Positions 1 to 36,880 of a stretch of DNA of 36,880 bases are shown here, piece by piece (within the stretch, counting starts at the first letter, position 1; the number at the start of each line of letters is the position of its first letter). The stretch is taken from the NCBI GenBank assembly GCA_030837225.1, contig JAUPKX010000003.1, positions 1 through 36,880 of the forward strand, in the 5' to 3' direction. The DNA is from Patescibacteria group bacterium. Lineage in GTDB: Bacteria; Patescibacteriota; Minisyncoccia; Phycocordibacterales; Phycocordibacteraceae. The notes under the pieces are model-generated. The model had not been told where the DNA came from and did not search any database. It saw only the letters and a program-made list of their open reading frames with translations. Both the position numbers and the translations under genes were made by a program.

Positions 1-51
1 CATATTAGGGGAGGTGTTGCGTTTACTTGTTGAACTCACCGGTTGAATAAT

Positions 52-79
52 TTGTCATTCATATTTTCTATGATATAAT
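52..79 (+). promoter_or_regulatory. Sigma-70-type promoter of the zinc-ribbon gene
   Basis: TTGTCA at 52-57, a 16-base spacer, then TATAAT at 74-79 preceded by TG at 71-72 (extended -10). Transcription should begin near base 86, giving a leader of about 20 bases before the ATG at 106. That leader has no Shine-Dalgarno sequence. Bases 1-51 show no supportable gene. Confidence 0.7.
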
Positions 80-105
80 CATTTCACTATCCCTAGATCC
101 CCCTC

Positions 106-588
106 ATGAACGATTTTAAGAAAAACAGATTCAGCAAAGACTCTAAGCCAGGAGGCTTCTCACGTCCAAGCTTCGGTGGTGCGTCACGTCGTCCTCCAGT
201 ACGCGCTTTCGGCGAGCAAACCGAGACGTTTAAGACGTCCTGCAGCAAGTGCCATGCGGCCTGCGAGGTCCCATTCCGCCCAAACGGAAAGAAGCCAGTC
301 TTCTGCAAGAACTGCTTCGTTCGTGACGATGCGCGCCCAACGGGCAACTCATACGAAAAGCGCAGTTATAACAGTGAGCGCCCAGCACCTCAGCCTATGC
401 AGCAGGAGGACCCTCGTATAGGTGCAATGCAGAAGGAACTCGGTGTTATACACTCAAAACTCGATACTCTCATGAAGAGTCTTGAGGGTTCCGCATACGA
501 CTCCATCCTAACCGCGTCAAAGGAACGCGCAGAGAAGCCAAAGAATGCAGCTCCTGCAAAGAAGGTTGTAAAGAAGAAGGCAGCATAA
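106..588 (+). CDS. CxxC-x17-CxxC zinc-ribbon protein with Lys/Ala-rich tail
   Basis: A 160-residue protein. Residues 1-40 are basic and rich in Gly, Ser and Arg, and probably disordered. Cysteines 46, 49, 67 and 70 form CSKC and CKNC pairs separated by exactly 17 residues, the layout of the CxxC-x17-CxxC zinc-binding domain common in Candidate Phyla Radiation genomes. The ligands make zinc binding very likely, but the partner is unknown. Residues 105-135 could form a short amphipathic helix (MQKELGVIHSKLDTLMKSL), and the end is a Lys/Ala tail like those of nucleic-acid-binding proteins. The start is set by the promoter 27 bases upstream, and a hairpin terminator follows at once, so it is probably monocistronic. 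A nucleic-acid or ribosome-associated role is inference only. Confidence 0.85.
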   Translation: MNDFKKNRFSKDSKPGGFSRPSFGGASRRPPVRAFGEQTETFKTSCSKCHAACEVPFRPNGKKPVFCKNCFVRDDARPTGNSYEKRSYNSERPAPQPMQQEDPRIGAMQKELGVIHSKLDTLMKSLEGSAYDSILTASKERAEKPKNAAPAKKVVKKKAA

Positions 589-594
589 GTAAGT

Positions 595-632
595 AAACAA
601 CCAGAGCGGCTGCAAAGTCGCTCTCTTTGTTT
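595..632 (+). terminator. Rho-independent terminator after the zinc-ribbon gene
   Basis: Two-part stem: AAACAA (595-600) pairs with TTGTTT (627-632) and AGAGCG (603-608) with CGCTCT (619-624), with a 2x2 mismatch between them and a 10-base loop. T-rich sequence forms the 3' side. Confidence 0.65.
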
Positions 633-678
633 GTTGCAATTTAAAAGAATTATTATTGTCGTTACACATAACGCGCGG

Positions 679-684
679 TACTGT
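679..684 (+). promoter_or_regulatory. -10 hexamer placed for leaderless transcription
   Basis: TACTGT ends exactly six bases before the ATG at 691. The same hexamer and spacing occur before the minus-strand gene starting at 5359. This decides the start at 691 over an in-frame ATG at 631. Confidence 0.5.
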
Positions 685-690
685 GCATTT

Positions 691-1935
691 ATGAAACTAG
701 ACGGAGCATACGACGTAATCGTAATCGGAGGAGGCGCGGCCGGTATGATGGCTGCGGGTGTCGCTGCCTCAAACGGCAAGCGAGTTCTCCTTATTGAGAA
801 GAACCGAAAGCTTGGGGAGAAGCTTTCTATAACCGGCGGGGGACGCTGCAATATCGCAAACGCGGAGGAGGACGAGCGAAAGCTCCTTTCTAACTTTGGT
901 TCTGCAGCAAACTTCCTGCATTCTCCCTTCTCTCAGTTTGGTGTAGCAGAGACGTTCAAATTCTTCGATTCAATCGGAGTCCCAACTGTGGTTGAGGCGA
1001 AGAACCGCGCCTTCCCGTGGTCTAAGAGCGCGCCTGAGGTAACGGCAGCGATGTTTAAGTATGTAAAAGCACAGGGTGTTGATATTAAGATTGGTCTTCC
1101 TGTTGCGCGCGTACAGGCAAACAACGGAAAGATAAGTTCCGTACTCATGGGCGGGAAGGAATACACTGCTGACTCCTATATATTCTCGACCGGCGGCGTC
1201 TCGCACCCGGAAACCGGTTCAACGGGTGATGGGTTTAGGTGGCTCACAGAACTTGGACACTCGGTTGAGAACCCGACACCAACCATTGTGCCGTTGCGCG
1301 TGAAGGATGCATGGGTTAAGTCGCTCGCCGGCATCACGATTAAAGACATGAAGATGACGGTCTTTGTTGACGGCACTAAGAAACAAGTACTGAAAGGGGA
1401 CGTGCTTCTCACGCACTTCGGTATCTCGGGACCACTGATATTAAACGCTGCAGGAAAGATTGCAGACCTTATGCAGGAAGGAGAGGTAACAGCGCATATC
1501 GATACGTACCCACTAAAGGATCTCGGCATACTCGATAAGCACATCGCTACCGTTTTTAATGATAATAAGAATAAGGAGTTACAGAATGTATTCCGTTCAC
1601 TAGCGCCACTTGGTACCAGTGATGCGCTCCTGTCGCTCGTGCCGAACATAGACTGCGACAAACGCGTGCATAGCGTCACAAAGGAGGAGCGCCGAAGACT
1701 CGCAGAGCTACTCAAAGCGCTCCCACTTACCATTTCTGGGCTCATGGGACTCGATAGGGCGGTTGTGGCAGATGGCGGCGTAGCACTCACCGAGATTGAT
1801 ACGAAGACTATGCGATCTAAAGTCTGTGAGAATCTCTTCGTTATCGGCGATCTTCTTAACATTAAGCGACCAACGGGTGGTTACTCTCTACAGCTCTGCT
1901 GGACGACAGGGTATGTCGCAGGGAAGAATGCATAG
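691..1935 (+). CDS. NAD(P)/FAD-dependent oxidoreductase, HI0933/BaiN-like
   Basis: A flavoprotein of 414 residues. The N-terminus has the dinucleotide-binding motif VIVIGGGAAGMMAA, followed by IEKNRKLGEKLSITGGGRCN, the glycine-rich motif that typifies the HI0933 (BaiN-like) family. Near the C-terminus FVIGDLLNIKRPTGGYSLQ matches the second FAD-contacting segment of the family (usually GExLDxxGxxGGYNxQ). Length is typical (about 400). The family binds FAD and is usually annotated as an NAD(P)/FAD-dependent oxidoreductase, but the physiological substrate of most members is unknown. I prefer ATG 691 to 631 because the extra 20 residues lack family similarity and 691 has a -10 hexamer six bases upstream. 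It is followed after 46 bases by the ABC-F gene, which seems to have its own promoter. Confidence 0.9.
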   Translation: MKLDGAYDVIVIGGGAAGMMAAGVAASNGKRVLLIEKNRKLGEKLSITGGGRCNIANAEEDERKLLSNFGSAANFLHSPFSQFGVAETFKFFDSIGVPTVVEAKNRAFPWSKSAPEVTAAMFKYVKAQGVDIKIGLPVARVQANNGKISSVLMGGKEYTADSYIFSTGGVSHPETGSTGDGFRWLTELGHSVENPTPTIVPLRVKDAWVKSLAGITIKDMKMTVFVDGTKKQVLKGDVLLTHFGISGPLILNAAGKIADLMQEGEVTAHIDTYPLKDLGILDKHIATVFNDNKNKELQNVFRSLAPLGTSDALLSLVPNIDCDKRVHSVTKEERRRLAELLKALPLTISGLMGLDRAVVADGGVALTEIDTKTMRSKVCENLFVIGDLLNIKRPTGGYSLQLCWTTGYVAGKNA

Positions 1936-1943
1936 GTAAAGAC

Positions 1944-1972
1944 TTATCAATACGACACAAATAGTGTAGGAT
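1944..1972 (+). promoter_or_regulatory. Putative promoter of the ABC-F gene
   Basis: TTATCA at 1944-1949, a 17-base spacer, and TAGGAT at 1967-1972, nine bases before the ATG at 1982. TAGGAT is also the -10-like hexamer before the histidine kinase and uvrC genes. Confidence 0.45.
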
Positions 1973-1981
1973 AGGAAGACT

Positions 1982-3469
1982 ATGGCACCGAATGCCCCTG
2001 CAAAGCCCTCAACTGGACCGCAAGAAGCGGTCTTGCGCTTTGAGGATGTCTCGTTCAATTACGGACATAACTACCCTATCGTCACGGAAGTAAACTTCTC
2101 CCTCAGGAAGGGAATGAAGGTTACCTTGATGGGCCAGAACGGAGCCGGGAAGTCGACCCTCTTCAAAATGATCGAAGGGTCCTTCAAGCCTGAGAGCGGG
2201 AAGATCCAAATTCCTCGAGGTCTTACAATTGCACTCTCACATCAGGTAATCGTGCCTGAGGACCGCGAACTCACCGTCCGCGCCTTCTTCGAGAAGCGCT
2301 TTGTAGAGAAGGTCTATGATATCGATCCAAAGATCGATGAGGTCCTCGAGGTCGTGAATCTCCATGCGCCACACGACCGCATCATAAAGACTTTCTCAGG
2401 TGGTCAGCAGGCGCGTCTCCTTCTTGCGTCTGCACTGATTCAGGATCCTGACATTCTTCTTCTTGATGAGCCAACAAACAATCTTGATACCGCTGGTATC
2501 GAGCACCTCACGAAGTTCCTTCTTACGTACGAGAAGACCGTTCTCGTTATTTCGCACGATGCGGAGTTCCTCAACACCTTCTCAAACGGCGTTCTGTATC
2601 TCGACGTGCACACCAAGAAGATCGAGCAGTATGTCGGAAACTACTACGACCTCCTCAAGGAGATCTCCGCACGAATCGAGCGCGAGAACCGTAAGAACGC
2701 CCAGCTCGAAAAGAAGATCCAGGACAACAAGGACAAGGCAAACTTCTTCGCCCAGAAGGGAGGCAAGATGCGTGTTGTTGCTAAGAAAATGCGTGACGAG
2801 ATTGAGGAGATGGAGGAGTCGAAGGTAGATGTACGCAAAGAGGATAAGACCATCCGCCCCTTCCTTATACCGGTGCAGGAGGATATTGTCGGTGAAATCC
2901 TCACCATTAGTTCCCTTTCTATAATCGACCCGAAGACCCACAAACCAAAGGAAAAGTCGGCGAACATCGTCATGAAGAAGAAACAGCATCTTCTTCTTAA
3001 GGGACCAAACGGTATCGGCAAAACAACACTCCTAGAGTCCATGGCGAACGGGAGCGCGAAGGGTGCGACCATCGCGAAGCATGTGAAGGTTGGATACTAT
3101 CGCCAGGACTTCTCGACACTCAATTTCGAGGACACAGTGCGTGAGTCGTTGCTTAAGGCGATGGACAAGCCAAACGAGGAGCAGATGCGCAAAGTAGCGG
3201 CAAGTTTCATTATTACAGCTGACTCTATTGGCAAGAAGATCGGTGCACTGTCCGAAGGACAGAAGGGACTCGTGGCGTTCGCGCGCCTCGTGCTCATGCA
3301 GCCAGGTCTCCTTATTCTCGACGAGCCAACCAACCACATTAACTTCCGCCATATCCCGGTTATTGCAAAAGCACTCGACCAGTACGAGGGCGCCATGGTG
3401 CTTGTGTCGCACGTGCCAGAATTCGTTGAGCAGATTAGGATTGACGAAGTACTCGATCTCGCAAAGTAA
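1982..3469 (+). CDS. ABC-F family ATPase (ribosome-associated type)
   Basis: A 495-residue protein with two ATP-binding domains and no membrane segments, as in ABC-F proteins that act on ribosomes rather than as transporters. Domain 1 has Walker A GQNGAGKST (51-59), signature FSGGQ (138-142) and Walker B LLLDEPTNNLD (159-169). A charged helical linker (about 225-290) corresponds to the P-site tRNA interaction motif. Domain 2 has Walker A GPNGIGKTT (341-349). Its signature, however, is LSEGQ (423-427) instead of LSGGQ, and its Walker B reads LLILDEPTNHIN, where Ile replaces the usual Leu of NHLD. Both catalytic glutamates are present. Which ABC-F subgroup (EttA, Uup, YbiT or resistance type) cannot be decided by eye. 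The next gene begins two bases after the stop, so the two are probably cotranscribed. Confidence 0.92.
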   Translation: MAPNAPAKPSTGPQEAVLRFEDVSFNYGHNYPIVTEVNFSLRKGMKVTLMGQNGAGKSTLFKMIEGSFKPESGKIQIPRGLTIALSHQVIVPEDRELTVRAFFEKRFVEKVYDIDPKIDEVLEVVNLHAPHDRIIKTFSGGQQARLLLASALIQDPDILLLDEPTNNLDTAGIEHLTKFLLTYEKTVLVISHDAEFLNTFSNGVLYLDVHTKKIEQYVGNYYDLLKEISARIERENRKNAQLEKKIQDNKDKANFFAQKGGKMRVVAKKMRDEIEEMEESKVDVRKEDKTIRPFLIPVQEDIVGEILTISSLSIIDPKTHKPKEKSANIVMKKKQHLLLKGPNGIGKTTLLESMANGSAKGATIAKHVKVGYYRQDFSTLNFEDTVRESLLKAMDKPNEEQMRKVAASFIITADSIGKKIGALSEGQKGLVAFARLVLMQPGLLILDEPTNHINFRHIPVIAKALDQYEGAMVLVSHVPEFVEQIRIDEVLDLAK

Positions 3470-3471
3470 GC

Positions 3472-3723
3472 ATGGAAAGCACCTGGCACATCTACATCCT
3501 CCGATGTGCCGATGGAACGCTCTATACCGGTGTTACGACCGATCTCGCGCGTCGCGTGAGTGAGCACAACGAATCTTTGAAGGGTGCGAAGTATACCCGG
3601 GTACGCAGGCCTGTGTTACTCGTGTATAGCGAGGTTTTTGAAAGTAGGAGTACTGCGTGTGTACGAGAGGCGGTGATCAAAAAACTATCGCGCGACGAGA
3701 AGTCGAGGCTTATAGGGGATTAG
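3472..3723 (+). CDS. GIY-YIG nuclease-superfamily protein, YhbQ/UPF0213-like
   Basis: A small 83-residue protein consisting only of a GIY-YIG domain. The N-terminal strand HIYILRC and the following TLYTGVTTDLARR give the two motif tyrosines and the conserved Arg. A later Glu in REAVIKKLSR sits where the metal-binding catalytic glutamate lies. Stand-alone proteins of this size are the YhbQ/UPF0213 group, of which some members act on DNA. The substrate here is unknown. The gene starts two bases after the ABC-F stop and has no Shine-Dalgarno sequence, which suggests coupling to that gene. Confidence 0.85.
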   Translation: MESTWHIYILRCADGTLYTGVTTDLARRVSEHNESLKGAKYTRVRRPVLLVYSEVFESRSTACVREAVIKKLSRDEKSRLIGD

Positions 3724-3736
3724 CGCGCATCCCCAC

Positions 3737-3763
3737 TTGCACCCTTCAGGAAGGGGCTACAAT
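3737..3763 (+). promoter_or_regulatory. Putative promoter of the DoxX gene
   Basis: TTGCAC (3737-3742) and TACAAT (3758-3763) separated by 15 bases, slightly shorter than ideal. The -10 ends 27 bases before ATG 3791. Confidence 0.4.
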
Positions 3764-3790
3764 ACCTAGGTTACCCATTTACGTATCTCT

Positions 3791-4216
3791 ATGCAGAAAT
3801 TTATGACGTGCTCGTACATGGATAGTTGGCGCGATTACGCACCAACCGTGCTACGTCTCGCAACCGGTGTTATATTCGCGCTTCATGGTTGGCAGAAGCT
3901 CGAAGGGGGTCTTCCTGGGGTTGCTGGTTTCGTTGGCAGCCTGGGCTTCCCGATGCCGGAGTTCTTTGCGGTACTTCTCATCGCGGCTGAGCTCGGTGGC
4001 GGTATCCTTCTCATTCTTGGTCTTCTCACCCGTTGGGCTGCGAAGTCACTCGTGGTGGTATCGCTTGCTGCACTCTTCCTTGTCCATCTCCCGAATGGAT
4101 TCTTCATGTCGACGGGCGGATACGAGTACATCCTTCTCCTTCTCGCAGCGAGTGTTTCGCTCATGCTCATGGGCGGGGGCAAGTGGTCTATGGACCAGTG
4201 TCTTTGGAAGAAGTAA
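3791..4216 (+). CDS. DoxX family membrane protein
   Basis: A 141-residue protein with about four hydrophobic segments: LRLATGVIFALHGWQKL, FFAVLLIAAELGGGILLILG, SLVVVSLAALFLVHL and YILLLLAASVSLMLMG. The RLATGVIFALHGWQK start and the ELGGGILLILGLLTR segment are characteristic of the DoxX/DoxD family, proposed subunits or partners of quinone-linked oxidoreductases. Specific function is not known here. In-frame ATGs at 3803 and 3818 are alternatives. The latter would begin directly before the first conserved segment. A perfect palindromic terminator follows the stop. Confidence 0.85.
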   Translation: MQKFMTCSYMDSWRDYAPTVLRLATGVIFALHGWQKLEGGLPGVAGFVGSLGFPMPEFFAVLLIAAELGGGILLILGLLTRWAAKSLVVVSLAALFLVHLPNGFFMSTGGYEYILLLLAASVSLMLMGGGKWSMDQCLWKK

Positions 4217-4230
4217 TTCTTCTCGAGTGC

Positions 4231-4266
4231 ATAAGAAAGAGCCCGCATATGCGGGCTCTTTCTTAT
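4231..4266. terminator. Perfect 36-base palindromic terminator
   Basis: Bases 4231-4248 are the exact reverse complement of 4249-4266, centred on CATATG. The GC-rich core is flanked by an A-rich 5' arm and a T-rich 3' arm, so it can work in both directions. A similar palindrome with the same CATATG centre lies at 10158-10197. Confidence 0.8.
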
Positions 4267-4282
4267 GGAGAGACGTAAAGGC

Positions 4283-4288
4283 TATACT
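4283..4288 (+). promoter_or_regulatory. -10 hexamer for leaderless transcription
   Basis: TATACT ends exactly six bases before ATG 4295 and decides that start over the in-frame ATG at 4265, which lies inside the terminator. Confidence 0.6.
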
Positions 4289-4294
4289 TTGTCT

Positions 4295-4618
4295 ATGGCC
4301 TCTGTATTTACAGAAACAATCTATACGCTCGCTCGCAAGATTCCGAAAGGAAAAGTGGCAACCTACGGACAACTTGCAGTACTTGCGGGCAGTCCTGGCG
4401 CCGCTCGTGCGGTGGGGAGTGCTATGCGATGCAATCCCGACATTCCAAGGACACCTTGTCACCGGGTGGTAGCCTCGGATGGTTCCTTAACAGGCTACAG
4501 TGCTGGGCAGGGTATCAGCACGAAACGGAAGATGCTCATAGACGAAGGAGTTTCCTTCAAAGGATCGAAGGTCAATCTCAAGCTGTCGCAATGGAAGGAG
4601 GGTCTAGGCGAGTCCTAG
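4295..4618 (+). CDS. O6-alkylguanine-DNA alkyltransferase-like protein (MGMT DNA-binding domain)
   Basis: A 107-residue protein made only of the methyltransferase/DNA-binding domain of the Ogt/MGMT family, without the N-terminal domain found in full-length enzymes of about 170 residues. KVATYGQLAVLAG is the helix-turn-helix region, ARAVGSAM contains the base-flipping arginine finger and TPCHRVV holds the acceptor cysteine (Cys55). Alkyltransferase-like (ATL) proteins of the same size usually have Trp at this cysteine, so this one may still transfer alkyl groups, or it may feed lesions to the UvrABC system encoded further along. Its stop overlaps the 3' end of the convergent pseudouridine synthase gene by 15 bases. 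Confidence 0.88.
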   Translation: MASVFTETIYTLARKIPKGKVATYGQLAVLAGSPGAARAVGSAMRCNPDIPRTPCHRVVASDGSLTGYSAGQGISTKRKMLIDEGVSFKGSKVNLKLSQWKEGLGES

Positions 4619-5359
4619 GTCAGCGAGGAACTTGGCGAGCTCTTTGCCTTCAATCACGCGATACCCACCAATCTTTGTAGGACCAAGCTTGATACCCATA
4701 ATGCTGGTGCGCTGAAGTGACTTCACCTCGTTAAAGAGTGCCACCACCATGCGACGAATCTGGTGTGTCTTTCCTTCGGTGAGAGTAACGCGGAACCGAT
4801 CCTCTCCGAGTATTTCCACCTTCGCAGGCTTAGTCTCGTATCCTTCAATATTGACGCCTGCCTCCATCTTTTCCTTGAATGAGGAACGGAGTGGCTGCTT
4901 TGTGCGCACGTCATAGGTTTTCTCGTGCGCGTACTTTGGATTGAGAAGTCTGTCGGTTACGCGTCCGTCATTGGTGAGGATAAGGAGACCACTTGAAGCC
5001 TTGTCGAGTCTGCCAACCGGGAAGAGGGAAAGACGTTTAAGATCGCTCGGGAGCGTATCAAGCACATTCTCGGTGTCGGTTGCCTCACGGTGTGTGTCCA
5101 TGCCAGCAGGCTTGTTGAAGGCGATATACGCGTATGCTTTAGGACGTGCTTGTCCTCGTACTTCAACCACGTCAGTCTCTTTAACTTTGTCGCCGAGTGC
5201 TGCGAGAGAGCCGTTTATATACACTTTCTTCTTCTCAACGAGTACATCAGCATCGCGCCTCGTAGCGAAGCCCTTCATAGCAAGGTACTTGTTTACCCGC
5301 ATTGGGAAAACGTTCTCGGCAGGCGCTTCTGGTACTGGTTTCTTAATAGGCCTTTTCAT
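4604..5359 (-). CDS. RsuA/RluB/RluF-family pseudouridine synthase
   Basis: A 251-residue protein. Residues 19-65 form an S4 RNA-binding domain (MRVNKYLAMKGFATRRDAD). The catalytic domain carries GRLDKASSGLLILTNDG with the catalytic Asp at about residue 109, followed by EKTYDVR and GKTHQIRRM, all hallmarks of the RsuA/RluB group that converts uridine to pseudouridine in rRNA. The exact site cannot be assigned. The start at 5359 is supported by a TACTGT hexamer six bases upstream. An upstream in-frame ATG at 5440 would run into the divergent Nudix gene. The 3' end overlaps the alkyltransferase gene by 15 bases tail to tail. Confidence 0.92.
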   Translation of the reverse strand: MKRPIKKPVPEAPAENVFPMRVNKYLAMKGFATRRDADVLVEKKKVYINGSLAALGDKVKETDVVEVRGQARPKAYAYIAFNKPAGMDTHREATDTENVLDTLPSDLKRLSLFPVGRLDKASSGLLILTNDGRVTDRLLNPKYAHEKTYDVRTKQPLRSSFKEKMEAGVNIEGYETKPAKVEILGEDRFRVTLTEGKTHQIRRMVVALFNEVKSLQRTSIMGIKLGPTKIGGYRVIEGKELAKFLADLGLA

Positions 5360-5365
5360 ATACGT

Positions 5366-5371
5366 ACAGTA
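5366..5371 (-). promoter_or_regulatory. -10 hexamer of the pseudouridine synthase gene
   Basis: Read on the minus strand, TACTGT is followed by six bases and the ATG at 5359, the same leaderless arrangement as on the plus strand. It lies back to back with the Nudix promoter. Confidence 0.55.
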
Positions 5372-5387
5372 GCGCGTTCGGGGTGAT

Positions 5388-5396
5388 TGGTATACT
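5388..5396 (+). promoter_or_regulatory. Extended -10 promoter of the Nudix gene
   Basis: TGG followed by TATACT (5391-5396), six bases before ATG 5403. No clear -35 was found. Confidence 0.6.
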
Positions 5397-5402
5397 TCTT
5401 GT

Positions 5403-5825
5403 ATGGAAAACGAGCGACCTAAAGTTGGTGTTGGAGTCATTGTTGTTAAAGACGGGAAGGTACTTTTGTGCGAACGAATCGCGAGTCATGGTGCCGGCAC
5501 CTTCAGTATCCCTGGTGGTCACATGGAGTTCGGCGAGTCTTTTGAAGACACTGCGATGAGGGAGCTCGAAGAGGAGACAGGTCTTACTGATGTGGTTGTT
5601 ACCGACCTCGTAGCGGTGAAGAGCGACCGAGTGTACGGAAAACACTTCATAACAATCGGCATGCTTGCGGAATGGAAGTCTGGAGAGCCAGTTTCAATGG
5701 AGCCTGAGAAGGCTCAGAATTGGGCCTGGTATGCGCCCAGTGAGATTCCTGAGAACCTTTTCCTTCCGAGTAAGGCAGTCCTTGAGAATTGGGTCGCAGG
5801 CAAAATATATACGGATAATCTTTAG
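5403..5825 (+). CDS. Nudix hydrolase
   Basis: A 140-residue protein with a complete Nudix box: GHMEFGE, then SFEDTAM, then RELEEETGL, which fits Gx5Ex7REUxEExGU with all metal-binding glutamates present. The N-terminal strands VGVGVIVVKDGKVLLCER and the length are typical of small MutT/ADP-ribose pyrophosphatase-like members that hydrolyse nucleoside diphosphate derivatives. The substrate cannot be read from the sequence. It is transcribed divergently from the pseudouridine synthase gene and is followed two bases later by a DUF1653 gene, so those two form a probable operon. Confidence 0.92.
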   Translation: MENERPKVGVGVIVVKDGKVLLCERIASHGAGTFSIPGGHMEFGESFEDTAMRELEEETGLTDVVVTDLVAVKSDRVYGKHFITIGMLAEWKSGEPVSMEPEKAQNWAWYAPSEIPENLFLPSKAVLENWVAGKIYTDNL

Positions 5826-5827
5826 GT

Positions 5828-6055
5828 ATGAAAACAGTCACACCCGGGATCTACTACCATTTCAAACATCCCGAGCAGCACTACGAGGTGCTCGGCATCG
5901 CGTTCCATACTGAAACGGAGGAAGACATGGTTGTGTATAGGCCGCTCTATGAGACTGATAAGGAACTATTCGTGCGCCCGCTCTCCATGTTCCTCGAGGA
6001 CGTCGACAAGCCGGAGCTAGGGTACAAGGGTCCGCGATTCATCCGTGTCTCCTAG
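5828..6055 (+). CDS. DUF1653 family protein
   Basis: A 75-residue protein. TPGIYYHFKHPEQHYEVLGI, then VVYRPLYE and a final segment RPLSMFLEDVD match the DUF1653 domain, a short all-beta domain of unknown function whose members are often described as covering almost the whole protein, as here. The gene begins two bases after the Nudix stop, pointing to cotranscription. No catalytic role can be inferred. Confidence 0.8.
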   Translation: MKTVTPGIYYHFKHPEQHYEVLGIAFHTETEEDMVVYRPLYETDKELFVRPLSMFLEDVDKPELGYKGPRFIRVS

Positions 6056-6100
6056 ATCCTATACACAGCTACACTTGCGCTTCACTATAGGCGGGCTACC

Positions 6101-6394
6101 ATGTGCGGACGGATGGATGACTTTCTCAAGATGGATATTTTCTTCGGCGTGACCACAGTCGCGATCGTTGTCGTATCCATACTCTTGGTGATGGTGCTCA
6201 TCCGGCTCCTGAGAATCTTGAAAACGGTAGACGAAGTATCGGAGATCGTTCAAGAGGAGGCTCAGGAGATCCGGGACGACATCCGGGAGGTACGTACTCA
6301 GGTTAAGCGAGAGGCGGTGAAGGCGGGGCAACTGCTCGGGCTTTTCAGCGGATTCGTAAAGCCAAAGGCACGTCGCAAGAAGTCATCATCATAA
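6101..6394 (+). CDS. Small membrane-anchored coiled-coil protein
   Basis: A 97-residue protein not recognised as a characterised family. Residues 13-38 form one strongly hydrophobic helix (FFGVTTVAIVVVSILLVMVL). Residues 40-75 are a charged helix rich in Glu, Arg and Val that could form a coiled coil, and the end is basic (KPKARRKKSSS). It resembles the general layout of YtxH/DUF948-type proteins but lacks decisive motifs. An in-frame ATG at 6113 is an alternative start. It lies just before another one-helix basic protein, so the two may act together at the membrane. Confidence 0.7.
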   Translation: MCGRMDDFLKMDIFFGVTTVAIVVVSILLVMVLIRLLRILKTVDEVSEIVQEEAQEIRDDIREVRTQVKREAVKAGQLLGLFSGFVKPKARRKKSSS

Positions 6395-6415
6395 TCATTT
6401 TGTAATTCAAGACTT

Positions 6416-6880
6416 ATGGCAACTAAGAAGACAGCGAAGAAGGCTCCGGCCACGAAGGGAGGAAAGAAGATGTCGAATCTTCAGAAGGCAGAGATTGGCG
6501 CAGGAGTGCTCGCTGCAGTAGCGGCAGCCGGTGCTGCTAGCTATTACTTCTACGGCGCAAAGGATGCCAAGAAGCATCGCAACGCAACAACGAAGTGGGC
6601 GAAGGGTCTTAAGAACGATGTTGTTCGTGAGGCAAAGAAGCTCAAGGACATCGACGAGAAGGCAGTGGCTGCTATCGTTGACCAGGCAGCGAAGGCATAC
6701 AAGGGCTTCGACGACGTAACGCCAGGCGACCTCCGTGCTGCGGTCTCAGAGTTAAAGGGTAACTGGGAGAGCGTTAGGAAGGAATTGAAGCGCACCGTTA
6801 AGAAGGCTGTGAAGAAAGCGGCTCCGAAGAAGGTGGCTAAGAAAGTGGTGAAGAAAGCAGTGAAGAAGTCGTCTCGCTAG
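6416..6880 (+). CDS. Membrane-anchored protein with histone-like Lys/Ala tail
   Basis: A 154-residue protein. Residues 1-20 are rich in Lys and Ala, residues 24-47 form a hydrophobic helix (EIGAGVLAAVAAAGAASYYF) and residues 55-120 form charged helices. The last 30 residues repeat Lys-Lys-Ala/Val units (KKAVKKAAPKKVAKKV) like the tails of histone H1-like bacterial proteins. No enzymatic motif is visible. Nucleic-acid or polyanion binding by the tails is inference from composition. A strong terminator follows directly. Confidence 0.75.
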   Translation: MATKKTAKKAPATKGGKKMSNLQKAEIGAGVLAAVAAAGAASYYFYGAKDAKKHRNATTKWAKGLKNDVVREAKKLKDIDEKAVAAIVDQAAKAYKGFDDVTPGDLRAAVSELKGNWESVRKELKRTVKKAVKKAAPKKVAKKVVKKAVKKSSR

Positions 6881-6890
6881 CTAAGATAAG

Positions 6891-6925
6891 GGAAAATCCC
6901 GCGACTCAAGGTCGCGGGATTTTCC
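6891..6925 (+). terminator. Strong rho-independent terminator
   Basis: GGAAAATCCCGCGAC (6891-6905) pairs with GTCGCGGGATTTTCC (6911-6925) over 15 bp with a 5-base loop, followed by TTTT. Confidence 0.85.
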
Positions 6926-6982
6926 TTTTGGCTGTATGAACCCTTCATCTGCTGCTCATTGAGAATCTATTAGAGTGGCTCA

Positions 6983-7588
6983 ATGCCTACCTCTATGCGA
7001 ATATTGGAAGACCGCCGTAGGGCCTCCTCTCGCATAGCCCCAAAAGCCCTTGCTAAGAGTGGTCTTGGCGGTACGTCATACCTTATGGACCAGGAAGAAA
7101 CGAAAGCCTACTTCCTCCAGATATACGATACCTATGCGGACGATATCTACCGTTTCTGCTACCTCAAGGTTAGCAATCGGGAGCTCGCCCAGGATCTGTC
7201 TCAGGAGGTCTTCACCCGCTTCTGGCAAGCCCTGCGGGAGGGTACGGTTATGCGAAGTGAGCGAGCGCTCCTTTATACTATGGCGAGGAACCTCGTTATC
7301 GACTGGTACCGGAAGAAGAAGGAGTCCTCGCTCGACGTATTAACCGAGCAGGGTCTTGAGTTCGGTGGAGACGGGGCAGACGACGTAACACGAGAGGCTG
7401 AGATGAGTGAGGCGCTCCGAATGGTGGGCCAACTAGACGAAGCATCACGCGACGTCCTTATCCTCAGATTCGTTGACGGCCTCTCGCCAAAAGACATCGC
7501 ACTTCTTTCAGGGGAATCGGCAAATGCCGTTTCCGTCCGCTTGAATCGCGCCATGAAGAAGATGCGTACCCTTATGCATACCGATTGA
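6983..7588 (+). CDS. ECF-type RNA polymerase sigma factor
   Basis: A sigma-70 family protein with only regions 2 and 4. Region 2 runs from YADDIYRFCYLKVSN through DLSQEVFTRFWQAL, and region 4 from DEASRDVLILRFVDGLSPKD into a helix-turn-helix ending AVSVRLNRAMKKM. The 201-residue reading starts at 6983, with a TATTAG hexamer nine bases upstream. An in-frame ATG at 7085 would remove 34 arginine-rich residues that do not look like part of the fold, so the true start is uncertain. The next gene, a membrane protein of the DUF5667 type, begins nine bases after the stop and is the obvious candidate for its regulator. Such factors usually answer an envelope signal, but targets are not visible. Confidence 0.9.
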   Translation: MPTSMRILEDRRRASSRIAPKALAKSGLGGTSYLMDQEETKAYFLQIYDTYADDIYRFCYLKVSNRELAQDLSQEVFTRFWQALREGTVMRSERALLYTMARNLVIDWYRKKKESSLDVLTEQGLEFGGDGADDVTREAEMSEALRMVGQLDEASRDVLILRFVDGLSPKDIALLSGESANAVSVRLNRAMKKMRTLMHTD

Positions 7589-7597
7589 TTTAGAACC

Positions 7598-8572
7598 ATG
7601 ACCAAACGAAATCTCATTACCATACTGAAGTCGCTGAGGAACCTAACACTCTCAGTTGACGCTAAAAAGCGCATACGCGCTGATATTTCTGCATACGCCG
7701 ATCTCCACTCGCTCACGGATCTTGTGAAGCGCCTTCCCGTGCGTTCCCCTTTCTCATACGCCTCGTTCATGGTCCCGGTGCGTAGCCTCTACGCGGGTGC
7801 GCTGGCTCTTGTCCTTGTAGTAGCTGGAGGCACTCAGGCTAGTCTTGCGTCTGTTGGCTCAGTTCCTGGAGACATTTTGTATCCGCTCAAGGTATCGGTT
7901 AGCGAGCCGCTGTCGTTCGTGCTCACACCCTCGACCGAAGGAAGGGCTGCGCTTGCTGCGGAATTCGCGTCGCGCAGAGTAGACGAAGCAGTAGCTCTCT
8001 CATCCGTTGGCAAGCTCGACGAACAGACCGCTGAAGACCTCGCGACCCGGTTTGATACGCATGTCGATGTACTTGCAAAGGAAACTGACACGCTTGAGGC
8101 GAAGGGTGAGATCGCCACCTCTCTTGCAGTACGTACTGATCTCGAACAGAAACTCTCTGCTCGTGTTGAGGAATTCGCTGTTGATGCAGAAATAGAAGGC
8201 GACGCAATGATCGCAAGTTCGGTTGTGGCAGAGGAATCAACAGAGGATCGCTTCACTACCCGTGTGTTCGAGAAATCAAAGACGCTCGCTACAACCCGCG
8301 AACGACTCGAGACGGCACTCGCACTCGACGTTGAGGCTGAGCTTAAGGATGGGGGGAGTCTTGCTGCTATCCGTCCCGCTGATGCCGAGGAAGGAGATGT
8401 GGCGTCTGCTGGACTCTTCTTCGCGAAGGTTGGTTCTGGCGACTTTGTTGACCTCGCTGCGACGACGACTGCATCAACCACGGCAACCACTACCGACGAG
8501 GACCTTCTCAAGGGCGATGAGGCTACTGAGTCTGCAGCGTCCCGCTTCTTCGCGCCGTTCCTAAAGCGTTAG
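7598..8572 (+). CDS. DUF5667-type membrane protein, candidate anti-sigma factor
   Basis: A 324-residue protein. Residues 1-55 are cytoplasmic and helical, and residues 58-86 are a single hydrophobic segment (SLYAGALALVLVVAGGTQAS). The remainder is an exported helical region that starts with SVPGDILYPLKVSVSEPLSF and then RAALAAEFASRRVDEAVAL, the motif pair of the DUF5667 domain. The C-terminal third is Ala/Thr/Glu-rich with a low-complexity stretch of threonines near 290. The topology (cytoplasmic N-terminus, one helix, external sensor) and the position nine bases after an ECF sigma gene suggest it holds the sigma factor at the membrane. This is inference from context: no classic zinc anti-sigma motif is present. 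Confidence 0.8.
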   Translation: MTKRNLITILKSLRNLTLSVDAKKRIRADISAYADLHSLTDLVKRLPVRSPFSYASFMVPVRSLYAGALALVLVVAGGTQASLASVGSVPGDILYPLKVSVSEPLSFVLTPSTEGRAALAAEFASRRVDEAVALSSVGKLDEQTAEDLATRFDTHVDVLAKETDTLEAKGEIATSLAVRTDLEQKLSARVEEFAVDAEIEGDAMIASSVVAEESTEDRFTTRVFEKSKTLATTRERLETALALDVEAELKDGGSLAAIRPADAEEGDVASAGLFFAKVGSGDFVDLAATTTASTTATTTDEDLLKGDEATESAASRFFAPFLKR

Positions 8573-8600
8573 GTTCATCATTCCGATAGGTGCATTTCGT

Positions 8601-8606
8601 TAGACT
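8601..8606 (+). promoter_or_regulatory. -10 hexamer for leaderless transcription
   Basis: TAGACT ends exactly six bases before ATG 8613. Confidence 0.5.
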
Positions 8607-8612
8607 GTACCA

Positions 8613-9035
8613 ATGGGAACTATTTTTAAGCTCGTCGCCTGCCTCATCGTTGTGGGAGGTGTATGGGTGTGGGCAAATGGAAAGTCCGTAACGAAGGACG
8701 TAGAGACTCGTATCGAGCCGGTACAGCTCTCCGCGTCAGCAATCCTCGCGACAGAAACTGAAGGCGCCTTCGACAAGGAAGGAACCATCGTATTCGACGT
8801 AACGGAAGGGCAGAGCGGTACGCCCTACATTCTCTATATGGACTACAACGAGCAAGGAAAGCCCTCGGTACGAACCAAGCGTCTCGTGTTCGCGAACCGC
8901 GACGCGTGCGCTGAGGTGAATCTTCCATGCGCAACGAATCAGCCTGGCGTACCCGTAAAGGCTGACCAGAACGTGCGAATCGTCGGTATAGTCAAAGACG
9001 AGCTCGTGCAGGTTAGCGAGGTCTATGTCATATAG
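8613..9035 (+). CDS. Exported or membrane-anchored protein of unknown function
   Basis: A 140-residue protein that I do not recognise. Residues 5-22 form a hydrophobic signal anchor (FKLVACLIVVGGVWVWA). The rest looks like a compact beta-rich extracytoplasmic domain with two cysteines (in DACAEVNLPCAT) that could form a disulfide. It sits between the sigma/anti-sigma pair and another anchored protein, each apparently with its own -10 element, so a shared envelope role is possible but unproven. Confidence 0.75.
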   Translation: MGTIFKLVACLIVVGGVWVWANGKSVTKDVETRIEPVQLSASAILATETEGAFDKEGTIVFDVTEGQSGTPYILYMDYNEQGKPSVRTKRLVFANRDACAEVNLPCATNQPGVPVKADQNVRIVGIVKDELVQVSEVYVI

Positions 9036-9046
9036 GCGATACCCCG

Positions 9047-9052
9047 TATACT
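9047..9052 (+). promoter_or_regulatory. -10 hexamer for leaderless transcription
   Basis: TATACT ends exactly six bases before ATG 9059. Confidence 0.6.
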
Positions 9053-9058
9053 TTATCT

Positions 9059-9736
9059 ATGAATCGTCTTATTTTTGTTCTTTTTCTCATCGGTATCATT
9101 GCTATCGGCGGCGGGGCCGCGTGGTACCTGGTTGATACCAGAAACGAAGCATTCGGTCCTCCTATCGTAGCGACAAGTACGCCCCAGATTGAGGAAGGGC
9201 TCGCTATCTACACGAATGGTCCCTATGGGTTCGCGATCTTCTATCCCCAAGATGCGGAAGTTTCGTATACGTTTGATGCGAGTTATCACCTCGGTGCGAA
9301 TTGGCGCGCGAATGCGCTTGGGGACAGTGAGGGCGCACCAATCGTTTCTATACTCCCGTTCCATACTGAAAGCGAGGATTCCTATCCGCGCTACTTCAAT
9401 GCGATGGTGCGCATAGGTGCGTCGATTGATCCAGCAGAGATTGAGCGATGCGAGGCAGCGGCTCTCGATCAAGGAGAAACCGTTTTGCCCGACGCGGTTA
9501 TTGGCAGCAAGACCTGGAAGGCGTTTGCGTTCGAGAGTGCCGGCATGATGCAGTATGCAAATGGCGTGTCGTATCGAACGATTCATGAGGGGCGTTGCAT
9601 TGCACTTGAGAGGGTACGAACCGGATCAAGCTATCGCGAGGATGCGCCAAGCGAGAAGGATATTTCTGACGAAGTCTTGTCTAAGGAGTACGAGGCACTC
9701 TCTAGCATCGTGGAGAGCTTCTCGTTTGCGCGGTAA
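9059..9736 (+). CDS. Membrane-anchored exported protein, PsbP-like N-terminal motif
   Basis: A 225-residue protein with an N-terminal hydrophobic anchor (residues 4-24, LIFVLFLIGIIAIGGGAAWY) and an extracytoplasmic domain. YTNGPYGFAIFYPQDAEVSY near residue 51 resembles the opening strand pair of PsbP/MOG1-fold proteins, in which YGF...YP motifs recur, and the C-terminal ESFSFAR end also fits that fold. The similarity is weak and by eye only, so function is unknown. Start 9059 is supported by TATACT six bases upstream. Confidence 0.75.
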   Translation: MNRLIFVLFLIGIIAIGGGAAWYLVDTRNEAFGPPIVATSTPQIEEGLAIYTNGPYGFAIFYPQDAEVSYTFDASYHLGANWRANALGDSEGAPIVSILPFHTESEDSYPRYFNAMVRIGASIDPAEIERCEAAALDQGETVLPDAVIGSKTWKAFAFESAGMMQYANGVSYRTIHEGRCIALERVRTGSSYREDAPSEKDISDEVLSKEYEALSSIVESFSFAR

Positions 9737-9814
9737 GCGCTATACACCTCGCGTTGCGAGGGCTTGATAGAAGAGGAGTATGCTTAGGGTATTAACTAGT
9801 TATTCTTTCTGCCC

Positions 9815-10147
9815 ATGTCCTTACTTAATTGGATTGTAACCGCGCTTGCCATCGGCATCGCTGCCTACCTCATCCCGGGAATTGAGGTAACGCTCGTGGG
9901 TGCATTAGTGCTTGCGGTGGTACTCGGTATCATCAATGTATTCCTGAAGCCGATTATTAACCTACTTACACTCCCGCTCAATATCCTGACGCTCGGGCTC
10001 TTCTCGCTCGTCGTGAATGCGCTGCTTATTATGCTCGCAGGCCAGATAGTCCCTGGATTCAGTGTCGACGGGTTCTGGACAGCGTTCCTCTTCGGTATTG
10101 TGGTGGCGCTCGTTTCGGCACTCTTCAGTGCCATAACAAAGCGTTAG
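9815..10147 (+). CDS. YvlD / phage-holin-IV-like membrane protein
   Basis: A 110-residue protein made almost wholly of four hydrophobic segments: LLNWIVTALAIGIAAYLIPG, ALVLAVVLGIINVFLKPII, LPLNILTLGLFSLVVNALLI and AFLFGIVVALVSALFSAI. The motif NVFLKPIINLLTLPLNILTLGLF is the signature stretch of the PF04020 family (named after a mycobacteriophage holin, but widespread in chromosomes as YvlD). No phage genes lie nearby, so lysis is not implied. A TATTCT hexamer lies eight bases upstream of the start. Confidence 0.88.
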   Translation: MSLLNWIVTALAIGIAAYLIPGIEVTLVGALVLAVVLGIINVFLKPIINLLTLPLNILTLGLFSLVVNALLIMLAGQIVPGFSVDGFWTAFLFGIVVALVSALFSAITKR

Positions 10148-10157
10148 AGACTCGTGT

Positions 10158-10197
10158 CTAATAGAAAGGTCCGTCATATGACGGGCCTTTCTATTAG
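10158..10197. terminator. 40-base palindromic terminator
   Basis: Two 20-base arms (10158-10177 and 10178-10197) pair throughout, with one G-U at base 10170. The centre is CATATG and the 3' arm ends CCTTTCTATTAG. It has the same architecture as the palindrome at 4231-4266. Confidence 0.75.
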
Positions 10198-10257
10198 TGC
10201 TATAGTCCTGCCGGACTGATCCGGTGACATAGTCACAGAAATGAAGAGAAGGAGGCG
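10198..10257 (+). promoter_or_regulatory. Promoter and structured Shine-Dalgarno leader of the purC-like gene
   Basis: TGC plus TATAGT (10201-10206) form an extended -10. The roughly 48-base leader can fold CCGGA/TCCGG (10211-10224) or GTGAC/GTCAC (10224-10236). It then has AAGGAGG (10249-10255) upstream of ATG 10261, one of the few strong ribosome binding sites in the window. Confidence 0.5.
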
Positions 10258-10260
10258 AGT

Positions 10261-11106
10261 ATGCCCGACATGATCGAACGGATGCGCGGCAAAACGAAAA
10301 TCGTACGGGCATCGGAATCCAACCCGTCGCTGGGCGAATTCGAAGCACTTGACCAGGTGACCTGGGACAACATCCACAGGGAGCCAATGCCCGGCAAGGG
10401 TATCTGGTCGACCAGTACGGCTGTGAACATGTTCCAGCTTTTGAAAGAAGCGGGAATACCGGTCGCCTACACAAAACAGGTCAACGAACGAACGTTCAGG
10501 GGCCCGCTCTGCACCATGATTCCTCTTGAGGTTATCGTGCGCGGGGCGGTCGACGAAAATAGTTCGTACCTGAAGCGTCATCCCGGCCGGAAAGCCGACG
10601 AACGCTTCGAGACGCCCATCGTCGAGTTCTTCCTGAAGACCGACACCGCCGAGTTCGGCGGAATCGAGCTTCCCGACGTAGATCCCTATATCGGTCGGTA
10701 CGCCGACAGCGGAATCGTGGTGTACCACCCCAAGAAGCCTTTGGACGACGGTGTCTTCCTTTCCGCCACTGATCTTGGATGGGATGTCGCAGGTATGTGG
10801 CCCTTCCTCGCTCTCGAGCACATCGCTCGTGATGCGTTCTGTATCGTACGGAACGCATGGGCACGGATTGGATTCGATCTACGTGACTGGAAGGTCGAGT
10901 TCGGGTTCGACGCGTCGGGCCAGATTCTGCTTGCGGACGTTATCGATAACGACTCATGGCGAATACTCGGACCTGATGGCAAGGAGTACAGCAAGCAGAA
11001 TATCCGGAACGGAAAGAATCTGGAGGACGCAGCGAAAGATTACGAGTACATCGCGCGCTCTTCGGCCCTCGTGCTTGCATATGCACGGCGGCCAAGCGAT
11101 TCATAG
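10261..11106 (+). CDS. purC: Phosphoribosylaminoimidazole-succinocarboxamide synthase, PAICS-type
   Basis: A 281-residue SAICAR synthetase, the enzyme that joins aspartate to CAIR using ATP in de novo purine synthesis. RGKTKIV near the start, FQLLKEAGIPVAY, MIPLEVIVRGAV, FFLKTD and DWKVEFGFD follow the PurC order. LADVIDNDSWRI near residue 224 is the form found in animal PAICS and related enzymes rather than the GDEFSPD form of E. coli PurC. No other purine gene is nearby. Two sampled 60-base blocks are about 60% GC, above the flanks, and the gene has a strong Shine-Dalgarno sequence that most neighbours lack. Transfer from another bacterium or a virus is plausible. The terminators on both sides make it monocistronic. 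Family assignment is firm, but a role in de novo purine synthesis is uncertain. Confidence 0.88.
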   Translation: MPDMIERMRGKTKIVRASESNPSLGEFEALDQVTWDNIHREPMPGKGIWSTSTAVNMFQLLKEAGIPVAYTKQVNERTFRGPLCTMIPLEVIVRGAVDENSSYLKRHPGRKADERFETPIVEFFLKTDTAEFGGIELPDVDPYIGRYADSGIVVYHPKKPLDDGVFLSATDLGWDVAGMWPFLALEHIARDAFCIVRNAWARIGFDLRDWKVEFGFDASGQILLADVIDNDSWRILGPDGKEYSKQNIRNGKNLEDAAKDYEYIARSSALVLAYARRPSDS

Positions 11107-11122
11107 TACGACTTTGCTACAC

Positions 11123-11153
11123 TGGCGCATCCTCACGGGTGCGCCACTCTTTT
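11123..11153 (+). terminator. Terminator of the purC-like gene
   Basis: TGGCGCATCC (11123-11132) pairs with GGGTGCGCCA (11137-11146) with one G-U pair and a 4-base loop, followed by CTCTTTT. Confidence 0.75.
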
Positions 11154-11190
11154 ATCCTCTTATACAGACTGTGTTCGATAGGCAATGCAC

Positions 11191-11196
11191 TATACT
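11191..11196 (+). promoter_or_regulatory. -10 hexamer of the ATPase operon
   Basis: TATACT ends eight bases before ATG 11205. It is probably the promoter for the operon from 11205 to 17439. Confidence 0.5.
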
Positions 11197-11204
11197 TATG
11201 AGTA

Positions 11205-13940
11205 ATGGAGGGACCGACACTACCTATAACCTCGCCCGAGGACGAACTCGCGTACCTTCGCGAGCAGATCGCACGCAAGGAGGCTGAGCTCGCAACCTAC
11301 AAGCGCGACATGCCGCGTGAGGATATTGCACACGAGCGTATCCTGCATCACCGCATGAGCGGTCCAGAGACTGTACTTGCGCCCGAATTCCAAATGTCTG
11401 AACGGGACGCAGCAAAGCATGCAGAAATGCTTACCTTGAATCTTGATCCCGAGCAGAACGACGAGACAATCGCCGAGCTCCGCACGGTTATGGAAGAGAA
11501 GGGTATTCATAATGCGTTTACGATACTTGGGAAGCTCAACAATGCGCACCTCGAAGACGATTTCCATCGCTTCCTTGTGCAGTATCTCGTTGTTGGTATG
11601 CAGCCAAAGGGATTGGCCGAGAATCAGCCTGAATGGAAAGCGCTTCGGATGACCCTGTACGAGATCTCGCTTCCTGAAGCGAATACCGAAGAGTCACGCG
11701 GGAAGTCTCTCAAGGAACTCATATCCTCAATGGAGCAGTTCTACTCGGGTATGCTCGCTGTTGAGCATGCGGGCCGTGGCGAACCCGCCTACATGACGCT
11801 TGAGCTTGCAGTCCCTGTTGATGCGCCGCATCTTATGTTCTACGCGTCGGTGCCTAACACCCGGAAAGACCTCTTCGAGAACCAACTTCTTGCAATCTTT
11901 CCCCATGCGCATGTAAGCGCACAGCCGAATGATTACAACGTCTTCGTTGAAGGTGGAGAGTCCCTCGCCTCAGTAGCGGAATTTAAGGATAAGCCAATGC
12001 TTCCCCTGAAGGACTACCAGGACTTTGACTATGACCCTCTTAACTCTCTTCTAAGCGCGTTCGCTAAAGTGGCCCCTGAGAATGAGGGAGCGTCATTACA
12101 GATTGTTTTTAAACCCGAGGGGAATCACTATGTAGAGCACTATAGACGTGTACTTCATGCACTTCGCCAGGGCGAGCATCGTTCTCGGGCATTCAGTCTA
12201 CCGGAGACGTTTGCAGGAGACCTTGCGCGTGAGGCAGCAGGCCTTTTCTTCTCGGGAAAGAAGCAGACACAGACACAACCCATCGACGAGAAGGCGATTG
12301 AAATGGTTGAGAAGAAGATTGGGGCTCCAATAGTCTCGACCAATATCAGGCTCACTGTCTCATCGCAAGACAGCGGACGCGCCCACCAGATTCTTACCGA
12401 GCTCGAGTCTGCGTTCAATCAGTTTGATAACACCATAGGAAACCGTATCGAGTTCCGAAGACCGAACAAGGGTTCCTTGAAGCAGCTTCTAAGGGACTTC
12501 TCATTCCGTCTGTATCGTCCGTCGACCAACCTCCCGCTTTCTCTTCGTGAGTTAACGACGCTGTATCATTTCCCGCCACAGGGTATAGAGTCCTCGCCGC
12601 ATTTAAAGCAGTCACGTTTTGCAGGAGCTGCAGCGCCAGCAGATCTGCCGAAGGAGGGCACGGTACTTGGTACAAACACCTACCGCGGACAGACTACGGA
12701 CGTGCGTCTCGCACCAGAAGACCGTTTGAGACATCTCTATGTTATTGGGCAGACTGGTGCCGGAAAGACTGGATTCTTGAAGACGCAGATTGAGCAGGAT
12801 ATTAAAGCGGGGAACGGTGTTTGTTTTATCGATCCGCACGGCAACGACATTCTAGACGTGCTCGCTATGATCCCGCCAGAGCGGTACGAGGACGTGATTT
12901 ATTTTGATCCAGCGAATATCGATCGCCCATTTGGCCTCAACATGCTTGAGTACGATCCGAAGCGTCCTGAACAGAAGACGTTCATCGTGAATGAGATGCT
13001 CGCCATCTTCCGTCAGCTCTATGGCGACGTGCCCGAGTCCATGGGTCCGATGTTCGAGCAGTACTTCAGGAACGCTACGCAGCTCGTTATGGAAGACCCT
13101 GCATCAGGCTCCACCATGATGGATATTGGTCGGGTTATGTCGAATGCTGACTTCCGGAATCTGAAGCTAGCACGGAGCAACAATCCTATCGTTAACCAGT
13201 TTTGGTCTGAAATTGCGACCAAAGCTGAGGGTGAGGCTAGCCTTCAGAGCATCGTGCCGTGGATCACAAACAAGTTCGATGAGTTCACGACCAGCGATTT
13301 CATGCGGCCAATCATCGGGCAACAAGAAAGCTCATTCAACTTCAGGGAAGTTATCGATAACAAGAAGATTCTCCTCGTTAACCTCTCGAAGGGACGACTT
13401 GGGGAGCGCAACGCAAACCTCCTTGGACTCATCATCGTCGGTAAGCTCTTTATGGCCGCCCTCTCTCGCGCTGACGATCCAAGAGCGAACTTCCCACCGT
13501 TCTATCTCTATATTGACGAGTTCCAGAACATTACGACGTCTTCGATTCCAGGAATTCTTTCCGAAGCCCGCAAGTACAAGCTTTCGCTTACTATCGCGCA
13601 CCAGTACCTCGCTCAGGTAGACGAGAAGATTCGTGATGCGGTGTTTGGCAACGTTGGGTCTATGGCAGTGTTCCGTGTTGGACAGGAAGATGGAGAGTTC
13701 TTTGGAAAGCTGTTTGAGCCCACGTTTAAGGCAAGCGACTTCACGAGTATAGAGAACCAGAATGCGTACGTCCGTATGCTTGCTAAAGGTGTGCCTCAGA
13801 AGCCGTTCAATATAAAAACCCTTAGGTTAACCGAAGGAAACCTTGCGCAGGTAGACGATCTGAGAGAATTGTCATACCTCACCTATGGCAGGGACCGTGC
13901 TACTGTTGAAGCATCTATTAGGGCGCGATATCTTTCGTAA
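11205..13940 (+). CDS. VirD4/TrwB-like type IV secretion system DNA-binding ATPase
   Basis: A 911-residue ATPase. The first 500 residues match no domain I recognise and have helical segments. Walker A is GQTGAGKT (515-522), followed by GVCFIDPHGNDILD. Walker B is FYLYIDEFQNIT with Asp771 and Glu772, followed by SEARKYKLSLTIAHQYL, the segment typical of the TraG/TrwB/TraD coupling-protein AAD-binding family. Such proteins feed DNA or protein to a type IV secretion channel, and relatives are frequent in Candidate Phyla Radiation genomes near pilus genes. No relaxase, VirB4 or channel gene is seen in this window, so conjugation cannot be claimed. The next gene starts five bases after the stop. 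It probably works with that membrane protein. Confidence 0.87.
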   Translation: MEGPTLPITSPEDELAYLREQIARKEAELATYKRDMPREDIAHERILHHRMSGPETVLAPEFQMSERDAAKHAEMLTLNLDPEQNDETIAELRTVMEEKGIHNAFTILGKLNNAHLEDDFHRFLVQYLVVGMQPKGLAENQPEWKALRMTLYEISLPEANTEESRGKSLKELISSMEQFYSGMLAVEHAGRGEPAYMTLELAVPVDAPHLMFYASVPNTRKDLFENQLLAIFPHAHVSAQPNDYNVFVEGGESLASVAEFKDKPMLPLKDYQDFDYDPLNSLLSAFAKVAPENEGASLQIVFKPEGNHYVEHYRRVLHALRQGEHRSRAFSLPETFAGDLAREAAGLFFSGKKQTQTQPIDEKAIEMVEKKIGAPIVSTNIRLTVSSQDSGRAHQILTELESAFNQFDNTIGNRIEFRRPNKGSLKQLLRDFSFRLYRPSTNLPLSLRELTTLYHFPPQGIESSPHLKQSRFAGAAAPADLPKEGTVLGTNTYRGQTTDVRLAPEDRLRHLYVIGQTGAGKTGFLKTQIEQDIKAGNGVCFIDPHGNDILDVLAMIPPERYEDVIYFDPANIDRPFGLNMLEYDPKRPEQKTFIVNEMLAIFRQLYGDVPESMGPMFEQYFRNATQLVMEDPASGSTMMDIGRVMSNADFRNLKLARSNNPIVNQFWSEIATKAEGEASLQSIVPWITNKFDEFTTSDFMRPIIGQQESSFNFREVIDNKKILLVNLSKGRLGERNANLLGLIIVGKLFMAALSRADDPRANFPPFYLYIDEFQNITTSSIPGILSEARKYKLSLTIAHQYLAQVDEKIRDAVFGNVGSMAVFRVGQEDGEFFGKLFEPTFKASDFTSIENQNAYVRMLAKGVPQKPFNIKTLRLTEGNLAQVDDLRELSYLTYGRDRATVEASIRARYLS

Positions 13941-13945
13941 ATTGT

Positions 13946-16597
13946 ATGCTCAGAAGTCCTGATTTCCCGCCAAGGAAGAATGCAAGGAAGGTCTATGAAG
14001 ACCCGAAGAATACAGTGTCGGGAATCATGAGCATAGAGAAAGAGGGCGACGCATCGAGTGCGGGAGCGCATCTGAATGTCTCGGAAGAGCAGATAGCACT
14101 ACGTACTAAACAACTTGATGCAATTCTTGGTGAACCACCAGAGATTTCCATGGAGGAGGTGCTGCATTCTTACGAAGTAACGGCGAGTAAGGGGGCTACG
14201 CCCGCAAAAGCAGCTAAGCCAAGCAAGCTCAACATGAAGAAGCGTACGCATGGCGAAAAGAAAGCAGCAGCAAAGAAAACTGCAACATCTGGCTCGTACG
14301 AAGGAGACCCGCATTATGGTGTTCCCGCCGTAACTGGTGACTTCCTTGAAACCAGAAAGGATAGACATGATGCTCTGCGAGAAGCACTCGCGAGAAGCCA
14401 AGAACAGACTTCCAGTAAGGTCATTGCATTACCTGATCAGAGCGAAGAGCTTGCTGCTCCTGCTTCCGATGAAGCGACAGAAAACCTCAATCAGACACAA
14501 GAGGATTTGCGTGCTGTGAAGAGTCGTCTTGAGGCAAGAAAATCTCACGTTGAATATATCAACGCTAAGATTGAGGCTGTAGAGCAGCTCAAATACGAGA
14601 AGCTTCAGGAGTTTCATAAGAAGCGCTCCGCGCTTGGTCGGATAGCAGAGCAGTATACGGGCGAGTTGTTACCAAAGGAGATAAAGAGTCTCATGGCCAC
14701 TTCCGTAGAACTGCGTGGAGCCTATCTGAAGGAAACGATTGGTACCGTAGAAGAACGTAGAGCAGCACGCAAGCGCGACGAGAATAAGAATGAAGCAGTG
14801 CGGGAGCGATACCAGCGACGCTACGAATTCGAACGTCGCATGCTTATCGAGCCTGAGGAGCGAGAGATACAGGCACGCATAGAAGGTCTTGGTTCTCGGG
14901 AAAAGAAAGCCCTCGACACGTTATTTGATCGATACAAAGAGCTACCAGCTCCGTGGCGCATTTTAGGTACCTCGGGAGTTATGCTCGCAGGAGGAGTGGC
15001 GATTGGTGCTGGGCTCGGTACGGGTGTAGGACTTACCGCGCTTGCCATTGGTGGCATGTCAGCGGCAACGCGTCTCGCATCGCTATACCAAGAGAATAAG
15101 ACCGTTAAAGGTGCTCTTGAAAAAGCGGCGCGACTTACGGGCATTGGAGGTATCGTCGGCTTAGCACTTGAAAGTGCTGTGCACTTCGGGCATGACAAGA
15201 GCGGTACAGAGAAGAAAGCCCAGGCACTGCTGCAGCGAGGAGCGAAGATTGATAAAGACAAGACGCTGAATCTTGGTAACTTGAACATTTTCAAGAAGCT
15301 TCTTGCAGACCGTAAGAAAGCCAAGACCGCCAAGGAGAGAATAGAAATTCAGGCACGATGGGCACGATCCTTGGGATCGCTCGGTGCAGGTCTTGCGACA
15401 GGACATCTTATATCTGGTGTATTCAATGATGGTGATACTGAACTAACTTCAGGTGGGGTAGAGAACCCAACGGATACGACAGTTCACGCGCCCAGAACTG
15501 TAGCGGATTCAGCAAATACAACTGAAACACCTTCACCTGCAGAGGCTCCACGCGCCCCTGTCGCAGAAGTTAAGGCCGAACCAATAACAGCAACCATTGA
15601 TGCGGGCGAGGGCTTCAACAGGCTTTTCCTCGATTTGCGGGACTCAGCTGATACCAGGCTGCATGGTATGCAGGATGTGTCCTCCTCTTCCCCTGTTATG
15701 GAGTACTTGTTTACTGCATCGCCATCAGAACTCTCTGAGAGGATTGGAGCGTTCGATCCTGAAACCGGTAAGAGCATGATTATGCAGCCGGGAGACAAAC
15801 TCTTCTTAGATGATAAGGGGGATCTTTGGTTCCAGAAGGTAGGAGGAGAAGCGAAGCTCCTGATGGAGAATGACGCTACGGCACCGGGAGGGTTTAAGGT
15901 ACATGATTTGCCCGAGATACAGATCCCAGAGACTCCATTGTTAGTCGCAACGCAGGATCAGGTAGCAAAGACAGAATCAGATCCAACGCCCATAGCGGCA
16001 GAAGCCACTATAGAACCTGTTGAAACTACAGAAATCCCGTATGTTTCCGAAGGCAGTGCACCTATAGAGCTTGGTACTGATGAATCGATTGCGAGCGCTT
16101 CTCCCGAATCCAATCCTCAGGATGTTGAAGCGTTAATTCCGAGGGCTAATCTCGGCAGTATGAATGTCGATGCTAATCCCCAGGCTCCCGCAGGTGTCCT
16201 AAGAACCCAGAGCTTGGATTCTTGGGTAGAGACTTCAATCGAAGCTGACACTCACTCATTCTCGAATGCTTATGGCGTTGAGATAAATCCTTCCGAGCCA
16301 GCGGGGTATGAGTGGAGAGTTCCGGGCAGCAACGCAACTTTCACCGTTGCCTTTGGAGAGGATGCTGCCGCAACTGAAAGCTGGGCGCTTCGCGAGCTCG
16401 AGCTCCATCCTGAATCAAGAGTGCTGGTGAATTATACCGAGGTCAATCCACGTACCGGTGCTCTTGAAACAACTGTAGGAGCCTGGCAGATAGGTACAGA
16501 CGGCACGCCAGAGTTGCTGCGAGAGGTAACAAATCCAGAGAATGGCCAGAGACTCGTTGCGGTAGATCCGCAGGACTTTATTCGTAAGCTTCCATAA
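13946..16597 (+). CDS. Large membrane protein with coiled-coil N-terminal half
   Basis: An 883-residue protein I do not recognise. Residues 1-130 are low in complexity with a Lys/Ala patch. Residues 180-330 are charged, helical and likely coiled coil. Residues 338-378 form a glycine-rich hydrophobic segment (GVMLAGGVAIGAGLGTGVGL) and 396-412 a second, weaker one (LTGIGGIVGLALES). A third sits near 475-493. Residues 500-550 are a Pro/Thr/Ala linker, and two acidic, beta-looking regions follow (about 555-645 and 745-883). This suggests a cytoplasmic coiled coil, membrane hairpin and exported C-terminus. It directly follows the ATPase gene, so a shared secretion or pilus apparatus is the reasonable hypothesis. 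An in-frame ATG at 14027 is an alternative start. Confidence 0.82.
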   Translation: MLRSPDFPPRKNARKVYEDPKNTVSGIMSIEKEGDASSAGAHLNVSEEQIALRTKQLDAILGEPPEISMEEVLHSYEVTASKGATPAKAAKPSKLNMKKRTHGEKKAAAKKTATSGSYEGDPHYGVPAVTGDFLETRKDRHDALREALARSQEQTSSKVIALPDQSEELAAPASDEATENLNQTQEDLRAVKSRLEARKSHVEYINAKIEAVEQLKYEKLQEFHKKRSALGRIAEQYTGELLPKEIKSLMATSVELRGAYLKETIGTVEERRAARKRDENKNEAVRERYQRRYEFERRMLIEPEEREIQARIEGLGSREKKALDTLFDRYKELPAPWRILGTSGVMLAGGVAIGAGLGTGVGLTALAIGGMSAATRLASLYQENKTVKGALEKAARLTGIGGIVGLALESAVHFGHDKSGTEKKAQALLQRGAKIDKDKTLNLGNLNIFKKLLADRKKAKTAKERIEIQARWARSLGSLGAGLATGHLISGVFNDGDTELTSGGVENPTDTTVHAPRTVADSANTTETPSPAEAPRAPVAEVKAEPITATIDAGEGFNRLFLDLRDSADTRLHGMQDVSSSSPVMEYLFTASPSELSERIGAFDPETGKSMIMQPGDKLFLDDKGDLWFQKVGGEAKLLMENDATAPGGFKVHDLPEIQIPETPLLVATQDQVAKTESDPTPIAAEATIEPVETTEIPYVSEGSAPIELGTDESIASASPESNPQDVEALIPRANLGSMNVDANPQAPAGVLRTQSLDSWVETSIEADTHSFSNAYGVEINPSEPAGYEWRVPGSNATFTVAFGEDAAATESWALRELELHPESRVLVNYTEVNPRTGALETTVGAWQIGTDGTPELLREVTNPENGQRLVAVDPQDFIRKLP

Positions 16598-16608
16598 GAG
16601 TACCCAGT

Positions 16609-16911
16609 ATGAATGACACGAACCTTAGTCGCGTTCTGAATGCGTTACAAATTGGAGAACTTCCTCCTCAGGAGCAAGAGGCACTGTTACTTGACCTGAA
16701 CTCGCTTATTTTCCGCGGCTCAATGGTACGGCTGCTCGAACGTATGGATGAGCACACCAGGGATGAATTTGTGAAGCTTGTGGATACGGCAGCAGATGAA
16801 GAGACTATAGAGACATTCCTGAGGGCACATGTTCAGGATGCAGATAGTGCTGTTGCTGAAACCGTAAACGAAATTAGTGATGATATACTTGCGGTTACCG
16901 GCAATAAATAA
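16609..16911 (+). CDS. DUF5663-like small protein
   Basis: A 100-residue acidic helical protein. The opening LQIGELPPQEQEALLLDLNS followed by VRLLERMDEHTRDEFVKLVD has the pattern of DUF5663, a small domain seen mostly in Candidate Phyla Radiation genomes (recognised from memory, so tentative). No catalytic motif or membrane segment is present. It lies 11 bases after the large membrane protein and 9 bases before the FKBP gene, suggesting cotranscription with the ATPase operon. Confidence 0.72.
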   Translation: MNDTNLSRVLNALQIGELPPQEQEALLLDLNSLIFRGSMVRLLERMDEHTRDEFVKLVDTAADEETIETFLRAHVQDADSAVAETVNEISDDILAVTGNK

Positions 16912-16920
16912 CGTATAGCT

Positions 16921-17439
16921 ATGAATGTCACTGGAACTGGAATCGCTGTAGCGCTCGCTGTTGTAGTGGCGCTCGGCTTCCTTGCTCTTGGAACCCCAAT
17001 GTTTACTTCCCTTGGAGTTGCAACAACTGATCAGTCTATGGCCGTCGGTACTACTACCAATCAAACCGCTTCAACATCACCTATGGATCTCTCTTTGGCT
17101 CCCGGCGAGCCGCTTCCAACCGAACTCATGATTAACGACATCGTCGTTGGTACCGGCGCGGAAGCTACTCCTGGCTCCACCGTTACCGTTAATTACACCG
17201 GTGCGCTTCGAGATGGAACCGTCTTCGATAGTTCTGTCGGGCGTGGACCATTTACGTTCGGCCTCGGTGCGGGACAGGTTATCCGTGGATGGGATGAAGG
17301 CGTTGCTGGTATGAAAGTGGGAGGTAAGCGTCGTCTCGTCATTCCTGCAGATAAGGCATATGGAAACCAGGCAGTGGGTGGTGTTATACCTGCGAATGCA
17401 ACGCTCCTCTTTGACGTTGAGCTTGTCTCAGTTCAGTAA
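16921..17439 (+). CDS. Membrane-anchored FKBP-type peptidyl-prolyl isomerase
   Basis: A 172-residue protein. Residues 6-28 are a hydrophobic anchor (GIAVALAVVVALGFLALG), 35-65 a Ser/Thr/Pro linker, and 70-172 a single FKBP domain. Binding-pocket residues can be placed: Tyr92 (VNYTG), Phe102 and Asp103 (VFDSS), Val120-Ile121 and Trp124 (VIRGWDEG), Tyr147 and Phe164. FKBPs catalyse cis-trans isomerisation at prolines and help folding, here probably outside the cytoplasmic membrane. As the last gene of the ATPase operon it may fold exported parts of that apparatus. A terminator follows. Confidence 0.93.
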   Translation: MNVTGTGIAVALAVVVALGFLALGTPMFTSLGVATTDQSMAVGTTTNQTASTSPMDLSLAPGEPLPTELMINDIVVGTGAEATPGSTVTVNYTGALRDGTVFDSSVGRGPFTFGLGAGQVIRGWDEGVAGMKVGGKRRLVIPADKAYGNQAVGGVIPANATLLFDVELVSVQ

Positions 17440-17458
17440 ACTTTGTTCGAAGTATAGA

Positions 17459-17489
17459 AAAACGTCCGGAACTGGGTTCCGGACGTTTT
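17459..17489. terminator. Bidirectional terminator between convergent genes
   Basis: AAAACGTCCGGAA (17459-17471) pairs with TTCCGGACGTTTT (17477-17489) with a 5-base loop. It serves the FKBP gene on the plus strand and the exported-protein gene ending at 17514 on the minus strand. Confidence 0.82.
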
Positions 17490-17513
17490 CCATTTAGATA
17501 GTATAGAGCGCCG

Positions 17514-18317
17514 TTACCGACGAACGATGCCGTTCCGGATGGGATCGGTGATCGTTTCGTCGAGGGGTAGGGTCGGGATGGTCGCCGGGTTGGCGAGCGC
17601 CGGATACATGCCCACGCAGGTCGGGTAGACCTGCTCGAGCCAGGCGCGCTCGCTGCGGCCCCACAACAGGTTCGCCCGAATGGACAGACGGTTGAACAGC
17701 AGCGAGAGCATGTTCGATTCGCGGCTCAGCTCCTGGGCATATTGATCGCCCTGGCGCCGCACCTCGTTCGAACCAGCCCCCGCGACGACCATGATGCCGT
17801 GCTCGAGCAGATCTTCCGGATTCCGAATGATCTGAATCAGACCCAGCAGAGCCTGGAGAAAGTTCGCCGCGCCGCCGACGCGTCCCGACCGACGAATGTG
17901 TTCGGACAGGTTGATGTCGTAGCGGTTGAACAGACTCAGGTACATGGGATCGAGTTGGGCGATCAGGCCCATGATCTCGGCGAGCTCGTTGACGTCTTCG
18001 CCCGCGATGGTGCAGGCGTTCTCACCGGCGCTGGCGTATTCCTGGTAGAGCGCGATGCTCTCCGGGGTATCACCGTACGCGGCTTTCCAGTCGTCGAGCG
18101 AGGTCGTGCGAAGCACGCCCCGAACGTTGTACGCCTGCATCGGCAGCGGTTGGCCGCCGGGCAAGGGACTCGACATGTCGACGATGATCTGCCGGGGCAG
18201 GGTTTGGTCGGCTTGACGAGCGGGGACCGAGCTCGGAATGACTTGGGCGGCGGCAGAGCCGGCGCCCAGGATGAGTGCGATGGAGGCCACCGCACCCAGG
18301 ATGTTGGTCTTGGTCAT
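17514..18317 (-). CDS. High-GC exported protein of unknown function, probably acquired
   Basis: A 267-residue protein. Residues 1-24 are a clear signal peptide (ILGAVASIALILGAGSAAA) with likely cleavage before Gln25. The mature part is mostly helical with two cysteines (102 and 234), able to form a disulfide. A weakly hydrophobic stretch lies near 155-165 (LQALLGLIQII). I recognise no family. The gene stands apart from its surroundings: bases 17521-17700 are 66% GC by count against about half elsewhere, codons end in G or C, it lies on the minus strand, its ATG is preceded by GGGAGG, and its promoter is a perfect TTGACA-17-TATAAT. Signal peptide and composition resemble those of proteobacteria. 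Horizontal acquisition is the natural reading. A misassembled contaminant segment should be excluded. Confidence 0.8.
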   Translation of the reverse strand: MTKTNILGAVASIALILGAGSAAAQVIPSSVPARQADQTLPRQIIVDMSSPLPGGQPLPMQAYNVRGVLRTTSLDDWKAAYGDTPESIALYQEYASAGENACTIAGEDVNELAEIMGLIAQLDPMYLSLFNRYDINLSEHIRRSGRVGGAANFLQALLGLIQIIRNPEDLLEHGIMVVAGAGSNEVRRQGDQYAQELSRESNMLSLLFNRLSIRANLLWGRSERAWLEQVYPTCVGMYPALANPATIPTLPLDETITDPIRNGIVRR

Positions 18318-18388
18318 GGTGATGACCTCCCTGTTGTGAGTTCTTTCTACCTAAATGGATTGTAAAGAACTCGGTTTGAACTAGAAAC

Positions 18389-18417
18389 ATTATAGAGGTC
18401 TCTTGACAGCTTGTCAA
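18389..18417 (-). promoter_or_regulatory. Consensus sigma-70 promoter of the high-GC exported protein
   Basis: On the minus strand TTGACA occupies 18417-18412, a 17-base spacer follows, and TATAAT occupies 18394-18389: both hexamers match the consensus perfectly. The transcript would start near 18382 and have a leader of about 65 bases with GGGAGG before ATG 18317. Confidence 0.8.
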
Positions 18418-18418
18418 G
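18402..18418. promoter_or_regulatory. Inverted repeat overlapping the -35 box, possible operator
   Basis: CTTGACA and TGTCAAG are 7-base inverted arms separated by GCT. The right arm contains the -35 box of the minus-strand promoter. It could bind a dimeric repressor, though no regulator gene is next to it. Confidence 0.4.
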
Positions 18419-18439
18419 CTCCTGTAAGCACGTACTTCC

Positions 18440-18468
18440 TTGCCTAAACAGTAATTGGCTCGTACGGT
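18440..18468 (+). promoter_or_regulatory. Promoter of tgt, leaderless arrangement
   Basis: TTGCCT (18440-18445), a 17-base spacer and TACGGT (18463-18468), which ends six bases before ATG 18475. The same TACGGT-N6-ATG arrangement precedes the gene at 31505. Confidence 0.55.
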
Positions 18469-18474
18469 ACGTAG

Positions 18475-19689
18475 ATGAGACCTATTTCTTTCTCCATTAC
18501 AGCGAAGCAAGGAAATGCCCGGGCGGGCATCCTTTCAACGCCGCATGGCGATATCCAGACACCGGCATTCATACCGGTTGGGACAAAAGCTGGTGTCAAA
18601 GGAGTGTTGCCTGATCAACTGAAAGCGCTGGGCGCTCAGGCTGTATTAGCGAACACCTACCATCTTTACCTTCAACCTGGTGAAGGGGTTGTGAAGGATG
18701 GTGGAGGTCTTGGTACCTTTATGGGCTTTGACGGACCAACCATGACCGACTCTGGAGGGTTCCAGGTGTTTTCCTTGGGTGCTGCGTTTGGTCGCACCAT
18801 AACGAAGATTGCGAAGGGCGAAGAGAATGAGCGCGATCAGGGTGTCGCAGTATTTGACGAAGATGTACAAACCCAACATGGCCAGCTTGCGGTTATTGAT
18901 GAGGAAGGGGTTACCTTCACTTCGCATCATGACGGTTCTCTTCATCGCTTTACACCAGAGCGCTCCATAGAAATCCAGCATGCACTTGGCGCTGATATGT
19001 TCTTCGCGTTTGACGAGTGCACATCCCCTACAGAACCGTACGAGTACCAAGGAGAAGCAATGAACAGAACGCATAAGTGGGCAGAACGTTCGTTGAAGGC
19101 ACATCGCCAGAATATCGAAGCGAATAGGAAGCAGGGAATCTTCGGGATTATCCAAGGAGGCAGGTTCGAAGATCTGCGCGAAGAGAGTGCGAAAGAGATT
19201 GCGTCGATGGATTTCGATGGGTTTGGTATCGGCGGATCGTTTAGCAAGGAAGATATGATGGGCGCGCTTCAGGCGGCTGTGAAGCATCTGCCAGAAGAAA
19301 AACCTCGACACTTCCTGGGTATCGGCGAGCCAGGCGATCTTTTGCTTGGCATCCAAGAAGGCATGGACACCTTTGATTGTGTTGCTGCCACCAGACTCGG
19401 GCGACACGGGACTATCTATACAAAGCGCGGCCCAATACACATGAAGAAGGAGCAGTATCTTTCAGACTACGGGCCGCTCGATCCAGAGACTTCTGTTCCA
19501 GGTACCGAAAACTTCTCACGTGCGTATCTCTCACACCTTATTCGTGCGAATGAGATATCCGGACAGGTTATAGCTTCGATGCATAACCTTGGATTCATAC
19601 TGCAGTTGGTTGATGGGGCACGAGCGGCGATTCTCGAAGGGAAGTTCGACGAGTATAAGGATGCGTTCCTTGCTTCGTACTACGCGTAG
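18475..19689 (+). CDS. tgt: tRNA-guanine transglycosylase lacking the zinc cysteines
   Basis: A 404-residue protein that covers the whole TGT fold, which exchanges guanine 34 of certain tRNAs for a queuosine precursor. Conserved parts include TMTDSGGFQVFSLG (base-binding Asp), FAFDECTSP, FGIIQGG and FDCVAATRLGR, whose Asp is the nucleophile. Two departures are clear. The zinc site C-x-C-x2-C is replaced by Thr339, Val341 and Thr344 in GPLDPETSVPGTENFSRAYL, leaving only the fourth ligand, His370. The substrate-binding loop, normally GGLAVGE, reads GGSFSKED and is about four residues shorter. The enzyme may be stabilised without zinc and may accept a different base, for example scavenged queuine. 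No preQ1 synthesis genes are nearby. Start 18475 fits its promoter. Confidence 0.93.
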   Translation: MRPISFSITAKQGNARAGILSTPHGDIQTPAFIPVGTKAGVKGVLPDQLKALGAQAVLANTYHLYLQPGEGVVKDGGGLGTFMGFDGPTMTDSGGFQVFSLGAAFGRTITKIAKGEENERDQGVAVFDEDVQTQHGQLAVIDEEGVTFTSHHDGSLHRFTPERSIEIQHALGADMFFAFDECTSPTEPYEYQGEAMNRTHKWAERSLKAHRQNIEANRKQGIFGIIQGGRFEDLREESAKEIASMDFDGFGIGGSFSKEDMMGALQAAVKHLPEEKPRHFLGIGEPGDLLLGIQEGMDTFDCVAATRLGRHGTIYTKRGPIHMKKEQYLSDYGPLDPETSVPGTENFSRAYLSHLIRANEISGQVIASMHNLGFILQLVDGARAAILEGKFDEYKDAFLASYYA

Positions 19690-19719
19690 CTACTTCTTCA
19701 TTAATTCATCCGGCAACGG

Positions 19720-19725
19720 TACACT
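19720..19725 (+). promoter_or_regulatory. -10 hexamer of uvrB
   Basis: TACACT ends nine bases before ATG 19735. The same hexamer precedes atpB. Confidence 0.45.
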
Positions 19726-19734
19726 GGCACTACT

Positions 19735-21795
19735 ATGGCCACCTTTAAGATTCATTCTCCTTTCCCGCCTGCTGGCGACCAGCCGAAGGCTATAGAGAAG
19801 CTGACTGATGGCGTGAAGAAGGGCATGCGGCACCAGACATTGCTTGGTGTTACGGGTTCCGGCAAGACCTATACCATTGCGAACGTTATTCAGAACGTGG
19901 GGAAGCCAACTCTCGTGATGGCGCACAACAAGACGCTCGCGGCGCAGCTCGCGCAGGAGTACCGGGAGTTCTTCCCAGAGAACGCAGTGCACTACTTCGT
20001 CTCCTACTATGACTACTACCAACCAGAGGCGTACATAGCACACTCCGATACCTATATAGAGAAGGAAGCGCAGATCAATGCAGAAATCGATCGCCTTCGT
20101 CACGCAGCGACACAGGCGCTCCTTACAAGGAAAGATGTGATTATCGTTGCGTCGGTATCGGCAATTTATGGTCTCGGTTCGCCGGAGAACTACGAGAAGC
20201 GCCACGTAAAGCTTTTAGTTGGAGGGGAAGAGAATCGTGCAGCCCTCATTCGAAAGCTCGTTGGTATCTACTTCGAGCGCACCAATGCAGATCTTGAGCC
20301 TGGGAAGATACGAGCCGTAGGAAACGCGATCGAGCTCATGCCAACAAACGAGCGTGTTGTGTATCGCATTCTCTTTGATGGGGAGGTTGTCTCTCGTATT
20401 GAATGCCTTGATCCAGTCTCTCGAGCACTTACGGGAACTCCTGATTCCCTATTCGTCTTCCCTGCTAAGCACTTTGTTACGGACGAGGATGGAAGGAATC
20501 GCGCTATTGAGAGTATCAAGCTTGAGCTCGACGAGAGACTCGAGGTCTTTAAGCGTGAGGAGAAGGTGCTTGAGTATGAACGCTTGAAGCGTCGAACACA
20601 GCATGATTTGGCATTGATTCGAGAGATCGGCTACACCTCTGGTATCGAGAACTACTCACGCCACTTTGATGGGCGCGCTCCCGGAGAAGCTGCGCACACG
20701 TTGCTTTCCTATTTCCCGCACACCAAAGACGGGAAGCCAGATTTCCTCACGGTTATCGACGAGTCGCACGTAACGGTTACGCAGGTGGGCGGTATGTACG
20801 CGGGAGATCGTAGCCGCAAGCAAATGCTCGTTGAGCACGGCTTCCGTCTCCCCTCGGCTTTTGATAATCGTCCACTCAAGTTCGACGAGTTCGAAGAGCG
20901 TATCGGGCAGACTATCTACACCTCGGCTACTCCTGGGAAGTACGAGCTAGAACATAGTGTGTTACCTGAAGGGCAAATAGCTGAGCAGATCATTCGTCCA
21001 ACGGGACTTGTTGACCCAGAGCTCACGATTAAGCCAATTGTTGGCAGTGGAGACTATAATGGACAGGTAGCCGATTTCATTGCAGAGGCAGAGATTGTTA
21101 TTAAGCGCGGGGGACGCGCACTTGCTACAACCCTCACCAAGCAGATGGCCGAAGATCTTTCCGAATTCCTTAAAGAGAAGGGTATGAAAGCCGAGTACCT
21201 CCACTCAGACGTTAAGACCATTGATCGTATCGATATCCTTACGGCCTTCCGTAAGGGAACCTTCGATGTCTTGGTGGGTGTGAACCTGCTACGCGAGGGA
21301 CTCGATCTTCCCGAGGTTGAGCTCGTGGGTATTCTTGATGCAGACAAGGAAGGCTTCCTGCGCTCTGAGACCTCACTCATTCAGACCATTGGTCGCGCAG
21401 CTCGCAATATCCTTGGTACGGTGATTTTGTATGCGGATGTGATGACCGGCTCTATGGAGCGCGCCATTGGCGAGACCAATCGTCGCCGAGCCATACAGGT
21501 TGCCTACAACGAGAAGCACGGCATCACGCCCATGACGATTAAGAAGGAGATTCGTGATATTGCGGAGAGTATGCGTACTGAGCATCAAAAGACGGTGGTT
21601 AGTCTCCTGGAGTTTGATGCGAAGCTCTACGAAGAAGACCCCACTGCATTTATGAAGCAGAAGCGTCTTCAGATGAGCGAAGCAGTTGAAGCACTTGATT
21701 TCGAGACCGCGGCAATTCTTAGGGATGAGATTTACGCCCTCGAAGGGAGGGATGTAAAAGAGAAAAAGCCTGCAGCAAAGAAGCATCGTCGCTAG
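19735..21795 (+). CDS. uvrB: Excinuclease ABC subunit B
   Basis: A 686-residue UvrB, the helicase-like damage verifier of nucleotide excision repair. Walker A GVTGSGKTYT appears near residue 40, followed by the beta-hairpin region YYDYYQPEAYI. The DEAD-like motif is IDESHV, with GDRSRKQMLVEHGFRLPSA after it, and motif VI is QTIGRAARN. The C-terminal UVR motif (MSEAVEALDFETAAILRDEI), which binds UvrC, is intact. Length matches the family (about 670). UvrA and UvrC are encoded within 7 kb downstream, separated by a two-component pair, an unusually clustered layout. Each of these genes seems to have its own -10 element. Confidence 0.97.
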   Translation: MATFKIHSPFPPAGDQPKAIEKLTDGVKKGMRHQTLLGVTGSGKTYTIANVIQNVGKPTLVMAHNKTLAAQLAQEYREFFPENAVHYFVSYYDYYQPEAYIAHSDTYIEKEAQINAEIDRLRHAATQALLTRKDVIIVASVSAIYGLGSPENYEKRHVKLLVGGEENRAALIRKLVGIYFERTNADLEPGKIRAVGNAIELMPTNERVVYRILFDGEVVSRIECLDPVSRALTGTPDSLFVFPAKHFVTDEDGRNRAIESIKLELDERLEVFKREEKVLEYERLKRRTQHDLALIREIGYTSGIENYSRHFDGRAPGEAAHTLLSYFPHTKDGKPDFLTVIDESHVTVTQVGGMYAGDRSRKQMLVEHGFRLPSAFDNRPLKFDEFEERIGQTIYTSATPGKYELEHSVLPEGQIAEQIIRPTGLVDPELTIKPIVGSGDYNGQVADFIAEAEIVIKRGGRALATTLTKQMAEDLSEFLKEKGMKAEYLHSDVKTIDRIDILTAFRKGTFDVLVGVNLLREGLDLPEVELVGILDADKEGFLRSETSLIQTIGRAARNILGTVILYADVMTGSMERAIGETNRRRAIQVAYNEKHGITPMTIKKEIRDIAESMRTEHQKTVVSLLEFDAKLYEEDPTAFMKQKRLQMSEAVEALDFETAAILRDEIYALEGRDVKEKKPAAKKHRR

Positions 21796-21800
21796 CATGC

Positions 21801-21806
21801 TAGGAT
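21801..21806 (+). promoter_or_regulatory. -10 hexamer of the histidine kinase gene
   Basis: TAGGAT ends exactly six bases before ATG 21813, the same hexamer and spacing as before uvrC. Confidence 0.5.
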
Positions 21807-21812
21807 TTACGC

Positions 21813-22898
21813 ATGTCGATTAAGCTTTTCATAGCTGCGATTCTCTCAGGAGTATTCGCAATTTCTCTTGCCTGTATTGGTGTGGCAGCACTCTTCCTAG
21901 AGGACACCATTAGCCCACTTTTGGTGGGTATCGAAGAGAATCAGGCACTTTCCATGCTTGTTCTCGAGATATCTCTAACGTCGCTCTTTCTCGTTGTCTT
22001 ACTGGTGTCTTTGTTATTCTACGCTCTCGGCAAGTACATAGCGCGTCCGCTACGCATGGTTACCACTGCGATGCAGTCCTTCGCACAGACCGGAGAGAAG
22101 ACTGGATCGCTGACGCTTGGCTGGGCACCGAGCGAGGTACGCAGTCTTGCTGAGGAGTTTACAAAGTTCACAGGGACAGTGGATGAGGTGCATAAGCACG
22201 ATACCGAGATATCGCGTGTTAAGTCCGACTTTATTTCAACTGCCGCACATCAGCTCCGTACGCCGCTCACGGGTATTCGTTGGGCGCTTGAAGCACTCCA
22301 GACGGAGCAGCTTACAGAAAACCAAAAGACACTCGTTACGAATGCGGTTGAGAAGAGTCATCAGCTTGTTGCGGTTGTGGGAACGCTCCTTGATATTTCA
22401 AGCATTGAATCAGGAAAGTATAAGTATGATTTCAAGCCGGCAGAACTTGATCGAATTGTTAGCGATATAACGAGGGACTTCGAACCTCTCGCCGTGAAGT
22501 CCAATGTCTCTCTTTTGTTCGAGAAGAGCGGCGAGCAGAGTGCTAAGGTACTTATCGACCAGGAACGTATCCGATGGGTCTTGAACAATCTTGTTGAAAA
22601 CGCGATTCAATATACGCCAGCGGGTGGATCAGTCCGTCTTACAACCGAGTTCGCACCAGGTCGTGCGTATGTAAAGGTGCATGATACAGGCATTGGCATA
22701 GCACATGAGGATAAGGGGAATATCTTCGAGCGCTTCTATCGTGCACCAAATGCAATTGCTAAAGAGAACGGCGGTAATGGCCTCGGGCTTTATATTGCGC
22801 GAAGCATAGCGACAGACCATGGTGGTGATCTTAATTTCGAGACCAATAAGGGAGGACCTGGCACTACTTTTACCCTTTCGTTACCTATTGCAGGGTAG
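21813..22898 (+). CDS. Membrane sensor histidine kinase
   Basis: A 361-residue kinase. Two hydrophobic helices (residues 4-28 and 45-70) flank an external loop of only about 17 residues, so there is hardly an extracytoplasmic sensor and the signal is probably sensed in or near the membrane. A HAMP-like segment (RPLRMVTTAMQSFA) follows. The H-box SDFISTAAHQLRTPLTGI has the phosphoacceptor His146. The ATPase domain has NNLVENAIQYTP (N box), DTGIGI (G1) and GNGLGLYIA (G2). A single-domain response regulator begins 27 bases downstream, the probable partner. The pair sits between uvrB and uvrA, but a role in controlling repair is only a suggestion of the location. Confidence 0.93.
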   Translation: MSIKLFIAAILSGVFAISLACIGVAALFLEDTISPLLVGIEENQALSMLVLEISLTSLFLVVLLVSLLFYALGKYIARPLRMVTTAMQSFAQTGEKTGSLTLGWAPSEVRSLAEEFTKFTGTVDEVHKHDTEISRVKSDFISTAAHQLRTPLTGIRWALEALQTEQLTENQKTLVTNAVEKSHQLVAVVGTLLDISSIESGKYKYDFKPAELDRIVSDITRDFEPLAVKSNVSLLFEKSGEQSAKVLIDQERIRWVLNNLVENAIQYTPAGGSVRLTTEFAPGRAYVKVHDTGIGIAHEDKGNIFERFYRAPNAIAKENGGNGLGLYIARSIATDHGGDLNFETNKGGPGTTFTLSLPIAG

Positions 22899-22910
22899 TA
22901 ATTACTGGGG

Positions 22911-22919
22911 TGATATACT
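22911..22919 (+). promoter_or_regulatory. Extended -10 promoter of the response regulator gene
   Basis: TGA followed by TATACT (22914-22919), six bases before ATG 22926. Confidence 0.6.
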
Positions 22920-22925
22920 TTCTGT

Positions 22926-23303
22926 ATGCCTGATACTAAATTCATCCTCGTTGTCGAGGACGACCCAATCCTTAAGAACCTTCTTGGTCACACCCTCGCC
23001 GGGAAGTACCAGACCCTTTATGCCTCTGACGGCAACGAGGCCCTCGCTCTCCTTGAGGCCAATAAGCCGGTGCTCATACTTCTCGATCTCATGCTTCCGA
23101 CCATGGACGGGTTTGCAGTGCTGCAGTCTATTCGTGCCCGTACTGACGAGCTCAAGACCGTGCCGATTATCGTTGTTTCAAACCTTGGTGCTGAGGCTGA
23201 TATTGCCAAAGCAAAAGCATTTGGTGCAAACGACTATCTCATCAAGGCAGAGGTTGCCGTTGAGGAGATTGTCGCGAAGATTGAAGGGATGCTTGCTGCC
23301 TAA
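22926..23303 (+). CDS. Single-domain response regulator
   Basis: A 125-residue receiver domain with no output domain. VVEDDP provides the acidic pair, the phosphoacceptor is Asp54 in LLDLMLP, the Thr/Ser switch position lies in IIVVSNLGA, and the conserved Lys107 follows in DYLIKAE. It is presumably phosphorylated by the adjacent kinase. Without a DNA-binding domain it must act through protein contacts or pass phosphate on. It has its own leaderless-type promoter, so kinase and regulator can be expressed separately. Confidence 0.93.
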
Positions 23304-23309
23304 GCTCTG

Positions 23310-23347
23310 TGCTATATTCATAGCGTACCTGCCCCGTCACGGGCAGG
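23310..23347 (+). promoter_or_regulatory. uvrA promoter with leader hairpin
   Basis: TGC plus TATATT (23313-23318) forms an extended -10. The leader holds a 7-bp hairpin, CCTGCCC (23328-23334) with GGGCAGG (23341-23347) and a 6-base loop, ending 12 bases before ATG 23360. No Shine-Dalgarno sequence lies in a canonical position. The hairpin is too weak and lacks a T-run for a confident terminator call. Confidence 0.45.
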
Positions 23348-23359
23348 GAATTTACGTAC

Positions 23360-26023
23360 ATGGCCAAGACTAAGAAACACGAACAGCACATCGGCGAGGA
23401 TTGGATCCGCGTGAAGGGTGCGCGTACCCATAATCTAAAGAACCTTTCTACCGAGTTCCCTCGGGGTGCTATGACCGTTGTTACGGGTCTTTCAGGTTCC
23501 GGAAAGTCCTCGTTTGCGTTCGATACTATTTTCGCCGAGGGACAGCGTCGGTACGTTGAGTCTCTTTCCGCGTATGCACGTCAGTTCTTGAACCAGATGC
23601 AGAAGCCGGACGTGGATGAGATTACCGGCCTCGCCCCAGCCATTTCCATAGACCAGAAGTCTCGTTCAAATAACCCGCGTTCAACCGTTGCGACTGTTAC
23701 CGAAATCTATGATTACCTGCGCGTTCTGTATGCACGCGCGGGACAGCCGTACTGTGTTCATCACGATGTGCCTATCGAGAAGCTTTCGAAGGAGGAGATG
23801 ATCCGTATGGTGCAGGGCAATATCAAGAAGCGTTCTGATGCACGTACCAAAGAGGAGGTTATGGGCGTTGCGGTTGATAAGACGGCGATAACCGTCTACG
23901 CACCGGTTGTCGTTGGGCGCAAGGGCGAGTACTACCAGCTTCTCTACGATCTCCTTGGGAAAGGATACGAAAAAGTGCTTATAGACGGCCAGCCGCATAA
24001 TCTTCGCGAGAAGGTGGTGCTTGATCGCAACAAACGTCATGATATCGACGCAATCGTAGACTCTATCTACGTCTCAGAGTTTGACCGGAATCCGGATGCC
24101 GCTCGTGAGCGCCTCTCAGAAGCCCTAGAACTGGCTCTCAAGGAGAGTGACGGCTTGGTTAAGCTCAAGCATGCCGACGGCTCCCTAGAGACCCTCTCAG
24201 CGCGCTTTATCTGTCCGGTAGACGGAATGTCCTTCCCGGAAGTTGAGCCACGTCTCTTCTCGTTTAATAGCCCCTATGGTGCGTGTTCGAACTGTAACGG
24301 TCTTGGTACGAAGTCCCTGTTCTCAGACGAGAAGTGCCCGGTCTGTGAAGGAAAGCGTCTTCGCCCTGAAGCGCTTCGTGTGTATCTCTCAACCAAGAAG
24401 AAGATGGCATCGAACCCAGACGAGCTTACGGACGTCGGTACAAACATTGTGGACTTCGTGGGCATGTCGATACGTGAAGCTAAAGAATTTATGGACACAC
24501 TCGTGCTTTCAGAGATGAAGGCTGAAATTGCATATCCGATACTCCGGGAGATTACCGCGCGTCTCGATTTCATGCTGAACGTTGGTCTTGATTACCTCAC
24601 TCTGAATCGTTCTGCTGCAACCCTTTCAGGAGGCGAGGCACAGCGTATCCGACTTGCGAGCCAGCTTGGTACAGGACTAGTTGGGGCCCTGTATGTGCTC
24701 GACGAGCCAACCATTGGTCTCCATCAGCGCGATAACGAAAGACTTATAAAGACTCTTTTGAAGTTGAAGGAACTTGGCAACACGATTCTCGTAGTTGAGC
24801 ATGACGAGGATACGATCTTCGCGTCCGATTACATTCTTGACATTGGTCCGGGTGCTGGCGTTCATGGCGGCACTATTGTAGCGGAAGGCTGGCTCGACGA
24901 TCTCCTCACTGCTCCGAAGAATGAGAGCGGTTCTTCAACGCTTTCGTACCTCCGTGAGGAGACACGCATTGAACTTCCTGAAACACGCCGCACGGGCGAG
25001 AAGGGTTCAATCAAGATCAAGGGTGCAACGCTTCACAACATCAAGAATCAGAATGTTGAGGTACCGCTCGGCAAGCTCGTCTGTATAACGGGCGTTTCAG
25101 GTTCCGGAAAGTCTACGTTCCTGTACGACATTCTTCATAAGAACGTTGCGGCACGCTTTAGTCGCAAACAAGCGGCAGTAGAGCATGCAGCAAGCATCAC
25201 AGGCACCGAGTATCTTGGACGCGTCGTGCTTATCGACCAGTCCGCTATTGGACGCACGCCACGCTCGAACCCGGCTACGTATACCGGAGCCTTCACGCAT
25301 ATCCGCGACCTCTTTGCTGCTTCAAGCGAGGCACGCGCACGTGGCTGGAAGCCAGGACGCTTCTCGTTCAATGTTGCCGGCGGACGCTGCGAAGCGTGTC
25401 AGGGTAACGGCATGATTGCGGTGGAGATGCACTTCCTACCAACCGTCTATGTGACGTGTGACGTATGTAACGGAACGCGCTACATGAAAGAGACACTCGA
25501 GGTTACGTACCGCGGGAAGAACATCTACGATGTACTTCAGATGACCATTGAGGAGGCAGAAGTATTCTTTAAAGACATTCCGTCTATTAACGATCGTCTT
25601 GAGACGCTTAACTCCACCGGTCTTCAGTACCTCACGCTCGGCCAAAGCGCGACGACTTTGTCTGGTGGCGAGGCACAGCGCGTAAAGATATCAAGCGAGC
25701 TCTATCGTCCTATAACGATGAAAACACTGTATCTTCTCGACGAACCTACTGTTGGTCTTCATTACGAAGACGTCCGCAAGCTTATCGATATCCTCCAGGA
25801 GTTAGTGCGACGCGGGAACACCGTTGTGGTTATTGAGCACAATCTCGATGTGATTAAGTCTGCAGACTATATCATCGACTTTGGTCCTGAAGGAGGCACC
25901 GGAGGCGGCAAGATCATTGCGAAGGGCACGCCTGAGGAAGTTGCTGAAGTAGAGGGCTCACATACGGGCGAGTACCTTGCAAAGCTTTTGAAGAAGCACA
26001 AGAAACCCGCAAAGAAGGGATAG
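23360..26023 (+). CDS. uvrA: Excinuclease ABC subunit A, shortened
   Basis: An 887-residue UvrA, the damage-sensing ATPase of nucleotide excision repair. Both ATPase halves are complete: Walker [10 protein letters not shown] and GVSGSGKST, signatures [16 protein letters not shown] and [16 protein letters not shown], and Walker [12 protein letters not shown] and [11 protein letters not shown]. The essential zinc module in the second half is intact (CEACQGNGM... CDVCNGTRY). In the first half the four-cysteine site reads CPVD...CSNC: Asp288 replaces one cysteine. Compared with E. coli UvrA (940), the missing length lies mainly between GLGTKSLF and CPVCEGKRL. The tail is Lys-rich. Two near-identical loops GLSGSGKSS and GVSGSGKST mark the internal duplication of the family. 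Confidence 0.96.
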
Positions 26024-26074
26024 GGCGTGTGCTAGTCTTAGACTTTAGAGCGGCTATTTGAAAGGGAGGACTCG

Positions 26075-26407
26075 ATGGACCGCAAGGTTTACTTAGACTG
26101 CACGAAGCTCGTGCGTGGATCGAGGTGGGGGAAGCGAATGATTCCGAGATTGCGCCAGTACAGCAAATCTCGATTCGCTGACTACGACCTCTACATGTCC
26201 GACGAAGATCTCTTTGCTTTCTTGTACGCAAAGAACACGAGCAGCAACATGAATCGCGAGGCCGTGCGACTTCGTACAAGCGCCGAGTACACAAAATGGG
26301 TTGCAGGAGAGCCGGCACCCGTATACATGTGTTCATGGCTACGTGTTGCTTTGAAGGATCGTCTGCACTATGCGGTACAGCGGTGCCAAACACCACTCGC
26401 AGCGTAA
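26075..26407 (+). CDS. Orphan 110-residue basic protein of unknown function
   Basis: A basic protein that I do not recognise and that has no signal peptide, membrane segment or obvious catalytic motif. It is rich in Arg, Lys and Tyr (GKRMIPRLRQYSKSRFADYD) with two isolated cysteines in the C-terminal part. Unlike its neighbours it has a strong Shine-Dalgarno sequence (GGGAGG eight bases before ATG 26075), and bases 26101-26160 are 58% GC. It ends just before a good terminator, so it is a self-contained unit between uvrA and uvrC. The coding call rests on the ribosome binding site, codon-like composition and the terminator. Confidence 0.68.
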   Translation: MDRKVYLDCTKLVRGSRWGKRMIPRLRQYSKSRFADYDLYMSDEDLFAFLYAKNTSSNMNREAVRLRTSAEYTKWVAGEPAPVYMCSWLRVALKDRLHYAVQRCQTPLAA

Positions 26408-26411
26408 TGTT

Positions 26412-26436
26412 AAGGGCCCGCTCCGGCGGGCCTTTT
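26412..26436 (+). terminator. Terminator of the orphan gene
   Basis: AAGGGCCCGC (26412-26421) pairs with GCGGGCCTTT (26426-26435) around a 4-base loop, with one G-U pair, followed by T. Confidence 0.75.
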
Positions 26437-26456
26437 CCAATAGCTACATTAGCCAG

Positions 26457-26462
26457 TAGGAT
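26457..26462 (+). promoter_or_regulatory. -10 hexamer of uvrC
   Basis: TAGGAT ends exactly six bases before ATG 26469. Confidence 0.5.
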
Positions 26463-26468
26463 ACCTCT

Positions 26469-27725
26469 ATGGAACGCGCAGACCTCTCAAAGTTCGAACT
26501 CCCGGATTGTCCGGGGGTCTATCTGTTTACAGAAGGGAAAGGGAAGGCGAAAAAGATTCTCTACATAGGGAAGGCTACGTCGCTACGCGATAGAGTACGC
26601 TCGTATTTTGATATCGAACTCATTGCAACGAGGGGTCCGCGTATCGTGGACATGGTAACCAAGTCCGATGGTGTCTCGTACGAAGCAACACCAACGGTGC
26701 TTGAGGCACTCGTTCGCGAGGCAGCGCTCATCAGGGAGCATCTTCCCCCTGCAAACTCCATGGGCAAGGACGACAAGACCTTCCTGTATGCGGTTATAAC
26801 GGACGAGGAGATACCGCGCGTGCTTGCCATACGAGGCGCAGAGCTTGATATGAAAGCGAAGAAGGTGATCATAACGGGACTGAAGTTAAAGGCGATACAC
26901 GGCCCGTTCCCGTCTGGGTATCAGCTTCGCGAGGGTCTAAAACTCATACGCCGTATCTTCCCTTTCTACGATACACAGAAGCCTGTTGGCGAAGGGAATA
27001 AGCATCTGCAGGCAAAGGTGGAGTTCAATCGCCAGATCGGGCAGTATCCGAAGGATATGAGCAGGTCCGAGTACATGCGCTCAATTAGGAACGTCTCCTT
27101 GTTCCTCTCGGGTCGCGTGAAGGCGCTCCGTGCGCAACTCACGCGCGATATGAAAGCTTTTGCAAAGGAGGAACGCTTTGAAGAGGCAGCAATAGTCCGC
27201 AAGCAGCTTTTTGCACTCGACCACATCCAGGACGTCGCCCTCATCAAAGAAGATCGCGGAGACGATCAGGGTCCTCGTATCGAGGCCTACGACACCGCAC
27301 ATATCTCAGGCACCAATGCGATTGGTGTTATGACGGTCGTCGAGAATGGCGTGTCGGTTAAGAAGGACTACCGGACCTTCAAGATCCAGGGACGAGGCGG
27401 AAAGTCTTTGAATGACGATATCGCCTCTTTGAAGGAGATTCTGTCTCGCAGACTTGGACATCCTGAGTGGCCGCTTCCAAAGGCTTTTGTTGTTGATGGG
27501 GGAAAGACACATAAGAAGGCTGCAGAAGACGTTCTTAAGGAAGTAGGTATCGGACTTCCGGTTGTTGCGGTTGTGAAAGACGAGAAGCATCGACCACGGG
27601 AAGTCCTTGGCGGTATGCGTGCCGGAGTGTCAGACGCAGATGCGGTGCTTGTGAATAGCGAGGCACATCGCTTTGCGATTACGAACCATCGCAAGGCACG
27701 TACACGGGCGATGCGTAAAATCTAA
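26469..27725 (+). CDS. uvrC: Excinuclease ABC subunit C, lacking the HhH tail
   Basis: A 418-residue UvrC-like protein, far below the usual 560-620. The N-terminal GIY-YIG nuclease is present (CPGVYLFTEGKGKAKKILYI, then RDRVRSYF, and a Glu in REAALIREHLPPAN). The UVR motif that binds UvrB is present (FAKEERFEEAAIVRKQL, about 212-235). The RNase H-like nuclease follows at once with Asp275 in YDTAHISG, then VVDGGKTH and SEAHRFAITNHRKAR. Two parts are missing: roughly 100 residues that normally separate UVR from the catalytic Asp, and the whole C-terminal tandem helix-hairpin-helix DNA-binding domain, since the protein ends 13 residues after the conserved His (AITNHRKARTRAMRKI). Both cuts may still occur, but DNA binding must differ. 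The promoter fits ATG 26469. Confidence 0.92.
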   Translation: MERADLSKFELPDCPGVYLFTEGKGKAKKILYIGKATSLRDRVRSYFDIELIATRGPRIVDMVTKSDGVSYEATPTVLEALVREAALIREHLPPANSMGKDDKTFLYAVITDEEIPRVLAIRGAELDMKAKKVIITGLKLKAIHGPFPSGYQLREGLKLIRRIFPFYDTQKPVGEGNKHLQAKVEFNRQIGQYPKDMSRSEYMRSIRNVSLFLSGRVKALRAQLTRDMKAFAKEERFEEAAIVRKQLFALDHIQDVALIKEDRGDDQGPRIEAYDTAHISGTNAIGVMTVVENGVSVKKDYRTFKIQGRGGKSLNDDIASLKEILSRRLGHPEWPLPKAFVVDGGKTHKKAAEDVLKEVGIGLPVVAVVKDEKHRPREVLGGMRAGVSDADAVLVNSEAHRFAITNHRKARTRAMRKI

Positions 27726-27743
27726 TCCTCTTCTATTGGGTGC

Positions 27744-27752
27744 TGGTATACT
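27744..27752 (+). promoter_or_regulatory. Extended -10 promoter of ddl
   Basis: TGG followed by TATACT (27747-27752), eight bases before ATG 27761. It supports that start over the in-frame ATG at 27740, which lies upstream of the promoter. Confidence 0.55.
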
Positions 27753-27760
27753 CATGCTAT

Positions 27761-28735
27761 ATGAGAGGCACTGTCGTTGGTGTATTGCGGGGCGGTCCGT
27801 CAAAAGAACACGAGGTGTCCTTAAAGACAGGGCACGCCATCATCACGAATCTTCCTGAGGATCGGTTTACAACCAGAGACATCTACATTGATAAGGAGGG
27901 CGCATGGCACGAGCGGGGACGCCCAACGACGCCTGACCGAGTACTTCCTTCGGTTGATGTTGTTGTTATCGGCCTCCATGGCGAGTACGGAGAGGATGGG
28001 GAAGTTCAGAAGCTTCTTGAACGGTACGGGGTACCGTATACCGGCTCTGATTCATTCGGTTCCTATATTGCGATGCACAAAGTACTAACCAAGGAGCGTG
28101 CGAAGGATATTGGTCTCCTTACGCCTAAGTATCGATTCATTGAGGAAGGTAACGATACGCATGCGGCAGCTATGGAGATTGTGCGCTCCTTTCATCAGCC
28201 GGTTATTGTGAAGCCGCTTCGGTGGGGCTCGTCTGTTGGTATAACCATCGTAGGCGGATTCCAGCCGGTACATCAGGCTATTGATTCGCTTCTTGCTCTA
28301 GGTGCAGGTGGGGTGCTTGTAGAGGAGCTTATACGGGGTACTGAGGCCACTGCAGGTGTGGTTGAGGGCCTGCGAGACGAAGCACTCTACGCGCTCCCGC
28401 CTATTGAGATCGTTCCGCCGGAGTCTGACTTCTTCTCGTATAACGCAAAGTACTCAGGAGCAACACGAGAGATTGTTCCGGGACGCTTTGCAAAGCCTGT
28501 GCAGGAAGAGCTCATGCGTATGGCACGAGCCATGCATGAGGAACTAGGTCTCAGGCATTATTCCCGCTCTGATTTCATGGTCTCGCCAAAGGGTATCTAC
28601 TTCATAGAGACCAATACGCTCCCTGGTATGACGTCGGAATCCTTGCTTCCGAAGTCTCTTGCCGCCATTGGCGTATCCTTCCCGGAGTTCCTGTCCCATC
28701 TCGTAGACCTTGCTCTAAAAGGCAAGAAACGCTAA
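27761..28735 (+). CDS. ddl: D-alanine--D-alanine ligase
   Basis: A 324-residue ATP-grasp enzyme that makes the D-Ala-D-Ala dipeptide for peptidoglycan precursors. The family start LRGGPSKEHEVSLKTG, GLHGEYGEDGEVQKLLE, the nucleotide-binding VIVKPLRWGSSVGITIV, VEELIRGTEATAGVVEG and the metal-binding RSDFMV...YFIETNTLPGMT are all in order. Length is typical (300-370). It shows that the cell can build its own wall precursor step, which fits with MltG further along. It is followed by tRNA-Ala after 19 bases, and the two may share a transcript. Confidence 0.94.
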   Translation: MRGTVVGVLRGGPSKEHEVSLKTGHAIITNLPEDRFTTRDIYIDKEGAWHERGRPTTPDRVLPSVDVVVIGLHGEYGEDGEVQKLLERYGVPYTGSDSFGSYIAMHKVLTKERAKDIGLLTPKYRFIEEGNDTHAAAMEIVRSFHQPVIVKPLRWGSSVGITIVGGFQPVHQAIDSLLALGAGGVLVEELIRGTEATAGVVEGLRDEALYALPPIEIVPPESDFFSYNAKYSGATREIVPGRFAKPVQEELMRMARAMHEELGLRHYSRSDFMVSPKGIYFIETNTLPGMTSESLLPKSLAAIGVSFPEFLSHLVDLALKGKKR

Positions 28736-28754
28736 AGTTCATGAGTTCCCGAAA

Positions 28755-28827
28755 GGGCCGTTAGCTCAGTTGGTAGAGCATCTCATTTGCAATGAGAGGG
28801 TCGCAGGTTCGAATCCTGTACGGTCCA
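28755..28827 (+). tRNA. tRNA-Ala (anticodon TGC)
   Basis: A 73-base cloverleaf: acceptor GGGCCGT pairs with ACGGTCC including a G3-T70 wobble, the main alanine identity element. The anticodon stem TCTCA/TGAGA carries loop TTTGCAA, anticodon TGC, and the T-arm loop is the regular TTCGAAT. CCA is not encoded (the next bases are CCG). Confidence 0.97.
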
Positions 28828-28838
28828 CCGAAGAAGAT

Positions 28839-28862
28839 AAAGACGTTGTTAAGGCGTCTTTT
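28839..28862 (+). terminator. Putative terminator after tRNA-Ala(TGC)
   Basis: AAAGACG (28839-28845) pairs with CGTCTTT (28855-28861) around a 9-base loop, ending TTTT. The stem is modest. Confidence 0.5.
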
Positions 28863-28888
28863 GTCTTGAATATAGAAGCTGCCTCGGT

Positions 28889-28907
28889 GGTTCCAACATC
28901 GTCCCAG
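28889..28907. repeat. 19-base direct repeat, copy 1
   Basis: GGTTCCAACATCGTCCCAG, identical to 29167-29185 in the same orientation 278 bases away. The two copies flank the candidate minus-strand gene and its terminator. Confidence 0.8.
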
Positions 28908-28932
28908 ACAGCCAACAGGATTTTTAAGAAAG

Positions 28933-28954
28933 CCCCCGACGTTTCCATCGGGGG
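28933..28954 (-). terminator. Minus-strand terminator after the 46-residue ORF
   Basis: CCCCCGA (28933-28939) and TCGGGGG (28948-28954) form a 7-bp stem with an 8-base loop. On the minus strand it is followed by CTTTCTTAAAAA, a T-rich tail. On the plus strand no T-run follows, so it points to minus-strand transcription. Confidence 0.65.
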
Positions 28955-28977
28955 TAAGCAACTGGTTTGCGAAGCAT

Positions 28978-29118
28978 TCAACGTTTCTGATCTTTTGGCG
29001 CACTTGTCGGTACGCGCAAAATGCGTTTCGTACCAGGAAGCTCCAAGGCAAGTTTGCCGAATGCATCAGCTATATCCCTATCGGATTTTGCTCCGGTGGG
29101 ACGCAAGGGGGCGGTCAT
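28978..29118 (-). CDS. Candidate 46-residue basic protein
   Basis: A short minus-strand ORF, beginning MTAPLRPTGAKSDRDIADAF and ending APKDQKR. I recognise no family. It is supported by signals rather than homology: GGAG six bases before the ATG, a promoter-like TTGGAA-17-TATGGT with TGC before the -10 further upstream, and a terminator hairpin starting 24 bases after the TGA stop. The middle of the protein can form an amphipathic helix (DIADAFGKLALEL), and the C-terminus is basic. Flanking 19-base direct repeats make the unit look like a cassette. The alternative is that this transcript is a small RNA. Confidence 0.5.
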   Translation of the reverse strand: MTAPLRPTGAKSDRDIADAFGKLALELPGTKRILRVPTSAPKDQKR

Positions 29119-29145
29119 GTCATTCTCCGTTCTGGTCTGGAGAAA

Positions 29146-29174
29146 ACCATAGCACTCTTGTACATAGGTTCCAA
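29146..29174 (-). promoter_or_regulatory. Promoter of the 46-residue ORF
   Basis: On the minus strand TTGGAA (29174-29169), a 17-base spacer and TATGGT (29151-29146) preceded by TGC. The -35 lies within the second direct repeat. Confidence 0.45.
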
Positions 29175-29185
29175 CATCGTCCCAG
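29167..29185. repeat. 19-base direct repeat, copy 2
   Basis: Identical to 28889-28907. It holds the -35 element of the minus-strand promoter. Confidence 0.8.
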
Positions 29186-29214
29186 CCAGCTCTCTTCCAT
29201 CTACCTTACTAATT

Positions 29215-29254
29215 CTAATTCTCTATTGTGGGTACTCTAAGTCTAGAGAATTAG
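29215..29254. repeat. 11-base inverted repeat
   Basis: CTAATTCTCTA (29215-29225) and TAGAGAATTAG (29244-29254) are perfect inverted arms separated by 18 bases. This may be an RNA stem or a protein-binding site. Confidence 0.6.
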
Positions 29255-29363
29255 GCGTTCCCAAGTGCGTTTTGTATGGCAGGACTAGATTGATAGTAGT
29301 CCCAGAACCGAGCTAGGTAGCTTTTTAGTGAGTTCAAACTTTTATGTGCTATGTCCACACAAT

Positions 29364-29387
29364 GAAAGAGCCCAAACGGGCTCTTTC
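29364..29387. terminator. Terminator hairpin upstream of the DUF2177 gene
   Basis: GAAAGAGCCC (29364-29373) pairs perfectly with GGGCTCTTTC (29378-29387) with an AAAC loop, then TAGTTT. No plus-strand gene lies close before it, so it hints at an unannotated upstream transcript. Confidence 0.7.
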
Positions 29388-29403
29388 TAGTTTCTAGGAG
29401 GGG

Positions 29404-29409
29404 TATACT
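29404..29409 (+). promoter_or_regulatory. -10 hexamer of the DUF2177/tspO operon
   Basis: TATACT lies 27 bases before ATG 29437. A second weaker element (TAAGTA, 29426-29431) lies five bases before the ATG and would give a leaderless start. Confidence 0.4.
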
Positions 29410-29436
29410 TACAGTACTTATCCTTTAAGTATTTAT

Positions 29437-29841
29437 ATGCAGACATTAATTCTCGCCGCCATCGCTTTCCCTATCATGTTCGTACTCGATCTTCTATGGA
29501 TCGGTGTCGTTGGGGCAGGCTTCTACCGGTCTCAGCTCGGCTCCATGCTTCGTCCTGACGTGGTATGGCCTGCAGCACTCGCGTTCTATGTAATTTACTC
29601 GCTTGCGGTTGCGTTCTTCGTTATTGCACCAGCCATTGGGGTCCATTCCTTGGTACGAGTAGCACTAACAGCTGCATTCTTCGGCCTTGCCGCGTACGCT
29701 GCCTACGACCTTACGAATCTCGCAACCATAACCGGTTGGCCGCTCCCACTCACGTTCGTTGATCTTGCGTGGGGTGTGATTGTGACAACCGTTACCTCGG
29801 TGGCGACATACTGGATCGCAACAAAGTTTCTCGGCTACTAG
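29437..29841 (+). CDS. DUF2177 family membrane protein
   Basis: A 134-residue protein with four hydrophobic helices: AIAFPIMFVLDLLWIGVVG, WPAALAFYVIYSLAVAFFVI, RVALTAAFFGLAAYAAYDLT and VDLAWGVIVTTVTSVATYWI. The motifs LDLLWIG, GAGFYRSQLG, AAYAAYDLTNLAT and FVDLAWG are those of DUF2177, a family of small membrane proteins without known function. The tspO gene starts two bases later, so they are cotranscribed. Confidence 0.9.
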   Translation: MQTLILAAIAFPIMFVLDLLWIGVVGAGFYRSQLGSMLRPDVVWPAALAFYVIYSLAVAFFVIAPAIGVHSLVRVALTAAFFGLAAYAAYDLTNLATITGWPLPLTFVDLAWGVIVTTVTSVATYWIATKFLGY

Positions 29842-29842
29842 T

Positions 29843-30313
29843 ATGAAGCTTGGCTCCATACTCGCACTTGGATTCTTTGTTGGGGTATCGCTCCTTGCAG
29901 GATTCATCGGTTCCTTCTTTACGATGGATAGTGTGCAGACGTGGTACACAACCTTGAATCGTCCATCGTGGACACCACCAAACTGGGTGTTCGCTCCTGT
30001 ATGGACCACACTCTATGTGCTTATGGGAACTGCGGCGTACTTGGTATCCCGCTCGAAGAAGCTTGGGAAGACACTCGTGCTATGGCTCTTCCTCGCGCAT
30101 CTCTTGGTTAACATGTTCTGGAGCATTGCGTTCTTCTCCCTGCACGAGCTACTACTCTCGGTTATCGTTATCGTTGCGCTGCTTGGACTTATTATCGTCC
30201 TCATGCGCTTGTTCTGGCGCTACTCGCATCTCGCCGCCTATCTCATGGTGCCGTACTTGGTCTGGGTCTCGTACGCAACGACCCTTTCCGTTGGGTACCT
30301 CTTCCTCAACTGA
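29843..30313 (+). CDS. tspO: TspO/MBR family protein
   Basis: A 156-residue protein with five hydrophobic helices, as in the tryptophan-rich sensory protein / mitochondrial benzodiazepine receptor family. The diagnostic stretch WYTTLNRPSWTPPNWVFAPV is followed by WTTLYVLMGTAAYLV, and NMFWSIAFFSLH also fits. Family members bind porphyrins and other hydrophobic ligands, and their roles in bacteria vary (light, oxygen or stress signalling). Porphyrin handling would be odd in a cell without heme synthesis, so the ligand is open. It shares a terminator with the convergent mltG gene. Confidence 0.93.
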   Translation: MKLGSILALGFFVGVSLLAGFIGSFFTMDSVQTWYTTLNRPSWTPPNWVFAPVWTTLYVLMGTAAYLVSRSKKLGKTLVLWLFLAHLLVNMFWSIAFFSLHELLLSVIVIVALLGLIIVLMRLFWRYSHLAAYLMVPYLVWVSYATTLSVGYLFLN

Positions 30314-30320
30314 GAATACG

Positions 30321-30348
30321 TAAAAGCGCCTCATCTGAGGCGCTTTTA
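30321..30348. terminator. Bidirectional terminator between tspO and mltG
   Basis: TAAAAGCGCCTCA (30321-30333) and TGAGGCGCTTTTA (30336-30348) form a 13-base inverted repeat, with A-rich and T-rich ends serving both strands. Confidence 0.82.
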
Positions 30349-31410
30349 TCATTTCCCTTGGCCGTAACTCTTCTTGAGAGCTCGCACATGCCCTGCATAG
30401 TCAGGAGAGCAGAACATCTCGCCTTTTCGGTCATGGAAATAGAAGATACAGTCGGTCTTCTTTGGGTTGAGTGCTGCAAGAATGGCCTCAGTTGAAGGGT
30501 TTGAGATAGGTCCTGGAGGAAGACCTTCGTTCTGATACGTGTTGTATTCAGACTTGATGTACTTATCTGCAGGCTTTGGTACCGGCCACCAGGTCTTGGT
30601 ACCGCCCTTTGAGGCTTTTGCATACTGGAGTGTTGCATCGATCTGCAGATTCATACCAGACCAGAGACGGTTCCAGATAATGCCGGAGATAAGGCGCATC
30701 TCAGACGGGTCCCTGGTCTCGCGCTGAAGAAGGGAGGCAATAGTAAGAACGTCTTCGAGTGGAAGAATCTGTTCAGCTTCAGGACTGTAGCGAGAGGCGA
30801 TATCCCGCTCGAAACGATCCGCAAGAAGCTCTTGCACGTATGAGGCACTCGCCGCAGACGAGACCATGTAGGTGCCAGGCACAAACTCACCCTCAAGAAG
30901 TTCTGGGTCGGTGTTGTTTACTTGCTTGAGGAACGCGTCTTGCTCGGCTTTAGTCCATCCAAGTGCCATGCCGAAGGCGCGAGCCACCTCTTCCTGGCGA
31001 TATCCAGACTTAATATCAACAAACACTATATCGCTTCCTGCAATCTGTTCGTATCCTGGTACTTTCATTACCGCGTTCGCAATCCAGGTTATAGCAGTGT
31101 TCGCAAGGGAAGCGGCAGCGCCAAGTGTCTGACTTGTTTCGCCAAACAGGACATCAACCGCCGGGTCCTCGGTTATGGTCTCGTTGATGGGATCAACGTT
31201 AACCGGGAATGGCGGCTTCTGTGGCTCCGATACAGCAAGCTGTACCTCGTTCTCGAGTATGCCCGGAAGGGAGAACAAGCCGAGCCCTACAAGAAGGAGC
31301 ATGACAATGCCAGAGCCTGCGGCGCGCAGGTCTATCGGAGCATTCCGCTTTTGCTTCCGATATATCGGCAGCTTCTGCGGCATGAGGGGTTTCCTCGGTA
31401 TCGGTGCCAT
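30349..31410 (-). CDS. mltG: Endolytic transglycosylase MltG (YceG-like)
   Basis: A 353-residue protein. Residues 30-50 form a membrane anchor (GSGIVMLLLVGLGLFSLPGI) and the rest is outside the membrane. The YceG-like catalytic domain has the conserved Glu in ASLLQRETRDPSEM, then GIIWNRLWSGMNLQIDATLQ, YNTYQNEGLPPGPISNPSTE and FYFHD, in family order. MltG cuts new glycan strands and so sets their length. An insertion of about 60 residues between the anchor and the usual LysM-like part is variable in the family. The start at 31410 is set by TACAAT seven bases upstream on the minus strand, and an upstream ATG at 31461 would precede that promoter. Confidence 0.93.
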   Translation of the reverse strand: MAPIPRKPLMPQKLPIYRKQKRNAPIDLRAAGSGIVMLLLVGLGLFSLPGILENEVQLAVSEPQKPPFPVNVDPINETITEDPAVDVLFGETSQTLGAAASLANTAITWIANAVMKVPGYEQIAGSDIVFVDIKSGYRQEEVARAFGMALGWTKAEQDAFLKQVNNTDPELLEGEFVPGTYMVSSAASASYVQELLADRFERDIASRYSPEAEQILPLEDVLTIASLLQRETRDPSEMRLISGIIWNRLWSGMNLQIDATLQYAKASKGGTKTWWPVPKPADKYIKSEYNTYQNEGLPPGPISNPSTEAILAALNPKKTDCIFYFHDRKGEMFCSPDYAGHVRALKKSYGQGK

Positions 31411-31417
31411 TTCCTCT

Positions 31418-31423
31418 ATTGTA
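31418..31423 (-). promoter_or_regulatory. -10 hexamer of mltG
   Basis: TACAAT on the minus strand, seven bases before ATG 31410. Confidence 0.5.
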
Positions 31424-31489
31424 TCGCATGCACGAAGAGAAAAACCATCCGTTAGGAACAACTAGTGCTCGACAGCATGCGTGAGCGAG

Positions 31490-31498
31490 TGGTACGGT
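31490..31498 (+). promoter_or_regulatory. Extended -10 promoter of the heptad-repeat gene
   Basis: TGG followed by TACGGT (31493-31498), six bases before ATG 31505. The hexamer and spacing are the same as for tgt. Confidence 0.5.
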
Positions 31499-31504
31499 CA
31501 ACAT

Positions 31505-32008
31505 ATGAAAGACACTGTTCCTGTCCCTCCCACAACACTCGAGCGTGTCGTTGCCAATATTGGATCAGTTAAGTCTCTTTTGATACATACGTTTATATTC
31601 GCCGCATCGTTTTTGATGGCACTCCTTGGCATCGTTGAGTGGGAGATTATGCTCCTCGTCCTGACGACACTTGTATCGCTCGAGGCAATATACCTCTCGC
31701 TGTTGATTCAGATAACAGTGAACCGCCACACCCAGTCCCTTAAGGAGGTTGAGGAGGATATTGAGGAGATCTCGGAAGACATTGAAGAGCTCGGCGAGGA
31801 CATGGAGGATATCCAGGAGGATCTTGAGGAGATTTCTGAGGACATTGAGGAGATTCAGGAGGACGTTGAGGAGCTCAACGAGGAAGAGGACGAGCCAAAA
31901 GAGAAACCAAAGGGTAAGAAGCCAACTAAGGCAGAGACGCTTGAGCAGCTTACGAAAGATGTGCAGCGCGTCCTTGCAGACCTTGAGGCACTCAAGGGAA
32001 CGAAGTAG
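31505..32008 (+). CDS. Membrane protein with acidic heptad-repeat coiled coil
   Basis: A 167-residue protein. Two hydrophobic helices (about 23-43 and 47-72) are followed by six head-to-tail seven-residue units of the form x-E-D-I-E-E-I at residues 83-124, an almost ideal acidic coiled coil. A Lys/Pro-rich stretch and a final helix (LEQLTKDVQRVLADLEAL) come next. The helix 2 to repeat junction (LIQITVNRHTQSLKEVEED) resembles the DUF1003 and low-affinity iron permease families, but weakly. The cytoplasmic coiled coil suggests a scaffold that multimerises at the membrane (inference). ATG 31481 is in frame, but 31505 fits the promoter. tRNA-Ala follows 11 bases after the stop. Confidence 0.78.
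   Translation: MKDTVPVPPTTLERVVANIGSVKSLLIHTFIFAASFLMALLGIVEWEIMLLVLTTLVSLEAIYLSLLIQITVNRHTQSLKEVEEDIEEISEDIEELGEDMEDIQEDLEEISEDIEEIQEDVEELNEEEDEPKEKPKGKKPTKAETLEQLTKDVQRVLADLEALKGTK
31751..31876 (+). repeat. Six tandem 21-base units encoding heptads
   Basis: Imperfect in-frame repeats: EEDIEEI, SEDIEEL, GEDMEDI, QEDLEEI, SEDIEEI, QEDVEEL. Copy number could change by slippage without shifting the frame. Confidence 0.85.
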
Positions 32009-32019
32009 AGTAAAGGGAA

Positions 32020-32090
32020 GGGCCCATAGTAAAATGGTATTACGTATCCATGGCATGGATAAAGTCGGGGTCCGATTCCCCGTGGGTCCA
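32020..32090 (+). tRNA. tRNA-Ala (anticodon GGC), unusual T-loop
   Basis: A 71-base cloverleaf: acceptor GGGCCCA with TGGGTCC including G3-T70, D-stem GTAA/TTAC, anticodon stem TATCC/GGATA with loop ATGGCAT (anticodon GGC), and T-stem CGGGG/CCCCG. The T-loop is TCCGATT, so position 55 is C where T (pseudouridine) is nearly universal. CCA is not encoded. Confidence 0.88.
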
Positions 32091-32099
32091 CACTTGAAG

Positions 32100-32108
32100 T
32101 GCTAATAT
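32100..32108 (+). promoter_or_regulatory. Extended -10 promoter of the NYN gene
   Basis: TGC followed by TAATAT (32103-32108), seven bases before ATG 32116. Confidence 0.5.
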
Positions 32109-32115
32109 AGGCTAT

Positions 32116-32616
32116 ATGGAGCAAGAGTCGGTAAAGACAAACATCGCGTATATTGATGCGGCTAATCTAGACAGGGCCTTACGCGATCTACACTGGAAAC
32201 TCGACTATAAGAAATTAAGGGTGTGGCTCAAGGATAAGTATAAAATTGAGCGCGCCTACATCTTCATAGGTCTCATACCAAAATATAAGGACCTGTATAC
32301 CTACTTCCAGGAATGCGGATTCACTCTGATCTTTAAGGAAGTTGTCTACCAGGGAAGTGGCGTTCCAAAAGGAAACTGCGATACCGATCTCATCATGCAG
32401 GCAATTGATGACGCGTATGAAGGGAATCTCGAAAAGGCACTCCTTGTCTCAAGTGATGGCGATTATGCGCCTCTTGTTAAAAAGCTCCAGGGAAGAGAAC
32501 AATTCTTAGGAATACTTTCTCCGGCGCCAGCAAAGAAATGCTCAATTCTTCTTAAACGAACAAATACCGCTATCTCTTATATTAACGACCAGAGAAGCCT
32601 TCTAGAGCTAAAATAA
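32116..32616 (+). CDS. NYN-domain (PIN-like) nuclease-family protein
   Basis: A 166-residue protein covering one NYN domain, a PIN-like fold shared by RNA-cleaving proteins. The acidic cluster is visible: Asp in AYIDAANLDRAL, the pair in GNCDTDLIMQAI and the Asp residues in LVSSDGDYAPLVKKL. The final strand LGILSP and a helix complete the fold. Members of the LabA/NYN group are thought to cut or process RNA, but the target here is unknown. The gene appears more AT-rich than its neighbours, suggesting a different history. It lies between a tRNA gene and its own terminator, as a single-gene unit. Confidence 0.88.
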   Translation: MEQESVKTNIAYIDAANLDRALRDLHWKLDYKKLRVWLKDKYKIERAYIFIGLIPKYKDLYTYFQECGFTLIFKEVVYQGSGVPKGNCDTDLIMQAIDDAYEGNLEKALLVSSDGDYAPLVKKLQGREQFLGILSPAPAKKCSILLKRTNTAISYINDQRSLLELK

Positions 32617-32656
32617 AAAGGCCCCCGATGCGGACGAGCCGCATAAGGGTCCTTTT
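32616..32656 (+). terminator. Two-tier terminator after the NYN gene
   Basis: An outer stem AAAAGGCCC (32616-32624) with GGGTCCTTTT (32647-32656), one bulged T, encloses ATGCGG (32628-32633) with CCGCAT (32639-32644). It begins on the last base of the stop codon. Confidence 0.75.
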
Positions 32657-32744
32657 CGTGGTGATGTTGCTATTATACCCCTTGTCCATGTAGGGTCAAT
32701 GATATCCACAGTTTGTTGGTGCTGGTCTCTTAGAGTTTCTGATT

Positions 32745-32773
32745 TTGTCTATATAACTGCTGTCTGCTACACT
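32745..32773 (+). promoter_or_regulatory. Promoter of the ATP synthase operon
   Basis: TTGTCT (32745-32750), a 17-base spacer and TACACT (32768-32773) preceded by TGC. The -10 ends six bases before ATG 32780, so the operon message is predicted to be leaderless. Confidence 0.65.
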
Positions 32774-32779
32774 AACCTT

Positions 32780-33649
32780 ATGACAGGGGCACTGACCCAT
32801 CTCGGGTCTTTTTTCAATATGCTATTTAGCACAAACGTGGCTCTTGCAGCCGCGGAGGCTTCCGAGAACGCAGGACATGCAGCTGAAGGGGCAGAAGCTG
32901 CTCCAGGTATTCACGTAGTCCTCAAGGCTGAGGAAGTCTTCAACCTCGCAGGATTCCCTATAACCAACTCTCTCATCATGACGGTTATCACAACCGTCCT
33001 GTTGATTGCATTCGCATACACAGTACGTAGCAAGCTTGCCATGATCCCCGGGAAGCTCCAGGCTGGCGTCGAGCTGCTCTTCCAGGGCGTGCTTGATTAC
33101 ATGGCGGAGACGCTCGAGAGCAAGGAACTCGCTCGCAAGTTCTTCCCACTTATCATGACGATCTTCCTATTCGTCTTGGTTGCTAACCAGCTCGCGTTCC
33201 TTCCGGGCGTGGGATCGATCCTTGTGGACCATGCAGGCGCTATGGTGCCGCTGCTTCGCGCTCCGGCAGCGGACCTCAATATGACGCTCGCTCTAGCTAT
33301 TATCGCGTTCCTCGTGATTGAGATAACCGGGGTCGTGGTACTCGGCTTTTTCAAGTACGCCGGGAAATATGTTAATTTTAGCTCACCGGTGAACTTCGTC
33401 GTGGGCATCATCGAGCTTCTCTCGAACATCGGACGCCTCATCTCCTTCTCGTTCCGTCTCTTCGGAAACGTCTTCGCAGGCGAGGTGATGATCGCGGTGG
33501 CCCTGTTCTTCGTCGCGTACCTCCTGCCGGTGCCGCTTATGGCCTTTGAGGTCTTCGTGGCATTTATCCAGGCAGTGGTGTTCGCGATGTTGACGCTGTT
33601 CTTCATCAAACTTTCGATCATGGAACCACATGGGGATGAGGCGCATTAG
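32780..33649 (+). CDS. atpB: ATP synthase F0 subunit a
   Basis: A 289-residue subunit a, the stator half-channel for protons. After a 40-residue N-terminal stretch with a hydrophobic part (FFNMLFSTNVALAAAE) there are several membrane helices. The essential Arg of the a/c interface is in SFSFRLFGNVFAGE (E. coli aArg210 position), and the last helix FIQAVVFAMLTLFFIKLS is conserved. It heads the operon atpB-E-F-H-A-G. The start at 32780 is chosen over 32699 because the promoter lies in between. Confidence 0.95.
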   Translation: MTGALTHLGSFFNMLFSTNVALAAAEASENAGHAAEGAEAAPGIHVVLKAEEVFNLAGFPITNSLIMTVITTVLLIAFAYTVRSKLAMIPGKLQAGVELLFQGVLDYMAETLESKELARKFFPLIMTIFLFVLVANQLAFLPGVGSILVDHAGAMVPLLRAPAADLNMTLALAIIAFLVIEITGVVVLGFFKYAGKYVNFSSPVNFVVGIIELLSNIGRLISFSFRLFGNVFAGEVMIAVALFFVAYLLPVPLMAFEVFVAFIQAVVFAMLTLFFIKLSIMEPHGDEAH

Positions 33650-33664
33650 CCTTCTCTCAGTGTG

Positions 33665-33679
33665 GCTCCGGGATGGAGC
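33665..33679 (+). promoter_or_regulatory. Hairpin in the atpB-atpE gap
   Basis: GCTCC (33665-33669) pairs with GGAGC (33675-33679) around GGGAT. It lacks a T-run and therefore is not a clear terminator. It could affect mRNA stability before atpE, whose product is needed in several copies. Confidence 0.35.
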
Positions 33680-33689
33680 AATTATTTAG

Positions 33690-33941
<252 letters not shown>

Positions 33942-33960
33942 GCACTAGCGCGCTCTTATT

Positions 33961-34407
33961 ATGGAATCCCTTCTCGACGCATTCGGCATAGACGTAAAGC
34001 TGCTTTTGGCACAGCTCGTCAACTTCGGCGTGCTCTTCGTCGCCCTTACCTGGCTTCTGTATAAGCCAGTTATGAAAACGCTCGACGAGCGTGCGGCAAA
34101 GATTGCGCAAGGCGTTGAGGACGCGGAGACAGCGTCTGAGAAGGCAGCACAGGCTGACGAGAACGCTGCAAAGGTAGTGAAGGGTGCTGAGACTGAGGCA
34201 GAAGGCATCGTCTCAAGCGCACGCGACCTCGCAGGCACTGAGAAGTCTCGCATCATGAAGGAAGCGGAGGCTCGTGCTGCACAAGTTGCCGCGGACGCTG
34301 AAGCACGTGCCGCAGAGACTGCCGCAAAGGCACTCCGCGATTCTGAGAAGGAAGTAGCACGTCTTGCGGTACTCGCTGCAGAGAAGGTACTTCGGGAGTC
34401 CAAATAA
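33961..34407 (+). CDS. atpF: ATP synthase F0 subunit b
   Basis: A 148-residue peripheral stalk subunit. One membrane helix (LVNFGVLFVALTWLLYKPVM, about 19-38) precedes a long Ala/Glu-rich helix without breaks, as in subunit b dimers. The segment WLLYKPVMKTLDERAAKI at the membrane boundary is the family hallmark. It starts 19 bases after atpE, and atpH begins two bases after its stop. Confidence 0.93.
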   Translation: MESLLDAFGIDVKLLLAQLVNFGVLFVALTWLLYKPVMKTLDERAAKIAQGVEDAETASEKAAQADENAAKVVKGAETEAEGIVSSARDLAGTEKSRIMKEAEARAAQVAADAEARAAETAAKALRDSEKEVARLAVLAAEKVLRESK

Positions 34408-34409
34408 GT

Positions 34410-34775
34410 ATGGAACGAGAGTACGCACAGGCATTGTCAGATAGTCTCGCGCGGGGAACCGATGAGGCGAAGCTTGTGGACGGACTCGTGAAGCACCTTA
34501 AGGAAGAGGGCCGCATGAAGCTTCTTCCGGGCATTGTGCGCGAGCTAAAGCGTCTTCAAATGGAGACCACAAAGCTCGCGCCCTCGCTTGAGATTGCGAG
34601 CGAAGCGGACCGTGCGTCCGCCGTAGCGGGTGCCAAGGAATCCGGCATCGCTACAAGCGACGTCACGATTAATCCGAGTCTCATACGCGGCTGGCGTGCT
34701 CGTTCAGGAAGTGTGCTCGTAGACCGCTCTGCAAAGCAGGCATTAGTAGACCTTTATCAAAAGATTACGAACTAG
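34410..34775 (+). CDS. atpH: ATP synthase F1 subunit delta, shortened
   Basis: A 121-residue protein, against about 175-180 for typical delta subunits. The N-terminal helical bundle is contracted (EYAQALSDSL, then HLKEEGRMKLLPGIVRELKR), whereas the C-terminal part NPSLIRGWRARSGSVLVDRS, which contacts subunit b, is retained. Identification rests on this motif and on the position between atpF and atpA. The loss shortens the part that caps the top of F1. The gene has two-base gaps or less to its neighbours' reading frames, consistent with a single mRNA. Confidence 0.87.
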   Translation: MEREYAQALSDSLARGTDEAKLVDGLVKHLKEEGRMKLLPGIVRELKRLQMETTKLAPSLEIASEADRASAVAGAKESGIATSDVTINPSLIRGWRARSGSVLVDRSAKQALVDLYQKITN

Positions 34776-34778
34776 GGT

Positions 34779-36332
34779 ATGGAAAGCATCATCAAGCGCA
34801 TCGAGTCCGAGATCGCAGGCTTCGAAGGAAGCAAGGCGGGCGGTACAACAGAGACCGGCATCGTCCGGGCAACGGGAGACGGTATCGCAGAGATCGATGG
34901 CCTTGAAAACGCCATCATGTCTGAGATGGTGCTCTTCGATCCGACCTTCGACCGCTCGCTCGAAGATGCGCTTAAGGATGCAGACCCGGTCTACGGTCTC
35001 GTGCTTAACCTCGAAGAGGACGGTGTTCGCGCCGTTATTCTTGGGGACGGTTCTAAGGTCTACGAAGGTATGTTAGTGCGTCGTGTTGGTCGCCTCCTCT
35101 CCATCCCCGTAGGTGACTCACTCGTTGGTCGTGTGGTTAATCCACTCGGTGAGCCAGTAGACGGCAAGGGTCCAACAAAGGCTGATACCTTCCGTCCAAT
35201 CGAGAAGGAAGCGTATGGTGTTATCGACCGCGCGCCGGTTAACACCCCGCTTCACACCGGCATCAAGGCTATTGATGCTATGACCCCGATTGGTCGCGGA
35301 CAGCGCCAGCTCATCATTGGTGACCGCGGTACCGGAAAGACAACCATTGCTATCGACACCATCCTCAACCAGAAGTCCGAGTCACCTGAGTCTCGACCTA
35401 TCTGTGTGTATGTTGCTATCGGCCAGAAGGAATCGAAGACTGCTCGCATCGTCGGTCAGCTCACGGAAGCCGGTGCGATGGATTACACCATTGTAGTTAC
35501 GGCACCAGCTTCAAGCCCTGCGGCATTCCAGTTCTTGGCTCCATTTGCCGGTGCTGCAATTGCTGAGCACTTCATGGAGCAGGGCAAGGACGCGCTTGTG
35601 GTCTATGACGATCTCTCAAAGCAAGCTGTGGCATACCGCCAGATGTCGCTTCTTCTTCGCCGTCCGCCAGGTCGCGAGGCGTACCCTGGAGACGTGTTCT
35701 ACTTGCACTCCCGACTTTTGGAGCGTGCAGCAAAGCTTTCTAAGGAGAAGGGTGGAGGCTCTATTACTGCGCTTCCGATTATCGAGACACAGGAGAACGA
35801 CGTGTCTGCCTACATCCCAACGAACGTGATTTCGATTACGGACGGACAGATCTTCCTTGAGTCTGATCTCTTCAACAAGGGCTTCCGCCCAGCTATGAAC
35901 GTCGGTATCTCCGTGTCCCGCGTGGGATCGGCCGCGCAGACCAAGGCTATGAAGAAGGTCTCCGGCAAGATCAAGCTTGAGCTCGCTCAGTTCCGTGAGC
36001 TTGAGGCATTCATGCAGTTCTCTTCTGATCTTGATGCAAACACCAAGAAGCAGATTGAGGCCGGACAGCGTATGACCGAGATGCTTAAGCAGGGTAACGG
36101 CAAGCCAATTGCGTTCGAGATGGAGTCTGCAATTATCTTCGCCGCTACCAACGGTTACTTCGACGGCTTTGCGCCAGAAGATACTGCAGGAGCGGAGATT
36201 CGTCTTCAGGACTTCCTCAATCGCGAGGCAACGGGCGTACTTGCGGCCATCCGCACTACCAAGGAGATTGGCGAAGCAACCGAGAAGGATCTACGTGCTG
36301 CACTCGACAAATTCGTTGAGCGTTCTGCATAA
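34779..36332 (+). CDS. atpA: ATP synthase F1 subunit alpha
   Basis: A 517-residue alpha subunit. The N-terminal barrel contains an extra acidic stretch near residues 53-71 ([17 protein letters not shown]) compared with standard forms. The P-loop is GDRGTGKT (181-188), where Gly replaces the usual Gln of [28 protein letters not shown], then [19 protein letters not shown] and [11 protein letters not shown] complete the nucleotide-binding domain, and the arginine finger lies in the last of these. It begins three bases after atpH. Confidence 0.97.
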
Positions 36333-36340
36333 CACCCTCC

Positions 36341-36880
36341 ATGGCACTTAAGGACATCAAGACGAAGATCAAGGCAACCGAGCGCATGCACAAAGTGACA
36401 CGCGCTATGGAGGCCGTGTCCGCTGTGAAGATGCGTAAGACGCAGGCGGCAGCGCTTGAGGGACGTGCATATGCTCGTGCCGCACTTTCGCTTCTCACTC
36501 GTCTTGCGGGCACACGCCATGTGAAGGAGCACCCACTTGGTCAGGAACGTGAGGGCGACAAGCTTGCACTCGTTGTTATCACGAGTGACAAAGGACTTGC
36601 CGGCGCTCTTAACTCAGGAGTGCTTAAGCGGGCTGTTGAGGCGATTGAAGGACGTTCAATCGAGGACGTTACGGTCTACGCGTACGGAAAGAAAGGACAG
36701 GAGTTCTTCAGCCGCCGCGGCTACACTGTTGCGCGTGCCATTGAGAACAAGCAGGATGAGATCCCGCTTCAGGTTATGGAAGATCTCGTTACTGAGATCA
36801 CCGAAGGCTTCCTTGCCCGGAAGCACGACAAGGTTGTCGCGGTCTACAGCAACTTCAAGTCCACCTTCGAGCAGATTCCA
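36341..36880 (+). CDS. atpG: ATP synthase F1 subunit gamma (3' end outside window)
   Basis: The first 180 residues of the rotor shaft, open to the window edge. The N-terminal helix (MALKDIKTKIKATERMHKVT, then RAMEAVSAVKMRK) and the conserved ITSDKGLAGALN identify it. It starts eight bases after the atpA stop. The subunits beta and epsilon are expected next. Confidence 0.95.
   Translation, partial: MALKDIKTKIKATERMHKVTRAMEAVSAVKMRKTQAAALEGRAYARAALSLLTRLAGTRHVKEHPLGQEREGDKLALVVITSDKGLAGALNSGVLKRAVEAIEGRSIEDVTVYAYGKKGQEFFSRRGYTVARAIENKQDEIPLQVMEDLVTEITEGFLARKHDKVVAVYSNFKSTFEQIP

Follow-up and report, generated by a model that had tools for sequence, protein, structure and literature searches.

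Between fkbp and tgt, and on the strand opposite to both, the window (the whole 36,880-nt stretch of DNA analysed here) carries a single GC-rich gene for an exported protein, which raises the question whether the gene is a newcomer or a standing part of the genome, and for which cell its product is made. A sequence-only reading had taken it for a single foreign gene, recently acquired and host-derived, and most of the observations behind that reading hold. The GC content at 17521-17700, given as 66%, was counted as 66.1%, compared to 63.8% over the gene and 51.8% over the remaining window, and the opposite orientation is evident from the strands in Table 1. Codon choice is GC-ending and foreign-looking as claimed, with a GC3 that ranks first among the 650 ORFs of the 667-kb genome, where ORFs of at least 150 aa have a mean of 0.557 with a standard deviation of 0.072. 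CTG makes up 0.53 of its leucine codons vs 0.11 in the genome and 0.03 in ribosomal proteins, and CGG makes up 0.42 of its arginine codons vs 0.10 and 0.01. The ribosomal genes of the same genome are likewise GC3-rich (0.67), but with other codons, and the gene also differs in usage from the elongation factor genes, an argument against explaining its GC3 simply by high expression. The predicted export could be confirmed as well, the signal peptide being of type I and ending, by eye, in GSAAA before Q, and the Shine-Dalgarno region is as strong as described. The promoter is indeed perfect and rare, with two perfect TTGACA-17-TATAAT copies in the window genome and 9 of 12 positions in the best other match within 10-30 kb. 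A strong stem-loop between fkbp and the gene is a candidate bidirectional terminator of both.

Table 1. Coordinates of features at the fkbp-tgt slot, in its neighbourhood and at the outer-membrane barrel locus (window positions unless a genome and contig are given)
Feature	Position	Strand	Description
VirD4/TraD-like ATPase	11205..13940	+	Candidate coupling protein of a type IV secretion system (T4SS); Pfam TraG-D_C, E 7.5e-5, just over cut-off
883-aa protein	13946..16597	+	ORF; no Pfam family; weakly conserved
100-aa protein	16609..16911	+	Weak DUF5663 match, below cut-off
fkbp	16921..17439	+	FKBP-type peptidyl-prolyl isomerase with hydrophobic N-terminus; Pfam FKBP_C, E 3e-33; left flank of the slot
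Stem-loop	17459..17489	.	Between fkbp and cassette; A/T runs either side; fold z-score -3.2
Cassette gene	17514..18317	-	267-aa Sec-exported protein; GC3 0.82; cysteines C102 and C234; start codon ATG at 18317
Shine-Dalgarno region	18318..18330	-	Strong; GGAGGTCATCACC 5' of ATG, read in sequence
Promoter	18389..18417	-	Sigma-70 type, TTGACA-17-TATAAT; 12/12 consensus positions
tgt	18475..19689	+	Queuine tRNA-ribosyltransferase, named from sequence; right flank of the slot
OMP_b-brl locus (L142)	G000 C12:3225-3899		Beside a lepA-like gene
OMP_b-brl counterpart (L143)	G480 C3:72241-72882		33% identical, equally GC-rich

The conclusions drawn from these observations fare differently. Comparison of the locus in sister genomes, which had been suggested as a check, reveals the same gene between the same flanks in the sister species G484, 84% identical and with a similar GC3 of 0.79, so that a recent one-off acquisition was rejected. 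The window gene is intact and under selection, with a dN/dS of 0.23 against this orthologue. Nor could a host origin be substantiated: searches of plasmids, phages and viral contigs returned no homologue, those of genome contigs, confined to close matches, no donor homologue, and those of the phylum sample short matches alone (E 0.003-0.01), which leaves the label host-derived unproven. The protein matches no family in Pfam, NCBIfam or PHROG; a PDB match to a DegV protein is weak (E 7e-4 over 79 residues), and the predicted model of the protein, with a pLDDT of 37, is uninformative.

The position of the gene is more telling. Within the genus, Ca. Kaiserbacteria, whose members are tiny and probably depend on a host (93 genomes in the search set), fkbp was found in 73 of 79 genomes, in most of them with tgt next to it, and the interval between the two could be read at 70 loci. 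An exported gene, hereafter cassette, occupies this slot at 48 of them (39 on the minus and 9 on the plus strand), which also speaks against a single acquired gene; about 15 loci are empty with gaps of 23-172 bp, one runs off its contig and six hold other content or are unclassified. BLAST links 44 of the 48 cassette proteins into one highly divergent set, leaving the window protein and the alleles L009, L015 and L024 as singletons. A profile of this set retrieved no second copy in the window genome and, from 287 phylum genomes, nothing convincing beyond the genus, and no family in Pfam, NCBIfam or PHROG covers it. For the best conserved cassette type, the only matches among genome contigs came from Kaiserbacteria, Nomurabacteria and MAG contigs, and there, too, the cassettes adjoin fkbp and mostly tgt as well. 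Among the minus-strand cassettes with enough upstream DNA (n=38), TTGACA is present in all 38, compared to 1.5 expected by chance, with a correctly spaced -10-like element in 31. The promoter is therefore a standing part of the slot and, although its perfect form is rare in the window genome, not the mark of foreign origin it had been taken for. The gene at 17514-18317 is thus an allele of a hypervariable slot for exported proteins that is found across the genus and whose strong promoter is conserved. At three loci (L037, L038 and L039) the interval extends to 1.4-1.9 kb, and L038 and L039 each hold two different lipoprotein-type cassettes in tandem.

Comparison of close species illustrates how readily the slot changes its content. 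Between the window and G480, a close species, the flanks are 72-78% identical in DNA and the tgt products 88-90% in amino acids, and the cassettes show no similarity; in other close pairs, cassette type, orientation or presence differ. Between the window and G484, dS is 0.40 in the cassette vs 0.95-1.7 in five neighbours, and the low synonymous divergence extends over the first ~100 codons of tgt, suggesting that the cassette was exchanged through the flank by homologous recombination. Synonymous divergence is likewise low at the starts of uvrA and uvrB, rendering the recombination tract suggestive only. We infer that species swap alleles through homologous recombination in the conserved flanks and that selection retains these alleles. 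Cassette composition does not follow the resident genome: over 40 genomes, the GC3 of fkbp tracks that of tgt (r=0.91, slope 1.04), while that of the cassette is nearly independent of the genome as represented by tgt (r=0.08, slope 0.06). In three species of low GC whose cassettes are orthologous, GC at fourfold sites reaches 0.77-0.83 in the cassette vs 0.16-0.18 in fkbp; since ~35% of the cassette fourfold sites have changed between these species, the bias is maintained and not fading. The exported genes of the slot are genus-wide, hypervariable and under selection, with a conserved promoter element and a codon usage decoupled from that of the genome.

The sorting signals of the cassettes point to a second peculiarity. 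A canonical lipobox signal is present in 43 of the 48 cassettes, the lipobox cysteine (Cys22) is conserved to at least 90% in alignment A1, and the N-terminus of the cassette profile matches known lipoproteins; by signal peptide, lipobox and +1 cysteine, most slot alleles are predicted bacterial lipoproteins. LspA, however, was detected in 0 of 92 genomes of the genus, while the same search found it in 198 of 380 phylum genomes. Lgt was likewise detected in 0 of 92, in a search which missed its B. subtilis control and is therefore not fully sensitive and weaker than that for LspA. A lipobox tag in cells in which the enzymes reading it are undetected suggests the surface of a host cell as a possible destination of the proteins. 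The window allele deviates from this pattern, since its signal, ending ...GAGSAAAQ without a cysteine, is negative in the lipobox test; with a type-I signal and no lipobox, it would be a soluble periplasmic or surface protein. It shares site, promoter and size with the slot lipoprotein family of A1, to which neither a profile match nor hhalign (probability 0.8%) connects it, and shows weak similarity to allele L024 (E 0.019) with both cysteines aligned. Only one other credible lipobox protein was seen in the window genome (G000 C1:33104-33745), with a GC3 of 0.69.

A possible export route lies close by. The VirD4/TraD-like gene lies upstream of the slot, in the gene run that leads up to it, and was found upstream in 20 of 20 sister genomes checked, whether the slot was empty or occupied; since it is present even at empty slots, the neighbourhood alone is no proof of cargo. 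Between it and fkbp, the 883-aa protein has 26-31% matches in 4 of the 20 sister upstream regions, and the 100-aa protein is conserved in part of the genus. VirB4-, PrgI- and VirB6-like genes were found by reading near dnaA. A type IV secretion system is described for Patescibacteria, with VirD4 homologues mostly apart from virB4, in the portion of PMC12102498 drawn on here; the genes of the window genome resemble that system, whereas the fkbp-tgt slot, or cargo for it, is not described in that portion.

Two kinds of known system invite comparison with the slot. TraT is a surface-exclusion outer-membrane lipoprotein of F-like plasmids (PMC11733297). Like TraT (~240 aa, membrane-embedded helices), the slot lipoproteins are, by their signals, exported lipoproteins, and as traT adjoins traD in F, the slot is situated near a coupling-protein-type gene. 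Different from TraT, the producing genus is without detected lipidation enzymes and the window allele without a lipobox. An identity with TraT by sequence was rejected, since hhalign aligned the signal peptide and nothing beyond, and the TraT profile (PF05818) against 42 slot members gave a best E of 0.3, for one member. The model of the slot family (pLDDT 72) predicts a lipobox and a flexible linker, followed by three helices with a strand on either side; Foldseek returned nothing significant for it, and VIA-align places the TraT decamer among its best matches (Z 5.4, rmsd 4.7 over 102 residues), tied with unrelated helical proteins. Antigenic-variation loci and effector hotspots, on the other hand, resemble the slot in that the flanks are fixed, each genome has a single divergent exported gene or an empty site, and there are signs of recombinational exchange, but differ from it in that the codon usage of the slot is decoupled from the resident genome and its sorting signal apparently unreadable by the resident cell.

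We tentatively favour, at somewhat short of an even chance, a reading in which the cassette proteins target the envelope of a Gram-negative host and work there like a surface-exclusion or attachment protein. The Kaiserbacterium would make the cassette protein, or hand on the protein or its gene, perhaps via the type IV secretion system; in the case of lipobox cassettes, Lgt and LspA of the host would lipidate the protein and so fix it in the envelope of the host, its role there being attachment or surface exclusion in a TraT-like manner. The window allele would represent a minority form, soluble and possibly disulphide-bonded, and its missing lipobox, together with the absence of demonstrable homology to the lipoprotein family, counts against this reading. 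A stricter version, in which the cassette proteins or genes function only after transfer into the Gram-negative host, whose envelope they refit, is rather unlikely; its basis would be Gram-negative sorting signals that the producer may be unable to process, combined with the genome-independent codon usage. The main rival to host-envelope targeting, possible though on the doubtful side, is that the cassette product is a surface antigen of the Kaiserbacterium itself, cleaved by signal peptidase I or kept as a membrane-anchored precursor, and that its contact with the host cell or phages makes it vary. Bacteria often carry hypervariable single surface genes, and the strong conserved promoter, the ordinary type-I signal of the window allele and the Sec-type signal peptides which a crude scan found on other proteins of the window genome fit such a role; left without explanation are the near-invariant lipobox cysteine in a genus where Lgt and LspA are undetected, and the decoupled codon usage that is not of the ribosomal type.

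Foreign codon usage, Gram-negative-type signals and the coexistence of empty and occupied states could also result from recurrent import, in which high-GC exported Gram-negative genes repeatedly enter a permissive site and are used unchanged. This we consider improbable, as nearly all cassettes form one linked set with no convincing member outside the genus in the phylum sample, single members have no match in plasmids or phages, the contig matches of the best conserved type are restricted as given above and lie beside fkbp, and orthologues stay high-GC through substantial synonymous change. Small variable lipoproteins with their own strong promoters are typical of phage-linked exclusion genes, and the Cor superinfection-exclusion PHROG is matched, though weakly (best E 0.005), by two slot members; a gene of this type, shielding the cell or its host from superinfection, is nevertheless very improbable here, with no match in phage records or viral contigs and no phage genes seen at the slot. 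The strong break in composition might finally suggest an assembly artefact or contaminating sequence, a chance that is practically negligible given the same gene and flanks in a second species and the same slot in independent public contigs, on which contamination and misassembly were rejected.

Returning to host-envelope targeting, the proposal that the window protein acts at the cell-cell interface is plausible. Little is known so far of the molecules with which Patescibacteria influence their hosts, and the slot names candidates in dozens of species. The lipobox in the face of missing lipidation enzymes is a testable clue to the cell in which these proteins are processed and, consequently, to the kind of host. 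If the cassettes are host-directed, they would be a novel means by which an epibiont changes the surface of its bacterial host.

A second locus likewise fits host-envelope targeting. The window genome encodes a protein of high GC with an OMP_b-brl match (PF13505, E 2e-18), whose flanks are 77-95% identical to those of its counterpart in G480, making this a second fast-diverging locus shared with that species; among 92 genomes of the genus, only 5 have OMP_b-brl matches. The known maturation routes of lipobox proteins and outer-membrane barrel proteins belong to Gram-negative cells. E. coli BamA gave chance-level matches alone against the window genome, in what is a weak test. Two further exported, strand-rich proteins ending in phenylalanine (G000 C1:64216-64962 and C14:56-577), with weak or no Pfam match, are possibly barrels. 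An exported, GC-rich, cysteine-containing protein is encoded between dnaK-like and dnaJ-like genes (G000 C6:39086-39703), and in another genome (G053, L149:17183-18319) a 378-aa membrane protein displays a GC3 of 0.89, compared to a genome sample mean of 0.44.
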